Below, in pieces: positions 1 through 64,000 of a stretch of DNA of 64,000 nucleotides. The stretch is from Sphingobium sp. BYY-5. GTDB lineage: Bacteria > Pseudomonadota > Alphaproteobacteria > Sphingomonadales > Sphingomonadaceae. The stretch is taken from the NCBI RefSeq assembly GCF_022758885.1, contig NZ_JALEBH010000001.1, forward strand, positions 1 through 64,000, in the 5' to 3' direction. The first letter of the stretch is position 1. Each line of letters begins with the position of its first letter. Below the pieces are notes generated by a model that was not told the origin of the DNA, did not search any database, and saw only the letters and a program-made list of their open reading frames with translations. The position numbers and the translations under genes are program-made.

Positions 1-136
1 CCGTCATTAGGTCAGATGATGCAAAATGCTCGGGAAGCCCATGCTTTCCCGGTCGATGCTGATTGCGCCTTGTGAACCTGATGTTGGGGATCGATTAATA
101 ATGAAGGGCAGGGCTGCGGTGGCTGGATATCAGGCA

Positions 137-1504
137 ATGGAAGTACAGGATGTTTCCGGCCTGGAATCCGCCTGGACTGCCATCCGTGCCGGTCTGCGCC
201 GCGATCTGGGCGCGCGCCTGTTCGATCAGTGGCTGAAGCCTGCGCGGCTGGGCGACTATTGTCCGGACTCGCAGACGCTGGACCTGTTCGTTGCGACCGA
301 TTTCAGCGCCAATTTTGTGTCCGGTCACTTTGGCGACCGCTTGCGCATGGCATGGCGCAGCGCTGGCGCTGCGGTGCGCGAGGTGCGGGTGCGCCGCGCA
401 CCCGACGCCACTGGCCCCCGGCTGCTGGAAGTGGCCAGCGTCGAGTCGGTGGAAGAGGTGGCGCCGTTCGTATCGCCCGTCGCCTCCAATTTTCATCCGC
501 GCCACGGCTTTGCCGACTTCGTGGTGGGCGAGACCAACCGCCTGGCCTATTCGGCCGCACAGGCGATGGCGGGCGAGGCGCAGCCGCGTTTCTCCCCGCT
601 CTTCATCCATGGCGGCACCGGCCAGGGCAAGACGCATCTGCTCCATGCGATCGCCGCCGCCTTTTCCGCCCATTCGCCATCGGAACCGGTACTCTATATG
701 TCGGCCGAGCGTTTCATGATGGAATTTGTGAACGCGATGCGCGCCAATGAGACGATGGCGTTCAAGGCGCGGCTGCGGGCGGCGCGCCTGCTGCTGATCG
801 ATGATATCCAGTTCATCGCCGGCAAGGGATCGACGCAGGAGGAGTTTCTCCACACGATCAACGACCTGATCGACACGGGCGCGCGAATCGTCGTGACCGC
901 CGACCGTGCGCCGCAGATGCTTGAATCGATTGATGCCCGCATCCTTTCGCGCCTGGCAGGCGGCCTGGTCGCCGATATCCGGCCGGCCGATCTCGACCTG
1001 CGCCTCGCCATCCTCGAATCGAAGCGCGCCGTCGCTGGCGATCCGCCGGTGCCCAATGCGGTGATCGATTTCCTCGCCCGTTCGATTCGTTCCAACGTGC
1101 GTGAGTTGGAAGGCGCCTTCAACAAGCTGGTCGCTTATGGCCAGCTCACCGGTCGATCGATCGATCTCGACTTCGCGCAGCAGATGCTGGCCGATGCGGT
1201 GCGCGCCAATGCCCGCCGCATCACCGTGGACGAGATTCAAAAGCTCTGCGCCGCCCATTTCAAGATTGACCCGGCCGAGATGCGTTCCAAGCGCCGCGCC
1301 CGCGCTGTCGCTCGTCCGCGTCAGGTCGCCATGTATCTCGCCAAGAAAATGACGCCGCGTTCGCTGCCCGAAATCGGCCGCATCTTCGGCGGTCGCGACC
1401 ACAGCACCGTGATCCATGCGGTGCGCACGATCGAAGCGCTGCGCGAGAGCAATCCCGACATGGATGCCGACGTGCGCGCATTGCTACGCCAACTGGAAGG
1501 CTGA
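137..1504 (+). CDS. dnaA: Chromosomal replication initiator DnaA
   Basis: DnaA binds DnaA boxes at oriC as an ATP-charged oligomer, melts the origin and loads the helicase. From the ATG at 137 it is 455 residues. Domain I starts with an AWTAIRAGLRRDLG segment, and the AAA+ core has Walker A GGTGQGKT (residues 159-166) and Walker B LLLIDDIQF (Asp 222-223). The C-terminal domain IV carries the DNA-binding signature around GRDHSTVIHA. In-frame starts also exist at 26 and 101. I chose 137 because it places domain I at the usual distance from the N-terminus, but 101 is possible and the ribosome-binding sites do not decide. No cluster of DnaA boxes is visible nearby, so oriC is probably elsewhere. 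Identity is certain; the start is not. Confidence 0.96.
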   Translation: MEVQDVSGLESAWTAIRAGLRRDLGARLFDQWLKPARLGDYCPDSQTLDLFVATDFSANFVSGHFGDRLRMAWRSAGAAVREVRVRRAPDATGPRLLEVASVESVEEVAPFVSPVASNFHPRHGFADFVVGETNRLAYSAAQAMAGEAQPRFSPLFIHGGTGQGKTHLLHAIAAAFSAHSPSEPVLYMSAERFMMEFVNAMRANETMAFKARLRAARLLLIDDIQFIAGKGSTQEEFLHTINDLIDTGARIVVTADRAPQMLESIDARILSRLAGGLVADIRPADLDLRLAILESKRAVAGDPPVPNAVIDFLARSIRSNVRELEGAFNKLVAYGQLTGRSIDLDFAQQMLADAVRANARRITVDEIQKLCAAHFKIDPAEMRSKRRARAVARPRQVAMYLAKKMTPRSLPEIGRIFGGRDHSTVIHAVRTIEALRESNPDMDADVRALLRQLEG

Positions 1505-1546
1505 AGCGCCACTGGCACAATATGGATGATCGGTTAGGCTGGCGAC

Positions 1547-2155
1547 ATGATTCGCCAGCTAGCCCTCATCCTTCTCGCCGCCTTTACCCTGTCCCCCGCG
1601 CTTGCGCAGACGGTGCCGGCGGCGTCCAATCCCGCTGACGTGCGGGTCGCGCTGGAAACCGACAAGGGTCGGATCGTCGTCGCCGTGCATATGGACAAGG
1701 CGCCGATCACCGCCGCCAATTTCCTGAAATATGTCGACCAGAAACGGCTCGACGGCTCGCTCTTCTACCGGGGTGTCGGTGCGGCCGACTATGGTTTCGT
1801 CCAGGGCGGGGCGCAGAATGATCCCAAGCGCATTCTGCCGCCGATCCGGCATGAACCGACGACGCTGACCGGCCTCACCCATGATGATGGAGCGCTGTCG
1901 ATGGCACGCTATGCGCCGGGTAGCGCGACCGGTGATTTCTTCGTGGTGCTGGGCAAGATGCCCGCTATGGACGCCCATCCCGATGCCGCCGGCGACAATC
2001 AGGGCTTTGCCGTCTTCGCCCATGCGGTCGAGGGATTGGACGTGGTGAAGGCGATCCTGGTCGCGCCCAAATCACCGACTGCGGGAGAGGGAGTGATGAA
2101 GGGGCAGATGCTGGAGACGCCGGTCAAGATACTGACGGCGCGCCGGGTGCCCTAG
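1547..2155 (+). CDS. Secreted cyclophilin-type peptidyl-prolyl isomerase
   Basis: This enzyme catalyses cis-trans isomerisation of X-Pro bonds, here probably in the periplasm. The 202-residue product opens with a signal peptide (hydrophobic stretch at residues 4-18, AxA-like cleavage near ALAQ at 21). The cyclophilin fold follows, with the family opening LETDKGRIVV, then ITAANFLKYV and the FYRGV strand, FVQGG, and a late FAHAVEGLDVV segment. The canonical catalytic Arg of the FHR motif corresponds to the Arg in FYRGV. It lies 42 bases after dnaA on the same strand and converges with the symporter gene, overlapping that gene's stop by a few bases. Family assignment is firm; the physiological clients are unknown. 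Confidence 0.9.
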   Translation: MIRQLALILLAAFTLSPALAQTVPAASNPADVRVALETDKGRIVVAVHMDKAPITAANFLKYVDQKRLDGSLFYRGVGAADYGFVQGGAQNDPKRILPPIRHEPTTLTGLTHDDGALSMARYAPGSATGDFFVVLGKMPAMDAHPDAAGDNQGFAVFAHAVEGLDVVKAILVAPKSPTAGEGVMKGQMLETPVKILTARRVP

Positions 2156-3384
2156 GCGCCATCTCCACTGCCCTGATCGATGATGCGTGCGGCCGCCATG
2201 TCGGCGGTGACATTGCCCACGGTGCGGAAAATGTCGGGCACCGTTTCCACCGCCAGCAGCAGTGGCAAGGCCTCCACCGGCACACCCATGGCCAGGCAGA
2301 TGGGACCGGTGGTGGTGAAGAAGGTGATCTGGCCAGGCAGGCCGACCGCCGCCAGATTGACGATCGCGGCCACTACTACGCCCATGACGAGTTGCGTCGG
2401 GCCGATCGTCACGCCGTTCATCGCCGCCACATAGAGGGCGACGCCCAGATTGGCCGCCGGGCTGGTGATGCGGAACAATGATATGGCCAACGGCAACACG
2501 ATGCTGCGGGTGGTTTCCCGCACCGCCAGCGGGCCGTCGCTGGCCTGGATCATGGCCGGCAACGACGCGATCGAGCTTTGGGTGGAAAAGGCGATGGCCT
2601 GGACCGGGAAGGCAGCGCGGGCGAAACGGCCGGGCGCGATCCGCCCGAGGATGACGACGATCGGATAGACCAGCAGCGTCACCAGCAGGCAGAGGAGGAC
2701 GATGAAACCGATATAGTGGAGCAGCGCCCCTGCGGTCGCGAGGCCCGATCGTGCGCCCGCCACCAGCGCCAGCGCGAAGACGCCGATCGGTGCCAGCCAC
2801 AGCACCCAGTTCACCATTACCAGCAGTGCGTCGGCCAGCCCCTGGAACAGGTCGGTGATCTGCGCGCGGCGGGCTTCGGCGATGCGCGTCACCGCGAAGC
2901 CGAAGATCAACGCGAACAGCACCACCGCCACGACCTGCCCATCGGCGGCGGATTTGAACGGATTAACCGGGATGAAGCCGAGCAGCCATTCGGCCGATGG
3001 CCGCACGTCAGGCACTTCCGCGACATGGCTGGCGCCCGTCACCGCGCCGATAGCGCCGGCCGGTACGGGCCAGAGATGCAGCATCAGCGGCCCCGCCAGC
3101 GCGGTGACAGCCGCTGATCCCAGCAGCAGCGCCGCGAACAGGCCGATGGTCCGGCCCGCCATCCCATTGCTGCGCGCGGTGGTCGCCGCCTGGGCGATGC
3201 CGGTGACGAGCAGCGTGAAGATGAGCGGGATGAGCGGCATTTGCAGCCCGTTGAGCCATGCCTTGCCGATGGGCTGGGAGGCCGCCACGATGTCCGTTCC
3301 CCAGCCGCCGCCCCATTCAGCAAGCGCGATGCCGCAGGCCAGCCCGGCGACAAGGGCGATCAGGATGCGGACGGTCAAGGACAT
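2152..3384 (-). CDS. Dicarboxylate/amino acid:cation symporter (DAACS family)
   Basis: This 410-residue inner-membrane transporter belongs to the GltP/DctA family, which couples uptake of dicarboxylates or acidic amino acids to protons or sodium. Several hydrophobic segments are evident (MSLTVRILIALVAGLACGIAL at the N-terminus, then TLLVTGIAQA). The family signatures include the serine-rich reentrant loop region FSTQSSIASLPAMI, followed by VLPLAISLFR and a late TTTGPICLAMGVP loop. The substrate cannot be told from the sequence. The gene is transcribed away from the PBP-activator gene upstream, from which it is separated by about 100 bases containing a hairpin at 3405-3432. The start is the ATG at 3384, giving a normal family length. 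Confidence 0.9.
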   Translation of the reverse strand: MSLTVRILIALVAGLACGIALAEWGGGWGTDIVAASQPIGKAWLNGLQMPLIPLIFTLLVTGIAQAATTARSNGMAGRTIGLFAALLLGSAAVTALAGPLMLHLWPVPAGAIGAVTGASHVAEVPDVRPSAEWLLGFIPVNPFKSAADGQVVAVVLFALIFGFAVTRIAEARRAQITDLFQGLADALLVMVNWVLWLAPIGVFALALVAGARSGLATAGALLHYIGFIVLLCLLVTLLVYPIVVILGRIAPGRFARAAFPVQAIAFSTQSSIASLPAMIQASDGPLAVRETTRSIVLPLAISLFRITSPAANLGVALYVAAMNGVTIGPTQLVMGVVVAAIVNLAAVGLPGQITFFTTTGPICLAMGVPVEALPLLLAVETVPDIFRTVGNVTADMAAARIIDQGSGDGA

Positions 3385-3404
3385 GGACGGCTTTCCCCTT
3401 TCTT

Positions 3405-3432
3405 GGTCCGCTTCGCTCCGGCGAAACGGACC
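3405..3432. other. Hairpin between two minus-strand genes
   Basis: GGTCCG at 3405-3410 pairs with CGGACC at 3427-3432, with further TTCG/CGAA pairing inside. It follows the stop of the PBP-activator gene on the minus strand but has no T-run on that strand, so it is more likely an mRNA structure or a degenerate repeat than a classic terminator. Confidence 0.4.
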
Positions 3433-3486
3433 ATGTCAGTCTATGCCGCTATGCCCTTTAGAGGACAGGAAAAACTTCTGCCTCTT

Positions 3487-4692
3487 TCACTCCCCGAAGC
3501 CGCGCGGGGCCGCATCGATCACGGTGAAGGCGCCTGCGCCCACTTCCGACACTTCCAGCGCCCGCTCAGCGACGCCGGTGCGGTTGAAGCGGAACGCGCC
3601 GTCGATGCCGGAAAAGCCGCCCGCATCGCGCAGGCGCGCATTGGGGAAGGCGGTGCCCGGCTTCCAGTCCTGCGCAATCCGTACCGTCAGCAGCACCGCA
3701 TCATAGCCCAGCGAGGACAGGCGGAAGGGCGCGCTGCCGTAGCGGGCGCGATATTTGGTCGCGAGCTGGCGATAAAGGGCGTCGGACACGCTGGCGAACC
3801 AGGCGCCGCGCAGCACCGGGCTGGAGGCGAGCGAGGCGTCGGTGTTCCACAGCTCCGTACCCAGCAGCCGCGCGGTCGCGCCGCCATTCTTGCGCACGAT
3901 CGGCGCGACCTGCAACGCCACCCGGCCGCTGTCGGCGATCAGCAGCGCATCATAGCTAGAGGATGCCTGCAATTTCTTGACCGCTGCGGTGATCGACGCG
4001 GGCGACCGGTCGAAGGTCTGCATCGACACCACCGTGCCGCCCGCCTGTTCGACCGCGCGCAACAGCGCGTTGCCCGCACGCTCGCCATAGGTGCCGCGCG
4101 GCACCAATGCGCCGAAATTGCTCAGCCCCTTTTCGCGGGCGAAGCCGACGACCCGCTCGATCGACTGGTTGGGATTATAACCCATGATGTAGACGCCGTT
4201 GCCGGCGGCGCTGGCGTCGTTGGAAAAACTGATGACCGGCACATTGGCCCGCGCTGCGATCGGCCCGATGATGCGGGCGTCCTCCGCCAACAACGGCCCC
4301 AGGATCAGGCGGTTGCCCTCCGCCAGCGCCTTGTTGACCGCCGCCGCCGCGCCCAGCGCGGTGTCATAGGTGGTGATGCGCACCCTGTCGGTCTTGGTAT
4401 CGAGCAGCGCCAGCGTGGTCGCGTTGGCGATCGACTGGCCGACACCGGCATTGGGGCCGCTCATCGGCACCAGCAGTGCGACGCGATGCCGCGCGGTGTC
4501 GGTGGGCAGGCCTTGCGTCACTTCCGGCCCAGTCGGTTGGGTGGGGCCGGTGGGGGTGGTCGGTGCCGGCCCCTTGGGCACGATCGACTGACAGGCGGCG
4601 AGGAACAGGGCCGCCCCCATGAAGGCGATCCGCGCGCCCCGTTTCACGGCTGCGAATACATCTGCTTGCCGTGGGGCATCCGTCTCTGTCAT
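3487..4692 (-). CDS. Penicillin-binding protein activator (LpoA-like lipoprotein)
   Basis: This is a 401-residue lipoprotein with a periplasmic-binding-protein type I fold, of the kind annotated as penicillin-binding protein activator. A lipobox LFLAAC places the acylated Cys at residue 34, followed by a Pro/Thr-rich linker (about residues 40-60). The binding-protein fold then starts at HRVALLVPMSGPNAGVGQS. LILGPLLAEDARIIGPIA and VISFSNDASAAGNGVYIMGY are typical of the family. In Escherichia coli LpoA stimulates PBP1a from the outer membrane; transfer of that role to this protein is inference. It is divergent from rsmI, a neighbourhood conserved in many proteobacteria. The start codons of the two genes are only 11 bases apart, so their promoters must overlap each other's coding sequence, unless a later start such as Met 25 is used. 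Confidence 0.85.
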   Translation of the reverse strand: MTETDAPRQADVFAAVKRGARIAFMGAALFLAACQSIVPKGPAPTTPTGPTQPTGPEVTQGLPTDTARHRVALLVPMSGPNAGVGQSIANATTLALLDTKTDRVRITTYDTALGAAAAVNKALAEGNRLILGPLLAEDARIIGPIAARANVPVISFSNDASAAGNGVYIMGYNPNQSIERVVGFAREKGLSNFGALVPRGTYGERAGNALLRAVEQAGGTVVSMQTFDRSPASITAAVKKLQASSSYDALLIADSGRVALQVAPIVRKNGGATARLLGTELWNTDASLASSPVLRGAWFASVSDALYRQLATKYRARYGSAPFRLSSLGYDAVLLTVRIAQDWKPGTAFPNARLRDAGGFSGIDGAFRFNRTGVAERALEVSEVGAGAFTVIDAAPRGFGE

Positions 4693-4703
4693 CTGGCGTC
4701 CTT

Positions 4704-5546
4704 ATGGAAACTCGAAATTCAGGGCTTGAGCCAGGGCTTTACATCGTTGCAGGGCCGATCGGCAACCTCGGAGACCTTACGCCGCGCGGCGCCGAAGTCT
4801 TGCGGCTGGCCGATGTGATCGCCGTGGAAGATACACGGGTGAGCGCACGGCTGCTACGCCATGCCGGATCGGACCGGCCGATGGTCCCCTATCACGACCA
4901 TAGTGCAGAGGCCGTGCGGCAACGGCTGATCGATCGGATGGCGAGCGAATCGGTCGCGCTCCTGTCGGATGCGGGAACGCCGCTCATCTCCGATCCGGGC
5001 TATAAGCTGGTGCGCGACGCGCGTGCGGCGGGGCGCAAGATCACGACCCTGCCCGGTCCCAGCGCGGCGATCGCGGCGCTGACATTATCGGGCCTGCCGA
5101 CCGATCGCTTCCTCTTCATGGGCTTCCTGCCCAGCAAGGCGAAGGCGCGGGGCGACGCGCTGGACGAGGTGGCGACGCTGCGCGCGACTTTGGTCTTCTA
5201 CGAAAGCGGCCCGCGCCTGTCGGAAAGCCTGTCCGCCATGGCCGCGCATCTGGGCGATCGCGAAGCAGCGGTCAGCCGCGAGATCAGCAAGACGTTCGAG
5301 GAAACGGCGACGGGTACGCTCACCGAGCTTTCCGCCCGCTATGCCGATGCCCCGCCCAGGGGCGAGATCGTCGTGATCGTCGGCCCGCCCGGCGAAGCCC
5401 CGCCGCCCAGCGACGAGGATGCCGACGCGGCCTTGCTGGAGGCGCTGACCCGCCTGCCCGTGTCCAAGGCAGCGGGCGAGGTGGCCAAGAAACTGGGCCT
5501 CGACCGGCGTGCGCTCTACGACCGGGCGATGGAATTGAAGGGGTGA
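4704..5546 (+). CDS. rsmI: 16S rRNA (cytidine(1402)-2'-O)-methyltransferase RsmI
   Basis: RsmI 2'-O-methylates C1402 of 16S rRNA in the decoding centre, using S-adenosylmethionine. The 280-residue product has the tetrapyrrole-methylase-like fold with all family motifs: YIVAGPIGNLGDLTPRG at the N-terminus, VEDTRVSARLL, the LLSDAGTPLISDPGY loop, and TLPGPSAAIAAL. A small C-terminal helical domain ends in LGLDRRALYDRAMELKG. The ATG at 4704 was preferred over an upstream in-frame start at 4671, which would run into the divergent lipoprotein gene. Its TGA overlaps the GTG start of yraN by 4 bases, so the two are translationally coupled. Confidence 0.95.
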   Translation: METRNSGLEPGLYIVAGPIGNLGDLTPRGAEVLRLADVIAVEDTRVSARLLRHAGSDRPMVPYHDHSAEAVRQRLIDRMASESVALLSDAGTPLISDPGYKLVRDARAAGRKITTLPGPSAAIAALTLSGLPTDRFLFMGFLPSKAKARGDALDEVATLRATLVFYESGPRLSESLSAMAAHLGDREAAVSREISKTFEETATGTLTELSARYADAPPRGEIVVIVGPPGEAPPPSDEDADAALLEALTRLPVSKAAGEVAKKLGLDRRALYDRAMELKG

Positions 5547-5896
5547 AAAAGCAGGCGGCGGAACAGCGCGGGCGTCAGGCGGAACGCATCGCCGGTTGGT
5601 GGTTGCGCCTGAAGGGCTGGCAGATTGTCGGCCGCCGCCTGCGCACTCCGGCGGGAGAGGTCGATCTGGTCGCGCGCCGGGGCAGGATGCTTGCCTTCGT
5701 CGAGGTGAAGGCACGTGGTTCTGCGGCGGAACTGGACCTTGCGATCGACGCCCGGCGGTTGGCGCGGGTGGCGGCGGCTGCGGAAATCCTGCGGCACGAC
5801 CTGGCCAAGCCGGGGGACGACATGCGAATCGACGTCATCCTCCTTGCACCCGGCCGCGCGCCGCGCCATCTGGCCAATGTCTGGCATGGGGGGTGA
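5543..5896 (+). CDS. yraN: YraN family endonuclease-like protein (UPF0102)
   Basis: This is a 117-residue member of the UPF0102/YraN family, which has a restriction-endonuclease-like fold and no settled function. The hallmarks are present: an N-terminal AEQRGRQAERIAGWWL helix, GWQIVGRRLRTPAGEVDLVARRG with the Glu and Asp of the presumed metal site, and LAFVEVKARG, which supplies the ExK motif. Translation starts at a GTG at 5543 overlapping the end of rsmI. The order activator lipoprotein/rsmI/yraN is widely conserved. Family call is firm; a nuclease activity is only implied by the fold. Confidence 0.92.
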   Translation: MKKQAAEQRGRQAERIAGWWLRLKGWQIVGRRLRTPAGEVDLVARRGRMLAFVEVKARGSAAELDLAIDARRLARVAAAAEILRHDLAKPGDDMRIDVILLAPGRAPRHLANVWHGG

Positions 5897-5940
5897 ACAT
5901 TGGCTCTGCCCACGCTTCGTCACTTTATGAGGTGCGCTGA

Positions 5941-6915
5941 ATGACCATACTCAACCCCCTGACTGTCGCCGTGCAGATGGACCCGATGGAGGGCATCAAG
6001 ATCGCGGGCGATTCGACCTTCCACATCATGCTGGCGGCGCAGGCGCGGGGGCATCGCCTCTATCATTATCTGGCGCCCGACCTCACCTACCGCGATGGGC
6101 GGGTGCTGGCCAAGGCGCACCCGGTGAAGGTGCAGAAGGTGGATGGCGACCATTTCGCGTTCGGCGCGCCGGAAATGCTGGACCTGGGCCGCGATGTCGA
6201 TGTCGTGCTGATGCGGCAGGACCCGCCCTTTGACCTGAGCTACATCACCGCTACCCATTTGCTGGAGCGGGTGCAGGCAGAAACCCTGGTGGTGAATGAT
6301 CCCGCCAGCGTCCGTAACGCGCCGGAAAAGTTGTTCGTGCTCGACTATGCGCGCTTCATGCCGCCGACGATGATCACCCGCGACCTTGCCGAGGTGAAGA
6401 GTTTCCTCGCCCAGCATGGCGAGATCGTGGTGAAGCCGCTCTACGGCAATGCCGGGACGGCGGTGTTCCATGTCGATGCGAGGGGATCGAATCTCTCCGC
6501 GCTGGTGGAAATCTTCAAGGCGTCATGGGTTGAACCCTTCATGGTCCAGGCCTTCGTCCCCGGCGTCGCGAAGGGCGACAAGCGCATCGTGCTGGTCGAC
6601 GGGGAAGTCGCGGGCGCGGTCAATCGTATTCCCGGCGCGGGCGAGATCCGCTCAAACCTTGCGGTCGGCGGATCGGCGGCCAAGACCGAACTGACGGAGA
6701 AGGAGCGCGAAATCTGCGCGGCGATGGGACCGGAACTCAAGCGCCGGGGCCTGTTGTTCGTCGGCATCGACGTGATCGGCGGCGAGTGGCTGACCGAGAT
6801 CAACGTCACCTCGCCCACGGGTATCGTCTCGATCGACGCCTTCGACGGCACCGACACCGGCGGCATGATCTGGGACTCGATCGACGCGCGCCTAGCGGCG
6901 CGGGCTGCGGCCTGA
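5941..6915 (+). CDS. gshB: Glutathione synthetase
   Basis: GshB joins gamma-glutamylcysteine and glycine using ATP in the second step of glutathione synthesis. The 324-residue protein has the prokaryotic N-terminal domain (VAVQMDPMEGIKIAGDSTF; VVLMRQDPPFDLSYITATHLLE). The ATP-grasp domain includes VVKPLYGNAGTAVF, MVQAFVPGVAKGDKRIVLVDGEVAGAVNR and the acidic metal site in FVGIDVIGGEWLTEINVTSPTG. It starts 44 bases after yraN and is probably in the same transcription unit. Glutathione is also the likely electron source for the glutaredoxin-type ArsC encoded at 22.3 kb. The length is normal for the family. Confidence 0.96.
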   Translation: MTILNPLTVAVQMDPMEGIKIAGDSTFHIMLAAQARGHRLYHYLAPDLTYRDGRVLAKAHPVKVQKVDGDHFAFGAPEMLDLGRDVDVVLMRQDPPFDLSYITATHLLERVQAETLVVNDPASVRNAPEKLFVLDYARFMPPTMITRDLAEVKSFLAQHGEIVVKPLYGNAGTAVFHVDARGSNLSALVEIFKASWVEPFMVQAFVPGVAKGDKRIVLVDGEVAGAVNRIPGAGEIRSNLAVGGSAAKTELTEKEREICAAMGPELKRRGLLFVGIDVIGGEWLTEINVTSPTGIVSIDAFDGTDTGGMIWDSIDARLAARAAA

Positions 6916-6932
6916 TCCTTATGCTTTACCTT

Positions 6933-7017
6933 CGTCATGCCAGCGAAGGCTGGCATCTCCCTTCTACTTTCCACCCTTGCCATAAGAAGAGAGATGCCAG
7001 CCTTCGCTGGCATGACG
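6933..7017. repeat. Paired palindromic repeat, copy 1
   Basis: Two inverted units flank about 30 bases. The left unit is at 6933-6959 (CGTCATGCCAGC, GAAG, GCTGGCATCTC) and its reverse complement lies at 6991-7017. Each unit is itself a hairpin. It lies between gshB and the DedA gene and belongs to the family listed at 18.7, 61.5, 62.5 and 63.6 kb. Confidence 0.85.
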
Positions 7018-7030
7018 GAGCAGTAGCTGA

Positions 7031-7630
7031 ATGACCGACTGGGTTCTCCGCCTGATCGACGCGGGTGGCTATTGGGGCATCTTCTTCCTGATGGTGCTGG
7101 AAAATATCTTCCCGCCGATTCCGTCCGAACTCATCATGGGGATTGGCGGCATCCGGGTCGGGCAGGGGCGGATGGATATGGGCTGGCTGCTGCTGGCGGG
7201 CACTATCGGCACGACCATCGGCAATTATTTCTGGTATCTGGTCGGTCATATTCTGGGCTTTGCGCGGTTGAAGCCGCTGGTGGACCGCTATGGCCGCTGG
7301 GCGACGCTGGAGTGGCGCGATGTCGAGGCGCTGGACCGGCTGTTCGAAAAATATGGCCGGATCGTCGTCTTCGTCTTTCGGTTCATGCCCGCCTTCCGCA
7401 CGATGATCTCGCTACCCGCTGGCCTGTTTCGCATGGGCCATATCCGCTTCCTGCTCTGGACGGCGGGCGGGGCGCTGATCTGGAATATGATCCTGGCCTA
7501 TGCCGGCTATGTGCTGGGGCAGAATTTCAGCAACATCGACGCCTATGTCGGCCCCGCCGCCACTATCTGCGTGGTCGGCGCGGTGATCCTCTATCTCTGG
7601 CGGTTGGCGACCTGGCGGCCGAGAGGGTGA
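7031..7630 (+). CDS. DedA family inner-membrane protein
   Basis: This 199-residue polytopic membrane protein belongs to the DedA/SNARE-associated superfamily, some members of which are phospholipid scramblases or undecaprenyl-phosphate flippases. Family features include the N-terminal FFLMVLENIFPPIPSELIM with its conserved Glu and Pro residues, WYLVGHILGF, and the FRFMPAFRTMISLPAGLFRM segment with the conserved Arg and Gly residues. A hydrophobic stretch at the C-terminus (ICVVGAVILYLWRLA) completes it. It converges with xerC, leaving almost no space between the stops. The transported lipid cannot be inferred from sequence. Confidence 0.92.
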   Translation: MTDWVLRLIDAGGYWGIFFLMVLENIFPPIPSELIMGIGGIRVGQGRMDMGWLLLAGTIGTTIGNYFWYLVGHILGFARLKPLVDRYGRWATLEWRDVEALDRLFEKYGRIVVFVFRFMPAFRTMISLPAGLFRMGHIRFLLWTAGGALIWNMILAYAGYVLGQNFSNIDAYVGPAATICVVGAVILYLWRLATWRPRG

Positions 7631-7631
7631 G

Positions 7632-8522
7632 TCAGGCGCGCGGATGGGCGTTGCGATAGATGTCCAGCAGATGTGCGGCATCGACCTGGGTATAGATTTG
7701 CGTCGAGGACAGGCTGGCATGGCCCAGCAATTCCTGGAGCGAGCGCAGGTCCGCACCCCGGCCCAGCAGATGGGTCGCGAAACTGTGGCGCAGCGCATGT
7801 GGTGTGGTCCGTTCCGACAGGCCCAGCCGTCCGCGTGCGCCCTGCACCGCGCGGCGGATGAGCGCGGGGGAAAGCGCCCCGCCCCGCGCGCCCCGGAACA
7901 GCGGCTGGTCGCGCGCCATGGGGTGAGGGCAGGCCTCAATATAGGCTTCGATTGCCTGCCGTACCTGCGGCAATAGCGGGACGATGCGGGTCTTGCCCCG
8001 CTTGCCGGTAACGCGCAGCGTTTCGGCCAGCGGCAGGATGTCGCCGTTCAGGCCCATCGCCTCGCTGATGCGCAGCCCCGCGCCATAGAGCAGCAGCAGC
8101 ACCGCCCAGTCGCGCGCGCCGATCCAGCCTTCCCGCGCAGTTTCGGCGATGTCCTGTGCCAGCGCGACCGCTTCGTCAGGGGATATGGGACGGGGCAGGC
8201 CGCGCTTGACCCGTGGCCCCTTGAGTTGCGGCACACGGGCTTCCTCACCGCCGACGAACTTCAGAAAGCCGCGCACGGCCGACAATTCGCGCGCCGCCGA
8301 CAGGTTGCCGATTCCGTCCATCCGCCGGCTGGTGAGGAAAGCGCGCAGGTCCGCCTGATCGAGGCTGGCGAGCGTCGCGGCCGTGACCGCTTCGCCGCGA
8401 TGCTCCTCCAGAAAGGCGATCAGCCGCTCGGCCGTCGCCACATAGGCTCGCACCGTATGCACCGATCGTCGCCGGTCGAGGGCAAGATGCTGGCGCCAGC
8501 GTTCGGGAAGGAGAAGGCTCAT
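7632..8522 (-). CDS. xerC: Tyrosine recombinase XerC
   Basis: XerC acts with XerD at dif to resolve chromosome dimers. From the ATG at 8522 the protein has 296 residues. An N-terminal SAM-like core-binding domain (about residues 1-90) is followed by the catalytic domain. The catalytic set is complete: Arg151 (GAGLRISEA), Lys174 (VTGKRGKTR), His242-x-x-Arg245 (HALRHSFATHLL), His268 (LLGHASLSSTQIY) and the nucleophile Tyr277. An alternative in-frame ATG at 8552 would add ten non-conserved residues. It is a stand-alone minus-strand gene. Being a complete housekeeping-type Xer protein, it is not evidence of an integrated element. Confidence 0.93.
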   Translation of the reverse strand: MSLLLPERWRQHLALDRRRSVHTVRAYVATAERLIAFLEEHRGEAVTAATLASLDQADLRAFLTSRRMDGIGNLSAARELSAVRGFLKFVGGEEARVPQLKGPRVKRGLPRPISPDEAVALAQDIAETAREGWIGARDWAVLLLLYGAGLRISEAMGLNGDILPLAETLRVTGKRGKTRIVPLLPQVRQAIEAYIEACPHPMARDQPLFRGARGGALSPALIRRAVQGARGRLGLSERTTPHALRHSFATHLLGRGADLRSLQELLGHASLSSTQIYTQVDAAHLLDIYRNAHPRA

Positions 8523-8716
8523 GTTGGAAAGACCGGGCTTAACTTCGCACATTGCCCGCTGATTTCGACACTTATGTTCAAATGTTGGAAATTAAGTTGC
8601 GATGCACATGTCGTTCGGCGGGATGATGCGGCGGCCATGGCTCCAGCCTATCAGAGCCGCCGCGAATAGGACAGTTCGTCAGCCGCCGCCCTTGTAATCC
8701 GTCCCGAAATAGGCAC

Positions 8717-9604
8717 ATGGGAAGCATGGCTACCCCGTTCGATCCGGCCGATCTGCCGACCGGAATCCTGATGCCGCTCAGCCCCCTGGTGGCTCGCGTG
8801 CTGGCGCCCAATCCGTCGCCCTTCACCTACACAGGCACGCAGACCTATGTGGTGGGCGGTGATGCGGTCGCCGTCATCGATCCCGGCCCGGACGATCCGG
8901 CGCATCTGGCCGCGCTGACCGCCGCGATCGGCGGGCGGCCGGTGGTGGCGATAATGTGCACCCATACCCATCGCGACCACAGCCCGGCTGCGCGGCCGCT
9001 GAGCGAGAGGACCGGCGCGCTGGTCATCGGCTGCGCGCCGCTGACGCTGGACGATGACGGCCCGCGCGCCGACGCCGCGTTCGACGCCGATTATCGCCCC
9101 GACCGCGTGCTGACCGATGGCGAGCGGGTGACTGGGACGGGCTGGACGCTGGAGGCGGTGGCGACGCCGGGTCATACCTCCAACCATCTCTGTTTCGCCC
9201 TGTTGGAGGAAAAGGCGCTGTTCACCGGCGATCATGTGATGGGCTGGTCCACCAGCGTCATTTCCCCGCCCGACGGCGACATGAGCGCCTATATGCGGTC
9301 GATGCAGTTGCTGCTCGACCGGCCTGACATCGTCTATTACCCGGCGCATGGCGAGCCGGTGGAAAATCCGCAGCGGCTGGTGCGCGGCATGATGGGGCAT
9401 CGCAAGCAGCGCGAGGGGCAGATATTGCGCTTCCTCGAACGCCATGGCGACAGCGCTATCCCCGACATGGTGGCGGAGATGTACAAGGGCGTCGACCCGC
9501 GCCTCTATGGCGCTGCAGGGCGATCGGTGCTGGCGCATCTGATCGATCTGGATGGCCGGGGCCTTGCCGTACCGACCGAGGACGGGCGATGGCAGATGCG
9601 TTGA
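8717..9604 (+). CDS. MBL-fold metallo-hydrolase (LACTB2-like)
   Basis: This 295-residue hydrolase of the metallo-beta-lactamase superfamily has the zinc motif HTHRDH (His83, His85, Asp87, His88). The next metal ligands lie in ATPGHTSNHLCF and FTGDHVMGW. A C-terminal winged-helix-like region (about residues 225-295) is typical of the LACTB2/hydroxyacylglutathione-hydrolase-like branch, for which endoribonuclease or thioesterase activities are known. The substrate here is not determinable. An in-frame ATG at 8726 is an alternative start. Its 3' end overlaps the start of the DUF4230 gene by 16 bases, which suggests a co-translated pair leading towards nadA. Confidence 0.88.
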   Translation: MGSMATPFDPADLPTGILMPLSPLVARVLAPNPSPFTYTGTQTYVVGGDAVAVIDPGPDDPAHLAALTAAIGGRPVVAIMCTHTHRDHSPAARPLSERTGALVIGCAPLTLDDDGPRADAAFDADYRPDRVLTDGERVTGTGWTLEAVATPGHTSNHLCFALLEEKALFTGDHVMGWSTSVISPPDGDMSAYMRSMQLLLDRPDIVYYPAHGEPVENPQRLVRGMMGHRKQREGQILRFLERHGDSAIPDMVAEMYKGVDPRLYGAAGRSVLAHLIDLDGRGLAVPTEDGRWQMR

Positions 9605-10308
9605 GGCGCCACGCCGGGCCGATCGCGCTGGCGCTGCTGGTCCTGGGCGTCGGCGCGGCGATGCTGGTCGGCTGGCAGCGCTATAATCGCGACTATATCG
9701 TCTCCATGGAGGATGACGGATCGGCGGTGACGAAGATCATCGCGGAGAAGATTTCCGGCGCCAGCGCCCTGCGCGTCTCGCAACTCAACGGCACGATCCA
9801 GAGCACGGCGCAGGATGTGCGCGGTTTCGGCTGGCTCAAGTCCGACCAGGTGGTGAAGATGCCCTATTCGGTCGATTATTTCGTCGATCTCAGCGGCCTG
9901 ACCGCCGCCGACCTGGAATGGAACGCGCAGACCCGCACCCTGATCGTCAACGCGCCCGACGTGAGGCCGGGCAAGCCCAATGTCGATGAAAGCCGCCGCA
10001 CGCTGGTGCGCACCAATGGCGTTTTCGTCACGCGCGAAGCGGGCGAGGAACTGAGCCGCCGCACATCGGCCCATGCGCAGGCCCGCGCGGAAGCCTCCGC
10101 CCGGTCGCCCGAGCGCATGGCGCAGGCGCGCGACTATGGCCGCGCGGCCCTGGGCAAGTTGATGGCGGCGCCGCTGGGCGCGATGGGCTATGGTGACGCG
10201 CGGGTGCTCGTTACCTTCCCGCCGGAGCGCAAGGACGATCATCGCGAGCGATGGGACGTCACCACGCCGATCAACGAGGTACTGGCCAACAAGTCACAGC
10301 AGCGCTAG
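9589..10308 (+). CDS. DUF4230 domain-containing membrane-anchored protein
   Basis: This is a 239-residue protein with a single N-terminal transmembrane segment (about residues 9-29, IALALLVLGVGAAMLVGW). The remainder is predicted to face the periplasm. The region from about residue 50 (RVSQLNGTIQSTAQDVRGFGWLKS through VDYFVDLSGLTAADLEW) resembles DUF4230, a domain of unknown function common in proteobacteria and firmicutes. It overlaps the preceding hydrolase gene and precedes nadA by 44 bases. Function is unknown; the topology is read directly from the sequence, the domain name from resemblance. Confidence 0.8.
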   Translation: MADALRRHAGPIALALLVLGVGAAMLVGWQRYNRDYIVSMEDDGSAVTKIIAEKISGASALRVSQLNGTIQSTAQDVRGFGWLKSDQVVKMPYSVDYFVDLSGLTAADLEWNAQTRTLIVNAPDVRPGKPNVDESRRTLVRTNGVFVTREAGEELSRRTSAHAQARAEASARSPERMAQARDYGRAALGKLMAAPLGAMGYGDARVLVTFPPERKDDHRERWDVTTPINEVLANKSQQR

Positions 10309-10352
10309 GGCGCGCGCAAAGGGCCAGCAATGGGACCGAGGAGTTACAGGGT

Positions 10353-11339
10353 ATGAACGCTTTCACAGGCATTCCGCAGGGCACGGACCTGCGCGCGGAA
10401 ATCGACCGGCTGCGCAAGGAACGCAACGCCGTCATCCTCGGCCATTATTACCAGTCGCCGGAAATCCAGGATCTGTCGGACTTTGTCGGCGATTCGCTTG
10501 AACTGTCGCGCAAGGCGGCGGAGACGGACGCGGACGTCATCGCTTTTTGCGGTGTGCGCTTCATGGCGGAAACGGCCAAGATATTGTCGCCGGAAAAGAT
10601 CGTCGTGCTGCCCGACATGGATGCGGGCTGCTCGCTCGAAGATTCCTGCCCGCCCGCGCAGTTCAAGGCGTTTCGCGAGGCGCATCCCGATCATATCGCG
10701 CTCAGCTACATCAATTGTTCGGCCGAGGTGAAGGCGCTGAGCGATATCATCGTCACCAGTTCGTCGGCGGAAAAGATACTGGCGCAGATTCCCAAGGAAC
10801 AGAAGATCATCTTCGGTCCCGACAAGCATCTGGGCGGCTATCTGAAGCGCAAGCTGGGCCGCGACATGCTGCTCTGGCCGGGCGTGTGCATCGTGCATGA
10901 GGCGTTCAGCGAAACCGAATTGCTCAAGCTCAAGGCGCAGCACCCGGATGCGCCGATCGCCGCGCATCCGGAATGTCCGCCCTATATCGTCGACCATGCC
11001 GATTATGTCGGGTCGACCAGCGGTATCCTCACCTTCGCCAAGACGATGCCCGGCGACACGCTGATCGTCGCGACCGAACCGCATATCATCCACCAGATGG
11101 AAAAGGCGGTGCCGGACAAGCATTTCATCGGTGCGCCCGGCGCGGACGGCAACTGCAACTGCAACATCTGCCCCTATATGGCGCTCAACACGATGGAAAA
11201 GCTGTACCTTTCGCTGCGCGACCTGCAGCCGCGCATCGAAATGGACGAAAGCCTGCGCCTCGCCGCCAAGAAGAGCCTCGACCGGATGCTGGAGATGGCG
11301 AGCAGCACCGTGGGGCAAGGGGATGTGGGCGCGCGCTGA
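10353..11339 (+). CDS. nadA: Quinolinate synthase
   Basis: NadA condenses iminoaspartate with dihydroxyacetone phosphate to quinolinate in de novo NAD synthesis, using an oxygen-sensitive 4Fe-4S cluster. From the ATG at 10353 the protein is 328 residues. It shows AVILGHYYQSPEIQDLSDFVGDS near the N-terminus, MDAGCSLEDSC, HPECPP and the late NCNCNICPYM cluster region. The ATG is preceded by CCGAGGAG at about 12 bases; a longer frame from 10251 overlaps the DUF4230 gene and was rejected. nadC follows after one intervening small gene. No nadB is in the window, so the iminoaspartate source is encoded elsewhere. Confidence 0.95.
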   Translation: MNAFTGIPQGTDLRAEIDRLRKERNAVILGHYYQSPEIQDLSDFVGDSLELSRKAAETDADVIAFCGVRFMAETAKILSPEKIVVLPDMDAGCSLEDSCPPAQFKAFREAHPDHIALSYINCSAEVKALSDIIVTSSSAEKILAQIPKEQKIIFGPDKHLGGYLKRKLGRDMLLWPGVCIVHEAFSETELLKLKAQHPDAPIAAHPECPPYIVDHADYVGSTSGILTFAKTMPGDTLIVATEPHIIHQMEKAVPDKHFIGAPGADGNCNCNICPYMALNTMEKLYLSLRDLQPRIEMDESLRLAAKKSLDRMLEMASSTVGQGDVGAR

Positions 11340-11348
11340 GGAGTCCTC

Positions 11349-11771
11349 ATGATAGAATTAAGCCAATTTATTGAATCGGTCCTTTTTGATATTTCAATGG
11401 GGGTCGCGAAGGCGAAAGTGCGAGCTGGCGACCTTGCGGCCATTGCTCCTCCTCTCATTGATGGAAAGCCTGTTAGCGAGGTAACCCATGTAGAGTTTGA
11501 CATAGGAGTAAAAACGTCTTCAACGGATTCAAGTTCATCTGGAGCGGCCGGCAAAATTGGTGTTCGGGCGCGGATATTCGTCACGGATGCTTCGGCTGAA
11601 CTTGGCGGGAATAAAGGTAAGAATGTTGAGAACAGGCATGAACATAATCATCGTGTTTTGTTCAAGGTTCCCCTGCATCTGACCGCAAATTATCGCAATA
11701 GCCCTAATTTAGAGGTTGATGCAGCAGTCATCGCGAAAGTTGAACAACGAGAGGCGTTGTTAGGGTCATGA
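11349..11771 (+). CDS. AT-rich small protein of unknown function between nadA and nadC (trypco2-like?)
   Basis: This 140-residue protein has no signal peptide or membrane segment. It begins with a helix (IELSQFIESVLFDISMGVAKAKV), followed by beta-rich sequence (HVEFDIGVKTSS, KIGVRARIFVTDASAEL, HRVLFKVPLHLTA) with a Ser-rich loop around residues 58-65. That helix-strand-strand pattern resembles the trypsin-co-occurring domain 2 associated with conflict systems; this is a weak, by-eye resemblance. GC content is about 47%, counted over the gene, against well over 60% in nadA and nadC. It starts 10 bases after nadA with a good GAGGAG ribosome-binding site, and its stop overlaps the nadC start by 4 bases. 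It looks like a recent insertion that kept the operon in frame with translation. Confidence 0.75.
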   Translation: MIELSQFIESVLFDISMGVAKAKVRAGDLAAIAPPLIDGKPVSEVTHVEFDIGVKTSSTDSSSSGAAGKIGVRARIFVTDASAELGGNKGKNVENRHEHNHRVLFKVPLHLTANYRNSPNLEVDAAVIAKVEQREALLGS

Positions 11772-12616
11772 CCTTCTCGCTTCCCGGTTTCGACCTCGAC
11801 GCCTTCGTTGCGTCTACGCTGGCCGAGGATCTTGGCCCGGACGGGCGCGATGTCACCAGCGAAGCGGTGATCCCCGCTGATGCGATCTTCGAGGGGGTGA
11901 TGGACAGCCGCGACGCAGTGACGCTGGCGGGGCTGCCGATCGCCATCGCCTTCTTCCGCGCGCTCGACCCGGAGGTGGAGGTGGAGCAGCTCAGGCAGGA
12001 TGGCGACCGCATACCGGCTGGGACCGACATATTGCGTATCCGTGGGCGCGCCCGTGCGATGCTGACGGCGGAGCGGTCGGCGCTCAATACCGTCCAGCAC
12101 CTGACCGGCATCGCGACGATGACGCGCGCCTATGTCGATGCGATCCTGGGCACCGGCGCGACCCTGCTCGACACGCGCAAGACCATTCCGGGCCTGCGTG
12201 TGCTGGAGAAATATGCGACTCGCATGGGCGGGGCGACCAATCACCGGATGGGCCTGTGGGACGCGGCGATGATCAAGGACAATCATGTCGCCGTCGCCGG
12301 ATCGGTCGAGGAAGCGGTACGCCGCGCCGTGGCGGCCGGCACAGAGCGGATCATCGTGGAGGTCGACCGGATCGACCAGATCGAACCCGCGCTGGCCGCC
12401 GGCGCCACGCATCTGCTGCTCGACAATATGGACGCGCCCACGCTGCGGGGCGCCGTAACCCTGGTCGGTGGCCGGGTGCCGACCGAAGCGTCGGGCGGGG
12501 TGACGCTTGACACTATCCGGGCCAGGGCGGACACCGGCGTCACCTACATCAGCGTCGGTCGCCTGACGCAATCCGCGCCCGCCGCCGATATCGGACTGGA
12601 TTTCGCCTATGCTTAA
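11768..12616 (+). CDS. nadC: Nicotinate-nucleotide pyrophosphorylase (carboxylating)
   Basis: NadC converts quinolinate and phosphoribosyl pyrophosphate to nicotinate mononucleotide with loss of CO2. The 282-residue protein carries EDLGPDGRDVTSEAVIP, the RSALNTVQHLTGIAT helix, the substrate loop LLDTRKTIPGLRVLEKYATRMGGATNHRMGL, IKDNHV, and the PRPP/phosphate-binding LLLDNM and EASGGVTLDTI segments. The start overlaps the preceding AT-rich gene by 4 bases (ATGA), so its translation is probably coupled to that gene. The RNase T2 gene begins 8 bases before the nadC stop. Confidence 0.96.
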   Translation: MTFSLPGFDLDAFVASTLAEDLGPDGRDVTSEAVIPADAIFEGVMDSRDAVTLAGLPIAIAFFRALDPEVEVEQLRQDGDRIPAGTDILRIRGRARAMLTAERSALNTVQHLTGIATMTRAYVDAILGTGATLLDTRKTIPGLRVLEKYATRMGGATNHRMGLWDAAMIKDNHVAVAGSVEEAVRRAVAAGTERIIVEVDRIDQIEPALAAGATHLLLDNMDAPTLRGAVTLVGGRVPTEASGGVTLDTIRARADTGVTYISVGRLTQSAPAADIGLDFAYA

Positions 12617-13436
12617 GCCGCTGATCGCCTCCGCTTTCGCTCTCATGCTGATCGCCGCGCCGGGTGTGGCTCTCGCCCAGTCGGCGCAATGCCGGCTGCC
12701 TGCGCAGATCGAACGGCCCAAGATCGAAGGGCCGACCGCGAAGGAGCCAAAGCGTGTCCTGCCGATCGGCAGCTATACGCTGGCGATTAGTTGGTCGCCG
12801 CAATATTGCTCGACCGGGCCGGAGCAGGCCAGCCTGCAATGTAGCGGCCGCAGCGGCAAGTTCGGCTTCACCCTGCATGGCCTGTGGCCCGACGGCTATG
12901 GCAAGGAATGGCCGCAATATTGCCGCGCCGCCGATCTGGTCCCGCGCGAGGTGATTAGGCAAAATCTCTGTAACACGCCCTCGGTCCAGCTCATCCAGCA
13001 TGAATGGTCGAAGCATGGCACCTGCATGGCGACCAAGCCGGAGCTGTATTTCAACCTGTCTCGCGCTTTCTATCAGTCGCTTCGCTATCCCGACATGGCG
13101 GCGCTGGCGCGGCGCAAGACGCTGACCGTCGGCCAGTTCGCGGACGCCTTCGCCCGCGCCAACAAGGGGTTGAAGGCGGAGATGATGCGCGTCACCACCA
13201 CACGCGGCAACTGGCTGAGCGAAGTGTGGCTGTGCATGGACCGGGCGCTGGAATTCACCCGCTGTCCGGGGCATCAGGGCGGAGCGCCGGATAGCGCTTA
13301 TCTGCGAATCAAGCCGGGGCCGAACATTCCCAACCCGCGCCGGTCTCCCGCTGCGCCCGTGCCGGTACGCCAGCCGGGTCTGCTGCTGGACCTCGATCCT
13401 AACGCCCAGCCGCTGACTGGAAGCGGCAACCCATAA
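12609..13436 (+). CDS. Secreted ribonuclease T2
   Basis: This is a 275-residue periplasmic or secreted endoribonuclease of the T2 family, which cleaves RNA through 2',3'-cyclic phosphates. A signal peptide covers about residues 1-23 (cleavage near ALAQ). Both active-site blocks are intact: FTLHGLWP (CAS-1) and EWSKHGTC (CAS-2), with several Cys residues expected to form disulphides. The C-terminal 45 residues are Pro-rich and unlike the fold. It overlaps the end of nadC and may be co-transcribed; a scavenging role alongside NAD synthesis is speculative. Catalytic residues argue for an active enzyme. Confidence 0.92.
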   Translation: MLKPLIASAFALMLIAAPGVALAQSAQCRLPAQIERPKIEGPTAKEPKRVLPIGSYTLAISWSPQYCSTGPEQASLQCSGRSGKFGFTLHGLWPDGYGKEWPQYCRAADLVPREVIRQNLCNTPSVQLIQHEWSKHGTCMATKPELYFNLSRAFYQSLRYPDMAALARRKTLTVGQFADAFARANKGLKAEMMRVTTTRGNWLSEVWLCMDRALEFTRCPGHQGGAPDSAYLRIKPGPNIPNPRRSPAAPVPVRQPGLLLDLDPNAQPLTGSGNP

Positions 13437-13451
13437 TCAGCCCAACCCATA

Positions 13452-13874
13452 TCAGCCGTCGATCGTCACCGTCGAGGGATGGTGGCGGTCGAGATGCTTG
13501 CGGATGATACGCAGATTCTTGGTGTTCGACTTGTAGAGAAAGTCGAAAATATCCCCCGCGAAGGGAATGGCGCCGATGATCGTATCGACGCCGACATTGG
13601 CCGCCATGCGGGTGAGCTGCCATTTCGACATGCCCAGATTCCGGGCTTCCCATACGATCCATGCGCCCATGGCGGCGGTGGCAATGTCGCCGACCACCGG
13701 GATCAGCCCGACCAGGCCGTCCAGGCCGACCCGGCGATTGGTGCCGGGAATGACGAACAGCCCCTCCAGAACCGCCTCCATCGCCTCGACCCGGCGACGG
13801 ATCGAAGCGGGATCGCGGCCGAAGCCGGGCATGTCCCGCATGATGCGGTCGAACTGATCCTGCGAAAGCGCCAT
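13452..13874 (-). CDS. DUF4112 domain-containing membrane protein
   Basis: This is a 140-residue protein with two hydrophobic stretches: LVGLIPVVGDIATAAMGAWIV (about residues 54-74) and NVGVDTIIGAIPFAGDIFDFLY (about 93-114). Both carry the repeated IPxxGD motif that marks DUF4112. The N-terminal RRRVEAMEAVLEGLFVIPGTNRRVGLDGL is also characteristic. Function is unknown. It sits convergent to the RNase T2 gene and 20 bases downstream of the peptide-binding lipoprotein gene on the same strand, so it may share that transcript. Confidence 0.88.
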   Translation of the reverse strand: MALSQDQFDRIMRDMPGFGRDPASIRRRVEAMEAVLEGLFVIPGTNRRVGLDGLVGLIPVVGDIATAAMGAWIVWEARNLGMSKWQLTRMAANVGVDTIIGAIPFAGDIFDFLYKSNTKNLRIIRKHLDRHHPSTVTIDG

Positions 13875-13893
13875 GTGCCTGTCTCCTTGTCCC

Positions 13894-15399
13894 TTAATTG
13901 GGGCGGCGGAAGAGATGGTTCAATGGGTGCCGCGCGCGCGGCGAGGGCGTGAATCCGGTCAATCGCTTCGATGCCAGCGACCAACGCACCGGCGCCCCCA
14001 GGGCGATATAGCCATTATATCCCTGTACCAGCGCTTCGGCCTGGGCGATGCGGGCAGCCCGCTCATCGGCGCTGCTGGCCAGGCTCGCGGCCTGTAGCTG
14101 CGCGTCGGCGGCGGCGCTGCAACGGATTTTCCGGGCGCATCCGACCCGGCCCAGATACCAGAACGCGCTGTCATAGGGGGCGACCTCATCGACCAGGCGC
14201 AGGTCCGCTTCGTCGCGCATATCGACGCGGCGCGTATCGAGGCCGACGGCGGCCAGGTTGCGTCGCACCATGCCGAAGAGCAGGGTCGCACCGGGGCCGG
14301 CGGGCAACGCGATGCGCAATATCGGTGGCGCGCCATTCTCCGCCCGCCAGTGGGCGATGGTGGCGCCGGCCTGCGTGCGTCGGTCCTCCATCGACAGATT
14401 GGCCCAGGCAGGCGGCGTGGGCGCGCGGCCCAGGTCGATCTGCGACGGGACGATCTGCTCAGTCGTCGCCCATCCGCCCAGGGGGAAGATGGCGGGCAAC
14501 TGGCTACGGTCAATCGCCATGTTGATGGCAGCGCGCGCATCGGCGTCATCCAGCAGTTTGCCGTCGCCCACCACCGCCAGGCCGAACAGACCCTGTACCG
14601 GATCGACCCGCACGGCATCGCGGTCGATCCCGGCCGGCACGAGCAGGGGCAGGTCGGTGAACCGTCCACCCAGAATCAGCGCAGCCTGGCCTCCGCGGAA
14701 ACGAATGATGGCGAGCGCCGCCCGTTCGCTGCGCAGCACCCGAAGCTGGGATCGCGGGACCGGGCCTTCCGCTGATTCGTCATCGCCGCTCAACCGGTCG
14801 ATCGGCGTCAGCAACAGCGTCTTGCCCTGTTGCGCGCGTCGATAAGGGCCAGTCCCGCCTTCTCGCGAGAGCAGGCCCATTTGCGGCTGGGCCAGCATCT
14901 GGAGCACGAAGGGCCGGGCTGCACCCAGGCGAATCTCGATCACCTCGCCAGTCATCGGCACCACCGTCTGCACCGCGTCGAGTGGCCCATCGGGGTCGAG
15001 ACGCCGGAGCGAGACGATGCGCGCCATCAATATGCGGGCGACATCGGGCGCGGTGACGCGCGTTCCATCCGCCCAAAAGGCGCGACGCAGGCGAAAGATA
15101 TAGCTGCGCCCTTCATCCTCGACGATCCAGCGCTGGGCCAGGGCAGGCACGATGTCGCCGCCCGCGTCGAAGGCGACCAGTCCCTGCGCGGTGCTTTCCA
15201 GCATCAGCTTGGCGGCGGGGTTGGGGAGATTCTGTAGCGGCTTCGCGAAATCGTCATGGCTGCCCACTACGCTGACGACCACTGGCCCGCTGCCTTCGCC
15301 AGAGCAGCCGGCCAGCGAAACGCCGAGTGCGATGCTGCCCAGCAACAGGCCGCGTCGGCAAGAGCGGAAAAAGAGGGGCAGGGGATCCATGTCGGCCAC
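13894..15399 (-). CDS. ABC transporter substrate-binding lipoprotein (SBP family 5, OppA-like)
   Basis: This 501-residue lipoprotein belongs to the peptide/nickel-type extracellular binding proteins. The lipobox is LGVSLAGC near residue 32. Family features include the N-terminal NLPNPAAKLMLESTAQGLVAFD, the WIVEDEGRSYIFRLRRAFWADGTRVTAPDVA motif and a central DARAAINMAIDRSQL segment. No permease or ATPase gene adjoins it, so it is an orphan binding protein; the ligand is unknown. It is divergent from an OprO/P-type porin, with a shared 132-base intergenic region. The ATG at 15399 is followed by another at 15390, and either could be used. Confidence 0.86.
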   Translation of the reverse strand: MADMDPLPLFFRSCRRGLLLGSIALGVSLAGCSGEGSGPVVVSVVGSHDDFAKPLQNLPNPAAKLMLESTAQGLVAFDAGGDIVPALAQRWIVEDEGRSYIFRLRRAFWADGTRVTAPDVARILMARIVSLRRLDPDGPLDAVQTVVPMTGEVIEIRLGAARPFVLQMLAQPQMGLLSREGGTGPYRRAQQGKTLLLTPIDRLSGDDESAEGPVPRSQLRVLRSERAALAIIRFRGGQAALILGGRFTDLPLLVPAGIDRDAVRVDPVQGLFGLAVVGDGKLLDDADARAAINMAIDRSQLPAIFPLGGWATTEQIVPSQIDLGRAPTPPAWANLSMEDRRTQAGATIAHWRAENGAPPILRIALPAGPGATLLFGMVRRNLAAVGLDTRRVDMRDEADLRLVDEVAPYDSAFWYLGRVGCARKIRCSAAADAQLQAASLASSADERAARIAQAEALVQGYNGYIALGAPVRWSLASKRLTGFTPSPRARHPLNHLFRRPN

Positions 15400-15449
15400 A
15401 GGAGTAACCCGTCATCGCGCCGCCGCCAACCGGGATCGGGCGATATCGG

Positions 15450-15468
15450 CAGTCATAAAAATGACATC
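15450..15468 (+). promoter_or_regulatory. Candidate Pho-box-like site upstream of the OprO/P porin
   Basis: CAGTCATAAAAATGACATC has two CAGTCAT/ATGACAT-like blocks around AAAA, close to the PhoB consensus of two CTGTCAT repeats with an 11-base period. It is equally a short inverted repeat (GTCAT-AAAA-ATGAC). It lies 64 bases before the porin ATG and could also serve the divergent lipoprotein gene. The assignment is by pattern only. Confidence 0.35.
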
Positions 15469-15531
15469 GTAACTACGCCTGTTTGTAACAGGAAATTCAT
15501 ACGGGCGTCGCCAGACAAGAAAGGGAAACAG

Positions 15532-16932
15532 ATGACGCCCCGATTTCGACTGGCTGCCGGCACCGCGCTGGCGCTGCTGATGATGCCGGCGCCGGCCGTT
15601 GCTCAGGCGATCAGTGCGGCGGAGGCGGCTTCGTTGCGAGCGCAGATCGCCGCGCTCAGGGCGCAGGTCGACCGGCTGGAAGCGCGATTGGATGGTCAGA
15701 CGCCCGCACCCCAAGCCAGCGTTGTCCCACCGTCCCCGGCCGCCGGTGCGCCAGCCCAGATCGCACAAGCCAAGCCCGCGAGCGAGACCGCTGTCGGCTG
15801 GAAGGGTGGGCCGGTCTTTTCCAGAGGGGCAGCCAGCTTTCACGTCAAGGGCCGCATCCAATATGATGCCGGGCTGCTGATGACGCCGGGCGGCGTCAAT
15901 GACCGCGCGAAGGGCTATTCCAACGAACTGCGCCGCCTGCGGCTCGGCGGGGAAGGGCAGTTGGGCGGCGGTTTCGGCTATAAGCTGGAACTGGAGCTTT
16001 CGGACAACAGCGTCGATCTGGTCGACACCTTCATCACCTATGAGAAGGGCAAATGGCTGATCACGCTGGGCAATCATAACGCTTTCCAGTCGCTGGATGA
16101 ACTCATCAGCGATACCGGCGGCGCAGTCATGGAACGGGCAGCCTTCACCGACGCCTTCGGCTTTGAACGGCGCCTGGGTCTTTCGGCGCAATATCGGTCC
16201 GGTATCCTGCTGGCGCAGGCGGGTATCTTTTCCGACAGCGCCGATTCGCTGACCAATGACAGCGATGGGGCCGATGGCGGGGACGAGAATAACAGCTATA
16301 GCGTCGATGGCCGTGTCGTGCTGGCGCCCCGGCTGGGCAAGACCCAGTTGCATTTCGGCCTGTCAGGTCACTGGCGCGATTTGCAGCGGCTGAGCGAGAC
16401 TCCCCAGCGATACCGGCAGCGCGCCTATCTCCACAGCGCGAACAGCCGCTTCCTGGCGACGCCCAACATTCCGGCGGATGGTGAGAGCCATTATGGTCTG
16501 GAGTTCGGCGGGGAGCGCGGCCCGCTCTGGTGGGCGGGGGAAGCGCACTGGCTGCGCGTATCGCGGCCGGGACTGGCCGATCCCACCTTCTTCGGCGGCT
16601 ATGGTGAGGTCGGCTATGTGCTGACCGGGGAGAGCCGCGGTTACAAAAATGGCATTTTCGGCGTCGTGAAACCTGACAGTCCGGTCGGCAGCGGTGGCTG
16701 GGGCGCGCTGCAGGCGACGCTGCGCTATGATTATCTGAGCCTTAACGACAAGGATATTGTCGGCGGCACGCAGAATGGGATCATCGCGGCGCTGGTGTGG
16801 ACCCCGATCGAATATCTGCGCTTCAACGTCAACTATGCGCATCTTGCCTATACCGACGCGGCGATCCTAGCTGGTGGACGAAGCGACTATGGGGTGGATG
16901 TGATCGGCTGGCGCGCGGAACTGGATTTCTGA
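15532..16932 (+). CDS. OprO/OprP-type outer-membrane porin
   Basis: This is a 466-residue outer-membrane beta-barrel of the phosphate-selective porin O/P family. A signal peptide (about residues 1-23, MMPAPAVAQA) is followed by a short coiled coil (SLRAQIAALRAQVDRLEARLD) and a Pro/Ala-rich linker to about residue 80. The barrel begins at VKGRIQYDAGLL and contains LRRLRLGGEGQLGGGFGYKLELELS, the family's RR-x-R feature, ending in a terminal Phe after WRAELDF. The ATG at 15532 has an AAGGGAAA ribosome-binding site. Frames extending upstream to 15256 are antisense to the lipoprotein gene and were rejected. A Pho-box-like sequence upstream would fit phosphate regulation, but polyphosphate specificity is unproven. 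Confidence 0.88.
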   Translation: MTPRFRLAAGTALALLMMPAPAVAQAISAAEAASLRAQIAALRAQVDRLEARLDGQTPAPQASVVPPSPAAGAPAQIAQAKPASETAVGWKGGPVFSRGAASFHVKGRIQYDAGLLMTPGGVNDRAKGYSNELRRLRLGGEGQLGGGFGYKLELELSDNSVDLVDTFITYEKGKWLITLGNHNAFQSLDELISDTGGAVMERAAFTDAFGFERRLGLSAQYRSGILLAQAGIFSDSADSLTNDSDGADGGDENNSYSVDGRVVLAPRLGKTQLHFGLSGHWRDLQRLSETPQRYRQRAYLHSANSRFLATPNIPADGESHYGLEFGGERGPLWWAGEAHWLRVSRPGLADPTFFGGYGEVGYVLTGESRGYKNGIFGVVKPDSPVGSGGWGALQATLRYDYLSLNDKDIVGGTQNGIIAALVWTPIEYLRFNVNYAHLAYTDAAILAGGRSDYGVDVIGWRAELDF

Positions 16933-17002
16933 CCGGCTTGGACGGCCGGCGGAAACCTTATGCCAAGATGCGTAGAGAATGACTCATCAACTTTGGTTGC
17001 TT

Positions 17003-17025
17003 GTTCCCCGGCCTTCGCCGGGGAA
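17003..17025. repeat. Hairpin repeat, CCCCGGC variant
   Basis: GTTCCCCGGC, CTT, GCCGGGGAAC forms a perfect hairpin between the porin and rplL. It is the same sequence variant as the pair at 21.35 kb. A degenerate second unit (TGCCATGC ... GCTGGCATGACG) lies at 17074-17100, so this locus appears to be a decayed or chimeric pair. Confidence 0.65.
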
Positions 17026-17100
17026 CGGGTCTATATCGGTTCCAATCAATGCAACCCGCTATTATGCTCAATTGCCATGCAAGCCTATGCTGGCATGACG

Positions 17101-17133
17101 AAAAAAGGGCGGCAACCTGAAAAGGTGCCGCCC
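17101..17133 (-). terminator. Intrinsic terminator of the rplJL transcript
   Basis: On the minus strand GGGCGGCACCT pairs with AGGTTGCCGCCC around a short A/T loop, followed directly by six T residues (the A-run at 17101-17106). It lies 57 bases past the rplL stop. A second hairpin, with GTGC/GCAC arms around CCCCGGATATCCGGGG at 17163-17186, sits immediately after the stop. Confidence 0.85.
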
Positions 17134-17189
17134 GATATCCTCCGACCCTGGGCCGGAACGATGTGCCCCGGATATCCGGGGCGCACCGA

Positions 17190-17567
17190 TTACTTCAGCT
17201 CGACGGTCGCGCCAGCTTCTTCAAGCTGCTTCTTGACCTTCTCGGCCTCGTCCTTGTTCACGCCTTCCTTGACGGCCTTCGGAGCGCCTTCGACCAGAGC
17301 CTTGGCTTCGGTCAGGCCCAGGCCGGTGATGGCGCGGACTTCCTTGATGACGTTGATCTTCTTGCCACCGTCGCCGGTCAGGATGACGTCGAATTCGGTC
17401 TGCTCTTCAGCAGCGGCGGCGGCGGGAGCACCAGCGGCCGGGCCAGCGACGGCGACGGCAGCGGCGGCCGAAACGCCCCACTTTTCTTCAAGAGCCTTCG
17501 ACAGCTCAGCGGCTTCGAGGACGGTGAGGGCCGAAAGCTGGTCGACCAGAGCGTTGATGTCTGCCAT
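17190..17567 (-). CDS. rplL: 50S ribosomal protein L7/L12
   Basis: L7/L12 forms the flexible stalk of the 50S subunit that recruits translational GTPases. The 125-residue protein has the N-terminal dimerisation helices ([28 protein letters not shown]), an Ala/Pro-rich hinge at about residues 34-55 and the conserved C-terminal domain ([40 protein letters not shown]). It follows rplJ by 69 bases on the minus strand and is followed by a strong terminator. rpoB and rpoC, which usually come next, are absent here. Confidence 0.98.
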
Positions 17568-17636
17568 TTGTCTAATTCCTTTTATGGGGCAATGCGCCCC
17601 GTCAGATGAGGGTCAAAAAATCGGATGGGAAACGGC

Positions 17637-18152
17637 TCAGGCCGCTTCCTTCTCCGCATAGGCGTTGAAGACGCGCGCAAGCTGCGCAGCCGGTGCCTGG
17701 GTGACGGTCGCGAGCTTGGTCGCGGGTGCAACGAGCAGCCCGACGATCTTCGCACGCAGTTCATCCAGCGACGGCATCGACGCCAGGGCCTTTACGCCCT
17801 CCGCATCGAGCAGCACTTCGCCCATCGCGCCGCCAACGATCTCAAGCTTGTCGTTGGTCTTGGCGAAATCGATCGCAACCTTGGCGGCGGCAACCGGGTC
17901 GACCGAGGTGGCGAGGCCGACAGGGCCGGTCAGCAGGTCGCTGATCGAGCCGTAGGCGGTGCCATCAAGGGCGATACGGGCGAGGCGGTTCTTCGTAACC
18001 TTGTAGGACGCACCGGCTTCGCGCATCTTCTGGCGCAGGACGGTCGACTGGGCGACGGTCATGCCGAGGTTGCGGGTCACGACGACCACGCCAACTTCTG
18101 CCAGCTCTGCGTTCAGCGCGGAAACGACCTCAGCTTTCTGATTACGATCCAT
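17637..18152 (-). CDS. rplJ: 50S ribosomal protein L10
   Basis: L10 anchors L7/L12 dimers to 23S rRNA and usually represses its own operon through the mRNA leader. The 171-residue protein from the ATG at 18152 begins MDRNQKAEVVSALNAELAEV and carries the family segments VVVTRNLGMTVAQSTVLRQKMREAGASYKVTKN and GPVGLATSVDPVAAAKV. The C-terminal helix that binds L7/L12 follows (AAQLARVFNAYAEKEAA). The longer frame starting at 18218 adds 22 residues not found in the family and lies in the presumed leader. rplK and rplA are not upstream; recX is. Confidence 0.97.
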   Translation of the reverse strand: MDRNQKAEVVSALNAELAEVGVVVVTRNLGMTVAQSTVLRQKMREAGASYKVTKNRLARIALDGTAYGSISDLLTGPVGLATSVDPVAAAKVAIDFAKTNDKLEIVGGAMGEVLLDAEGVKALASMPSLDELRAKIVGLLVAPATKLATVTQAPAAQLARVFNAYAEKEAA

Positions 18153-18224
18153 GCCATTACTCCACTTCATGTTCGCCGACCTGCATCGGCAAACGACTAA
18201 ACCCACGCCTTGCGGCATGGGGCA

Positions 18225-18390
18225 CTAGGTCCGAAGGGGAGAGATCGACTGGCCCGCATCCATGAGAAACAGGCAGACCCGAATCGGGCGCATGGCCCGT
18301 TCGGCAAAGAACTTTTCCCCGTCTAGGCTGGACATTAAGAAGGGCAGATTCCCTTCACCAACTGTCTCGGACGGAAGACCCACGGCATTG
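18225..18390 (-). promoter_or_regulatory. Probable L10 leader (autoregulatory mRNA structure)
   Basis: The transcribed region before rplJ contains, on the minus strand, a GAGACAGTTGGTG segment (complement of about 18357-18369) followed by a stem GAAGGG/CCCTTC (18339-18356). This resembles the L10-binding leader of ribosomal protein operons. The extent is approximate and the assignment rests on position and these motifs, not on a covariance model. Confidence 0.45.
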
Positions 18391-18683
18391 CTGCCAGGAG
18401 TCTGCTGCGCGCGCCTTTAAGGGAAAGCGCGCGTTGTGTCACGCGGAATCTGGGGCGACCGGGCGCGCCTCCGTCGCGACAGGAAGGTCACAATCGGGCG
18501 ACAGGGCGGGGCGTGCTGGTCCATCGGGCAGGATAGATCAGAAGAAATCCTACGGGGCGCAGCTTTCGTGAGATGGAATATCTGACCTTGCATATAGTGA
18601 AAGTGATTGGTTTCAGGCGGCCAGAGAGAGACATATTCAGCCTCTCCTGCAAGGGAGGGGAATGTCTTGGTTCCACCCCTCTT
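18391..18683. other. Non-coding stretch between rplJ leader and repeat block
   Basis: No convincing gene is visible on either strand. Short open frames here lack ribosome-binding sites and family features. The region should contain the rplJL promoter on the minus strand, but I cannot identify it with confidence. Confidence 0.5.
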
Positions 18684-18711
18684 CGTCATCCCCGCCTTCG
18701 CGGGGATGACG
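18684..18711. repeat. Single palindromic repeat unit
   Basis: CGTCATCCCCG, CCTTC, GCGGGGATGACG is a 28-base near-perfect palindrome. It is the same unit as the right half of the pair at 62.55-62.64 kb. Confidence 0.8.
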
Positions 18712-18748
18712 ATGGAGCAAAAGGGGCTGTCGCCTACCCATCCCATGC

Positions 18749-18843
18749 CGTCATGCTGACGAAAGTCAGCATCCATTGGCGCAATGGTTGTACGTTGATG
18801 AAAGGCTGAGGCTCATGGATCCCAGCTTTCGCTGGGATGACGG
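18749..18843. repeat. Paired palindromic repeat, heterogeneous copy
   Basis: The left unit at 18749-18776 (CGTCATGCTGAC, GAAA, GTCAGCATCCAT) and the right unit at 18815-18843 (ATGGATCCCAGC, TTTC, GCTGGGATGACGG) are inverted. They differ in the stem core (CTGAC against CCAGC), so each hairpin keeps its own pairing. Confidence 0.8.
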
Positions 18844-18891
18844 AATATGGGAATGTCCGCCCCACCCATTCCGCCCTTCGCCCCTGTTCCG

Positions 18892-19416
18892 TTACGCTTC
18901 TTCTTCCGGCGCTTCTCCCGGTGCTGCATCCACCCAGCGGCGCGCCACGGCATAATCATGCCCTGCGCGCAGGAAGGCGGCGATCGCCTTTTCGCGCTGT
19001 TTGGGGTCGAGCGGCGCCATGGCGTAGGGGCCGAGGCGCTTGCGGCGGGCGAAACGATCGGCCGCCGACCAGGCTTCCGATGCAATCTGCGCGTTCGCCT
19101 GTTCGCGATCGCTTTCCGCAATGCCTGCCGCGCGCAGCGTTTCTTCGATCCGGCGCGCACCATAGCCGCGCCGGGCCAGCGCCGCGCTCTTCATCACCGC
19201 ATAGCCGGCGTCGTCGATATAGCCCAGTTCCACGAAGCGGTCGGCCAGTCCTTCCGGATCGGCGGGCTGTTCGCCACCCCAGCCGCGATCCCGCAATTTT
19301 CGTTGCAGATAGGCGAGCAGCTTGCCCCGGCTGATGGCGAAACGCGCGACATGACGCAGCGCCAGGTCGCGCAGCGCTTCCTCGTCAAGCGGCGGAGGGG
19401 GGCGTTTCCCGGTCAT
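18892..19416 (-). CDS. recX: Regulatory protein RecX
   Basis: RecX binds RecA filaments and limits their activity. From the ATG at 19416 the protein is 174 residues, made of the repeated three-helix modules of the family. These appear in LRDLALRHVARFAISRGKLLAYLQRKLRDRG, then LADRFVELGYIDDAGYAVMKSAALARRGYGARRIEETLRAAGI, and the third module ending in FLRAGHDYAVARRWVD. An alternative ATG nine codons upstream (19443) is possible. recA is not in the window. It is divergent from the fatty acyl-AMP ligase gene, and palindromic repeats lie just past its 3' end. Confidence 0.9.
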   Translation of the reverse strand: MTGKRPPPPLDEEALRDLALRHVARFAISRGKLLAYLQRKLRDRGWGGEQPADPEGLADRFVELGYIDDAGYAVMKSAALARRGYGARRIEETLRAAGIAESDREQANAQIASEAWSAADRFARRKRLGPYAMAPLDPKQREKAIAAFLRAGHDYAVARRWVDAAPGEAPEEEA

Positions 19417-19584
19417 GCCGAATCTCAATGCCCGATGCGCCATGTTTATGCCACAGTCGGGCCGGAATTTTACCGTGCCTTGTCGGCTATTAAGCAATGC
19501 TGGAACGGAATAGGCGGTGCAACCGGCGGCCAAAGCTGCTAACGGCCGCGTTTTCGTAAGTTTAAGACATTGGGTGAAACCAAT

Positions 19585-21324
19585 ATGACGGGTTCGCAAG
19601 AGATGATGGCACCGACGCCGACCACTGACGATCTGCCGCGCCGCTTCTCTGATTTCGAGACGCTGGGGGAGGCGCTGGACTATGCGGCCCAGGGCAAGCG
19701 CGGCCTGAATTTCCATGATGCGCGCGGCAATCTGGCGCGCGCCTATCCGTTCAGCGAACTGCGCGCCGACGCCATCGCCTGCGCCCACCGCCTGATCGCC
19801 CATGGCGTGCAGCCGCAGGATCGCGTCGCGCTGGTCGCCGAAACCGGCGCGGATTTCGCGATGCTGTTCTTCGGCATCGTCTATGCCGGCGCCTGGCCGG
19901 TGCCGCTGCCGCTGCCGACCAGCTTCGGCGGCAAGGAAAGCTATATCGATCAGCTCAACGTCCAGCTTTCAAGCTGCGACCCGATGCTGTTCCTCTTCCC
20001 CAAGGAACTGGAAGAGATGGCGGGCGAGTCCGGTCGCCAGAAATCGGTGGAGAGCATCGCGTTCGAGGATTTCCTGGCCCGCGACGTCATCCCCGCCGAC
20101 CTGCCCCAGGCGAAGACCGACGAGATCGCCTATCTGCAATATTCGAGCGGATCGACCCGCTTCCCGCATGGCGTCGCCGTCACCCATCATGCGCTGCTCA
20201 GCAACCTGTCGGCGCACAGCCATGGCATGGAAGTGCAGGACAGCGACCGCTGCATAAGCTGGCTGCCCTGGTATCATGACATGGGCCTGGTCGGCTGCTT
20301 CCTGTCGGTCGTCGCCAACCAGGTGTCGACCGACTATATGAAGACCGAGGATTTCGCCCGCCGCCCGCTGGCCTGGCTGGACCTCATCAGCCGTAATGAA
20401 GGCACGTCGATCAGCTATTCGCCGACCTTCGGCTACGACATCTGCGCGCGACGCATGTCGAGCCAGACTAAGGCGGCCGATCGTTTCGACCTTTCCCGAT
20501 GGAGGCTCGCGGGCAATGGCGCGGATATGATCCGCCCCGACGTGATGCAGAGCTTCGTCGATGCCTTTGGCGACGCCGGGTTCAGCCCGAAGGCTTTCCT
20601 GCCCAGCTATGGCCTGGCCGAAGCGACGCTGGCCGTCACCATCATGCCGCCGGGCGAGGGCATCATCGTCGAACTGGTCGAGGAAACCGACCTGTCGGGC
20701 GGCGACGCGCCGGAGGGGCGTCCACAGCGTTTCCGTTCGATCGTCAATTGCGGCAAGCCGGCCAAGGACATGATCGTGGAAATCCGCGACGAAGACGGTG
20801 GCCTGCTGAACGAGCGGCAGATCGGCAAGGTGTGGACTACCGGTCCCAGCCTGATGGTCGGCTATTTCCGCGATCCCGAAGCGACCGCCGCCTGCATGGC
20901 CGACGGCTGGCTGGACACGGGCGACATGGGCTATCTGTCCGACGGCTATCTCTACATTGTCGGCCGCGCCAAGGACATGATCATCATCAACGGCAAGAAC
21001 CACTGGCCGCAGGATATCGAATGGGCGGTGGAGCAGTTGCCGGGCTTCAAGCAGGGCGACATCGCCGCCTTCGCCATCACCACGCCGGGCGGCGAGGAAG
21101 CGCCCGCCGTGCTGGTCCATTGCCGGACATCGGACAATGAGGAGCGGTCGCGCCTGCGCGATCAGATCCGCGAGCGGGTCCGCGCGATCACCGGCATGAA
21201 CTGCGTGGTCGAACTCGTGCCGCCGCGCACCCTGCCGCGCACCAGTTCGGGCAAGCTCAGCCGGTCGAAGGCGCGCAACCTCTATCTGACCGGCGAGATT
21301 CGACCCTACGACATCGCGGCCTGA
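19585..21324 (+). CDS. Fatty acyl-AMP ligase (FAAL family)
   Basis: FAALs adenylate long-chain fatty acids and pass them to acyl carrier proteins rather than to CoA. The 579-residue product has the ANL-superfamily motifs: LQYSSGSTRFPHGVAVTH (A3 phosphate loop), WLPWYHDMGLVG, SYSPTFGYDICARR, LPSYGLAEATLAVT, LDTGDMGYLSDGYLYIVGRAKDMIIINGKNHWPQDIE and the C-terminal Lys in RTSSGKLSRSKARN. The YHDMGL and NGKNHWPQDIE forms are typical of FAAL and DIP2-like proteins. No polyketide synthase, acyl carrier protein or lipid gene adjoins it, so its partner is unknown. The ATG at 19585 was preferred to a TTG at 19570. Confidence 0.9.
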   Translation: MTGSQEMMAPTPTTDDLPRRFSDFETLGEALDYAAQGKRGLNFHDARGNLARAYPFSELRADAIACAHRLIAHGVQPQDRVALVAETGADFAMLFFGIVYAGAWPVPLPLPTSFGGKESYIDQLNVQLSSCDPMLFLFPKELEEMAGESGRQKSVESIAFEDFLARDVIPADLPQAKTDEIAYLQYSSGSTRFPHGVAVTHHALLSNLSAHSHGMEVQDSDRCISWLPWYHDMGLVGCFLSVVANQVSTDYMKTEDFARRPLAWLDLISRNEGTSISYSPTFGYDICARRMSSQTKAADRFDLSRWRLAGNGADMIRPDVMQSFVDAFGDAGFSPKAFLPSYGLAEATLAVTIMPPGEGIIVELVEETDLSGGDAPEGRPQRFRSIVNCGKPAKDMIVEIRDEDGGLLNERQIGKVWTTGPSLMVGYFRDPEATAACMADGWLDTGDMGYLSDGYLYIVGRAKDMIIINGKNHWPQDIEWAVEQLPGFKQGDIAAFAITTPGGEEAPAVLVHCRTSDNEERSRLRDQIRERVRAITGMNCVVELVPPRTLPRTSSGKLSRSKARNLYLTGEIRPYDIAA

Positions 21325-21353
21325 GAGCAGGTTGCCATTATTGGGAGCTGGTT

Positions 21354-21420
21354 GTTCCCCGGCGTAGGCCGGGGTCCAGCTCCACGGCCTGAACTGGACC
21401 CCGGCCTGCGCCGGGGAGCA
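21354..21420. repeat. Paired palindromic repeat, CCCCGGC variant
   Basis: Inverted units (TTCCCCGGCGTAGGCCGGGG TCCAG and its reverse complement, with one loop difference) face each other around a short spacer between the FAAL and ParA genes. The genes converge, so the structure could act as a bidirectional terminator. Confidence 0.75.
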
Positions 21421-21447
21421 TGAAATAAGTCCATAATTGGCTTGATG

Positions 21448-22197
21448 TTATTTCGCGTGCAGTTGCCGTTCCACCTGCGTCCACAGCGCGGAGAAGGCCT
21501 GCGCCGGGGGTGACGTAGGCGCGAAGGCGCCGAGCGGTTTGCGGCGTACCGTCATCTGCTCGATCGCGCTGGCCATCGGGATGGCGGGCCAGCCGGATTG
21601 TTCTTCCAGCGCCTTGCGATGGAGGCTCCGGCGACGATCGACCATCGAATAGACGGGCAGGATCGGCGCATGATTGCCGCCACGCTGGACCAGATAGCGG
21701 GCGACCTCCCCCATGGCGCGTTGCGACAGCGGTGAGGGGATTACCGGGATGACGATCATGTCGGAGGCGCGCAGCACCTGTTCGCTGGTTTCGGTGAGGC
21801 CCGGCGGGCAATCGAGGATGATGCGGTCATAATCGCGGCCCAGCGTTTCGATCAGCTTGGCGAGTCGTTTTTTCTTGTCCATCTCGCGGAACAGATGATC
21901 CAGGCCACGCAGCGACGTGTCGGCGGCGATCAGGTCCAGCCCCGGCACGGTCGATGGCTGGATCAGCTTCCTGATCTCCACATCCTTGCTGAAGATCGCC
22001 TGCGCCGCGTCGCGGCTGGTCTGGTCGGTGGAAATCAGCCAGCTCGATGCCGCCTGCGGATCGAGATCCCAGAGCAGCGTGCGCCGTTTCGAGATGCTGG
22101 CCGACGCCCAGGCGAGGTTGATCGCGAAGGTGGTTTTACCCACACCGCCCTTGAGGCTGTAGACGGCGATGGTCGCCAATACCGGTTCCTTTGCCAT
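21448..22197 (-). CDS. ParA-family ATPase (orphan)
   Basis: This 249-residue ATPase of the ParA/MinD superfamily has the deviant Walker A motif KGGVGKTT (residues 16-23) with its signature Lys. It also has LLWDLDPQAASSWLI (A') and DRIILDCPPGLTETSEQVL (Walker B/switch). No parB or centromere-like repeat is adjacent, so it is not obviously the chromosomal partition protein. It may position another cargo such as a chemotaxis cluster or polysaccharide machinery. The C-terminal region SAIEQMTVRRKPLGAFAPTSPPAQAFSALWTQVERQL is typical of small ParA-like proteins in alphaproteobacteria. The family call is firm, the cargo unknown. Confidence 0.88.
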   Translation of the reverse strand: MAKEPVLATIAVYSLKGGVGKTTFAINLAWASASISKRRTLLWDLDPQAASSWLISTDQTSRDAAQAIFSKDVEIRKLIQPSTVPGLDLIAADTSLRGLDHLFREMDKKKRLAKLIETLGRDYDRIILDCPPGLTETSEQVLRASDMIVIPVIPSPLSQRAMGEVARYLVQRGGNHAPILPVYSMVDRRRSLHRKALEEQSGWPAIPMASAIEQMTVRRKPLGAFAPTSPPAQAFSALWTQVERQLHAK

Positions 22198-22320
22198 GAG
22201 ACGGGAGGCTACGTTTTCCTCCCGTCAAAGCAAGGACTGAAATCATGTGATTGTTACACGGGCATGATGCAGCCTGACGGGACCAGGCGCATCGTCGAAA
22301 ATGATCGACGATGCGACGGA

Positions 22321-22665
22321 TCAGAGGATGTCGCGCACCATGTCCTGCGGGCGGCAGAAGCGCACGCCCTTTTCGGTTTCGACGAAGGGCCGGTTCACAT
22401 AGGCGGGATTGGCGGCCATCGCGTCGAGGATTGCGTCGCCGTCCATGTCCGGAAGGCCGCGTTCCTGCGCATCGGTTCCCATCAACCGCAGCGCTTCACG
22501 CGGGGTCAGGCCGGCGTCGGCGATGAGTTGCGCGACCTTTGCCCGTGTATAGGGCGTCTTGAGATATTCGATCAACTCGACCTCGACGCCGGGCGTTTCC
22601 TGGAGGATGGCCAGCGTCTTGCGCGATGTGCCGCAATTGGGATTATGCCAGATGGTGGCCTTCAT
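22321..22665 (-). CDS. arsC: Arsenate reductase, glutaredoxin-dependent
   Basis: ArsC reduces arsenate to arsenite with glutathione and glutaredoxin. From the ATG at 22665 the protein is 114 residues, with the catalytic Cys11 in WHNPNCGTSRKTL and the substrate-binding Arg region YVNRPFVETEKGVRFCRP of the Escherichia coli-type enzyme. An in-frame extension to 22722 was rejected because it runs into the aquaporin gene. The start overlaps the aquaporin stop by 4 bases (ATGA), so the two are translationally coupled. Third gene of arsR-aqpS-arsC. No arsB or acr3 efflux gene is present. Confidence 0.92.
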   Translation of the reverse strand: MKATIWHNPNCGTSRKTLAILQETPGVEVELIEYLKTPYTRAKVAQLIADAGLTPREALRLMGTDAQERGLPDMDGDAILDAMAANPAYVNRPFVETEKGVRFCRPQDMVRDIL

Positions 22666-23336
22666 GATGTCGGGCTTTCCTGTGGTTGAAGGGACGGGGA
22701 TGAAGGTGCGGCGAGCAGCCATCCGGCCATATGATAGCCCGCCAAGGCCCCTGCGCTCTGGGCGAGGATGAAGGCCGGGACGTCGAGGGGGCGGATGCCC
22801 GCGAAACTATTTGTCAGCGCGCGCGCCAGCGTCACCGCCGGATTGGCGAAGCTGGTCGATGCGGTGAACCAGTAGGCGGCGACGATCCAGGCGGCGACCA
22901 AGGCAGGCAGCGCGGCGGGGCGGAAACGTGCGCCCAGGCGAATGGTGAGCAGCAGGCCAAAGGTCGCAATGGCTTCCGCAAGCCACTGTGCCGGGCCGGT
23001 GCGCGTGGTTGCGCCAACTTGCAACAGCGACTGCTGGAACATCAAATGGCTGAGGGCCGTGCCCAGAAGGCCGCCGCTGCATTGCGCCGCGATGCGGGGC
23101 GCCCATTCGGCGCGGGGAGCGAGCAGCAGCGAAACGACGGGATTGAGGTGCGCACCGCTGATCGGTCCCAACAGGGTGATGAGGGCGTAGAGCATCGCCC
23201 CGGTCGCCGCGCTGTTCGCCAGCAGGGCAAGGCCCATATTGCCGCCCGACAGCCGTTCGGCCATGATGCCCGAACCGATCACGGCGGACACGAGCAGGGT
23301 AGTGCCGAGCGCTTCGGCGGCGGCTATCCTCTTCAT
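22662..23336 (-). CDS. aqpS: Aquaglyceroporin-family channel, probable arsenite exit channel
   Basis: This 224-residue protein is a MIP-family channel with about six hydrophobic segments. It carries both half-helix signatures: the first in GAHLNPVVSLLL (NPV in place of NPA) and the second in SFANPAVTLARAL. In Sinorhizobium meliloti an aquaglyceroporin, AqpS, sits in an arsR-aqpS-arsC-arsH operon and lets arsenite leave the cell down its gradient. The same order arsR-aqpS-arsC here supports that role. The gene overlaps arsR by 4 bases upstream and arsC by 4 bases downstream. The symbol is given on operon context; the substrate itself is inferred. Confidence 0.88.
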   Translation of the reverse strand: MKRIAAAEALGTTLLVSAVIGSGIMAERLSGGNMGLALLANSAATGAMLYALITLLGPISGAHLNPVVSLLLAPRAEWAPRIAAQCSGGLLGTALSHLMFQQSLLQVGATTRTGPAQWLAEAIATFGLLLTIRLGARFRPAALPALVAAWIVAAYWFTASTSFANPAVTLARALTNSFAGIRPLDVPAFILAQSAGALAGYHMAGWLLAAPSSPSLQPQESPTS

Positions 23337-23665
23337 GCTCCGTTGCCGCCCGGTTCACGGGAGCCGCCGCACAGGTCGGGCCGCCCGCCGCAGCATTGGT
23401 CGGTCAGAAACTCTACGAGACCACGGACCGCGGGCGGATTGACCGCATAGAGGAGGTGGCGCTGCTGGCGGGTGGACCGGATGAGGCCGGGCCGTTCCAA
23501 CGCCGCCAAATGGTGGGAGAGGGTGGAAGGAACCACCCCCAGCCGTTCCGCTATTTCGCCAGCCGCCATGCCCTCGCCCGTTCCCGCAGCGAGCAGGCGG
23601 AACAGCGCCAGCCGCGTACCATGGGCGAGTGCGCCGAGTGCTTCAATGGCCTGGTCTGATTCCAT
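23333..23665 (-). CDS. arsR: ArsR-family arsenite-responsive repressor
   Basis: This 110-residue winged-helix repressor of the ArsR/SmtB family has a recognition helix in VVPSTLSHHLAALERPGLI and a beta-wing at TRQQRHLLYAV. It lacks the N-terminal ELCVC-type metal site. Instead a C-terminal cluster, Cys91-Cys92 and Cys99 (CCGGRPDLC), is placed much like the three-Cys As(III) site described in Acidithiobacillus ferrooxidans ArsR. It is the first gene of the operon, and its start codon is embedded in a long inverted repeat that is the likely operator. Arsenite or antimonite is therefore the probable inducer. Confidence 0.92.
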   Translation of the reverse strand: MESDQAIEALGALAHGTRLALFRLLAAGTGEGMAAGEIAERLGVVPSTLSHHLAALERPGLIRSTRQQRHLLYAVNPPAVRGLVEFLTDQCCGGRPDLCGGSREPGGNGA

Positions 23666-23690
23666 ATTTCGATATTACTCGAAATATGGA
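23661..23690 (-). promoter_or_regulatory. ArsR operator (inverted repeat across the arsR start)
   Basis: TCCATATTTCG (23661-23671) and CGAAATATGGA (23680-23690) are perfect 11-base inverted arms separated by 8 bases. The inner part matches the ATTTCGATAT-type half sites bound by ArsR repressors. The left arm includes the arsR start codon at 23663-23665, so repression would block both transcription and initiation. Confidence 0.8.
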
Positions 23691-23695
23691 AATGC

Positions 23696-25048
23696 TCAAG
23701 CCTGCCCGTCCCGCGCCAGCCATTCTTCCAGCCACTTGATCGTATAATTGCCGTCGAGGAAGTCGGGATCGGTCAGCAGCGCCTGGTGCAGCGGGATGGT
23801 GGTCTTCATCCCTTCGATCACATATTCTTCCAGCGCGCGGCGCAGGCGCATGATCGCGCCTTCGCGGGTGCGGCCATAGACGATCAGCTTGCCGATCATG
23901 GAGTCGTAATAGGGCGGCACCTTATAGCCCTGATAGAGGCCGCTATCGACGCGGACATGCATCCCGCCCGGGACATGATAGCTGGTGACGGTGCCCGGCG
24001 AAGGCGCGAAGGTTTTCGGGTCTTCGGCGTTGATGCGGCATTCGATCGCATGGCCGGTGAAGCGGATATCTTCCTGCGCCACCGAAAGCGGCTTGCCCTC
24101 CGCCACGCGGATCTGTTCGCGAACCAGGTCGAGGCCGGTGATCATCTCCGTCACCGGATGCTCCACCTGCAGGCGGGTGTTCATCTCGATGAAGTAAAAT
24201 TCACCATTTTCCCACAGAAACTCGATCGTGCCCGCGCCGCGATAGCCCATGTCGGCCATCGCCCTTGCGCAGATGCCGCCGATGCGTTCGCGCTCGGCCT
24301 GGCTGAGGATCGGCGAGGGGGCTTCTTCCAGCACCTTCTGGTGGCGGCGCTGGAGCGAGCAGTCGCGCTCGCCCAGATGGATGGCATTGCCATTGCCGTC
24401 GCCGAAAATCTGGATTTCGATGTGGCGCGGATTGCCGAGATATTTCTCGATATAGACGGTGGCGTCGCCGAAGGCGGCTTTCGCTTCCGAACCTGCCTGC
24501 TGCATCAGCGTTTCGAGCTGATCGGGCGAGGTGCAAACCTTCATGCCGCGACCGCCGCCGCCGGATGCCGCCTTGATGATGACGGGATACCCCGCCGCTT
24601 CGGCGATAGCTTTTGCTTCCTCAAGCTCGCTGACCGCGCCGTCCGACCCTGGGACCAGCGGCAGGCCTAGCGCGCCTGCGGTGCGCTTCGCCTCGATCTT
24701 GTCGCCCATTGTGCGGATATGTTCGGGCTTGGGGCCGACGAAGGCCAGGCCGTGCGCTTCCACGATTTCGGCGAACTTGGCGTTTTCCGACAGGAAGCCA
24801 TAGCCTGGATGGATCGCGTCCGCGCCGGATATTTCCGCTGCGGAGATGATCGCTGCGACGTTCAGATAGCTGTCTCTGGCTGCGGGCGGGCCGATGCAGA
24901 TCGCCTCGTCGGCCAGGCGCACATGCATGGCGTCGGCGTCGGCGGTGGAATGAACCGCGACGGTCTTGATGCCCATTTCATGGCAGGCGCGGTGGATGCG
25001 GAGCGCGATCTCGCCACGGTTGGCGATCAGCAGCTTTTCAATGGCCAT
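23696..25048 (-). CDS. accC: Acetyl-CoA carboxylase, biotin carboxylase subunit
   Basis: AccC carboxylates biotin on AccB with ATP and bicarbonate, the first half-reaction of malonyl-CoA synthesis. The 450-residue protein starts [29 protein letters not shown]. It has the ATP-grasp glycine loop [61 protein letters not shown] and the C-terminal RMRRALEEY-type region. It follows accB by 14 bases on the minus strand. The ars operon lies just downstream in the opposite sense of context, with no shared function implied. Confidence 0.97.
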
Positions 25049-25062
25049 AAGCGATGCGGGCC

Positions 25063-25545
25063 TTATTCGATGACGATCAGCGGCTGGTCATATTCGACCG
25101 GCTGGCCGTTATCGACCAATATCGCCTTGACCGTCCCGGCGGCGGGGGCGGTGATCGCGTTCATGACCTTCATGGCCTCGACGATCAGGATGGTCTCACC
25201 CGCGGCGACCTGCGCACCCACGCGGGCGAACGGCGCGGCGCCCGGTTCGGCCGACAGATAGGCGGTGCCGACGATCGGCGATCGGACCATGGTGCCGGCC
25301 GGAACGGCGGCTTCGGCGGCGGGCGCAGCGGGGACGGCCGCCGGAGCCGCCGCGACGGGCGCTGCAACGGGAGCGGGGGCGTAGACGGCGGCGGGCGCAC
25401 CGCCAACCTTGCGCGCGACGCGGATCTTGCGATCGCCGTCTTCCACCTCGATTTCCGTCAGGTTGGTGTCGTCGAGCAGCGCGGCGAGATCCCGCACGAG
25501 TTGTACGTCCACCTGCATTGCGCCCTTTTCAATCTTATCGTTCAT
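25063..25545 (-). CDS. accB: Acetyl-CoA carboxylase, biotin carboxyl carrier protein
   Basis: AccB carries the covalently attached biotin between AccC and the carboxyltransferase. In the 160-residue product, an N-terminal segment ([33 protein letters not shown]) is followed by an Ala/Pro-rich linker (about residues 50-82). The biotinyl domain then runs from [18 protein letters not shown] to [11 protein letters not shown]. The biotinylated Lys is in the EAMKVMN motif. The gene lies in the conserved aroQ-accB-accC order, with 94 bases between the aroQ stop and the accB start. Confidence 0.96.
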
Positions 25546-25639
25546 CGGAAGTCCCTGGACGGTGAATGTCGTATCTGGTGCCCGCGCCTATGCGTATTTA
25601 CGGCAAAGCGCAACTTTTGTGCGTCGGAATCACGGTCGG

Positions 25640-26080
25640 CTATAGCTCCAGCGCGGCTTCCAGCGCCAGCATATAGGATAAGGGGCCAAAGCCCGCGATC
25701 GTCCCTTTTGCGGCCATGCCGACATAGCTTTTGTGACGGAAAGCCTCGCGTGTGTGCGGGTTGGACAGATGGATTTCGATCACCGGCACCGTCACCGCCT
25801 TGATCGCGTCATGCAGCGCGATGGAGCTATGGGTGAGGCCGCCGGGATTCATGATGATGGCGTGGGCGCCTTCCTGATGCGCTTCCTGGACCCAGTCGAT
25901 CAGATGGCCTTCATGGTTCGACTGGCGGAAGTCGATCTCCACATGAGCGCGGTTGGCGGCATCCTCCATCCGCTCGGCGATATCGTCGAGCGTGTCATAG
26001 CCGTAAATTTCCGGCTCGCGGGTGCCGAGCATGTTGAGATTGGGTCCGTTCAGCACATAGATTTTGCGCGTGTCGGCCAT
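25640..26080 (-). CDS. aroQ: Type II 3-dehydroquinate dehydratase
   Basis: AroQ dehydrates 3-dehydroquinate to 3-dehydroshikimate in the shikimate pathway. The 146-residue protein matches the small dodecameric type II enzyme. It has [19 protein letters not shown] with the catalytic Tyr, [34 protein letters not shown] with the active-site Asn/His, and [22 protein letters not shown]. It begins the aroQ-accB-accC unit on the minus strand and is divergent from thiSG. Confidence 0.96.
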
Positions 26081-26194
26081 GGCGATCCCCCTTCTTCTGT
26101 TGCGGCGGGGGCAGGGCCGCCCCTATATGCGGCACGATCCTTAGCCCTTCCTGTCTCGCTTAGTCGAGACATCTTCGCCATTCGGGAAAGCATA

Positions 26195-27196
26195 GTGAGC
26201 ATAGACGGCACCATCTCCATCCATATCAATGGCGAGCATCGCCGCATCCGCCAGGGCATGACCCTGGCTGACCTGGCGAGCGAACTGGGTTTCGTGCCGG
26301 AAAAGGTGGCGGTGGAGCGTAATCTGGAGGTCGTGCCGCGGTCCACCCTGGCGCAGGTCAGGGTCGAGGATGGCGACGAGCTGGAGATCGTGCATTTTGT
26401 CGGCGGGGGCGATGCGTCTCCGGTCGACGACGATAGTTGGACCGTGGCGGGCAAGACCTTCCGATCGCGCCTGATCGTGGGCACCGGCAAATATAAGAGT
26501 TTCGAGCAGAATGCGGCGGCGCTGGCGGCGTCTGGCGCGGAGATCGTGACGGTCGCGGTGCGCCGGGTCAATGTCAGCGATCCCAGTGCGCCGATGCTGA
26601 CCGACTATATCGACCCGAAGAAGATCACCTATCTGCCCAATACGGCGGGCTGCTTCACCGGTGAGGACGCGATCCGCACGCTGCGCCTGGCGCGGGAGGC
26701 GGGCGGCTGGGACCTGGTGAAGCTGGAAGTGCTGGGCGAGGCGCGAACCCTCTATCCCGACATGGTGGAAACGCTTCGTGCCACGGAAGTCCTCGCCAAG
26801 GAAGGCTTCAAGCCGATGGTCTATTGCGTCGACGATCCGATCGCCGCCAAGCGGCTGGAAGATGCGGGCGCCGTTGCGATCATGCCGCTGGGTGCGCCGA
26901 TCGGGTCGGGACTGGGCATCCAGAACAGGGTGACGATCCGCCTGATCGTGGAAGGCACCAAGCTGCCGGTGCTGGTCGATGCGGGCGTCGGCACGGCGTC
27001 GGAAGCGGCGGTGGCGATGGAATTGGGCTGCGCCGGTGTGCTGATGAACACCGCCATCGCCGAGGCGAAAGACCCGGTGCTGATGGCTGCCGCGATGAAA
27101 GCGGGCGTGGAAGCGGGACGCATGGCCTATCGCGCCGGGCGCATGGGCAAGCGCCTCTATGCCGATCCGTCCAGCCCGCTGGCGGGATTGATTTGA
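26195..27196 (+). CDS. thiSG: Fused sulfur carrier ThiS and thiazole synthase ThiG
   Basis: ThiG makes the thiamin thiazole from deoxyxylulose phosphate, dehydroglycine and sulfur delivered by the ThiS C-terminal thiocarboxylate. From the GTG at 26195 (GGGAAAG upstream) the 333-residue product has a ThiS domain at residues 1-72 ([21 protein letters not shown] ... [12 protein letters not shown]). A short linker follows, then ThiG from about residue 82 ([19 protein letters not shown]). The Schiff-base Lys is Lys176 in DLVKLEVLG, and [13 protein letters not shown] and [12 protein letters not shown] are intact. The ThiS Gly-Gly is internal, so it cannot be activated as a free C-terminus unless cut. 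The frame open upstream to 25733 is antisense to aroQ. No TPP riboswitch was recognised. Confidence 0.92.
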
Positions 27197-27291
27197 CCCT
27201 GCCGTAAATCCTTTCTTTTCGCTATCGCAGCAAATTGACCGACTCCTTTCCTCTGCCTATGGCAGGAGCAAAGACGGAAGAGGAACAGGCG

Positions 27292-28002
27292 ATGGTGAAC
27301 AAGCTCTACCCCGATGCCGCGGCTGCGCTGGAGGGGCTTCTCTTCGACGGGATGCATATCTGCGCGGGCGGTTTTGGCCTGTGCGGCATCCCCGAACGGC
27401 TGATCGACGCGATCCGCGATTCGGGGGTCAAGGACCTTACCATCGCCTCCAACAATGCCGGGATCGACGGCGAGGGGTTGGGTAAGCTGCTGCGCACGCG
27501 GCAGGTGAAGAAGATGATCTCCTCCTATGTCGGGGAGAATAAGGAGTTCGAGCGGCAATATCTGGCCGGCGAGCTGGAAGTCGAGTTCTGCCCGCAGGGG
27601 ACGCTGGCCGAACGCTGCCGTGCCGGCGGCGCGGGCATTCCCGGCTTCTATACCAAGACCGGCGTTGGCACGCAGGTCGCCGAGGGCAAGGAAGTCAAGA
27701 ATTTCGACGGACAGGATTATATCCTGGAGCGCGGCATCTTCGCCGATATCGCGATCATCAAGGGCTGGAAGGCCGATGAGAGCGGCAACCTGATCTTTCG
27801 CAAGACGGCGCGCAACTTTAACGCGCCCATGGCGACGGCGGCTAAGATCTGCGTCGCCGAAGTCGAGGAAGTGGTGCCGGTCGGCAGCCTCGATCCCGAT
27901 GCGATCCACCTGCCGGGCATTTATGTGAAGCGCATGATCATCGGCGCGCCTTACGACAAGAAGATCGAGTTTCGCACGACGCGGGCGCGGGAAGCGGCCT
28001 GA
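27292..28002 (+). CDS. scoA: 3-oxoacid CoA-transferase subunit A
   Basis: This is the alpha subunit of a succinyl-CoA:3-ketoacid (acetoacetate) CoA-transferase, which activates ketone bodies or acetoacetate at the expense of succinyl-CoA. The 236-residue protein, from the ATG at 27292 with an AGGAACAG ribosome-binding site, has the glycine loop [38 protein letters not shown] and [22 protein letters not shown] follow. Its stop overlaps by one base the start of a lipoprotein phosphatase gene, and subunit B follows that gene. The start at 27235 of the longer open frame was rejected. Confidence 0.93.
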
Positions 28003-28892
28003 TGCCGGTGATGACGCGCATAGGCCTGGCGTTGCTGCTGGCGCCGCTGGCAGCCTGTGCAACGACGCCAACGGTCTCCGCGCCGCCCGCGACTGTTTCC
28101 GCGCCGCCCGCCAATCCGCCCGCAGGGATGCAGTATCTGTACGGGTCGGGCGAGGCGTCGGCGCTGTCGGTGCAGGCTTGGCATGCGCTGCTGGGCTATG
28201 TGACGGCGAAGGTGAAGGCGCGCCCGGTCGACAGCGTGGTGCTGGCGGACGGGGCGAGCCTCGATACGCCGAAATTCCTGCCCTGTGGCGACAGGCCGCT
28301 TGCTGCGATATTCGATGTCGATGAGACGGTGATGCTCAACATCGGCTATGAATATCATGATGCGAAGACCGGTCGGGGCTGGAACGCCGCCGAGTGGGAT
28401 GCATGGGAGAAGAGTGGCGAGGGTGCGGTTAGCGCCGTGCCGGGCGCGGTCGAGGGCGTCGCCGCCCTGCGTGGCCTGGGCGTGACGGTCATCTTCAACA
28501 CCAACCGCGCGGCCGCCAATGCCGATGCGACCGCGCGCGCCATCAAGGCTGCGGGGCTGGGCGATGTCGTGCATGGCCAGACGCTCTATCTGAGCGGCGA
28601 CGACGCGATGGGTCCGCGCAAGGATGGCCGCCGCTGGACGATTTCCTCCAGATATTGCGTCATCGCCATGGGCGGCGACCAGCTTGGCGACTTTTCCGAC
28701 CTGTTCAATGCCGGGCAGTCCGTACCCGCGCGCCGCGCCGCGACCCTGCAACCGCCGATCGCGGGTCTGTGGGGCAATGGCTGGTTCGTGCTGCCCAACC
28801 CCGTCTATGGCAGCGGCCTGAAGGGCGGGTTTGATGACATATTTCCGATGGACAAAAGGTGGGCGCTGCCCACCGATGGGGAGAAGCAATAA
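28002..28892 (+). CDS. HAD-family acid phosphatase lipoprotein (e(P4)-like)
   Basis: This 296-residue lipoprotein has its lipobox at LLLAPLAAC (Cys near residue 19) and an Ala/Pro-rich spacer. The catalytic domain belongs to the class B acid phosphatase/5'-nucleotidase e(P4) group of the HAD superfamily. The nucleophile motif is FDVDETV (Asp105, Asp107); motif II is in VTVIFNTNR; later acidic residues lie in [13 protein letters not shown]. Such enzymes dephosphorylate nucleotides at the cell surface, for example NMN or AMP. It overlaps scoA by one base at its start and scoB by one base at its stop, so it is translationally coupled inside the CoA-transferase operon with no obvious metabolic link. 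Confidence 0.9.
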
Positions 28893-29527
28893 TGCCCTGG
28901 ACTCGTGACGAGATGGCCGCGCGCGCGGCGAAGGAATTGCAGGACGGCTTCTATGTGAACTTAGGGATAGGCATTCCGACGCTGGTGGCGAACCATATTC
29001 CCGATGGCGTGGAAGTGACGCTCCAGTCCGAGAACGGGATGCTGGGCATCGGCCCCTTCCCCTATGAGGGGGAGGAGGACGCCGACCTCATCAACGCGGG
29101 CAAGCAGACGATCAGCGAACTGCCGCAGTCGGCCTATTTCAGTTCGGCCGACAGCTTCGCGATGATCCGGGGCGGGCATATCGACCTCACCGTATTGGGC
29201 GCGATGGAAGTGGCGGAAAATGGTGACATCGCCAACTGGATGATCCCCGGCAAGATGATCAAGGGCATGGGCGGCGCGATGGACCTGGTCGCGGGCGTCA
29301 AGAAGATCATCGTCGTGATGGAGCATGTGTCCAAGAATGACGATCCCAAGTTCATCCCTGCCTGCACCCTGCCGCTGACCGGCCGGAATGTGGTCGACAT
29401 GATCGTCACCGACCTGTGCGTGTTCCAGCGGCCCGACCATGATAGCCCGTTCAAACTCTTCGAACTGGCGCCTGGCGTGACCGCGGAGGAAGTCACTGCT
29501 AAGACGACCGCCCATTATATCAGCTAA
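28892..29527 (+). CDS. scoB: 3-oxoacid CoA-transferase subunit B
   Basis: This is the beta subunit of the CoA-transferase begun by scoA. The 211-residue product from the ATG at 28892 contains [18 protein letters not shown] and [12 protein letters not shown] with the catalytic Glu that forms the glutamyl-CoA thioester. [49 protein letters not shown] follows in sections. It is separated from scoA by the phosphatase gene, whose stop (TAA) overlaps this start. The HIT protein gene follows by 9 bases and probably belongs to the same transcript. Confidence 0.93.
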
Positions 29528-29536
29528 GGTCACTCC

Positions 29537-29977
29537 ATGAGCCTAGACGGCACCTATGACGACGCCAATGTCTTTGCGCTGATCCTGGCGGGCAAGATCC
29601 CGTCGACCAAGATTTACGAGGACGATACGACATTCGCCTTCCTCGATATCATGCCGCAGACGCGGGGCCATGCGCTGGTCATTTCCAAATGGTCCAAGGC
29701 CCGCAACCTGCTGGAGATCGAGGATGAGGCGCTGGCGCAGGTGATGGCGACTACCAAGAAGGTCGCCACCGCCATCCGCAAGGCGCTCGACCCCGACGGT
29801 ATCCAGATCGCGCAGTTCAACGGCGCGCCGGCGGGGCAGACCATCTTCCACCTGCATGTTCATATCCTGCCGCGCTGGGAGGGCGACCCCAGGGGCTTTG
29901 CCGCCCATGGCCATGGCGCGCCGGTGGATGTAGGCGAATTGCAGGCGTTGGCCGACGAGATTCGCGCGCAGCTCTGA
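29537..29977 (+). CDS. HIT-family nucleotide hydrolase
   Basis: This is a 146-residue protein of the histidine-triad superfamily (HinT-like), which hydrolyses adenosine phosphoramidates and related nucleotide conjugates. It has FALILAGKIPSTKIYEDDTTFAFLDIMPQTRGHALVI at the N-terminus and the catalytic triad in QTIFHLHVHILPRW. It lies 9 bases after scoB with the same orientation. The exact substrate is unknown; the family is well conserved and usually housekeeping. Confidence 0.94.
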   Translation: MSLDGTYDDANVFALILAGKIPSTKIYEDDTTFAFLDIMPQTRGHALVISKWSKARNLLEIEDEALAQVMATTKKVATAIRKALDPDGIQIAQFNGAPAGQTIFHLHVHILPRWEGDPRGFAAHGHGAPVDVGELQALADEIRAQL

Positions 29978-30019
29978 TGCCTCTTTCCTTCTCCACCCCT
30001 CTGCGGGACAGGCGCTGAG

Positions 30020-31315
30020 ATGGCTTTGCGTCCCTTCAATGCGCCCGGCGCGCGACTGGCCCTGCGGTCCAAACGCGCCAGCGAGCGGTTCCTGGGTCAG
30101 CGTGGCGAGAGCGAGGTTATCCTCGACCTGTCGCGGCTGCTCTCGCGGGCTTTCCATCCGGCGCCGACCGGGATCGACCGGGTCGAATATGTCTATGCCC
30201 GCGAATTGCTGGAGCGGCTTCCCGATCGGCTGGCCTTCGCCGCCGTCCATCCGGCGGGCGGCTATTATGGCCGGCTGGACAGTGCCGCCGTTCGCCAGTT
30301 CCTAGCCTTCACCGCGGCCAAATGGCGCAACGCCCGATCGGCCGACGCGGGAGAGGGCAAGGCGGCGGTGGTCCGCCACATGTTCGCCACCCGGCCCCGC
30401 CCCGTTCCGCGCGCGACCCGCCCGCGCATCTATCTGCAGGTGTCGCCGCACCATCTGGACGATCATGGCCAGGTCGGCGCGATCCTGCGCGCCGAGGGGG
30501 CGAAGCTGGTGACGCTGGTTCACGATGTCATCCCGCTCAGCCATCCCGAATATGCGCGGCCCCAGGGCGCCGACGAGCATCGCAAGCGGGTGCGCACGAT
30601 CGACAGCTATGCCAGCGGCATCATCGGCAACAGCCAGGCGACGATCGACGCGCTTGTGCCGCACATGAGGCAGGGGCTGGATGGGCGCGTGGTGCGCGTC
30701 GCCCATTTCGGCGCCGACCCGCCCGACATTTTCGGCGCGCAGGACGAGAGCCTGCCCGACCGGCCCTATTTCGTCTACATCTCGACCATCGAGCCGCGGA
30801 AGAACCATCTTCTGCTGCTCAACCTGTGGCGGCGTCTGGTGGAGGAGCAGGGCGACCGCGCGCCGATGCTGGTGCTGGTCGGCCGGCGCGGTTGGGAAAA
30901 TGAAAATGTCATCGACATGCTGGAACGGGCCGAGGCGCTGCGCGGCCATGTGATCGAAGCGGGCGAAGTGTCCGACAACCGGATGCAGGCGCTGGTCGCC
31001 CATGCCAGGGCGATGCTGATGCCTTCCTTTGCCGAAGGGTTCGGTATGCCGGTGGTGGAGGCGCTGGCAGCGGGCGTGCCGGTGATTTGCAGCGACATCA
31101 TCGCCCATCGCGAGGTGGGTGGCGCTGCGCCCGACTATCTCGATCCGCTCGACGGTCTGGGGTGGATGCGCGCCATCTGCGCCTATGCCCCGCCGGATTC
31201 GGCGGAACGTGCGGCCCAGTTGGCGCGGATCGCGGACTGGCGCGCGCCGACCTGGCGTGACTATTTTGACATCGTTGCCGATCTGATCGAAGAAGTAACG
31301 GCTTCTGTTTCTTGA
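30020..31315 (+). CDS. Glycosyltransferase family 4 protein
   Basis: This 431-residue GT-B-fold transferase probably acts in surface polysaccharide assembly in the cytoplasm. The N-terminal half contains VILDLSRLLSRAFHPAPTGIDRVEYVYARELLE, usual in GT4 enzymes of rhamnan or capsule loci. The C-terminal donor-binding half begins YFVYISTIEPRKNHLLLLNLWRRL and has the family's acidic signature in MPSFAEGFGMPVVEALAAGVPVICSD. It heads a run of three genes with two KpsC/KpsS-like Kdo-transferase genes on the same strand, 24 bases separating it from the next frame. The sugar is not predictable. Confidence 0.88.
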   Translation: MALRPFNAPGARLALRSKRASERFLGQRGESEVILDLSRLLSRAFHPAPTGIDRVEYVYARELLERLPDRLAFAAVHPAGGYYGRLDSAAVRQFLAFTAAKWRNARSADAGEGKAAVVRHMFATRPRPVPRATRPRIYLQVSPHHLDDHGQVGAILRAEGAKLVTLVHDVIPLSHPEYARPQGADEHRKRVRTIDSYASGIIGNSQATIDALVPHMRQGLDGRVVRVAHFGADPPDIFGAQDESLPDRPYFVYISTIEPRKNHLLLLNLWRRLVEEQGDRAPMLVLVGRRGWENENVIDMLERAEALRGHVIEAGEVSDNRMQALVAHARAMLMPSFAEGFGMPVVEALAAGVPVICSDIIAHREVGGAAPDYLDPLDGLGWMRAICAYAPPDSAERAAQLARIADWRAPTWRDYFDIVADLIEEVTASVS

Positions 31316-31339
31316 CCTTCGTTCCCCCGCCGCCCAAGG

Positions 31340-33073
31340 ATGGCGGCGAAGGGGCATGAAGATGCAGTGCGCGATGCGCTCAGGGAAGATGTGGCATGGG
31401 GCGGCGGCGGAATCGACTGGTCAGCCGGTTACTGCCGACTCATGCCCATGACTCCCTTTCTGCGATCCCCGCCCTTTCCCCATGTCGCGCCTTCGACGGC
31501 GGCGATAACCATGCTGCTTGGCGATGGGCAGGATGGAGAGGCGGTATCGGACAGCCTGCTCGATAGCGTGGTTGCGGCACGGGTGGGTGGCACTTTCTGG
31601 GGGCGTCGCCCGCCACCGGTGCGATTGCTGGTGCGGATCGGGACGCCGGTTGACCCCGAAGCGCTGGCGGGGCTGTATCCCGATCAGATCGGCCTGCTGC
31701 CGGGGAAGGGGCGAGCGCCCGTGGTCGGCAGGATGCTGCCGGCCGATTGTGATCCCTGGGCGCTGATCGAGGGCGCGCAGGCGCTCCATGCGATGGAGCA
31801 GGATGAATGGGCGCTGGTCGCCGGGTTGATGGGCGTGCCGGTGATCGGTTCGGATGGCACGCGGATCGATCCCGCAAGGCTGCGGGCGGCGGCAAGGGCC
31901 GCGATCGGCCAGGCGCGGTATCGCGATCCTTTTTCAGGTGAGCCGGTGGATGCGGCCGCAGCCGTTATGCAATTGGCCGACTGGCGGCGGCATCTGGATG
32001 GCAATCGCGGCATTGCCGCAGCCAGCGGCATGGCGTTCTGGAAGCGGGAAGCGATCCGCCTATTCTTGTGGGACGGGGTGCAATCGCCGCCCCTTCTGTC
32101 CGTATCGCGCGGTTTGCGCCGGGCGCGGCAGGAGAGGGGCGCGCTGGCTGTCTGGCCATCCCGCGTGCCGTCAACCACCGTGCAGGCTGCCGCCACGCAG
32201 CACATAGCGCTGGCGCAGGTGGAGGATGGGTTCATCCGATCGAGCGGCCTGGGCGCAGCCTTGCATCCGCCCGGGTCGGTGGTCGTCGACCGCACGGGCA
32301 TTTATTATGACGCGCGTGCCGCGAGCGATCTGGAGATGCTGCTTGCGACCCATGATTTCCCGGCACCGCTGGTTGAGCGTGCGGCGCGACTGCGCGCGCG
32401 CATCTGTTCGGCCGGTGTGACCAAATATGGTCCGGAGGCTGGAGATATGTTGTCGCTCCCGGAAGGCCGGCGCACGGTGCTGGCCATAGGGCAGGTCGAA
32501 GATGATCTATCTGTCCGGTTCGGTGGTGCGGATGTCGGTGGCAATCTCGATTTTCTTGCGCGGGTGCGTCGTGCGGAACCCGACGCCTGGATCGTCTACC
32601 GCCCCCATCCCGATGTGCAGGCCGGTCATCGCAAGGGACATTTGACCGATGCCGTCGCCCTTGCCCATGCCGACGCGATCGACAGCGGCGCGCCGTTGAT
32701 GGAACTGGTTCAGGCCGTCGATGAGGTGCATGTCCTCAGCTCCCTGACCGGGTTCGAGGCGCTTATGCGTGGCTGCCGCGTCACGGTACATGGTATGCCC
32801 TTTTATGCCGGCTGGGGGCTGACCCGCGACCTTGCCCAGGTGGTCGTCAGGCGGGGGCGGCGCTTGACCCTGGATCAGCTTGTCGCCGCTGCATTGATTC
32901 TCTATCCTCGTTATCTGGATCCGTCGACGCAATTGCCATGTGGACCGGAAGTGATGGTCGAGCGCATGGCGAGCGGGTCGACGCCGCCGGTGACATCGCT
33001 TATCCGGTTACGGACGTTACAGGGGAAGTTACGAAGATTTATGACATTGTCCGCAGAGTATCTTCGTGGTTGA
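31340..33073 (+). CDS. KpsC-like capsule Kdo-transferase
   Basis: This 577-residue protein is related to KpsC/LipA, the beta-Kdo transferase that builds the poly-Kdo linker on the lipid anchor of group 2 capsules. The conserved module covers about residues 290-560: QVEDGFIRSSGLGAALHPPGSVVVDRTGIYYD, then AIGQVEDDLSVRFGGA, VYRPHPDVQAGHRKGHL, LSSLTGFEALMRGCRVTVHGMPFYAGWGLT and ALILYPRYLDP. Classic KpsC has two full modules in about 670 residues. Here the first 250 residues are divergent and only one complete module is evident. The start is uncertain, since the N-terminal 45 residues are poorly conserved in character and an ATG at 31442 is possible. Its stop overlaps the following frame. Confidence 0.85.
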   Translation: MAAKGHEDAVRDALREDVAWGGGGIDWSAGYCRLMPMTPFLRSPPFPHVAPSTAAITMLLGDGQDGEAVSDSLLDSVVAARVGGTFWGRRPPPVRLLVRIGTPVDPEALAGLYPDQIGLLPGKGRAPVVGRMLPADCDPWALIEGAQALHAMEQDEWALVAGLMGVPVIGSDGTRIDPARLRAAARAAIGQARYRDPFSGEPVDAAAAVMQLADWRRHLDGNRGIAAASGMAFWKREAIRLFLWDGVQSPPLLSVSRGLRRARQERGALAVWPSRVPSTTVQAAATQHIALAQVEDGFIRSSGLGAALHPPGSVVVDRTGIYYDARAASDLEMLLATHDFPAPLVERAARLRARICSAGVTKYGPEAGDMLSLPEGRRTVLAIGQVEDDLSVRFGGADVGGNLDFLARVRRAEPDAWIVYRPHPDVQAGHRKGHLTDAVALAHADAIDSGAPLMELVQAVDEVHVLSSLTGFEALMRGCRVTVHGMPFYAGWGLTRDLAQVVVRRGRRLTLDQLVAAALILYPRYLDPSTQLPCGPEVMVERMASGSTPPVTSLIRLRTLQGKLRRFMTLSAEYLRG

Positions 33074-33080
33074 AGCGTCG

Positions 33081-34349
33081 ATGAAAACTTTCCTGTTCCT
33101 GCAAGGACCGCATGGCCCCTATTTCGCGATGTTGGCTGATGCCCTGCGCGACAGGGGGCATCGCGCGTTGCGGATCAACATCAATGGCGGCGACAAGATC
33201 GATTGGCCTGGAGTGGCCACGGATTATCGTGGCACTTTCCGCAACTGGCCGCTCTTCTTCGACGATTTCATTGTCAATCTAGGTGTCACCGACCTGATCC
33301 TATACGGTGATTGCCGACCCTATCATACATCGGCGCACGGCATGGCGCGCCTGCGCGGTCTGCGCGTCCATTGTATGGAGGAAGGCTATATCCGGCCCGA
33401 TTTTCTGACGCTGCAGGATGATGGCGTGAACGGCAATTCGACCTTGCCGCTCGACCCGCAATGGTTTCTCGACCAGGTGCAAAACCTGCCTGATGCTGAA
33501 GTTGTCGAGCCGACTGTCCCTTCGACTTTCCGGGCACGGGCGCGCAACACCATGCGGAACGGCCTCGCGTCAGCGATGATGCGGCCTTACTTCCCCTATT
33601 ACAGGACACATCGGCCACACAGTTTTCTGCTCGAATCGGCCGCCTGGTGCTGCAAGCTGATGATGCGGCAGGGAGAAGCGAGGCGATCGCTGGCAGTATG
33701 GGAAGCGATCAAGGATCGGCCCTATTTCACCCTGCCGTTGCAGCTCAATTCGGACTATCAGATCCGGGTGCATTCGCCCTTCGGCAATATGCGTGCTGCC
33801 TTGCGCTTCGTCATCAAGAGCTTTGCGCAACATGCTCCGAAACATGTCTTGCTGGTCGTGAAGCGGCATCCGCTCGATCCAGGCCTTGTCGCCTGGAATC
33901 GCCTGACAAAGCGGCTGGCGACTCATTATGGAGTCGCGGATCGGGTTTGCTATCTGGCTGACTGGGACATTGCCGAAGTGGTGGGCAGGTCGCGGGGTGT
34001 GGTGACGGTGAACAGTACGGTGGGAACGCTGGCGCTCAACAGCGGCAAGCCGGTGGTCGTGCTGGGCCATGCGGTCTACAAGGTGCCTGGCGTGGTTCAC
34101 CATACCAGTCTCGACGATTTCTGGGCAGCGCCACGTCAGCCGGATATGGAACTCTATTCCGCTTTTCGCCGTGTGTTGGAGGACCGCTGCCTTATTCGTG
34201 GGGGTCTGCTCAGTGAGGCAGGGTTGCAGATGCTCGTCGCCAACGCGGTCGGGCGACTGGAAAAGGAGCCGTCCGAAGTGTTGCCGATGCCGCAACCGGT
34301 CGGACGCAGGCGACGGTCCATGGGTGTGGTGCGGGGTGACGCCGCCTGA
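33081..34349 (+). CDS. KpsS-like capsule Kdo-transferase
   Basis: This 422-residue protein of the capsule polysaccharide biosynthesis family is similar to KpsS/LipB, which adds the first Kdo to lysophosphatidylglycerol. The N-terminus TFLFLQGPHGPYFAMLADALRDRGHRALRININGGDKIDW is diagnostic. LILYGDCRPYHTSAHGMARLRGLRVHCMEEGYIRPDFLTL and the late VVTVNSTVGTLALNSGKPVVVLGHAVYKVPGV follow. The ATG at 33081 comes 7 bases after the KpsC-like stop. No KpsMTED export genes are in the window, so the exporter must be elsewhere or the pair has another acceptor. Confidence 0.9.
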   Translation: MKTFLFLQGPHGPYFAMLADALRDRGHRALRININGGDKIDWPGVATDYRGTFRNWPLFFDDFIVNLGVTDLILYGDCRPYHTSAHGMARLRGLRVHCMEEGYIRPDFLTLQDDGVNGNSTLPLDPQWFLDQVQNLPDAEVVEPTVPSTFRARARNTMRNGLASAMMRPYFPYYRTHRPHSFLLESAAWCCKLMMRQGEARRSLAVWEAIKDRPYFTLPLQLNSDYQIRVHSPFGNMRAALRFVIKSFAQHAPKHVLLVVKRHPLDPGLVAWNRLTKRLATHYGVADRVCYLADWDIAEVVGRSRGVVTVNSTVGTLALNSGKPVVVLGHAVYKVPGVVHHTSLDDFWAAPRQPDMELYSAFRRVLEDRCLIRGGLLSEAGLQMLVANAVGRLEKEPSEVLPMPQPVGRRRRSMGVVRGDAA

Positions 34350-34435
34350 TCCTGCAGGCCGTGCTTTCAGGGACTGAGGCCAGCGTCGGCATGACGTGAC
34401 CGATTGCTTATAATTATCTGGAATATCTTGGGAAA

Positions 34436-34509
34436 TGGATGCCCGACGAGGATTCGAACCTCGATTGACGGAGTCAGAGTCCGTAGTCTTACCATTAGAC
34501 GATCGGGCA
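34436..34509 (-). tRNA. tRNA-Gln (anticodon CTG)
   Basis: The minus-strand sequence folds as a cloverleaf. The acceptor stem TGCCCGA (34509-34503) pairs with TCGGGCA (34446-34440), with encoded CCA at 34438-34436. The anticodon loop CTCTGAC is flanked by ACGGA/TCCGT, giving anticodon CTG. The T arm contains GGTTCGAATCC. Confidence 0.95.
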
Positions 34510-34627
34510 TCAGAAACGGGGTGGCCCCGCTTGGGAGGCCGCAGATAAGCGGGGTTTGGAGGCCGGTCAAGCCCTTTGTGCGCCTTGCCGGTCGACTTTC
34601 GCAAGTTGATCGACAAGGTGCCGCGGA

Positions 34628-36877
34628 TCAGTGGCGCGTCCGCAGCCATCCCCCAGTCTTGGTCTTCTTGCTCACTAATTCTGCGCCGATCACGGTGATT
34701 GACGCGCGGCGTTCCGCAAATTCGGGAGACTGGAGGATCGAGCGGAGCATATCCGATTTCGAAACGCCGCTGCTGAGCAACGCTACATGATGCGAGAGGC
34801 CTGCGGGGTCGGGGTTGCGCCCAAGCGCCTGCTTGTAGAAAGCTTCGACAAAGGCTTGATCGTCGAGCGCGAGGATAGCGGGTACGTCGACCGTCGCAGA
34901 CGGCGTGAGGTTGACTGGCGGTGGTGGCGCGACGACTTCACTTGCAAGCTTACGCATAACGTCGCCATCTTCTATTCGATCCATAAGCCGGTCATACAAG
35001 TCGGACTTGGCGATCAGATCGGTCGCAAAATCGAACAGCCCTTTCGACCATTCATGCCAATCTATGCCATCCCGCTCGACGACCGTCGATCGCCCGAATT
35101 CGACTGCTTTACGGATCTGTCCAGGCAGGTCCTGATCATCAAAATAGAGGAACAGGCCTTCGATCGAATCAAATGACGAAAGAATCTCTCGTGTCGCGGG
35201 AATATCGCGAGCCACAATCGGTTTGCCCAGGGTGAGCGCGTGCAACAAGGACAGGCCAAACCCCTCATAATAGGAGGGCAGGACGATCACGCTGCTTGTG
35301 GCAAAAAGCTCGTTCATTTCCGAGTCAGGCACCACGCCTGCCTGCAATTCGCGAATATTACGGAGTTCTCCACCATTGCCAGCGCCCATGACGATGACAG
35401 AGAGGCTGGGAATATGCTCGGCAATGATGCGTCCCGTGATTCCCGCTGCCTTGTGTGCGAAGTGATTGCCCATCACCAGAACATGCTCACGTCCCGTTGG
35501 CAGACCGGCGTAGCGGCCCTTGTAGGCAGCCAGCCTGGTTGGCAGGAGGCGAGTATAGTCGTCCGCCCGATATTTGCGCGAGAATCGGCTGACAAAAATA
35601 TCGTGTGAGAATCGGCTGTTGAAAAACAGCCCGTTGGCATTGCGCGCAATATGGGACCAGAGTGTATAGACATTCTTGCCGCCATCCAAATTATTGCCGT
35701 GCAGATGGCCGCAATCCAAGGCTATGACATCCAGCATTCCGTAAATATTGATGGGGGCCAGATGTTCCATGACATTGACCTCATGCAGGTCGAAAGGCTG
35801 GCAGAGCAAGATCGAGATGGCATAGACGGGTGCGATCTCGGTGCGCAGTTTGATATTCTTCAACTTGCTCAGTCCATGAAATTCCGCTGCCGTGCGATCA
35901 CAGATCACGTAAATTTCGAAATCGCCATGGGGCAGTTCATCCAAAGCATGCAGAATGTTCACATTCTGCTCATTGGTGCCATTGTGATGGCTGCCCATAG
36001 TGAGCAAGTTCAGCGCGATCTTGAGCTTGCCGTCGGCGGTCGGCACCAGATTCTTGATCTGGGTCATGGCCCGATATTCGGGTGAACGCTCAAATTCCTG
36101 CACCAGCGGCAGGAATTGGGGATGGCGTGCCGTCATTTTCTGAAGGTTGCTCTGCTGCTGTCCCTTCAAGTCCATTTCATGCAGCATGAAGGATGCGGAG
36201 CCGGCATGATAGGCGAAGGCATGGTTTGCGAGGGCGGCACGATAGCCCACTTTGCCGGCGCGCATCACCAAGTCATTTTCTTCCTCGTAGCCGATCCCGA
36301 ATTCTTCATCCAGATAACCGAAATTGGCGATCACCTGCGGGGATATGAGCATGTAGAAGCCTACTGCCGTGGGCGCCAACGTATGGCGCGGTAGATGGCG
36401 ATACACTGATTCCCATGCGATATGGCAAATCTCCGGCGTGGTCGCGATGCCGGAGAGATTGTGGGGGGACTGAGGGAAGGTGGCAATCGACGCATTGTTC
36501 GACCGTGGACAGACGAAGCCGATCTGTGGATCGGATTGCAGCACCGCCACCATTTCCGACAATGTATTCTGGTAGGTGATCGTGTCACTGTTCACCAGGA
36601 TTGCGCCCGCACCATGTTTTTTGGCGATCGCTAGCCCCTTGTTGACGCTCTTTACGAAGCCGACATTTTCCGGATTGCGAATATAGATGTCGACAAGGCC
36701 TGCTGCCTGACACTCGGTCAGGTAGCGCCCGACTGCCTCGTCATCGGGCGAATCGTTGATGACAATGATCGTTGGACTATGGACACGAATTTCATCCAGA
36801 TGCGCCGTCAGTGATTCCAGGCAGGCCCGAACCAGATCGACATTGCGATAAACGGGAATGATGAGGTCGAGTTTCAT
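34628..36877 (-). CDS. Two-headed glycosyltransferase (GT2-GT4) with C-terminal DUF4214
   Basis: This 749-residue multidomain protein begins with a GT2 domain at about residues 1-260 (LDLIIPVYRNVDLVRACLESL, AILVNSDTITYQ, GYEEENDLVMRAGKVGYRAAL). A middle region at about 270-640 ends in a GT4-type donor-binding half (VLVMGNHFAHKAAGITGRII, VLPSYYEGFGLSLLHALTLGKPIVARDIPATREI). A C-terminal DUF4214 module at about 665-735 has QAFVEAFYKQALGRNPDPAGLSHHV and RSILQSPEF. DUF4214 recurs in glycosyltransferases and S-layer-associated proteins. Codon and base composition are visibly more AT-rich than the flanks, suggesting transfer. A two-step addition to a surface polysaccharide is the likely role. Confidence 0.87.
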   Translation of the reverse strand: MKLDLIIPVYRNVDLVRACLESLTAHLDEIRVHSPTIIVINDSPDDEAVGRYLTECQAAGLVDIYIRNPENVGFVKSVNKGLAIAKKHGAGAILVNSDTITYQNTLSEMVAVLQSDPQIGFVCPRSNNASIATFPQSPHNLSGIATTPEICHIAWESVYRHLPRHTLAPTAVGFYMLISPQVIANFGYLDEEFGIGYEEENDLVMRAGKVGYRAALANHAFAYHAGSASFMLHEMDLKGQQQSNLQKMTARHPQFLPLVQEFERSPEYRAMTQIKNLVPTADGKLKIALNLLTMGSHHNGTNEQNVNILHALDELPHGDFEIYVICDRTAAEFHGLSKLKNIKLRTEIAPVYAISILLCQPFDLHEVNVMEHLAPINIYGMLDVIALDCGHLHGNNLDGGKNVYTLWSHIARNANGLFFNSRFSHDIFVSRFSRKYRADDYTRLLPTRLAAYKGRYAGLPTGREHVLVMGNHFAHKAAGITGRIIAEHIPSLSVIVMGAGNGGELRNIRELQAGVVPDSEMNELFATSSVIVLPSYYEGFGLSLLHALTLGKPIVARDIPATREILSSFDSIEGLFLYFDDQDLPGQIRKAVEFGRSTVVERDGIDWHEWSKGLFDFATDLIAKSDLYDRLMDRIEDGDVMRKLASEVVAPPPPVNLTPSATVDVPAILALDDQAFVEAFYKQALGRNPDPAGLSHHVALLSSGVSKSDMLRSILQSPEFAERRASITVIGAELVSKKTKTGGWLRTRH

Positions 36878-36949
36878 CGAAAGTCCTTGCTAACTGACAG
36901 TCTGCCCGGTGAAGGGTTCAATCCTGAGTGACGGGAAGGCGATCGCCCG

Positions 36950-38020
36950 TCAGGCGACCAGCGCAGCCCGCCCGGTCAGCGGACGCCACCAATCCTGATT
37001 GTCGAGGAACCAGCTCAGCGTATCGGCGAAGCCCTGCGGGAAATCGCGCGATGGTGCATAGCCCAATTCGGAACGAATCTTGGTCTCGTCGATCGCGTAG
37101 CGGCGATCATGACCCTTGCGATCCTGCACATAGGTCATGAGCTCGCCCGAAGGACGGCCCTTTGCGGCAGGCGCGTTCGGGAACATCGTGGCAAGGGCCG
37201 GTTTGCGGGCGAAAGCCTCATCCACACCATGACAGATTTCCTTGATGACCTCGATATTCGGCAGTTCCTGGCCGCCACCGACATTGTAGGTCTCACCAAC
37301 CCGTCCCTTGCGCAGGATGAGTTCGATGCCGATGCAATGATCCTCGACATGCAGCCAGTCGCGGATGTTCATCCCGTCGCCGTAAATAGGCAGATTCTTG
37401 CCCGACAGTGCGTTGAGCGTGAAGAGCGGAATCAGTTTTTCGGGAAACTGGTAAGGGCCATAATTGTTCGAGCAGTTGCTCGTGGTCGTTTCCAGCCCAT
37501 AGGTGTGATGATAGGCGCGTACCAGATGGTCCGATCCGGCCTTGGACGCGGAATAAGGCGAATTGGGCGCGTAGGGCGTGGTTTCGCTGAAGGCCGGATC
37601 ATCCAGTTCCAGCGTGCCATAGACCTCGTCGGTGGAAACATGATGGAAGCGATGCGGTCGGCCAGTCCCCTTGTCGAGCCAGGCGGTCTTTGCTGCCTTC
37701 AGTAGGCTGTGCGTGCCGATCACATTGGTGGTGACGAAGGCGTCAGGCCCGGTGATCGAGCGGTCGACATGGCTTTCCGCGGCGAAATGGACAATGGTGT
37801 CGATGTCATGATCCGCTATCAGCCGTGAAATCAGTGAAGTGTCACAAATATCCCCTTCCACCAAGCTTATGTCATCTACCTCGGCAATATTGGCGGGATT
37901 GCCGGCATAGGTCAGGGCGTCTAGAACGACGATAGCATCGTTGGGCGACGTCTTGCGCCAATGACGAACGAAGTTTGCGCCAATAAAGCCCGCACCTCCC
38001 GTAACGATAAGATTGGCCAT
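36950..38020 (-). CDS. rfbB: dTDP-glucose 4,6-dehydratase
   Basis: RmlB/RfbB converts dTDP-glucose to dTDP-4-keto-6-deoxyglucose, the entry to dTDP-rhamnose and other deoxysugars. The 356-residue SDR protein from the ATG at 38020 begins NLIVTGGAGFIGANFVRHW (NAD-binding). It has HFAAESHVDRSI, HVSTDEVYGTL with the Asp/Glu dehydratase pair, the catalytic Tyr-x3-Lys in NSPYSASKAGSDHLV, and TNCSNNYGPYQFPEKLIP. rmlA, rmlC and rmlD are missing nearby. It lies 72 bases upstream of the GT2-GT4 gene on the same strand. A frame extension to 38053 was rejected. Confidence 0.95.
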   Translation of the reverse strand: MANLIVTGGAGFIGANFVRHWRKTSPNDAIVVLDALTYAGNPANIAEVDDISLVEGDICDTSLISRLIADHDIDTIVHFAAESHVDRSITGPDAFVTTNVIGTHSLLKAAKTAWLDKGTGRPHRFHHVSTDEVYGTLELDDPAFSETTPYAPNSPYSASKAGSDHLVRAYHHTYGLETTTSNCSNNYGPYQFPEKLIPLFTLNALSGKNLPIYGDGMNIRDWLHVEDHCIGIELILRKGRVGETYNVGGGQELPNIEVIKEICHGVDEAFARKPALATMFPNAPAAKGRPSGELMTYVQDRKGHDRRYAIDETKIRSELGYAPSRDFPQGFADTLSWFLDNQDWWRPLTGRAALVA

Positions 38021-38386
38021 GTGTTTGTACTTTGCTCCTTCGCTGATCCACATTCAAATGCGGCGCGTTAAGTTGAAAATTGTGCAAACCCATCGGGAAT
38101 TGTGATTCCCTCATCCGTTAAGATCAAGAAGTAGCCACAAATTGGCGTGCTTCGCAATCAAGATAAGATTTTCTGCATGACTTTGTGGATTCGGTAGGAA
38201 CAGTTTCCGGATTCCGCCTCAACGGATATCATAGGGAGGCATGGTTAGGGGAGCGGAGCCGTGCTGAGGAAATGGAATGTTCGGGTTCGTCGATCCCCCA
38301 TTTTACATCCTCCGATGGAATGGCAGATTGCCAACTCTATCGTATGATTATGACATCTCGGCCATCCAATCCGCGCGTCAGGGGCA
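38021..38386. other. Non-coding AT-richer gap between rfbB and the 38.4-kb gene
   Basis: No convincing gene is visible; short frames here lack family features. GGGAAT/ATTCCC at 38095-38110 forms a small hairpin. The gap must hold the minus-strand promoter of rfbB and the 3' end of the upstream transcript, but no clear -35/-10 pair was identified. Confidence 0.5.
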
Positions 38387-39070
38387 TCAACTTACGTCCA
38401 GCGAAACCAGGCCGACGCCCAATATGCGCCCATCCGGGGCCAACCCTATGGAGGCGGGAGAATGGGTCGTTTCTGGGCGCAGTTGAAGCAGAATATCACC
38501 ACCGTCAACGCAGGATGGCGGTAGGCGCAACTGTACGAGCTGAGGCAATGGTCCGACACGGAAACTGCCCAGGAAATAGCCGTTGGCGCTGATGTCGACG
38601 TTAACCTTATTCCCGCCAAGGGGGATTAAAGCCAACAAAGTCAGGTGCACGGTGACATAGCCGCCGTGATGCTCTTCCAATGCGAAGCGGAGAGTCTGGA
38701 CTGTGTCTCGGCCCCAGATGCCCCAAGGCTCCATGTCATACCAGCCGCTGGCCAGATAATCCTGCGCGTCCCGATAGTCGAACGGGCGCTCGGTGCCGAA
38801 ATGGACCGGATAATTGCGTGGAAGAAAGGGGAAACCTGCCGGCGACCAAAGCGAAGCCGTTTCGGGACGAGAGGTGTTCGTCTGGCGGCGTGCAAGCGCT
38901 TCGTTGAGGAGCAACTCTACCAGATGCTGCACGCCATCGATGCGACTGATGCTGTGGAGTATCATTCCTTCCAAAGTGCCCAGACGTTGCTCGATCGTGG
39001 CGGTTGAGGCAGTTTGCACCTCGTCCGGTGGCGTTTGCGCATCATTATCTTGCTGTTCCATCGGTTTCAT
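38387..39070 (-). CDS. Hypothetical protein, probable beta-sandwich polysaccharide-associated module
   Basis: This 227-residue cytoplasmic-looking protein has no signal peptide. Residues 20-65 form a probable coiled coil (TIEQRLGTLEGMILHSISRIDGVQHLVELLLNEAL). The remainder is beta-rich and contains ASGWYDMEPWGIWGRDTVQTLRFAL, YVTVHLTLLALIPLGGNKVNVDISANGYFLGSFRVG and a terminal HSPASIGLAPDGRILGVGLVSLDV. A GW-x-EPWG-W pattern followed by an NG-x-x-G strand pair recurs in modules attached to bacterial glycosyltransferases, which suggests a link to the neighbouring GT and rfbB. That resemblance is from memory of the pattern and the function is unknown. Confidence 0.72.
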   Translation of the reverse strand: MKPMEQQDNDAQTPPDEVQTASTATIEQRLGTLEGMILHSISRIDGVQHLVELLLNEALARRQTNTSRPETASLWSPAGFPFLPRNYPVHFGTERPFDYRDAQDYLASGWYDMEPWGIWGRDTVQTLRFALEEHHGGYVTVHLTLLALIPLGGNKVNVDISANGYFLGSFRVGPLPQLVQLRLPPSCVDGGDILLQLRPETTHSPASIGLAPDGRILGVGLVSLDVS

Positions 39071-39119
39071 TGTTGGCGGCCAATCGCTTTCCTGTCGACC
39101 TATTTCATAGTGTGCCGGT

Positions 39120-39737
39120 TCAATTCTCCGGCATCTCGACGATCAGGTCGGCCAGTCTTTCGGCTTCCCGCAGATCGTGGGTGACGTAGAGGATGGGTAG
39201 GCCGATCTCGTCGCGCAGCCGTTCGATCAGTGGCAATATCTCCTCGCGTCGCGCCCGGTCCAGGCCGGTGAGCGGTTCGTCCATCAGCAGGAAGCGAGGG
39301 GCCGACAGGAGCGCTCGGCCGATCGCGACTCGTTGCGCCTCGCCGCCAGACAGGCTTGCTGGCATCCGGTGGAGCAGATGGCCGATGCCGAGAAAGGCAA
39401 GTACTTCGTCCTGCGAAAGGCGGCCTCCGGAACGGCGGCCATAGCGTAGATTGGCGTCGACCCGCATATGGGGGAAGAGTCGCAGATCCTGGAACAGATA
39501 GCCGGCGTGGCGCGCCGCGACCGGCAAGTCGATGCCGATGGCGCTGTCGAACAGCCGCTCGCCACCCACCGCGATATGCCCCTCGTCCGGTATCAGCAGG
39601 CCCGCGACCATGTTGAGGATGCTGGTCTTGCCCACGCCCGACGGGCCGGTCAGCGCGATCAGCCGGGCGTCGGCGCGGCAGGTGAAGGCGATGTCGCGAT
39701 CACCCAGGCGGCGGCGGACGGCGATGTCAAAGGACAT
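39120..39737 (-). CDS. modC: Molybdate ABC transporter ATP-binding protein, short form
   Basis: ModC powers molybdate import. The 205-residue product is a complete ABC domain: Walker A TGPSGVGKTSILN, YLFQDLRLFPHMRVDANLRYG (Q-loop region), signature LSGGEAQRVAIGRALL, Walker B FLLMDEPLTGLD and the H-loop in ILYVTHDLREAERLAD. It ends there and lacks the C-terminal TOBE molybdate-binding domain of longer ModC proteins, so regulation by internal molybdate through TOBE is not expected. Its start overlaps the modB stop by 11 bases. Assignment as ModC rather than sulfate CysA rests on the modA and modB neighbours. Confidence 0.9.
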   Translation of the reverse strand: MSFDIAVRRRLGDRDIAFTCRADARLIALTGPSGVGKTSILNMVAGLLIPDEGHIAVGGERLFDSAIGIDLPVAARHAGYLFQDLRLFPHMRVDANLRYGRRSGGRLSQDEVLAFLGIGHLLHRMPASLSGGEAQRVAIGRALLSAPRFLLMDEPLTGLDRARREEILPLIERLRDEIGLPILYVTHDLREAERLADLIVEMPEN

Positions 39738-40431
39738 GGGTTACATGCCCCCGCGTGACCCGGCGGGCGAGTAGTTCGGACAGGAGCAATGCGCCGAGCG
39801 AAAGCAGGACCGAGATGATCGCGAAGCGGCTGACCGTGGTTTCGGCGCCCGGCACCTGCAGTGCAGCATAGATGGCGATCGGCAGGGTGCGGGTTTCGCC
39901 GGGAATGTCGGAGACGAATGTGATGGTCGCGCCGAACTCGCCGATCGAGCGGGCAAAGCCCAGCATCGCGCCCGCCAATATGCCGGGCAGCGAGAGCGGC
40001 AGTGAAATGGACAGGAAGCTGCGCAGGCGGGAAGCGCCCAGCGTCTGCGCGGCCTGCTCCAACCGCCGGTCGACGGCTTCGATCGACAGGCGCATCGCCC
40101 GCACCATCAGCGGCATGGCCATGATCGCAGCGGCGAGCGCCGCGCCGGTCCAGCGGAACAGCAAAGTAACGCCGAACCATTGATCGAGCCAGCGACCGAT
40201 GGGGCCGTTGATGCCGAACAGGATCAGCAGCAGCCAGCCGGTCACGACCGGCGGCACCACCAGCGGCAGGTGGACCAGCGCGTCGAGCAGCAGCTTGCCG
40301 GGGAAGCGCCAGCGCGCCAGCACCCAGGCGAGCGCGAAGGCGATCGGCAGCATGGCTGCCACCGCGACCAGGCTGACCTTGAGCGAGAGGACGATGACGG
40401 CCCAATCGTCCGGCGTCAGGGAGACATTCAT
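39727..40431 (-). CDS. modB: Molybdate ABC transporter permease
   Basis: ModB is the membrane subunit of the molybdate importer. The 234-residue protein from the ATG at 40431 has about five hydrophobic segments, including WAVIVLSLKVSLVAVAAMLPIAFALAWVLAR at the N-terminus and LVHLPLVVPPVVTGWLLLILFG. The coupling EAA-type loop reads AAQTLGASRLRSFLSISLPLSLPGILAG, and the oxyanion-permease signature is GEFGATITFVSDIPGETRTLPIAIY. The open frame continues upstream to 40812 without homology-like sequence and was trimmed. modA is 900 bases away with an opposite-strand gene in between. Confidence 0.92.
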   Translation of the reverse strand: MNVSLTPDDWAVIVLSLKVSLVAVAAMLPIAFALAWVLARWRFPGKLLLDALVHLPLVVPPVVTGWLLLILFGINGPIGRWLDQWFGVTLLFRWTGAALAAAIMAMPLMVRAMRLSIEAVDRRLEQAAQTLGASRLRSFLSISLPLSLPGILAGAMLGFARSIGEFGATITFVSDIPGETRTLPIAIYAALQVPGAETTVSRFAIISVLLSLGALLLSELLARRVTRGHVTHVL

Positions 40432-40580
40432 GTCCCGATGGGTGGGCGATATGGGTCCGCTCGTCAAGAAAGTGCGGCCATGCTCGGCAAGGTTGCGGAT
40501 AGGGTGGGCGATGGTGTAGCGCGCAGCCGCATGGCGCGCGCCGCCATTCGCTTTACCCTTTCCTCTGACTGGATAGCCGT

Positions 40581-41327
40581 ATGAAAGACTTGATCGCGTT
40601 CGACCTTGATGGGACCCTGGCCGAGAGCAAGCAGCCCCTGGGCGAGGCGATGGGTGAGGCGTTGGCCGACCTGCTGGAGGTTGCGCATGTGGCGGTGATT
40701 TCCGGCGGCGACTGGCCGCAATTCGACAAGCAGGTGGCGAGCCGTCTGCCGGTGCGCGCGGATGTGACCCGGCTGTGGCTGATGCCGACCACGGGCACGA
40801 AGCTGTACACATATGGGGATGGCGGCTGGAATCCGGTCTATGCCGAATTGTTCGATGCGGGGCAGAAGGGCGCGATCCTGGAGGCGTTCGATGCGGCGCT
40901 GGAAGCGACCGGCTTTGTGCCCGAACAAGTCTGGGGCGAACGGATTGAGGATCGCGGCAGCCAGATCACCTTTTCCGCGCTCGGCCAGCAGGCGCCGATC
41001 CATGCCAAGGAGGGATGGGACCCCGATTTCGCCAAGCGCAAGATCATCCAGGCAGACCTGCGTCGGCGCTTGCCCGGCCTCTCGATCAACATGGGCGGGG
41101 CGACATCGATCGACATCACTCGTGAGGGCGTGGACAAGGCCTATGGCCTCAAGAAGCTGCGCGACGCCAGCGGCATTGCGCTCGATGCGATGATGTTTAT
41201 CGGCGACGCCATCTTCCCCGGTGGCAACGACTATCCGGCCAAGGAACTGGGGCTGGACACGGTGCGGGTGCGCGACCCGCAGGAAACGCTGGCGGTGATC
41301 GCGGCCATCGTTGCCTGCCAGAAATGA
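40581..41327 (+). CDS. HAD-IIB phosphatase, phosphomannomutase-like
   Basis: This 248-residue HAD-superfamily protein with a type IIB cap is similar to eukaryotic-type phosphomannomutases. The nucleophile motif is FDLDGTLAESKQPL, motif II is VAVISGGDWPQF, and there are substrate-cap residues in RLWLMPTTGTKLYTY. The motif III/IV Lys and Asp lie in VDKAYGLKKL and MMFIGDAIFPGGNDYPA. Whether it is a mutase making mannose-1-phosphate for polysaccharide or a phosphatase cannot be told. It is on the plus strand between modB and modA, its stop 3 bases from the modA stop. Confidence 0.87.
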   Translation: MKDLIAFDLDGTLAESKQPLGEAMGEALADLLEVAHVAVISGGDWPQFDKQVASRLPVRADVTRLWLMPTTGTKLYTYGDGGWNPVYAELFDAGQKGAILEAFDAALEATGFVPEQVWGERIEDRGSQITFSALGQQAPIHAKEGWDPDFAKRKIIQADLRRRLPGLSINMGGATSIDITREGVDKAYGLKKLRDASGIALDAMMFIGDAIFPGGNDYPAKELGLDTVRVRDPQETLAVIAAIVACQK

Positions 41328-41330
41328 GGG

Positions 41331-42101
41331 TCAGGGCGCGCTGAAGCCATAGCGCGTCAGGATCGCGCGTCCCGCCGAAGACAGCAGGAAACGCCGAAAG
41401 GCTTCCGTATCCTTGTGCCGGCTGGCGGTCAATCGAGCGACGGGATAGCGGATCGGCGCATGACTGCCGACGGGAAAAGCGCCGATGACGGCAACGCTTT
41501 TGTTGGCGCGCGCATCAGTCGCATAGACGATGCCGAGCGGTGCGGCGCCACGCTCGACCAGGGCAAGGGCGGCGCGGACATTGTCAGTGCGGGCCACCTT
41601 GCTTTCGACCGACGGCCAGACGCCGAGCGCGGTGAGCGCCGCCTTGCCATATTTGCCGGCGGGGACGCTGTCGGGATCGGCCATGGCGAGGCGCCCGTCG
41701 CCCAGCGCGCGGGCGATCGGCATGGCGCGCCCGATCCGCAAGGAAACGGGCTTGCTGGCCGGACGGATCAGCACCAGCCGGTTGCCCGCCAGATTGACCC
41801 GCGTGCCGCGCGCCACCAGGCCTGCGCGCTCGACATCGTCCATCCATTCTTCGTCGGCGGACAGGAATAGGTCGGCAGGCGCGCCGGCCTTGATCTGCCG
41901 GGCGAGGGCGGAGGAACCGGCGAAGGAGAGGACCGGGCGGGGATGGCCGTGCGCTGCCCAGGCGTCCGCCGCCGCGTTCATCGCCTCCTGCATACTTGCT
42001 GCCGCCAACAGCAGCGGTCCGCGATCGCCGGGGGTGGCGTGTGCCATCGAGGAACCGAGCAGGGCGAACAGCGCCAGGGCGCGAAACAGCAGCGTCATCA
42101 T
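41331..42101 (-). CDS. modA: Molybdate ABC transporter substrate-binding protein
   Basis: ModA binds molybdate in the periplasm and delivers it to ModB. The 256-residue protein has a signal peptide (about residues 1-23, FRALALFALLGSSMAHA). It then shows the family pattern LLLAAASMQEAMNAAADAW, PVLSFAGSSALARQIKAGAPADLFLSADEEWMD, LAMADPDSVPAGKYGKAAL and AAPLGIVYATDAR. It is separated from modB-modC by an opposite-strand HAD gene. A NasA-like molybdoenzyme gene diverges from it at 42217, but the 115-base shared region shows no ModE-type palindrome I can defend. Confidence 0.92.
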   Translation of the reverse strand: MMTLLFRALALFALLGSSMAHATPGDRGPLLLAAASMQEAMNAAADAWAAHGHPRPVLSFAGSSALARQIKAGAPADLFLSADEEWMDDVERAGLVARGTRVNLAGNRLVLIRPASKPVSLRIGRAMPIARALGDGRLAMADPDSVPAGKYGKAALTALGVWPSVESKVARTDNVRAALALVERGAAPLGIVYATDARANKSVAVIGAFPVGSHAPIRYPVARLTASRHKDTEAFRRFLLSSAGRAILTRYGFSAP

Positions 42102-42216
42102 GCCGCCTCTGTGCGCCGGTCGCGCCGACCAGGCAAGCGGCGCGCGCTTTTGTCCATGGCTTCAATCGGCTAGAGTCGGCGACAATGATCGATCGCATCC
42201 GGAATCCGCGCTAACC

Positions 42217-43872
42217 ATGGCGATCGTGAGGAGCCAGTGCGGCCAGTGCGCCGTCGGTTGCGGCATCCGTGTATTGACGGGCGAGGACCGGCAGTTGCGG
42301 ATCGAGGGCGACGCGACCCATCCGGCCAATGGCGGGTTGCTGTGCGCGCGGGCGCGCGTGCTGGAAGACAGCGTGGACCTTGACGGGCGGTTGCTCGATC
42401 CGCTGGTGCATGGGCGGCGGCAAAGCTGGGACAGGGTCATTGCGCAACTGGCGCGGCGTCTTTCCGCCATCCTTGCGCGTCATGGCCCCGGCAGCATCGC
42501 GCTGCATGTCGGCGGCGGTTTGCTGACCGAAGATTATTATGTCGCCAACAAGCTGATGAAGGGGTTTTTCGGATCGGCCCACATCCATGCGCCTTGGCGC
42601 GGCGGCCTCGCGGAGTTGCAGCGCGCCGCTTATGGCGAGGATGTGATGCCGGCCGCTTGCGAGGATATCGGCAGGGCCGGCGTCATCCTGCTGTTGGGCG
42701 CGACGATTTCGCGCGACTATCCGGTGCTGATCGACCGGGTTCAGGCGGCGCGGGCGGATGGCGCGCGGCTGATCCATGTCGCGCCGGCGGGGGAGGGGGA
42801 TGCTCTGGAAGCCGATCTGCATCTGCCCGTGGCGCAGGACAGCATCGCGCGGTTGATCGGCGGCCTGCTGCTCCATTGTTACGACACCGGCTTGGTCGAT
42901 CCGGACTGGTTGACGCATGGTGTCGCGGTGCCGCCCGGTTATTGGGATGCGCTGCGCCGGGGGCATGACATCTGGTCGGTCGCCCGTGGCTGCGGATTGC
43001 CGCCGGCATCGATTCGCGCCTTCTACGAGCTATGGGCCGCTGATGGTCGAGCGCTGACCCTGTCCAGTGCGGCGGATGATGGAGCATCGTCTGCGATCCT
43101 GAACCTGCATCTCGCCACCGGGCGGATCGGGCGGCCGGGCGCGGCGCCCTTCCTGATCGGCGGCGGCGCCAATGGCATGGGCGCGCGTGAGGTGGGGTGC
43201 AAGGCTGACAGCCTGGCCGCTCATATGGGTTTCGATGCCGATGCATTGGCCCGCACCGCCCGCTTCTGGGGCGCGCGCAACATGGTGCAGGAGACGGGGG
43301 GGCTGGAAGGCGAAGCGCTGCTGGAGGCGATGCGCGACGGTCGGGTCAAGGCGCTGTGGAGCATTGGTGCGGATGCCGGCGCAGCGCCATGGCTAACAGA
43401 GGCACGCGCATTGGTGCCCTTGTCGATCCGCGCGACCGATCGGGCTGAACCGGATGCGACCGGCTGGACTTTCCAACTGCCTTCGGCCGCCTGGATCGAG
43501 AAGGACGGGACACTGACCGGCATGGATCGGCTGATCAGTCGCCAGCGCCGCCTGCTCGATCTGCCCGGCGCGGCGCGGCCGGACTGGTGGATGCTGACCA
43601 AGGTAGCGCAGGCGATGGGATGGAACGACGCCTTCCACTATGAATGGGCCGCCGACATTTATCGCGAGCATGTGCGCCTGACCGCCTATCAGAATGACGG
43701 TATGCGGCTGCTCAACCTCAAGCGCCATGCGCCGATTTCCAACCCCGCCTATGAGGAGCTGACGCCCTGGCGCTGGGGCGAGCTGCCGTTCGACGAAGGG
43801 TGTTTCCCGACGCCTGACGGTCGCGCCCGGTTGCTGCCGGTCGGCGATCAACCGGACGCTGCAATGTCCTGA
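42217..43872 (+). CDS. Degenerate NasA-like molybdopterin oxidoreductase
   Basis: This 551-residue protein is related to assimilatory nitrate reductase catalytic subunits. The N-terminal 4Fe-4S ligands are intact (Cys8, Cys11, Cys15, Cys43), and LLTEDYYVANKLMKGFFGSA matches the family closely. NLHLATGRIGRPGAAPF and GREVG-like GAREVGCKADSLAAHMGF also match. Where family members have the SRLCMSSAV segment with the molybdenum-ligating Cys, this protein reads APWRGGL. The protein ends at TPDGRARLLPV, just before the molybdopterin-dinucleotide-binding domain, so about 300 C-terminal residues are missing. The frame itself is intact. It may be a repurposed Fe-S protein or a decaying gene. The start has a weak ribosome-binding site. 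Confidence 0.8.
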   Translation: MAIVRSQCGQCAVGCGIRVLTGEDRQLRIEGDATHPANGGLLCARARVLEDSVDLDGRLLDPLVHGRRQSWDRVIAQLARRLSAILARHGPGSIALHVGGGLLTEDYYVANKLMKGFFGSAHIHAPWRGGLAELQRAAYGEDVMPAACEDIGRAGVILLLGATISRDYPVLIDRVQAARADGARLIHVAPAGEGDALEADLHLPVAQDSIARLIGGLLLHCYDTGLVDPDWLTHGVAVPPGYWDALRRGHDIWSVARGCGLPPASIRAFYELWAADGRALTLSSAADDGASSAILNLHLATGRIGRPGAAPFLIGGGANGMGAREVGCKADSLAAHMGFDADALARTARFWGARNMVQETGGLEGEALLEAMRDGRVKALWSIGADAGAAPWLTEARALVPLSIRATDRAEPDATGWTFQLPSAAWIEKDGTLTGMDRLISRQRRLLDLPGAARPDWWMLTKVAQAMGWNDAFHYEWAADIYREHVRLTAYQNDGMRLLNLKRHAPISNPAYEELTPWRWGELPFDEGCFPTPDGRARLLPVGDQPDAAMS

Positions 43873-45020
43873 AGATGGGCGAGCAGTGTGTCGCCATTCG
43901 CTTGCCAGGTGAAGCGCAGCGCTGCTTCGCGCACTGCGGCCTGTGCGGGTGGATTGTCCAGGATCGCCCTGATGGCAGCGGCTATCGTATCGGGATCGCG
44001 CGCCACGATCCGGCCCGCATCGGGCCGGTCGAGCAACTCACGCGCGCCGCCCACGTCGCTGATGACGATCGGCGTGCCGCAAGCGAGCGATTCGACCCAG
44101 GCATTGGCCAGCCCTTCCGATTCGGACGGCAGCGCCATGACGTCGGCGGCGGCAAAGATACGCGGCAGCTTGTGATGCGGCACTGACCCCAGAAAGCCGA
44201 TCCGCCGTTCGACGCCCAGGTCGAGCGCCAACGCCTCCAGCGCGCGGCGATATTGGCCCTGCCCCGCCAGCAGCAGGGTGACGTCGGGCAACTGTGGCAG
44301 GGCGCGCACCAACAAGTCCTGCCCCTTACGCGGAATGAGCGCGCCGACGCTGAGCACCACCGGCCCATTGAAATCCAGTGCGGCCTTGGCTGCCGTGCGA
44401 TCGGTGACGTCGAAGCTGTCCAGATCGACGCCGGTATAATGGACCTGGATCTTGTCGGCATCGATGCCCATGCGCACCATCGACCGACGCATCGCGTCCG
44501 ATACGGCGAGCAATCCGGCCGCGCCATCGGCGGCCCGCCGCACCATCTTGCGCGTGCCGCTTTGCGTGCCCCAATAATGGATGTCGGCCCCGCGTGCCTT
44601 GACCGAATAGGGGATGCCCAGCGCCTTCGACAATCGTTGCGCCACCGGGCCGTCCGGGAAGAAGAAGCTGGCGTCGATCACGTCGAACGGCTTTTCTGCA
44701 TGGAGCCGCCTTATCAGCGGCAGAATCGCACGGGCCATGGCGCCGACATTGGTGCGGCCGCCGAACTTGGGAATGATCGGAAAGGTGGGGCGGTAAACCG
44801 TCAGTTCGCGCCAGCGTTCCTTGCGCGCCAGCGCGCGCAGCGGCGCATAGCGGCCGGCGAGCGAGAGCGGCCAGGGTGGGAGGCCGATCGGCGCGATCAC
44901 GGTGACTTCGGCTTCGGGGCGGCTCGCCAGTTCCAGCGCCTGCCGTTCCACGAACACGCCGAAATTGGGCCGGCTGATGTCGGGGAAGAGGGTCGACAAC
45001 ATGAGGACGTTGAGTGTCAT
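43848..45020 (-). CDS. Glycosyltransferase family 4 protein
   Basis: This 390-residue GT-B transferase begins at the ATG at 45020 with LNVLMLSTLFPDISRPNFGVFVERQALELA. GIPYSVKARGADIHYWG, VSDAMRRSMVRMGIDADKIQVHYTGVDLDSFD and VVLSVGALIPRKGQDLLVRAL follow. The donor-binding motif is ALPSESEGLANAWVESLACGTPIVISDVGGARELL. It resembles transferases of exopolysaccharide loci. Its 3' end overlaps by about 25 bases the end of the truncated NasA-like gene on the other strand. The extension upstream to 45107 runs into the XRE gene's 3' end and was rejected. Confidence 0.9.
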   Translation of the reverse strand: MTLNVLMLSTLFPDISRPNFGVFVERQALELASRPEAEVTVIAPIGLPPWPLSLAGRYAPLRALARKERWRELTVYRPTFPIIPKFGGRTNVGAMARAILPLIRRLHAEKPFDVIDASFFFPDGPVAQRLSKALGIPYSVKARGADIHYWGTQSGTRKMVRRAADGAAGLLAVSDAMRRSMVRMGIDADKIQVHYTGVDLDSFDVTDRTAAKAALDFNGPVVLSVGALIPRKGQDLLVRALPQLPDVTLLLAGQGQYRRALEALALDLGVERRIGFLGSVPHHKLPRIFAAADVMALPSESEGLANAWVESLACGTPIVISDVGGARELLDRPDAGRIVARDPDTIAAAIRAILDNPPAQAAVREAALRFTWQANGDTLLAHLQDIAASG

Positions 45021-45078
45021 GGTCCCTCTCTGGATGCACAGCTTTTGACGCATGGTTAAGCGCAGAGCGGCGGAATGG

Positions 45079-45642
45079 CTAGAGTCGTCGGACGAGTTGC
45101 TCTGCAACGGCGGCCCAGGGCGGGTCGGTCAGCACCAGTTGGCGCGTGCCGGAGCCGAGCGGCAGCAGTTGCAGGCGGTCGCCTTCGCGGCCGATCAGGC
45201 GGCCGAACAGGAAGCGGCCGGCGGGGCGGGGCAGCAGCACGTCGCGGTTGAGCGCGTTGCCATATTCCTCCGGTGCGATGCGGCGGCACCAGATGGCGTC
45301 GCCCGCGCGATAGTCGCCGATGCTGGCGCCCACATGCACGCCGACCATGCCGTCCGAGGCGATGGAGGGCGGGAAGGTGAGGGCGCGGGTCGGTGCGCGT
45401 GCGCCATCGGGGCCGAGCAGCGCGGCGACGGTGATCTCGCTTTGTCCAGGCAGCGCCACCAGTTCGGCGCTGGTAACGCCCAGCGCCTGGGCGATGCGGT
45501 TCAGCCATTTGACCGACACGGTGCGGGTTCCGGTTTCCAGCCGCCCGATCGTCTGGGCAGTGGTGGGCGGATCGCACAAGGCGCCGACCTGCTCCAGGGT
45601 CAGCCCCTTCGTCTTGCGGACCTCACGGATGCGGGTAATCAT
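45079..45642 (-). CDS. XRE-family regulator with C-terminal S24/LexA-like domain
   Basis: This 187-residue protein has an N-terminal Cro/CI helix-turn-helix at about residues 3-60 (RIREVRKTKGLTLEQVGALCDPPTTAQTIGRLETG). The C-terminal beta-rich half (MVGVHVGASIGDYRAGDAIWCRR, LLPRPAGRFLFGRLIG, LVLTDPPWAAVAEQLVRR) resembles the peptidase S24 fold of CI/LexA repressors. The Ser-Lys dyad is not evident, so autocleavage is doubtful. It is divergent from the DUF6456 gene with a small inverted repeat between them that could be its operator. The target genes are unknown. Confidence 0.85.
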   Translation of the reverse strand: MITRIREVRKTKGLTLEQVGALCDPPTTAQTIGRLETGTRTVSVKWLNRIAQALGVTSAELVALPGQSEITVAALLGPDGARAPTRALTFPPSIASDGMVGVHVGASIGDYRAGDAIWCRRIAPEEYGNALNRDVLLPRPAGRFLFGRLIGREGDRLQLLPLGSGTRQLVLTDPPWAAVAEQLVRRL

Positions 45643-45657
45643 GCGGGCCTCTTGAAT

Positions 45658-45670
45658 AACCTATTTGGTT
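45658..45670. promoter_or_regulatory. Candidate operator between XRE and DUF6456 genes
   Basis: AACC-TATTT-GGTT is a short inverted repeat in the AT-rich 96-base divergent region, 16 bases before the XRE start. It is the only dyad in the region. Binding by the XRE protein is inference. Confidence 0.35.
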
Positions 45671-45738
45671 TTCTCTTTCCTACAAATTATCCGGCGTGGC
45701 AAGCATCATCATCCTGATTCTTTGTGATGGAGGCGCGG

Positions 45739-46194
45739 ATGACGAACCATGTCGAACAGCTTGTCGAGGGGCCGGACGGCCGACAGCAGAAGGTGATGGT
45801 GCATCTGGGCGAATCGCCGCTGGCCTGGCTGCGGGCACGCGGGCATTTGAGCGAACGTCATTATGTTGCCGGCGACCTGCTGCGCGCAGATTGGGAAAAG
45901 GCCGGGCTTAGTGCGCGGGTGACGATGCGCTGGGATGCGGCCCCGCGCGAGGGCGGGCGGCATGGGACGTGGGGACGGGCCGATCCGACCCTGACGCAAC
46001 TGTCCGCGCGCGAACGGTTCGACGGGGCGGTCAGCGCAGCGGGACCGGGGTTGGCGGATATCCTTTGGCGCGTCGCCTGCGCAGGCGAGGGGCTGGTCGC
46101 GGCCGAAAAGGCGCTGGGCTGGCCGAGCCGTGCGGGGAAACTGGTGCTGACCCTGGCGCTGGAGCGGGTGGCGGGCTGGTATCGGGTGCCTTGA
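45739..46194 (+). CDS. DUF6456 domain-containing protein
   Basis: This 151-residue protein has the alphaproteobacterial DUF6456 pattern: ESPLAWLRARGHLSERHYVAGDLLRADWEKAGL near the N-terminus, LSARERFDGAVSAAGPGLADILWRVACAGEGL, and EKALGWPSRAGKLVLTLALERVAGWY at the end. The domain is thought of as a helix-turn-helix-like regulator module but has no assigned role. The ATG at 45739 has an ideal GGAGG site six bases upstream, and the GTG and ATG at 45724 and 45727 were rejected for that reason. It is divergent from the XRE regulator. Confidence 0.82.
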   Translation: MTNHVEQLVEGPDGRQQKVMVHLGESPLAWLRARGHLSERHYVAGDLLRADWEKAGLSARVTMRWDAAPREGGRHGTWGRADPTLTQLSARERFDGAVSAAGPGLADILWRVACAGEGLVAAEKALGWPSRAGKLVLTLALERVAGWYRVP

Positions 46195-46203
46195 TGTCGT
46201 GTG

Positions 46204-46746
46204 TCAGGCAACCATGCCCGCGCCGAGCAGCAGGAGCAGCTTCACGTCCATCGCATAGCCTTCTGCGCGCCAGGCGGCGATCTGGTCGGGGAGGGTGTCG
46301 AGCGATACGCGATGGACATGGATGTCCTCTCCGTCGACGCCGCCGCCCTCGCCGGTCTTCTTCAGATCATAAGCGCGGAACAGGGTGAAGCTTTCCGACA
46401 CCATGCCGGGGGAACTGTAGAATTGACCGAGCGATTCGAGGCGGGCCGGGCGATAGCCGGTCTCCTCCTCCAGCTCGCGTGCAGCGGCGAGGCTGGCTTC
46501 CTCGCCTTCCTCCTCGTCACCGACCAGACCAGCGGGCAGCTCGATGCATCGGCGGCCCAGTGGCACGCGATACTGGTCGACCAGCAGGATGTGGCGACCA
46601 TCTTCTGCTTCGTCGATGGCCAGAATGACGGCGGCGTGGATACCGCGCGCTCGACCGACATATTCCCATCTGCCGCGTTTCTTGGCAGTGATGAAACGAC
46701 CCGCCCACATTATTTCTTCGGGGACGGTCCGGTCGGGGTCGGTCAT
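46204..46746 (-). CDS. NUDIX hydrolase, ADP-ribose pyrophosphatase type
   Basis: This 180-residue NUDIX enzyme hydrolyses nucleoside diphosphate linkages. The NUDIX box is complete: GLVGDEEEGEEASLAAARELEEETGY at about residues 75-100, with the metal-binding REXXEE core. Upstream VDQYRVPLGRRCIELPAG is typical of ADP-ribose pyrophosphatases, and YSSPGMVSESFTLFRA follows the box as in that subfamily. Its start overlaps the stop of the TPM-domain gene by 4 bases, so it is the last gene of a minus-strand unit that starts with lemA or the TPM genes. Confidence 0.92.
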   Translation of the reverse strand: MTDPDRTVPEEIMWAGRFITAKKRGRWEYVGRARGIHAAVILAIDEAEDGRHILLVDQYRVPLGRRCIELPAGLVGDEEEGEEASLAAARELEEETGYRPARLESLGQFYSSPGMVSESFTLFRAYDLKKTGEGGGVDGEDIHVHRVSLDTLPDQIAAWRAEGYAMDVKLLLLLGAGMVA

Positions 46747-47420
46747 AATTCGATCAGCCTGTCGGGAAGTTCGTTGATGTCGTCGTCGGCGCGCGGGAAA
46801 TGCGCGGCGAGCACCACGCCCACCTGGCGCACCGCTTCGGCGAGGCCTTCGCCCGCGCGGTCGGCGCGGATCGCATGGATCAGCGCAGCCATCGCCTCAC
46901 CCCAGGCTTCGGGGGCGACTTTCTCGTTAATCGCGCGGTCGGCGACGATTTCGGCGCGATGTTCGTCGAGCGAGAGATAGATGAGCACGCCGGTACGCCC
47001 GCGCGTGCGGGCTTCGGCAGCGGTGCGGAAGAGGAGGATGGCGCGCCGTCGTACCCGTCGCGCCTTGGTTGCGCGCGGGGTCATCAGCATCCGCAGCGTC
47101 ATGATCGCCAGCAGATAGCGCACGACCAGATATTTGAGGATGAGGATGCCGAGCAACCCCATCAGCAGTTTCCAGTCGGCCAGTTCATGCTCCCAGTCGA
47201 GCAGCAGCATGGAAAGGAAGCCGCGCAGGTGGGCGGGGAAGGCGGCCATCAGCGACAGGGCGATGAATACCGCCGCCACCGCCCAGCTCAGGCCCACATC
47301 ATGATAGCTGTCGGATCGTCGTGCGACGATGGTGACGATCTCGCCGGAGGTGTGCGCTTCCGCTGCCGTCACGGCGGCGGAGACGAGGTCATGGTCGGCG
47401 GTCGTGAGATGAAGCTGCAT
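46743..47420 (-). CDS. TPM-domain membrane protein
   Basis: This 225-residue protein has an N-terminal TPM-type segment (LTTADHDLVSAAVTAAEAHTSGEIVTIVARRSDSYHDVGL). Two hydrophobic regions follow (LSWAVAAVFIALSLMAAF and LLMGLLGILILKYLVVRYLLAIMTL). The second part of the TPM domain then appears (RTRGRTGVLIYLSLDEHRAEIVADRAINEKV). It is a split-domain form usually encoded next to a YgcG-like TPM protein, as here. The start ATG at 47420 overlaps the stop of that gene by one base and has a GGGGA site; TTG and GTG codons just upstream are alternatives. Function unknown; possibly membrane protein quality control. Confidence 0.84.
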   Translation of the reverse strand: MQLHLTTADHDLVSAAVTAAEAHTSGEIVTIVARRSDSYHDVGLSWAVAAVFIALSLMAAFPAHLRGFLSMLLLDWEHELADWKLLMGLLGILILKYLVVRYLLAIMTLRMLMTPRATKARRVRRRAILLFRTAAEARTRGRTGVLIYLSLDEHRAEIVADRAINEKVAPEAWGEAMAALIHAIRADRAGEGLAEAVRQVGVVLAAHFPRADDDINELPDRLIEL

Positions 47421-48268
47421 CACCAATCCCCCGATGCGCCGCCGCCGCCGAAGCCGCCACCGCCTGAAAATCCACCGCCGCCGCTGTCGCCGCCACCCCA
47501 GCCTCCGCCGCCACCCCAGCCTCCGCCGCCACCCCAGCCTCCGCCGCCACCTGATCCCCAGCCGGAGCCGCCCGTTCCCGGCCCCCAGATGATGACGGGT
47601 GGAATGCCACCGCCACGCATGTAGCGCTTGCCGCCGCGTGCCCGTGACAGCAACGGCAGGACGACGAAGAAGACGATGAACAAAATGGCCCAGAAGCCTA
47701 TGATCGAGCCGCCGCCATCGTCCTGCTTGCGCGCATTCGCTTCTGCGGTTGCGGCACGCTGCCTCGCCTGGTCAGGGGGCAGGGCGAGCAGGGTTGTGAT
47801 CTCGTCCACACCGGCATTGACGCCGCCCGCCATGTCGCCGGCCTTGAAGCGCGGAGTAATGGCGGTGCGGATGATCTGGGAAGAAAGGGCGTCGGTCAGG
47901 ATACCTTCCAGGCCATAGCCGACCTCGATGCGCACTTTCCGGTCGTTAGGCGCAATGATCAGCAGCGCGCCATTATTGTCCTTGTCGCCGATCCCCCAGG
48001 CGCGGCCGAGGCGATAGCCATAGTCGGATATGTCATAGCCCTGCAGGTCGGGGATGGTCGCCACGACCAGCGACCGGCCGCTCGCCTGCTTCTGCGCGAT
48101 CAGTTTCTGGCTGAGCGCCTGTTCCTGCGCCGGATCGAGGATGCTCGCGGCATCGACCACGCCCTTGTCGTCGAACTTGGGGAAATTCTGTGCCCATGCT
48201 GCCGGCATGACGACCAGCAGCATGAGGAGCAGGAGTATGTGTGATATCCGCCGTAATGGACCGGCCAT
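47420..48268 (-). CDS. YgcG-like TPM-domain protein with Gly-rich tail
   Basis: This 282-residue exported protein has a signal peptide or anchor (ISHILLLLMLLVVMPAAWAQ, ending near residue 27). A TPM domain covers about residues 30-165 (DDKGVVDAASILDPAQEQALSQKLIAQKQASGRSLVVATI; RLGRAWGIGDKDNNGALLIIAPNDRKVRIEVGYGLEGIL). A transmembrane segment at about 192-207 and a very Gly/Trp-rich C-terminal tail from about 225 (repeated GGGGWGGGGG units) complete it. LemA is encoded upstream on the same strand, the usual lemA-TPM partnership. The low-complexity tail is typical of the family. Confidence 0.88.
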   Translation of the reverse strand: MAGPLRRISHILLLLMLLVVMPAAWAQNFPKFDDKGVVDAASILDPAQEQALSQKLIAQKQASGRSLVVATIPDLQGYDISDYGYRLGRAWGIGDKDNNGALLIIAPNDRKVRIEVGYGLEGILTDALSSQIIRTAITPRFKAGDMAGGVNAGVDEITTLLALPPDQARQRAATAEANARKQDDGGGSIIGFWAILFIVFFVVLPLLSRARGGKRYMRGGGIPPVIIWGPGTGGSGWGSGGGGGWGGGGGWGGGGGWGGGDSGGGGFSGGGGFGGGGASGDW

Positions 48269-48370
48269 GTTCGCTCAGCCTTTCGACCGTTCGCGCTGTT
48301 CAGGCGCGGCGCTTGCCCCACCTGAATGTCGAAGGCCTGCACATTTCTTCAAGAACAAGAAAGAGCAGGG

Positions 48371-48394
48371 CTTCGACAGGCTCAGCCCGAACGG
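48371..48394. repeat. Short sphingomonad-type repeat (CTTCGACAGGCTCAG)
   Basis: The sequence CTTCGACAGGCTCAGCCCG followed by AACGG lies between the TPM and LemA genes. From general knowledge, closely similar sequences are dispersed in sphingomonad intergenic regions; only this copy is recognised in the window, so the call is tentative. Confidence 0.4.
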
Positions 48395-48428
48395 CGTTGT
48401 GGGAGGCAGATGTCCTGTGCGCACTGCC

Positions 48429-49031
48429 TCAATTGCCGAAATCGACCTTCGGCGCTTCCTCCGCGCCCGGCGTGGTCGCCTGGAACGGGGTCATGGGCTT
48501 GGCGCCATGGATCAGCTTCGCGCCGATCGCGTCGGGGAAGGTGCGGATGCGGGTGTTATAAGCCTGCACCGAGCCATTATAGTCGCGGATGGCGACAGCG
48601 ATGCGGTTTTCCGTGCCTTCCAACTGCGACTGGAGTTGCAGGAAATTCTCGTTGGTCTTCAGGTCCGGATAGGCCTCAACCGAAGCGAGCAGGCGACCCA
48701 GGCCCTGGCTGAGCTGTGCCTGGGCAGCCTGGAACTGCGCGACCTTGGCGGGGTCGGACAAATCCTCGGCATTGATCTGAATCGATGTCGCCTTGGCGCG
48801 GGCTTCCGTGACCCTGACCAGCGTGTCCTGTTCCTGCTTGCCCGCAGCCTTCACCGTGGCGACGAGATTGCCGACCAGATTGGCCCGGCGCTGATACTGC
48901 GCCTGGACGTCAGCCCATTTGGCCTTCGCATCCTCCTCGGCGGTCGGCACGCTGTTGATGCCGCAAGCGGAGAGGGCAAGGGCGCCGAAGATCGGCAGCA
49001 GAAAAGTGGAGAAGCGGCGCAGGAGCGTCAT
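48429..49031 (-). CDS. LemA-family lipoprotein
   Basis: This 200-residue protein of the LemA family consists mainly of a long antiparallel helical bundle. The N-terminus (RFSTFLLPIFGALALSAC) has a lipobox-like Cys, so it is probably a lipoprotein. KWADVQAQYQRRANLVGNLVATVKAAGKQEQDTLVRVTEARAKA and ENFLQLQSQLEGTENRIAVAIRDYNGSVQAYNTRIRTFPDAIGA are the family signatures. The long open frame back to 49235 was trimmed to the ATG at 49031. It leads towards the TPM pair, separated by 160 bases containing a repeat. Confidence 0.92.
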   Translation of the reverse strand: MTLLRRFSTFLLPIFGALALSACGINSVPTAEEDAKAKWADVQAQYQRRANLVGNLVATVKAAGKQEQDTLVRVTEARAKATSIQINAEDLSDPAKVAQFQAAQAQLSQGLGRLLASVEAYPDLKTNENFLQLQSQLEGTENRIAVAIRDYNGSVQAYNTRIRTFPDAIGAKLIHGAKPMTPFQATTPGAEEAPKVDFGN

Positions 49032-49134
49032 GGAACATCCTCGGCTTTTGTTTCGACGATGGAAATAGGGCGTTGCCCCGTTCGACGCAACGGGCCATTC
49101 TGATATTATCGCAGTCAGTATAAGGGGTTTGTAC

Positions 49135-49560
49135 ATGGGCCTGATTTCTGAGTTCAAAACCTTCATCAACCGCGGCAACGTCATGGACCTGGCCGTCGGT
49201 GTCATCATCGGTGGCGCTTTCGCCACCATCACCAAATCGCTGACCGACGATCTGATTATGCCGGTGGTCGGCTATCTCTTCGGTGGAGCGGACTTTTCCG
49301 GCTATTTCCTCCGGCTTGGCGAAATCCCCGCCGGGTTCAAGGGCAATCCTGCCAGCTACACCGACCTCAAGGCGGCGGGCGTCGCCATGTTCGGCTGGGG
49401 CGAGTTCCTGACCGTGTTGGTGAACTTCCTGATCCTGGCGTTCATCATCTTCCTGCTTATCAAGGCAGTGAACAAGCTGATGCCCAAGGAAGATACCGCC
49501 GAAGCCACGCCAGAGGATGTCCTGCTGCTGCGCGAAATCCGGGATTCGCTCAAAAAATAA
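49135..49560 (+). CDS. mscL: Large-conductance mechanosensitive channel
   Basis: MscL opens under membrane tension to release solutes during hypo-osmotic shock. The 141-residue protein has the N-terminal amphipathic helix and TM1 ([34 protein letters not shown]). A periplasmic loop follows, then TM2 ([25 protein letters not shown]) and a C-terminal helix ([10 protein letters not shown]). The ATG at 49135 is the family start; a TTG two codons upstream is the alternative. It is divergent from lemA. Confidence 0.96.
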
Positions 49561-49626
49561 TCGTTTATGCGACGAAACGAGGCTGCGGCGGGAACCATCC
49601 CTGTCGCGACCAGTTGATCGGCGTCA

Positions 49627-49657
49627 GGATTCGGCCGGCGTGACGCCGGCCGAATCC
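49627..49657. terminator. Strong 15-bp hairpin after mscL
   Basis: GGATTCGGCCGGCGT and its exact reverse complement are separated by one base. The hairpin lies 67 bases past the mscL stop and before the lipoprotein gene. It lacks a T-run, so it may be a 3' stabiliser or factor-dependent signal rather than an intrinsic terminator. Confidence 0.5.
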
Positions 49658-49704
49658 CGTACCGAATTGACGTCAGCCCGTGGGGCGCAACAGGAGAATA
49701 CGCC

Positions 49705-49977
49705 GTGAAAACCTTCGTCACAGTTCTTGGTCTTGCCAGCATGATCGCACTCGCTGCGTGCGATTCCAAGCAGGAGAACAAGGTCGAGAATGTATACGAA
49801 AACCAGGCGGACGCCCTCGACAACCAGGCCGACAATATGGAGTCGGCGGCCGACAATCTGACCGGCAACGCGGAAAATGCAGCCGAAAATGCGGTTGGCA
49901 CGCTGGAGAACAAGGCGGATGCTGTCCGCGAGGCAGGCGAGAAGGCGGGCGACGCCGTCGAAAAGAAGGCAAAATAA
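49705..49977 (+). CDS. Small lipoprotein with Asn/Ala-rich helical repeats
   Basis: This 90-residue protein has a lipobox at MIALAAC (Cys near residue 19). The rest is a continuous amphipathic helix of repeated ENQADALDNQADNMESAADNL-like heptads rich in Asn, Ala and Glu, ending in Lys residues. The composition suggests an outer-membrane-anchored helical peptide comparable in style, though not in sequence, to small murein-type lipoproteins. A clear intrinsic terminator follows at 50011. Function unknown. Confidence 0.82.
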   Translation: MKTFVTVLGLASMIALAACDSKQENKVENVYENQADALDNQADNMESAADNLTGNAENAAENAVGTLENKADAVREAGEKAGDAVEKKAK

Positions 49978-50010
49978 GAGCGAGCGGCTCAATTATCCGA
50001 GCCGTGTCAG

Positions 50011-50042
50011 GGGCGCTGCGATCCGATCGCGGCGCCCTTTTT
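50011..50042 (+). terminator. Intrinsic terminator after the small lipoprotein gene
   Basis: GGGCGCTGCGAT pairs with ATCGCGGCGCCC (one G-U type mismatch) around a CCG loop, followed by five T residues. It lies 34 bases past the stop and isolates the lipoprotein from the chemotaxis operon. Confidence 0.88.
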
Positions 50043-50114
50043 GCGTCCCGCCGCCTTTAACGGCCCTTTAACCACGTCCCGCCATGATATGGCCGCGCGC
50101 CTCTGTGGGACCCA

Positions 50115-52478
50115 ATGGGAATGGACGAACTACTACAGGAATTCATATCCGAGACCCAGGAAACGCTGGAGGCGCTGGCCGGGGAGGTTGTTGCGTGGGA
50201 GGCCGATCCTTCCGACCGTGACCGGTTGGATGCTATTTTTCGCTTCTTCCATACGGTGAAGGGAAGCTGTGGTTTCCTGAACCTGCCCCGGTTCGAGCGG
50301 CTGAGCCATGCTGCTGAGGATGTGCTGTCCGATATCCGCGCGGGCAATCGGCAGGCCGACCCCGCTACAGTCAACGCGGTGCTGGGCCTGATGGATCGGA
50401 TCGGCGAATTGACCGAAGCCGTCGCCACGGGCGCCGCGCTCCCGAACGAGAATGACGATTATTTGATCGCGGCCCTTAGTACGCCGTCCGATGCCATGCC
50501 GGCCGAAGCGGGGGCGGGTTCCGTCGCCGTCGCGCGGCAGGGCAGCCAGGCAAGCCCGCGCACCATCCGCCTGCCTCTCAGTCTGATCGACCAGCTTATG
50601 AACGGCGTGTCGGACATGGTGCTGGCGCGCAACGAACTGTCGCGCAAATTGCGCGAGCGGTCTGCCGATCCCGAACTGGACACGGTGTTCGAGCGGTTGT
50701 CGGCCTGTGTGGCGGACATGCGCGACGTGATTTCCAAGACGCGAATGCAACGCGTCGATCGGCTGTTCGCCGCCATCCCGCGCATGGTGCGCGATCTGGG
50801 CCGCGAACTGGGCAAGCGCATCGATCTGACCCTGGAGGGTGGCGATGTCGAGATGGACCGCGAGATGGTGGAGATGGTCGTCGACCCGCTCACCCATATC
50901 GTGCGCAACAGCATCGATCATGGCATAGAGGCGCCGGACAGGCGCAGAGCCATGGGCAAGCCGGAAGCCGGCAAGCTGCGGTTGGAAGCGCGTCAGTCGG
51001 GCAACCAGATCGTCATCGCGATTGCCGACGACGGGGCGGGCATCGACACCGCGCGGCTGGTCGAAAAGGCGGTTGCGGCGGGACGGCTGACCCTCGATGC
51101 GGCTGCGCGCATGAACGAGCAGGAGAGGTTGGACCTCATCTTCCAACCGGGCCTTTCCACCGCGAGCCAGGTTACCGCCATTTCCGGCCGTGGTGTCGGC
51201 ATGGACGTGGTGCGCGCCAATGTGGAACGGATTGGCGGTGTCATCACGCTGGATAACCAGGCGGGGCAGGGGCTGAGCATCACGCTGCGTGTGCCTCTGA
51301 CGCTGACAATCATTCCCGGCCTCATCGTCCGCGCGGGCGGGCAGCATTTCGCGATCCCGCGCGCGGCGGTGGTGGAAATCCTCCATGACAACAATGCTAT
51401 GCTGCAGATCAGCGAAGTCGGGGGTGCACAGATTGCCACCATTCGTGGCGTTCGCCATTCCATGATCGTGCTGGAGGATGTGCTGGGGATGGAGAAGGTG
51501 ACGCAGGCTGGGCCGCGCGCGATCATGGTCGTGCGCTCTGCCACTGGCGTACCCTTTGCGCTGGGGGTGGCGGCGGTCGACAATCATGAGGAGCTGGTGA
51601 TCCGTCCCGCTTCGCCGTTGGTGATGGCGACGGGCGTCTATGCCGGCATGACCCTGCCGGACAATGGCAGGCCGATGTTGCTGCTGGATGCAGCGGGATT
51701 GGCCAATGCCGCGCACCTGCCCAATATCATCGACGATCGGGACGCGCAGCAGCAGGATCAGGTCGATGCGCAGGCCGGGGTCGAAATGGTCGCCGCGCTG
51801 CGTTTCGAGGAATTGTCCGGCGAGCGGCGTCTGTTGAAATTGTCGCTGATCGAACGGGTCGAGGATATCGATGCGCGGTTGTTTGGCCGATCGGGCGGGC
51901 ACGCTTTCGTTCGGCTCGACGGACGGCTGGTCCCGGTGGCCAATGGCCAGTGGAGTGTCGACCGGGACAAGGTTCCGGCATTGCGCCTGCGGGACGGTCA
52001 GCGCGAGGCCTGTTATCCGGTCGCCGCCGTGCTGGACATTGTCGAGATGCCGCTGGTGCCCGACATGGTGGTGGCGCAAGGGTTACTGAGCGGTGTGTCG
52101 GTGATCGAGGGCGATCATCTGGAAGTGCTCAATCCCTTTGCCTTGTTTGCGGCCCTGCCGGAAGAAACGATGGCCGAACGTCCGCGCGGGCGATGCCTGC
52201 TCGCGGATAGCGAGGATGGCTGGACGCGCGAGATACTCGCGCCCCTGCTGCGTCAGGCGGGGCATGATGTGATGCTGGGCTTGCCGGCCGACGCAACGGT
52301 CGATCCGCGAGATGTGGTGCTATGCAGCCGATCCGATGTCGTGGAGGCGGCGGAGATACTGGGCTGCCGCGTGGTGCAGCTACGCATCTCGCCGCGCGCG
52401 GCCGGGCCGCAGGATGACAGCATCTACCGTTATGACCAGGATGCGCTGATGGCAGCGATCGCCGGTGGACGGGGATAA
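50115..52478 (+). CDS. cheA: Chemotaxis histidine kinase CheA, variant with two CheW-like regions and degenerate receiver
   Basis: CheA autophosphorylates in response to receptors and passes phosphate to CheY and CheB. The 787-residue protein has an HPt domain (His46 in FRFFHTVKGSCGFL). The dimerisation helices start at TIRLPLSLIDQLMNGVSDMVLARNEL without an obvious P2 CheY-binding domain. The kinase domain follows (N box HIVRNSIDHGIE; G boxes IADDGAGID and SGRGVGMDVV). A CheW-like domain follows at about residues 395-530, and a second at about 555-680. The last 95 residues look like a receiver (CLLADSEDGWTREILAPLLRQAGHDV) whose acceptor strand reads DVVLCSRSDV, without the usual Asp. It is the first gene of cheA-cheW-cheY-cheB-cheR. 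Confidence 0.94.
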   Translation: MGMDELLQEFISETQETLEALAGEVVAWEADPSDRDRLDAIFRFFHTVKGSCGFLNLPRFERLSHAAEDVLSDIRAGNRQADPATVNAVLGLMDRIGELTEAVATGAALPNENDDYLIAALSTPSDAMPAEAGAGSVAVARQGSQASPRTIRLPLSLIDQLMNGVSDMVLARNELSRKLRERSADPELDTVFERLSACVADMRDVISKTRMQRVDRLFAAIPRMVRDLGRELGKRIDLTLEGGDVEMDREMVEMVVDPLTHIVRNSIDHGIEAPDRRRAMGKPEAGKLRLEARQSGNQIVIAIADDGAGIDTARLVEKAVAAGRLTLDAAARMNEQERLDLIFQPGLSTASQVTAISGRGVGMDVVRANVERIGGVITLDNQAGQGLSITLRVPLTLTIIPGLIVRAGGQHFAIPRAAVVEILHDNNAMLQISEVGGAQIATIRGVRHSMIVLEDVLGMEKVTQAGPRAIMVVRSATGVPFALGVAAVDNHEELVIRPASPLVMATGVYAGMTLPDNGRPMLLLDAAGLANAAHLPNIIDDRDAQQQDQVDAQAGVEMVAALRFEELSGERRLLKLSLIERVEDIDARLFGRSGGHAFVRLDGRLVPVANGQWSVDRDKVPALRLRDGQREACYPVAAVLDIVEMPLVPDMVVAQGLLSGVSVIEGDHLEVLNPFALFAALPEETMAERPRGRCLLADSEDGWTREILAPLLRQAGHDVMLGLPADATVDPRDVVLCSRSDVVEAAEILGCRVVQLRISPRAAGPQDDSIYRYDQDALMAAIAGGRG

Positions 52479-52482
52479 AGCC

Positions 52483-52920
52483 ATGGACAAACTCTATCTT
52501 CTGGCGATGTTGGCGGGCACGCGCGTCGCGGTCGAGGCCGGGGAGGTCGAGGCGGTGGTGAAGCTGACCGATATCTCGCCGGTGCCGGGGATGGGCGCGC
52601 ATGTCGCCGGGCTGTCCGCGCTGCGTAGCCGCGTGCTGACGATCATTGATGTTGCCGCGATCGTGCACGGCCGGGCGACGGCATACCAGCAGCCCGGATT
52701 GGCCATCATCGCAGACATCAGCGGTCACAGCTATGGGCTGATGGTCGAGAATGTGTCCGACATCTGCCATGTGCCAAAGGGGGAGCTGCCGCTGCGCGGG
52801 CAGTTGGATGCCGCTTGGGCGCCCTATGCCCGCGCCATTATCGAACATGACGGGCAGTTCTGGCTGCTCGTCTCATTGGCCGGCTTCATCGAGGGCTGCA
52901 TGGCGGCCCAGGCGGCCTGA
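52483..52920 (+). CDS. cheW: Chemotaxis coupling protein CheW
   Basis: CheW links receptors to CheA. The 145-residue protein is a single CheW domain: YLLAMLAGTRVAVEAGEVEAVVKLTDISPVPGMGAHVAGLSALRSRVLTIIDVA at the N-terminal half. AIIADISGHSYGLMVENVSDICHVP and FWLLVSLAGFIE form the second half. The ATG at 52483 follows the cheA stop by 4 bases; an upstream in-frame ATG overlaps cheA. The sequence is somewhat divergent from textbook CheW, but its position within the operon supports it. Confidence 0.92.
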   Translation: MDKLYLLAMLAGTRVAVEAGEVEAVVKLTDISPVPGMGAHVAGLSALRSRVLTIIDVAAIVHGRATAYQQPGLAIIADISGHSYGLMVENVSDICHVPKGELPLRGQLDAAWAPYARAIIEHDGQFWLLVSLAGFIEGCMAAQAA

Positions 52921-53002
52921 ATTCTTTCCCCGTGTTTACCAAATGCTTGGTTTTGACGGGTAAGCTCGTGCGTAAGGGCCGCACAATATAAAGGGACGTT
53001 TC

Positions 53003-53368
53003 ATGAAGAATTGCCTGGTCGTCGACGATTCGAAGGTCATCCGAAAGGTGGCTCGTCATATTCTCGAATCGCTCGATCTGACGGTCAGCGAGGCGGTGGA
53101 CGGGCAGGACGCCCTGACCCAGTGCGAAGCGTCCCCGCCCGATGTCGTGTTGCTCGACTGGAACATGCCGGTGATGAGCGGGATGGAATTTCTCCAGGCG
53201 CTGTCGAGCGCGCGGATGGAAGCGCGACCCAAGGTCATCTTCTGCACCACGGAAAATGGCATCAGCCACATCAAGGCAGCGGTTGAGGCTGGCGCCGACG
53301 AATATGTGATGAAGCCGTTCGACCGGGAAACGCTGGAAAGCAAGCTGACCATCGTCGGCGTCATCTGA
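53003..53368 (+). CDS. cheY: Chemotaxis response regulator CheY
   Basis: This 121-residue single-domain receiver has all canonical residues: the acidic pair Asp8-Asp9 (VVDDSKVIRK) and phospho-acceptor Asp52 (VVLLDWNMPVMSG). The switch Thr lies in VIFCTTENG and the Lys in EYVMKPF. It presumably binds the flagellar switch or another output after phosphorylation by CheA. It lies 82 bases after cheW and 66 before cheB, within the operon. The sequence style (LDWNMPVMSGMEFL) is typical of alphaproteobacterial CheY. Confidence 0.95.
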   Translation: MKNCLVVDDSKVIRKVARHILESLDLTVSEAVDGQDALTQCEASPPDVVLLDWNMPVMSGMEFLQALSSARMEARPKVIFCTTENGISHIKAAVEAGADEYVMKPFDRETLESKLTIVGVI

Positions 53369-53434
53369 CCGCTTCGCCAGAGCCTGATCCGGGGCATTTC
53401 GTTTCTTTCTTTCATCGTTCGTGCAGAAGGCGAC

Positions 53435-54520
53435 ATGATGACTGCCATCGTGCCGATCATGACCAGTCACACCAGAGAACTCAAACCGGTTCGCACGCTG
53501 GTTGTTGATGACTCGGTCGTTGTGCGTACGGTCATCGAGCGCATTTTGAACGCAGACCTGCGCTATAAGGTGACGCACAAGACTGGCAGCGCCGAACATG
53601 CGCTGGGTTATCTGGCCGACAATGCGGTCGATCTGGTTCTCCTCGACATCGAACTGCCGGGACAGAGCGGGCTTGCCGCCCTGCCGGCCATTTTGCAGGC
53701 TGGCGCGGGGCTGAAGGTCGCGATCCTGTCGGGTAAATGCGAGGAGGGCAGCGCCGCGGCGGTCGAGGCGCTGGCGCTTGGCGCAAGCGACATCGTGTCG
53801 AAGCCGGGCAGTGGCAGCTTTGGCGAGCATTTTTCCCTGGCGCTGATCGAGCGGCTCAATCGATTGTTCGATGGCGGACCGGCAGAGCCGGTTCAGCCCC
53901 GCCCGATCACGCCACCCATCGTTCAATCGGCGGTGCAACCGCTAGCCTGCTTGGGCATCGGGGCGTCGACTGGCGGCATTCATGCTTTGGGCCAGCTTTT
54001 CCACGGACTTGCTGCGCCATTGGGCGTACCCATTCTGCTGACTCAGCATTTGCCGCTCAGTTTCACCGTTTATTTCGCGCAGCAACTTTCGCGCATGACC
54101 AGTTTGCGCGTGAAGGTGGCCGAGACCGGAGATTTGCTGGCGCCCGACACGGTCTATGTCGCGCCGGGCGACGCCAATCTACGACTGCGCAAGAGCTTGC
54201 ATGGACGTGTGACGGTCCAGCTCGATCCCGCGCGCACGCCGGCCGGGAACCTGCCGGGCGTCGACCCGATGTTCGCCAGCATGGCGGATGTCTATGGCGC
54301 CGGCGCGGCTGGGATCGTGCTGACCGGCATGGGGCGCGACGGCATGGCGGGCGCGCGCGAGATTGTGGCAGCGGGCGGCTGGATCGTCGCGCAGAATGAA
54401 GCAAGTAGCGTGGTGTGGGGTATGCCCGGTTCTGTCGCCGGAGCCGGTCTGACCTGCGCGCTCATGGAGCCGGCAGCGATGATGGCCTTCGTCGCCCGGC
54501 GTGGAAAGGTATGCGTTTGA
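53435..54520 (+). CDS. cheB: Chemotaxis glutamate methylesterase/deamidase CheB
   Basis: CheB removes methyl groups from receptors when phosphorylated. The 361-residue protein has a receiver domain with Asp71 as acceptor (LVLLDIELPGQSG) and a linker. The methylesterase domain carries the catalytic Ser in GIGASTGGIHAL, His in LTQHLPLSF and Asp in GMGRDGMAG. Start candidates at 53435, 53438 and 53459 exist; the first ATG is given. The stop shares one base with the cheR start, so the two opposing enzymes are translationally coupled. Confidence 0.95.
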   Translation: MMTAIVPIMTSHTRELKPVRTLVVDDSVVVRTVIERILNADLRYKVTHKTGSAEHALGYLADNAVDLVLLDIELPGQSGLAALPAILQAGAGLKVAILSGKCEEGSAAAVEALALGASDIVSKPGSGSFGEHFSLALIERLNRLFDGGPAEPVQPRPITPPIVQSAVQPLACLGIGASTGGIHALGQLFHGLAAPLGVPILLTQHLPLSFTVYFAQQLSRMTSLRVKVAETGDLLAPDTVYVAPGDANLRLRKSLHGRVTVQLDPARTPAGNLPGVDPMFASMADVYGAGAAGIVLTGMGRDGMAGAREIVAAGGWIVAQNEASSVVWGMPGSVAGAGLTCALMEPAAMMAFVARRGKVCV

Positions 54521-55404
54521 TGACCTCTTCTCCTCCAATACCGACCGGTCGGCTGAATCAGGGCGCGGCGCGTCTTCTTTCCGGCCTGCTAGAGGCGCGG
54601 ACGGGCCAGACCCTGTCCGAAGGGCGCGCCTGGCGCATGGAAACCGCATTGCGGCCGGTGCTGCGCGATCATGATTTGGTCGACATGGATAGTCTTGCCG
54701 CGACGTTGCTGCGCAACAGCGACGCGCCGCTGGAGGCGGCGGTGATCGACGCATTGCTTAACAATGAGAGCAGCTTCTTCCGCGACCTCCAGATCTTTGA
54801 CATGATCGCCCGCCAGATCCTGCCGCATGTCCATACCGACCGGCAGGATCGCACGCTGCGCATCTGGAGCGCGGGTTGCTCGACCGGACAGGAGGCCTAT
54901 TCGCTTGCCATCCAGTTGCGCAATGACTGGTCGCGTTGGAATGGCTGGCGCATCGAGATACTGGCGACCGATGTGTCGGGTGCCGCGATCGATCAGGCGC
55001 GTGCCGGCATTTTCTCCCAGATGGACGTGCAGCGGGGGCTGGCGATTGGCGATCTGATCAAATGGTTCGAACCCCATGGGGACGATTGGCGAGCCAGTCC
55101 TGAATTGCGGCGGATGATCGATTTTCGTCAGGATAATCTGTTCGATCCGGCCGTGCCAACGGGTGAATATGACCTGCTGCTCTGTCGCAATGTGCTGCTC
55201 TATTTCACGCCGGAGCGGCGACAGGTCGTACTCAGCCTGCTGGCGCGGCGCAGTCATGCGAAGTCGGTTCTGTTGCTGGGTGCCGGGGAAACGGTGATCG
55301 GTCAGGGCGGCGATTTCATCGCCCATCCTGAGTTTCGCGGCGGCTATGCGCGGCAGGGGTTGCTGCCAATTCCTACAGCAGGCCCGACGCGCCGCGCCGG
55401 CTGA
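54520..55404 (+). CDS. cheR: Chemotaxis receptor methyltransferase CheR
   Basis: CheR methylates receptor glutamates using S-adenosylmethionine. The 294-residue product from the ATG at 54520 has an N-terminal helical domain (LSGLLEARTGQTLSEGRAWRMETALRPVLRDH). LLNNESSFFRDLQIF follows, then the SAM-binding IWSAGCSTGQEAYSLAIQL, ILATDVSGAAIDQARAGIF and DLLLCRNVLLYF. The ATG overlaps the cheB stop by one base; an ATG at 54511 is too close to the GGAAAGG site. It is the last gene of the che run. No second receptor or flagellar gene follows. Confidence 0.94.
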   Translation: MTSSPPIPTGRLNQGAARLLSGLLEARTGQTLSEGRAWRMETALRPVLRDHDLVDMDSLAATLLRNSDAPLEAAVIDALLNNESSFFRDLQIFDMIARQILPHVHTDRQDRTLRIWSAGCSTGQEAYSLAIQLRNDWSRWNGWRIEILATDVSGAAIDQARAGIFSQMDVQRGLAIGDLIKWFEPHGDDWRASPELRRMIDFRQDNLFDPAVPTGEYDLLLCRNVLLYFTPERRQVVLSLLARRSHAKSVLLLGAGETVIGQGGDFIAHPEFRGGYARQGLLPIPTAGPTRRAG

Positions 55405-55541
55405 CCATCCGGGCGCCCCGGTCCTTAACCATGCTTGATTGCCGCGCCGGTCTCGGCCATGGTCGGTCACGGCCGCCGACTGTGAACAGGCGGACCGGAA
55501 GGGCGCAATGATCGAGTAGCTGTGGTGACTGGCCTTTCCCG

Positions 55542-56240
55542 ATGAGCGACATTCCCATGATCGATACGCCGTCGCCCAATTTCGACGAGCGTAAATCGCC
55601 GGTCACGATGCTGGTGCTGCACTATACGGGGATGCCCGACGCAGCGAGCGCGATCGACTGGCTCGCCAATCCGGAATCGAAGGTGTCGGCCCATTATGTC
55701 GTGACCGAGGAAGGGCAGATCGTTCGCATGGTCGATGAAGCCAAGCGGGCCTGGCACGCCGGCCGATCACACTGGCGCGGCACCGACGACGTCAATTCGG
55801 CGAGCATCGGCATAGAGATCGTCAATCCGGGCCATGAATGGGGGTATCGCCCCTTTCCCGAAGCGCAGATGGGCGCGCTGGTCCCTTTGATCCATGACAT
55901 CGTTCAGCGCCATGGCATCACCCGTGGCAACATCGTCGGTCACAGCGATGTGGCGCCTGCGCGCAAGCTGGACCCCGGCGAACTCTTCCCCTGGGGGCAA
56001 CTCGCACGACTGCGTCTGGCGCTGCCGCGGCCGACCAGGAATCTGATGGACCCGCTCTGGACCGACAGCGCCTTCCTGCTGGCGCTGGAGCGCTTTGGCT
56101 ATGACATTGCCGAGGCGGATGCGGCGGTGGTTGCCTTCCAGCGCCGTTTCCGTCCGGAACTGATCGACGGGGTGATCGACGGCGAATGTCGCGCCATCCT
56201 GCTCGCGCTGCTGCTGCCAAAGCCCCAGGGTGATGAATAA
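55542..56240 (+). CDS. N-acetylmuramoyl-L-alanine amidase (AmpD-like)
   Basis: This 232-residue zinc amidase of the AmpD/amidase_2 family cleaves the bond between muramic acid and the stem peptide in cell-wall recycling. Zinc ligands and neighbours are in MLVLHYTGMPDAASAIDWL, VSAHYVVTEEGQIVRMV, RAWHAGRSHWRG, NSASIGIEIVN and IVGHSDVAPARKLDPGELFPW. The C-terminal 60 residues form a peptidoglycan-binding-like three-helix segment (FLLALERFGYDIAEADAAVVAFQRRFRPELIDG). No signal peptide is present, consistent with a cytoplasmic recycling enzyme. rnpB follows by 41 bases. Confidence 0.93.
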   Translation: MSDIPMIDTPSPNFDERKSPVTMLVLHYTGMPDAASAIDWLANPESKVSAHYVVTEEGQIVRMVDEAKRAWHAGRSHWRGTDDVNSASIGIEIVNPGHEWGYRPFPEAQMGALVPLIHDIVQRHGITRGNIVGHSDVAPARKLDPGELFPWGQLARLRLALPRPTRNLMDPLWTDSAFLLALERFGYDIAEADAAVVAFQRRFRPELIDGVIDGECRAILLALLLPKPQGDE

Positions 56241-56281
56241 GCGGGATGACGGCGCGCGCGAATCGGGCTAAGGCGCTCGAC

Positions 56282-56693
56282 GCCAGAGGGCCGGGCGGCC
56301 GCGGCGTGGCGGGTAACTTCCACGGCGAGGAAAGTCCGGGCTTCACGAAATGACGGTGCCGGCTAACGGCCGGCTGGAGCGATCCAAGGGACAGTGCAAC
56401 AGAAAGCAGGTCGCCCAGTCTTTACGACTAAGCCTTCGGGCGGGCGAAATTGAAAGGGTGCGGTAAGAGCGCACCGCGCCCCCGGCAACGGGCGGCGGCA
56501 CGGTAAACCCCACCGGAAGCAAGACCGAATAGGGGCGGCGCGCAGTCGCAAGGCTGCTAGGCAGATTTCGGCCGAGACCGCCCGGGTTGGTTGCTGGAGG
56601 AACGGAGCAATCCGTTCCCTAGAGGAATGGTCGCCTATCTCCTGAGCCTCTGCGCTTGGGAGTGGACAGAACCCGGCTTACAGGCCCTCTGGC
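56282..56693 (+). ncRNA. rnpB: RNase P RNA (class A)
   Basis: The ribozyme component of RNase P, which matures the 5' ends of tRNAs. P1 is formed by GCCAGAGGGCC at 56282-56292 with GGCCCTCTGGC at 56683-56693. The conserved segments are all present: GAGGAAAGTCCGGGCTTC near 56327-56344, ACAGAAAGCAGG around 56398, the TAGAGGAATGGTCGCC block near 56620 and the 3' ACAGAACCCGGCTTACAG at about 56666. Length is about 412 bases. It lies between the amidase gene and a J-domain gene, both on the same strand. Confidence 0.96.
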
Positions 56694-56756
56694 ATAATCC
56701 TGATACTTTGCTGCAGTGCGGGGGTGGCGTTTCGGCGCCTGAATCCCTACTCTGAG

Positions 56757-57308
56757 ATGATGGCAAGACAGAGCCGATCCAATGACTGGGGATTTCCCCG
56801 TTGGCGCAGCTATGGCGCGACGCGTGAGGCGCAGCAGGTGCGTCTGTGCGATCGTCATGGCTGCGATAAGCCCGGCGATTGCCCGGCACCCAAATCCCCC
56901 AACAGCCCTGACCGCTGGTATTTCTGTGCGGATCATGCGGGCGAGTATAACAGGAACTGGGATTATTTTCAGGGCCTGGACCGTGAGGAACGGGAGCAGC
57001 GCGAACATGCCGAGCGGCGCGATGCGAGCGGCTTTCAGTCGAGCGCCTATCATGGCTGGGGCGGCCCCGGCGATGGCAGCCGTTCGCGCGATGAAATCCA
57101 TGCGCTCAAGGCGCTGGAGCTGGAGGATGACGCCAGTTTCGACGCGGTGAAGAAGAGCTGGCGACGGCTGGCCAAGGAATATCATCCCGACGTCAAGCCC
57201 GGCGATGCCGATGCCGCCGTGCGGTTCCAGACCATTCAAGCCGCCTATGAAGTGCTGCGCACGGCTGAGGAACGCCGCACCTGGAAACCGACGGGCGTGG
57301 CCGATTAA
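56757..57308 (+). CDS. J-domain protein with N-terminal Cys/His motif
   Basis: This 183-residue protein has a C-terminal J domain at about residues 125-180, with HPD in KEYHPDVKPGDADAA and FQTIQAAYEVLRTAEERR. It should stimulate an Hsp70 ATPase. The N-terminal region contains a likely zinc-binding array, RLCDRHGCDKPGDC and WYFCADHAGEYN (Cys/His pairs at about residues 29-35 and 57-60). A charged linker (REEREQREHAERRDASG) follows. The domain order is the reverse of classic DnaJ, so this is a specialised co-chaperone. The ATG at 56757 was chosen because earlier codons abut rnpB; 56760 is equivalent. Confidence 0.88.
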   Translation: MMARQSRSNDWGFPRWRSYGATREAQQVRLCDRHGCDKPGDCPAPKSPNSPDRWYFCADHAGEYNRNWDYFQGLDREEREQREHAERRDASGFQSSAYHGWGGPGDGSRSRDEIHALKALELEDDASFDAVKKSWRRLAKEYHPDVKPGDADAAVRFQTIQAAYEVLRTAEERRTWKPTGVAD

Positions 57309-57339
57309 GGACCATGTCCGCTCCAATTGGCGGAACGCC

Positions 57340-57618
57340 GTGCTGGTCTGCCGCAAATGCTCGAAGAAGCTGGACGGCGGTTTCGGTCCGCGCGGCGACG
57401 AACGACTGGCCAAGATGTTGCGCAAGCACCTGTCTCTGAAAAAGGGGCGTAGGGCGGACGCCGGCATTATCGAGGTCAATTGCCTGGGCGTCTGTCCCAA
57501 GGGCGCAGTCACGGTGGTGAACGGCGCGGACAGTCGGGAATGGCTGTTGGTGCGGCCGGATGCCGACCTGGATGAGCTGGCGGCGATGCTGGGACTGGCG
57601 ATCGCCGGTCATCATTAA
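57340..57618 (+). CDS. 2Fe-2S ferredoxin-like protein (thioredoxin-fold type)
   Basis: This is a 92-residue protein of the thioredoxin-like 2Fe-2S ferredoxin type. Cys residues occur in LVCRKCSKKLDGGFG and in VNCLGVCPKGAVTVV, giving the CxxC ... CxxxC arrangement of that family. The GTG at 57340, preceded by GGCGGAA, starts directly before the first conserved strand. The longer frame back to 57205 overlaps the J-domain gene in another frame and was rejected. It lies 31 bases downstream of the J-domain gene. A redox role is likely, but the partner is unknown. Confidence 0.82.
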   Translation: MLVCRKCSKKLDGGFGPRGDERLAKMLRKHLSLKKGRRADAGIIEVNCLGVCPKGAVTVVNGADSREWLLVRPDADLDELAAMLGLAIAGHH

Positions 57619-57654
57619 TCCTATTCTTACCTTCTTGCCCCAAAGGCGGGCGGG

Positions 57655-57969
57655 ATGAGATTGCTTACCCCCCTGCGAGGGCGTTGGACCCTGTTTGCGC
57701 AATGCGGGCTGATCCTGTCTGGCCTGACGGCGCTCTATGCCGTGCCACCGGCCAGCGGTCGAATGCTGCTCGTTCCGATGACGCAGCAAGGTCGGACGGT
57801 GCTGGCTTCGCTCGCTGTCACGCACGGCGCGCGCTTGGTTTCAGCCGGGCCATGGGCCGGATCGTTGCTGGTCGAAGGGCGGCGTGACCGGCTTGCCGTA
57901 CCGCTGCTTCGTGCGGGGGTAATCGCGGTTTCGACGCGCGCGGGCGGCTGTGGCGAGGAAAGCCGATGA
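57655..57969 (+). CDS. Small membrane-anchored or exported protein coupled to the chemoreceptor gene
   Basis: This 104-residue protein of unknown function has an N-terminal hydrophobic segment ([23 protein letters not shown], about residues 13-35) that could be a signal peptide or anchor. It is followed by about 65 residues of soluble sequence ([38 protein letters not shown]) and a Cys-containing tail ([10 protein letters not shown]). Its stop overlaps the chemoreceptor start by 4 bases (ATGA). This tight coupling suggests joint function, for example as a periplasmic accessory to the receptor. No family was recognised. Confidence 0.75.
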
Positions 57970-59498
57970 GTGCGCTCAATAGCCTTAGCCGCCTGCGCCT
58001 GCACGGGCTTCGCATCCTCGTGCTGGCAAGCTGGCTGTGGGCCGCCATATTGGGCCTGATGGCGCTTGCGCTAGGCCTGGATCATGGCGGTCGGGTGCTG
58101 TTCCTGTCCGCGCTGGTCAATGCGCTGCCAACGATCATGGTGCTGCGCCAGCGGAGTGACCTCGACGTGCGGCTTGCGGTCGGCACGCTCGCAGCGGTGC
58201 AGCCGGCGCTTGGCCTGTTTCTGATGTCCGGGCATCGCTGGCAGATGGACGGCCATATGTTCTTCTTCGTCGCGCTTGCAGGATTGGCGCTGCTCTATGA
58301 CTGGCGACCGATCCTGCTGGCGGCGGGCCTGGTGGCGTTGCATCATCTGATGTTCAGCTTCCTTGCGCCTATTTGGGTCTTTCCCGGCGGGGGAGATGTG
58401 CAGCGTGTAGCGATCCATGCCGTGGCCGTGATCCTGGAGGCGGCGGTGCTCTGCTATCTGACGACGCGTTTGCGGGCCTTGCTACTGGCGCTTGATGGCC
58501 ATGCGACCGGGGCCGCACAACTGGCCCAGGCGGCCGAGGCTGGACGCACTGCCGCCGAGGCGGCCATGATATCGAGCCGGGCAGCAAGCGAGCGCGAGGC
58601 GGGGCTGCGTGCCGAGCGCGAGCAGGAAAGGGCGCGCCTTGCTGCCGATCGTCGCGCTGGAACATTGCTGCTGGCGCAGGCTTTCCGCCAGTCGATCGCC
58701 GATGTGGTTCATTCCGTCAGCGCCGCGACCGGTGAACTGGAGGAATCGGCGCGATCGCTGAACGATGTGGCGCGCCGGGCGAGCGCCGGTACGGACGAAA
58801 CGGTCGCGGCGGCCGAGCAATCATCCAGCCGCGCGGCGCAACTGGCGCGCCGGATCGAACAATTATCCGAATCGATCACAGCCATTGCGACCGCCGCGAC
58901 CCAGCAGGCCACGCTGGGCGGCGAAGCGCAGCGTGTGTCGGGCGCGGGACGGCAAGCGATGCACGATATGGAAAATCGGACAGCATCGATCACCGGTTTC
59001 GCCGATTCCATCACGGAAATTGCTGCGCGCACCAACTTGCTGGCGCTCAACGCAACGATCGAAGCCGCGCGTGCCGGGGATGTGGGGCGTGGTTTTGCGG
59101 TCGTAGCCCAGGAGGTGAAGCAACTGGCGGGTCAGGCCGCCAGCGCGACCGGTGAAATCCAGTCGCTCGCCTCGTCCGCGCAACAGGGTGCAGGAATCGC
59201 GCAGGGTGCGCTGTCTGACGTGGCGGGAGCGGTCGAGCAGCTTGCGGATGCTGCGCATGAAATCCAGCGGGCTGTAGGCGATCAGCGCGACGCCACCGCC
59301 GCGATCGGGCAGTCAGCAAGGGATACGGCGCGCGATGCGACGCTGATGGCCGATCGCATGGAGCAAGTAGCCGACATGGCGCGTAGTACGGAAAGTCTGT
59401 CCGATCGCGTTTCCATCGCTGCTTCGGGGCTGTCGCGGACGGCGCAGGCCTTGCAGCGCGCGACCGATCAGTTCGTTGCTCAGCTTGAGGCGGCCTGA
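57966..59498 (+). CDS. Methyl-accepting chemotaxis protein, polytopic type
   Basis: This 510-residue chemoreceptor has a sensory part (residues 1-165) made of about six hydrophobic segments rather than a periplasmic domain. They include [58 protein letters not shown] and [17 protein letters not shown] His pair in LVALHHLMF lies within the membrane region. The cytoplasmic signalling tip is [38 protein letters not shown] near residues 345-380. It presumably signals through the CheA/CheW encoded 5 kb upstream. The ligand is unknown, and an intramembrane sensor of redox, metal or membrane state is plausible. Confidence 0.92.
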
Positions 59499-59926
59499 GA
59501 GGGAGCAGCCGGCGGGGTGCGATCACCCACGGCTTGGGCCAGCGGGTAGAGTATGCGGTTCTCGCAATCGATCCGCGCGCTCAAGGCATCAAGGATCGAC
59601 CGCGTTTCCACGCAAAAGCCGGGCCATTCATGGGCGATCCGATCATCGCTCCAGCTCGCCATATAGACAGCGAAGCGATCCGACAGCGCGCCGATTTCCT
59701 TCTGCAATGCCATGGTTCGTTCGCGCACGACGGGATTCGTGGATCGCATCAGGGCCGGGTAGAAGATCCGATCTTCCAGTGCGAGATGCGTCATCAACTG
59801 CCGCGCCAGTTGCCAGCGTAGTTTCGCTACGCCCTGGGGGTGTCGATCGTCGGATATGGCCTGCGTCAGCAGCTGTGCTGTCAGGCCGATCTCTTCATGC
59901 TGCCGTCGCAGATCGCTCAAGTCCAT
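59480..59926 (-). CDS. Hemerythrin-like HHE-domain protein, incomplete ligand set
   Basis: This 148-residue helical-bundle protein resembles the hemerythrin/HHE family, which binds a di-iron centre and often senses oxygen or protects iron centres. His10 (RRQHEEIGL) and His47-x3-Glu51 ([15 protein letters not shown]) fit the first half. In the second half the expected His-x3-Glu before the LYP motif reads [11 protein letters not shown], and the preceding helix also lacks the usual His. Thus only half of the canonical ligands are visible. It converges with the chemoreceptor gene, with a stop overlap of about 19 bases. Family call moderately sure; iron binding doubtful. Confidence 0.75.
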
Positions 59927-60018
59927 GTCTGGCGCCTTCCGTCGCTACGGAAGGGGGATCATGTTCACGGGAGCCTTAATAAAATCTTGCGCTGCCTCCA
60001 TAATGGAGGAGCGGCAGC

Positions 60019-60047
60019 GCCCTCCGCACCGATAGGATGCGGAGGGC
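60019..60047 (-). terminator. Hairpin downstream of sodB
   Basis: GCCCTCCGCA and TGCGGAGGGC form a 10-bp stem around a 9-base loop 11 bases past the sodB stop. A second, smaller dyad (GCTGCCTCC/GGAG...GGCAGC) and a T-rich stretch on the minus strand follow at about 59980-60018. Termination is likely in this block. Confidence 0.65.
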
Positions 60048-60057
60048 GGACGCGGGA

Positions 60058-60672
60058 TCAGGCCGGCTGGTCGGCGCGGCTGGCGCCTTCGCCGTCCAGG
60101 TTCAGCGCGGCGAAGTCCCAGTTGATCGCTTCCTTGAGGATGCGGTCGGCATAGCTGGGGCGTAGGTTGCGATAGTCGATATAATAGGCATGTTCCCATA
60201 CATCGACGATCAGCAGCGGCAGGTGGCCTTCATGCGCGACGGGTGTGTCGGCGTCATGATAGCTGGCGACTTCCAGCTTGCCGTCCTTCAGGATCAGCGC
60301 AGCCCAGCCGCTGGCGAAATGCCCGACGGCTTCGGCTTTCAGCTTTTCGATCAGGGCATCGACTGAACCAAAGGCTTCGGTGATGAGGTCGAGCAGCTTG
60401 CCGGTGGGCGCGGTCTTGGTGGGCGACAGCGAGTTCCAGTAGAAGGTGTGGTTCCAGATCTGGCCGACCTGGTTGAACAGGCCGCCCTTGGCTGACTTGA
60501 TCAGCTCGACCAGCGACTTGCCCTGCAGGGCGGCGTCCGCGGCGACCAGTTCATTGGCTTTCACGACATAGGCATTGTGATGCTTGCCGTGGTGGAAGTC
60601 GAAGGTTTCGACCGACAGGATGTCGCCGAAGGCATCCTTGGCATAGGGCAGATCGGGCAGAACAAAGGCCAT
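60058..60672 (-). CDS. sodB: Superoxide dismutase, Fe type
   Basis: SodB dismutates superoxide in the cytoplasm. The 204-residue protein from the ATG at 60672 has the metal-binding His residues in FDFHHGKHHNAYV and IWNHTFYWNSL. The Fe/Mn signature DVWEHAYYIDYRN supplies the Asp and last His. The Gln-free GSVDALIEKL and SGWAALILKDGKLEV segments fit the iron-type alphaproteobacterial branch, though metal choice cannot be fixed by eye. The extension to 60735 was rejected. Confidence 0.94.
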   Translation of the reverse strand: MAFVLPDLPYAKDAFGDILSVETFDFHHGKHHNAYVVKANELVAADAALQGKSLVELIKSAKGGLFNQVGQIWNHTFYWNSLSPTKTAPTGKLLDLITEAFGSVDALIEKLKAEAVGHFASGWAALILKDGKLEVASYHDADTPVAHEGHLPLLIVDVWEHAYYIDYRNLRPSYADRILKEAINWDFAALNLDGEGASRADQPA

Positions 60673-60840
60673 GGCGGAACTCCTCGGGTTCGTTATGGGG
60701 CGGCCGCACGCAGGTCGGCGCGGCCGGTTGGTCATATGGTCCAGACGGGGCGTGGACGCCTCCGCCGCTTCCCATATGCTCCCCCAACGCCCAAGAAAAC
60801 AGATATGTGCCTATTGCGAAACGATCGCAGAAATAAGGGC

Positions 60841-61488
60841 TTATCCTTGAGGAGGACTTGTCTCGCCGATATCGTCGCTTGCCGGTTCTTCACCCAAAGT
60901 CAGGCCATGGCGCATCAGCATCGGGATGTTGGCGGCGGCGAAGACCACCGACACGATGGTCACGCCCCAGACCTTGACCGCGAGCCATGTGTCGAAGTCC
61001 ATCGACCGGCGCATCACCTCGTTCGCCACCGCCATGGCGACGAAGAAGAGTGCCCAGTTGCGCGATAGCTTCATCCAGCCGGTTTCGGTGAGGCCGTCAT
61101 AGGCTGCCTGGAGCAGATATTTGAGCAGCGGCTTGCCGCGTAGCAGCCCGGCGAACAGCATCAGCGCGAAGAAGGCGTAGATGATGGTGGGCTTCAATTG
61201 AATGAAGCGCTGGTCGTGGAAATAGATGGTGAGGCCGCCGAAGAAGAGGATTAGCATCGCCGACAGCCAGAGCATGGGCGACACCCGGCCCAGCTTCACC
61301 TTGGAGATGATGACCGCGATCACGATCGAGGCCATGAAGGCCGCTGTGCCAAAGGTCATGGCGGTGATCGGATTGCCCGATCCCCAGATCCAGCCCGCGC
61401 CCTTGTAGGTCAGGAAGAAGACCAGCAGCGGCCCGAAGTCGAGCGCCAGGCTGAGCGTGCCGTTATGAGCGGGTTTGGCGTTAGCCAT
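60841..61488 (-). CDS. yciB: Intracellular septation protein A (YciB/IspZ)
   Basis: This 215-residue integral membrane protein of the YciB/IspA family is linked to septation and envelope organisation in enterobacteria and Shigella. It has about five hydrophobic segments, with LSLALDFGPLLVFFLTY near the N-terminus and IYAFFALMLFAGLLRGKPLLKYLL. The late GWMKLSRNWALFFVAMAVANEVM carries the family's conserved Trp/Asn residues. The ATG at 61488 was preferred over one seven codons upstream. The gene lies downstream of ftsY, an order seen in many alphaproteobacteria, with a repeat between them. Confidence 0.92.
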   Translation of the reverse strand: MANAKPAHNGTLSLALDFGPLLVFFLTYKGAGWIWGSGNPITAMTFGTAAFMASIVIAVIISKVKLGRVSPMLWLSAMLILFFGGLTIYFHDQRFIQLKPTIIYAFFALMLFAGLLRGKPLLKYLLQAAYDGLTETGWMKLSRNWALFFVAMAVANEVMRRSMDFDTWLAVKVWGVTIVSVVFAAANIPMLMRHGLTLGEEPASDDIGETSPPQG

Positions 61489-61503
61489 GTTCGTTTTTCC
61501 TAT

Positions 61504-61586
61504 CGTCATCCTGCCGAAAGTCAGGATCCAGGGCGTCTGAACGCTGTGTGTTGGACTCTGGATGCCGGATCAAGTCCGGCATGACG
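61504..61586. repeat. Paired palindromic repeat between ftsY and yciB
   Basis: The left unit is at 61504-61530 (CGTCATCCTGCC, GAAA, GTCAGGATCCAG) and the right unit at about 61558-61586 (CTGGATGCCGGA, TCAAG, TCCGGCATGACGG). The halves share the outer CGTCAT/ATGACG ends but have different stem cores. Confidence 0.78.
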
Positions 61587-61601
61587 GAGATGGGATGGGC
61601 A

Positions 61602-62534
61602 TCACCGCGCATAGGCTGTCCCCGCGATTGCCCGCGCCATGTCGCCCGGATCGAAGGGGCGCAGGTCCTCGATCTTCTCGCCCACGCCGATGGCGTGGAT
61701 GGGCAGGCGAAATTTCTCCGCTGCCGCGACCAGCACGCCGCCGCGCGCGGTGCCGTCCAGCTTGGTCATGACCAGCCCCGTCACCTGCGCGGTTTCCTTG
61801 AAGACTTCGATCTGGTTCAACGCATTCTGTCCCGTGGTGGCGTCCAGCACCAGGACAACGTCGTGCGGGGCGGCGGGGTTCAATCGGCCCAGCACCCGGC
61901 GCACCTTGGCCAATTCGTCCATCAGTTCGGTCTTGTTCTGGAGGCGCCCGGCGGTGTCGACGATCAGCACGTCGATGCCGGTGGCCGTCGCCTGCTTGAC
62001 CGCGTCGAACACGATGCCGGCCGCGTCGCCGCCTTCCTTGCCCGCGACGATGGGGATGCCCAGCCGCTCGGCCCAGACCTTGAGCTGGCCGATCGCCGCT
62101 GCGCGGAACGTATCGCCCGCCGCCAGCATCACGCCATAGTCCTGCTCCAGGAAATTATTGGCGAGTTTGGCGATGGTGGTGGTCTTGCCCGAACCGTTGA
62201 CGCCGATCACCAGGATCACCTGCGGGCGCGGGAAGGCCTCGATCTCCAGCGGGCGGGCGACGGGGGCCAGCACCTTCTCGATTTCCTCCGCGATAATCTC
62301 GCGCAGATACTCCTCGGTCAGTTCCTTGTTGTACCGCCCATCGGCCAGCCGATCGCGCACGCGCGCGGCCATGGCGGGGCCAAGGTCGGACATGATGAGC
62401 GCTTCCTCGATCTCGTCGAGCGTCTGCGCGTCCAGCGCGGCCTTGGTGAAAAGGCCGGTGAGGTTTTCGCCGAGCTTGTCGGACGTGCGCTTCAATCCGC
62501 CGAAGAGGCGGTCGCGCCAGGAAGTTTCAGCCAT
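61602..62534 (-). CDS. ftsY: Signal recognition particle receptor FtsY
   Basis: FtsY docks SRP-ribosome complexes at the Sec translocon. The 310-residue protein has a short N domain (SWRDRLFGGLKRTSDKLGENLTGLFT; LDEIEEALIMSDLGPAMAARV). The G domain follows: G1 GVNGSGKTTTIAKLAN, the insertion-box GDTFRAAAIGQLKVWAERLGIP, G3 VDTAGRLQNKTELMDEL, G4 TKLDGTARGG and the closing GEKIEDLRPFDPGDMARAI. The acidic A domain of enterobacterial FtsY is absent, as in many alphaproteobacteria. It lies downstream of mtaB on the same strand, with a repeat in between. Confidence 0.97.
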   Translation of the reverse strand: MAETSWRDRLFGGLKRTSDKLGENLTGLFTKAALDAQTLDEIEEALIMSDLGPAMAARVRDRLADGRYNKELTEEYLREIIAEEIEKVLAPVARPLEIEAFPRPQVILVIGVNGSGKTTTIAKLANNFLEQDYGVMLAAGDTFRAAAIGQLKVWAERLGIPIVAGKEGGDAAGIVFDAVKQATATGIDVLIVDTAGRLQNKTELMDELAKVRRVLGRLNPAAPHDVVLVLDATTGQNALNQIEVFKETAQVTGLVMTKLDGTARGGVLVAAAEKFRLPIHAIGVGEKIEDLRPFDPGDMARAIAGTAYAR

Positions 62535-62547
62535 GTAAGTAAACCAT

Positions 62548-62638
62548 CGTCATTCCCGCGAAGGCGGGAATCCATCTCCCGCCATATCCACAAGATGCAA
62601 GCTTGGGAGATGGATCCCCGCCTTCGCGGGGATGACGG
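62548..62638. repeat. Paired palindromic repeat between mtaB and ftsY
   Basis: The left unit begins CGTCATTCCCGC, GAAG, GCGGGAATCCATCTCCC at 62548-62580. The right unit ends with GGGAGATGGATCCCCGC, CTTC, GCGGGGATGACGG by 62638. The inverted arms extend beyond the unit into GGGAGATGGAT, making this the longest copy. Several bases differ between halves but each hairpin pairs internally. Confidence 0.85.
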
Positions 62639-62654
62639 AGGATGGGAATCCCTA

Positions 62655-63989
62655 TCATGCCGCCTCTTGCGCGATCAGCGAGCCATTCTCAAGGCCCGTG
62701 ATGCGCGCGCGCACGATGGAGGAGGGGCATTGTACCGACGCCAACCGCACCGGAGCAAAATTCTCGGCATGGCCAGAAAGCCCGTTCCGTTCCACGAGGA
62801 CCGACTGCTGTGTGCCGATCAGGCTGCGCAGCCAGGCTTCGCGCCGAGTGGCGCAGGCGTCGCGCAGGCGGGCGGCGCGGGCCTTGATCGTCGCGCGATC
62901 GACCTGCGGCATCCGCGCAGCAGGGGTGCCGGCGCGGGGCGAATAGGGGAAGATATGGCCGTGGACGATGTCGCATTCGTCCACCAGCGCCAGGCTGTGT
63001 TCGAACATCGCCTCTTCCTCGGTCGGGAAGCCGGCGATGATGTCGGCGCCGATGCTGATTTCGGCGCGCGCGCTTTTCAGGCGCTCGACGATCCGGATCG
63101 CGTCGGCGCGGCTGTGGCGGCGCTTCATCCGCTTGAGGATCATGTCGTCGCCCGCCTGAAGCGAGAGGTGGAGGTGCGGCATCATACGGGGTTCATGGGC
63201 GATCAGGTCGAATAGGCGGTCGTCGATTTCCACACTGTCGATTGAGGACAGGCGCAGGCGGGGGAGGTCTGGCACGCCCTTCAACAGGCGCTCGACCAGC
63301 AGGCCCAGCGAGGGGCTGCCCGGTAAGTCGGGACCGTAGCTGGTGACGTCCACCCCGGTCAGCACGATTTCCCGATAGCCCACGCCGACCAGTTGCTTGG
63401 CCTTTTCCACCACCGCGCCGGCGGGGACGGAGCGGCTGTTGCCCCGGCCATAGGGGATGATGCAGAAGGTGCAGCGATGGTCGCAGCCATTCTGCACCTC
63501 CAGGAAAGCGCGGGCATGGTCGGCGAAGGCGGACGCCATATGTGGCGCGGTGTCGCGCACGGCCATGATGTCGGAGACTTTGACCTTCTCCGTCACATCA
63601 GCCCAATTCGTCACCCCAGCGAAAGCTGGGGTCTCACTTTCTTTGGGTGAGACAGAAGAAAAGAGAGATCCCAGCTTTCGTTGGGATGACGGAAGATAGG
63701 TTTCCGCCTCCATCTTCTCCCGATTGCCGATCACGCCGTCCACCTCCGCCATCGCGGCGAAGGTCTGCGGTTCGGTCTGGGCGGCGCAGCCGGTGACGAG
63801 GATGCGCGCGTCCGGGCGTTCGCGGCGCGCGCGGCGTATCGCCTGGCGGGTCTGGCGCACCGCTTCGGCCGTCACTGCGCAGCTATTGACCACGATCAGG
63901 TCATCCTGGCCCTGCGCCATATCCCGGATCGCCTCGCTCTCCGCGATGTTGAGGCGGCAGCCCATGGTGATGATGTCCGGCCCGCTCAT
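62655..63989 (-). CDS. mtaB: tRNA t6A37 methylthiotransferase MtaB with in-frame repeat insertion
   Basis: MtaB, a radical-SAM methylthiotransferase, converts t6A37 to ms2t6A37 in tRNAs. The 444-residue protein has the UPF0004 domain with Fe-S Cys residues in ITMGCRLN, VVNSCAVT and LVTGCAAQ. The radical-SAM motif follows in VQNGCDHRCTFCIIPYGRGNSRS, then IVLTGVDVTSYGPDL and SLQAGDDMILKRMKRRHS. A TRAM-like tail follows. Residues about 99-127 (starting YLPSSQRKLGS and ending AFAGVTN) are the translation of a double palindromic repeat at 63609-63691. It lies in the linker between the UPF0004 and radical-SAM domains. No frame is broken, so the enzyme may remain active. Confidence 0.93.
   Translation of the reverse strand: MSGPDIITMGCRLNIAESEAIRDMAQGQDDLIVVNSCAVTAEAVRQTRQAIRRARRERPDARILVTGCAAQTEPQTFAAMAEVDGVIGNREKMEAETYLPSSQRKLGSLFSSVSPKESETPAFAGVTNWADVTEKVKVSDIMAVRDTAPHMASAFADHARAFLEVQNGCDHRCTFCIIPYGRGNSRSVPAGAVVEKAKQLVGVGYREIVLTGVDVTSYGPDLPGSPSLGLLVERLLKGVPDLPRLRLSSIDSVEIDDRLFDLIAHEPRMMPHLHLSLQAGDDMILKRMKRRHSRADAIRIVERLKSARAEISIGADIIAGFPTEEEAMFEHSLALVDECDIVHGHIFPYSPRAGTPAARMPQVDRATIKARAARLRDACATRREAWLRSLIGTQQSVLVERNGLSGHAENFAPVRLASVQCPSSIVRARITGLENGSLIAQEAA
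63609..63691. repeat. Paired palindromic repeat inside mtaB
   Basis: Unit 1 at 63609-63635 (CGTCACCCCAGC, GAAA, GCTGGGGTCTC) and unit 2 at 63665-63691 (GAGATCCCAGC, TTTC, GTTGGGATGACG) are inverted around a 29-base spacer. The whole is read through in frame on the minus strand as part of MtaB. Confidence 0.9.
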
Positions 63990-64000
63990 CAGAAGCGGTC

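Follow-up and report, generated by a model that had tools for sequence, protein, structure and literature searches.

Different palindromic repeats recur in frame in one linker of the tRNA methylthiotransferase gene mtaB in sphingomonads

Results

A CGTC-type dimer within mtaB

The window, by which we mean the entire stretch of 64,000 nucleotides of Sphingobium DNA that was analysed, carries on its reverse strand a tRNA methylthiotransferase gene, mtaB (62655–63989; 444 codons). The assignment is supported by the open reading frame, by Pfam, by dN/dS and by homologues that carry the name MtaB from their own sources. No internal stop interrupts the frame, and both UPF0004 (residues 6–88) and Radical_SAM (residues 164–335) are recognised by Pfam. 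Comparison of the window copy with 11 relatives gives a dN/dS of 0.10–0.17 for these domains, which are under purifying selection. The open frame and the low dN/dS speak against mtaB being a pseudogene, a possibility raised in an earlier, sequence-only reading of this DNA.

That reading had also described a complete double palindrome in frame within the gene, and the element is indeed present. Positions 63609–63691 (83 bp, no strand assigned) hold a complete pair of CGTC-type palindromes arranged head to head, with two inverted arms, and by arithmetic correspond to nucleotides 299–381 of the coding sequence and to codons 100–127. Arm 1 (63609–63633, forward strand) matches CGTCRYNCCNGCNNNNGCNGGNRYC exactly, whereas arm 2 (63667–63691, reverse strand) matches with one mismatch. 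As read from the sequence, each arm has an 8-bp stem, with one mismatch in that of arm 2, and a 4-base loop (GAAA), and the tetranucleotide CGTC is terminal in both. The first and second stem pairs are A-T in arm 2, while arm 1, ACCCCAGC, has C-G as its second pair. Both arms have a CTC tail after the stem, and many other dimers of this genome have CCA there. The spacer between the arms (63634–63666, no strand assigned) is predicted by folding to be partly self-complementary, and the plus strand of the dimer (84 nt) has a computed folding energy of −55.5 kcal/mol under RNA parameters.

The element had been credited with adding about 29 residues between the two domains without introducing a stop or damaging either domain. 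This description holds, as the MtaB linker is 46 residues long in the window versus 15 in the empty linkers of near relatives, a difference of 31. An AlphaFold model of MtaB based on 52 sequences (computed without residue 1, so that model numbers are one below gene numbering) has a mean pLDDT of 80.8 and depicts residues 106–128 as a coil between the domains with pLDDT below 50, although low confidence is not confined to the insert and also affects residues 169–182 and 282–289. The top fold matches of the model are the integrative MtaB model 9a6d and MiaB 7mjz. An exact junction, which the sequence-only reading had proposed to look for in an alignment of orthologues, was not observed; the junction is inexact, with flanks that vary between species. 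The window shares its right flank with the mtaB of one relative (L041) and its spacer sequence with that of another (L039).

Copies elsewhere in the window and genome

Four further copies had been reported near 6.9, 18.7, 61.5 and 62.5 kb. All are real, but they are not all alike, and no strand is assigned to any of them. Full dimers are found only at 6933–7017, which belongs to the same AGC-stem subtype as the mtaB copy, and at 62548–62637, a CCCGC-subtype dimer between mtaB and ftsY. The dimer at 18749–18842 has a degenerate first arm, and a lone palindrome lies at 18684–18711. At 61504–61586, between ftsY and a gene assigned by Pfam to the IspA family, a palindromic element combines one CGTC-like arm with a different one. 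This second arm centers around GGATCAAGTCCGG, and the element is perhaps a hybrid or a member of a separate family.

When up to one mismatch is allowed, the arm pattern is present at 66 forward and 64 reverse places across the 4.70-Mb genome, compared to 3 and 2 for a reversed control, and a slightly shorter pattern has 95 exact places compared to 1, demonstrating that the repeat exceeds chance. Among the matches listed, 75 clusters were delimited in 53 fetched stretches and the window, after some one-mismatch places judged to be chance were omitted; the 75 still include a chance match at 47491. Most clusters are head-to-head pairs, and 48 are dimers of at least 65 bp. A pyrimidine precedes CGTC in 44 of these 48 dimers and a purine follows GACG in 45, suggesting that the repeat unit may extend beyond those ends. 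The second replicon, C2 (1,303,243 bases, or 28% of the genome; C1 has 3,397,055 bases), appears to be avoided, as it carries only one of the 95 exact CGTC arms and none of 46 places of the CGAGC/CTGAGC type.

Coding-like open reading frames contain eight of the CGTC clusters, and six of these hosts have Pfam support: mtaB, glyS, thiD, ileS and the genes for a class-V aminotransferase and a GH35 beta-galactosidase. The remaining two, at 1456776 and 2446714, were dropped as genes because they lack a Pfam match, as was a frame with a CTGAGC-type dimer at 1678192. The genome-wide count of copies in coding frames, a check proposed with the initial description, therefore comes to 6 of the 75 listed clusters, and the arm is read in different frames in different host genes.

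The same description envisaged an element that leaves a reading frame open by itself, and our data do not support this part of it. The 48 dimers have on average 3.19 of six frames open versus 3.71 in shuffled sequences, a value below all 300 shuffled sets (range 3.35–4.17). An element adapted to stay open was therefore rejected. The repeat shows no adaptation to translation, and it is the host gene that decides which copies stay.

A profile search of this genome for a Y1 transposase (PF01797) gave no match, while control matches were obtained in 5 of 14 genomes. A search for target-site duplications found flanking repeats of at least 4 bases for one of the 48 dimers versus 1.4 expected, and target duplication of the kind left by a MITE of a classical transposon was rejected.

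Several palindrome groups fill one linker

The best 80 of 580 mtaB loci, which are largely from Sphingobium and its relatives, are all long open frames, and in many of them the linker is filled by differing palindromes. To these we added 29 best and 100 fetched loci, drawn from the 275 of 298 genomes of the same family that have a match. A linker was obtained from 205 of 210 loci (L115, L126, L132, L203 and L248 gave none), and dropping 20 identical sequences left 185 distinct linkers, among which near-identical strains may persist.

Inserts of the CGTC type encode PSSQRKLGS...PAFAGVT in the linker, and a similar segment is found in many of 120 near homologues, among the matches listed. The CGAGCGAAGTCGA type is read in two frames, yielding either PFVPSEVEG...STSLDTNG or VRVERSRDT...LDFARSER. 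Further types include a CTGAGC/TGTCGAAG type, which is related to the CGAGCGAAGTCGA type, and G-rich types. In one mtaB linker (L079), one palindrome type is apparently nested in the arm of a CGTC element.

Each linker was scored by its best inverted repeat without gaps. This score is at least 14 in 41 of the 185 linkers but in none of 185 segments of equal length located just downstream. Lower cutoffs of 13 and 11 give 42 versus 1 and 53 versus 2, respectively. Hand assignment placed 55 linkers (17 CGTC, 31 CGAGC/CTGAGC and 7 G-rich), 13 of them scoring below 13 and assigned by motif only, and left 130 without an assigned insert. Six types were named, but they do not amount to as many proven families, since CGAGC resembles CTGAGC and the G-rich types resemble each other, and for this reason three merged groups were counted. 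The mtaB linker accommodates no fewer than three palindrome groups that clearly differ from each other.

The minimum number of gains was counted on a quick gene tree that excluded the linker, with losses free and collapsed branches resolved most favourably. The three groups require 21 gains, or 20, 13 and 7 when branches with SH-aLRT support under 80, 90 and 95 are collapsed. Restricting the count to rows scoring at least 13 gives 16 gains (14, 11 and 7 at the same cutoffs), and the six named types give 25 (24, 17 and 10). These numbers indicate that the linker has been filled repeatedly, even if some of the CGTC copies in Sphingobium trace to one old insertion. Empty, fresh and decayed states of the linker coexist across the bacterial family, and short Sphingobium linkers resemble those of outgroups. 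Repeat starts mostly cluster 10–45 nt past the GNxxK codons, and the start points and flanks of inserts vary by many bases.

Of 50 genomes from which these loci derive, every one contains the CGTC arm pattern and 48 contain the CGAGC type, with counts in some genomes no higher than those of the reversed control. When mtaB itself carries the CGAGC type, this type exceeds the control in every such genome searched (14 of 14), and the same is true for the CGTC type (10 of 10).

The linker compared with other DNA

Repeats scoring at least 14 were compared among 81 loci. They are present in 23 of 81 linkers, in 7 of 80 gaps between mtaB and ftsY and in 10 of 78 gaps between ftsY and the IspA-family gene, where the two gaps average 19 and 49 bp. 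Outside the linker, the coding DNA of mtaB, ftsY and the IspA-family gene contains two strong repeats in 218 kb, one of which is at the 3′ end of mtaB. The linker therefore behaves like intergenic DNA or is filled more often. In 80 mtaB loci (L031–L110), CGAGC-type dimers are located in the linker and none in the gaps, and CTGAGC-type dimers are mostly outside mtaB; single-arm matches near 2306 and 4248 in many of these loci were taken as conserved gene sequence. A mainly intragenic location of the CGAGC type is ruled out in the Sphingobium genome under study, where 2 of 18 loci were flagged and only that in carA is credible. The flagged locus at 1067261 is probably a chance match.

Conservation of the segment in MtaB across distant alphaproteobacteria had been named as an outcome that would refute the sequence-only reading. 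Outside the family, no strong repeat is present in any of 23 readable mtaB linkers (top score 9), in a sample biased to empty forms because the class search used an empty query. In that search 24 of 29 loci could be read, including one (L431) from the same family.

Inserts in other genes

Additional genes were examined in 31 rows each, comprising the gene of this genome and the 30 top loci from 40 genomes; the genes were chosen for an insert in this genome and the best loci were used, which favours filled forms. In glyS, strong repeats of several groups occur near residues 408–417 in 9 of 31 rows and near residues 718–722 in 9 of 31 rows. Two palindromes that differ from each other lie in frame in the glyS gene of this genome (G000:C1:672856-675393, L155), around residues 417–447 and 719–747; a variable stretch around residues 581–640 was not counted as an insert. 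Repeats in ileS are found near residue 468 in two of 31 rows and near residues 288 and 828 in single rows, and several ileS frames have extensions upstream that were left out of the count. One of 31 thiD rows has a strong repeat, with further decayed copies in the gene of this genome and in that of L354. Together, the sites in glyS, ileS and thiD establish mtaB as one of few such sites and not a unique one. A CGAGC-type dimer also lies in frame in carA (G000:C1:1620364-1620439, L387), between the CPSase and glutaminase domains.

Discussion

The survey by Di Nocera, De Gregorio and Rocco (2013, PMC3733652) describes CGTC-tagged REPs as repeats that end in CGTC, have stems of 8–9 bp and loops of 4–5 bases, and form head-to-head dimers. 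They are mainly alphaproteobacterial, with sphingomonads included, have intragenic copies and lack a dedicated transposase. The mtaB element shares the tag, stem, loop, dimer form, dispersal and intragenic position, and no transposase was found; it fits as a member of this superfamily and as a MITE-like dispersed repeat. The survey gives A-T at the first and second stem positions as almost invariable and the tail as mostly CCA, so that the CTC tail of the mtaB element is a departure from the majority, though the survey refers to most and not all members.

This source also equates RPE-6 and RPE-4 of R. conorii with CGTC-1 and CGTC-4 REPs, which substantiates the parallel to Rickettsia drawn in the sequence-only reading. 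RPEs are characterized in a 2024 review (PMC10969869) as palindromes of ∼150 bp that lie in frame in working genes and encode a conserved peptide. In the Sphingobium genome, elements lie in frame in six genes with Pfam support, and a link to RPEs is suggested by the superfamily that the 2013 survey assigns to both. The unit in mtaB is 83 bp and various frames are read.

A further class, the REPINs, consists of two inverted REPs with a spacer, carries a GTAG tag and is mobilised by RAYT transposases. The inverted pair with spacer is common to both, and no target duplication was found here, but our elements have the CGTC tag instead and reside in a genome without a PF01797 match.

REP inserts in flexible linkers or loops may be neutral, and recB of two Xanthomonas species has REPs at approximately the same site, according to the 2013 survey (PMC3733652). 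One linker with several palindrome groups across a family is not among the features described in its sections consulted here, and the literature searched yielded no precedent for palindromes in mtaB or for several palindrome groups at one coding site. The kind of repeat and its intragenic copies were already known, and the recurrence at the mtaB linker is new as far as these searches show.

We consider it likely that palindromes insert widely and that they survive selection only in loops able to accommodate additional residues. Palindromic elements would land throughout the genome, and any copy that lay within a folded domain, was not in frame or brought in a stop codon would be purged. Copies in a length-tolerant loop would survive, decay and be lost, so that the same loop could be filled again and again. 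Wide insertion is something that we infer, because no Y1 transposase was found, and the six in-frame clusters in Pfam-supported genes count toward this explanation. The peptide encoded within MtaB would most likely be a disordered spacer that is tolerated and has no required function.

Since the linker is filled more often than the adjacent gaps, a site preference would also fit. In such a case, a mobilising pathway common to several palindrome groups would favour linker DNA, and targeting would matter more than tolerance. The restriction of CGAGC-type dimers to the linker as opposed to the gaps and the clustering of repeat starts past the GNxxK codons are consistent with this possibility. However, we judge it unlikely, given that start points and flanks differ by many bases, that groups of different sequence are involved, that glyS has such sites too, that the CGAGC type is not mainly genic in the Sphingobium genome and that CGTC dimers show no target duplication. 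It is similarly doubtful that the mtaB linker, the two glyS loops and perhaps the carA linker are shared landing pads preferred by a common hairpin- or single-strand-based pathway, with some hairpins or linkers retained because they affect translation or the enzyme.

A large share of the CGTC copies in Sphingobium may derive from one old insertion, as the PSSQRKLGS...PAFAGVT-like segment in many of the listed homologues and the spacer and flank shared with two relatives suggest. That a single CGTC insertion in the mtaB of a Sphingobium ancestor accounts for the entire pattern, with all other states representing its decay, is refuted: the other palindrome groups cannot be decayed CGTC elements, 7 to 21 gains are required even with losses free, and short Sphingobium linkers look like those of outgroups. 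We therefore give this explanation a very small chance, and it may hold for part of the CGTC copies.

Another proposal is that the insert is kept for a benefit, either by slowing translation between domains through a hairpin in the mRNA or by tuning the enzyme as a spacer. Its position between two domains in both MtaB and CarA and its strong hairpin would suit such a role, but most linkers (130 of 185) are without an assigned insert and unrelated sequences coexist with decayed forms, making a benefit quite improbable. An assembly error or dead gene found no support and can in the main be considered refuted, in view of the open frame, both recognised domains, the low dN/dS and related inserts in independent assemblies.

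Retention of widely inserted palindromes in a tolerant loop thus remains our preferred explanation. A single linker in an enzyme under constraint preserves the traces of many natural insertions by palindromes that clearly differ from each other. The best-known protein-coding palindromes are those of Rickettsia. The findings make it testable how CGTC repeats move and whether their inserts are neutral or shape proteins, and they draw attention to loops of MtaB and GlyS that naturally tolerate insertions.
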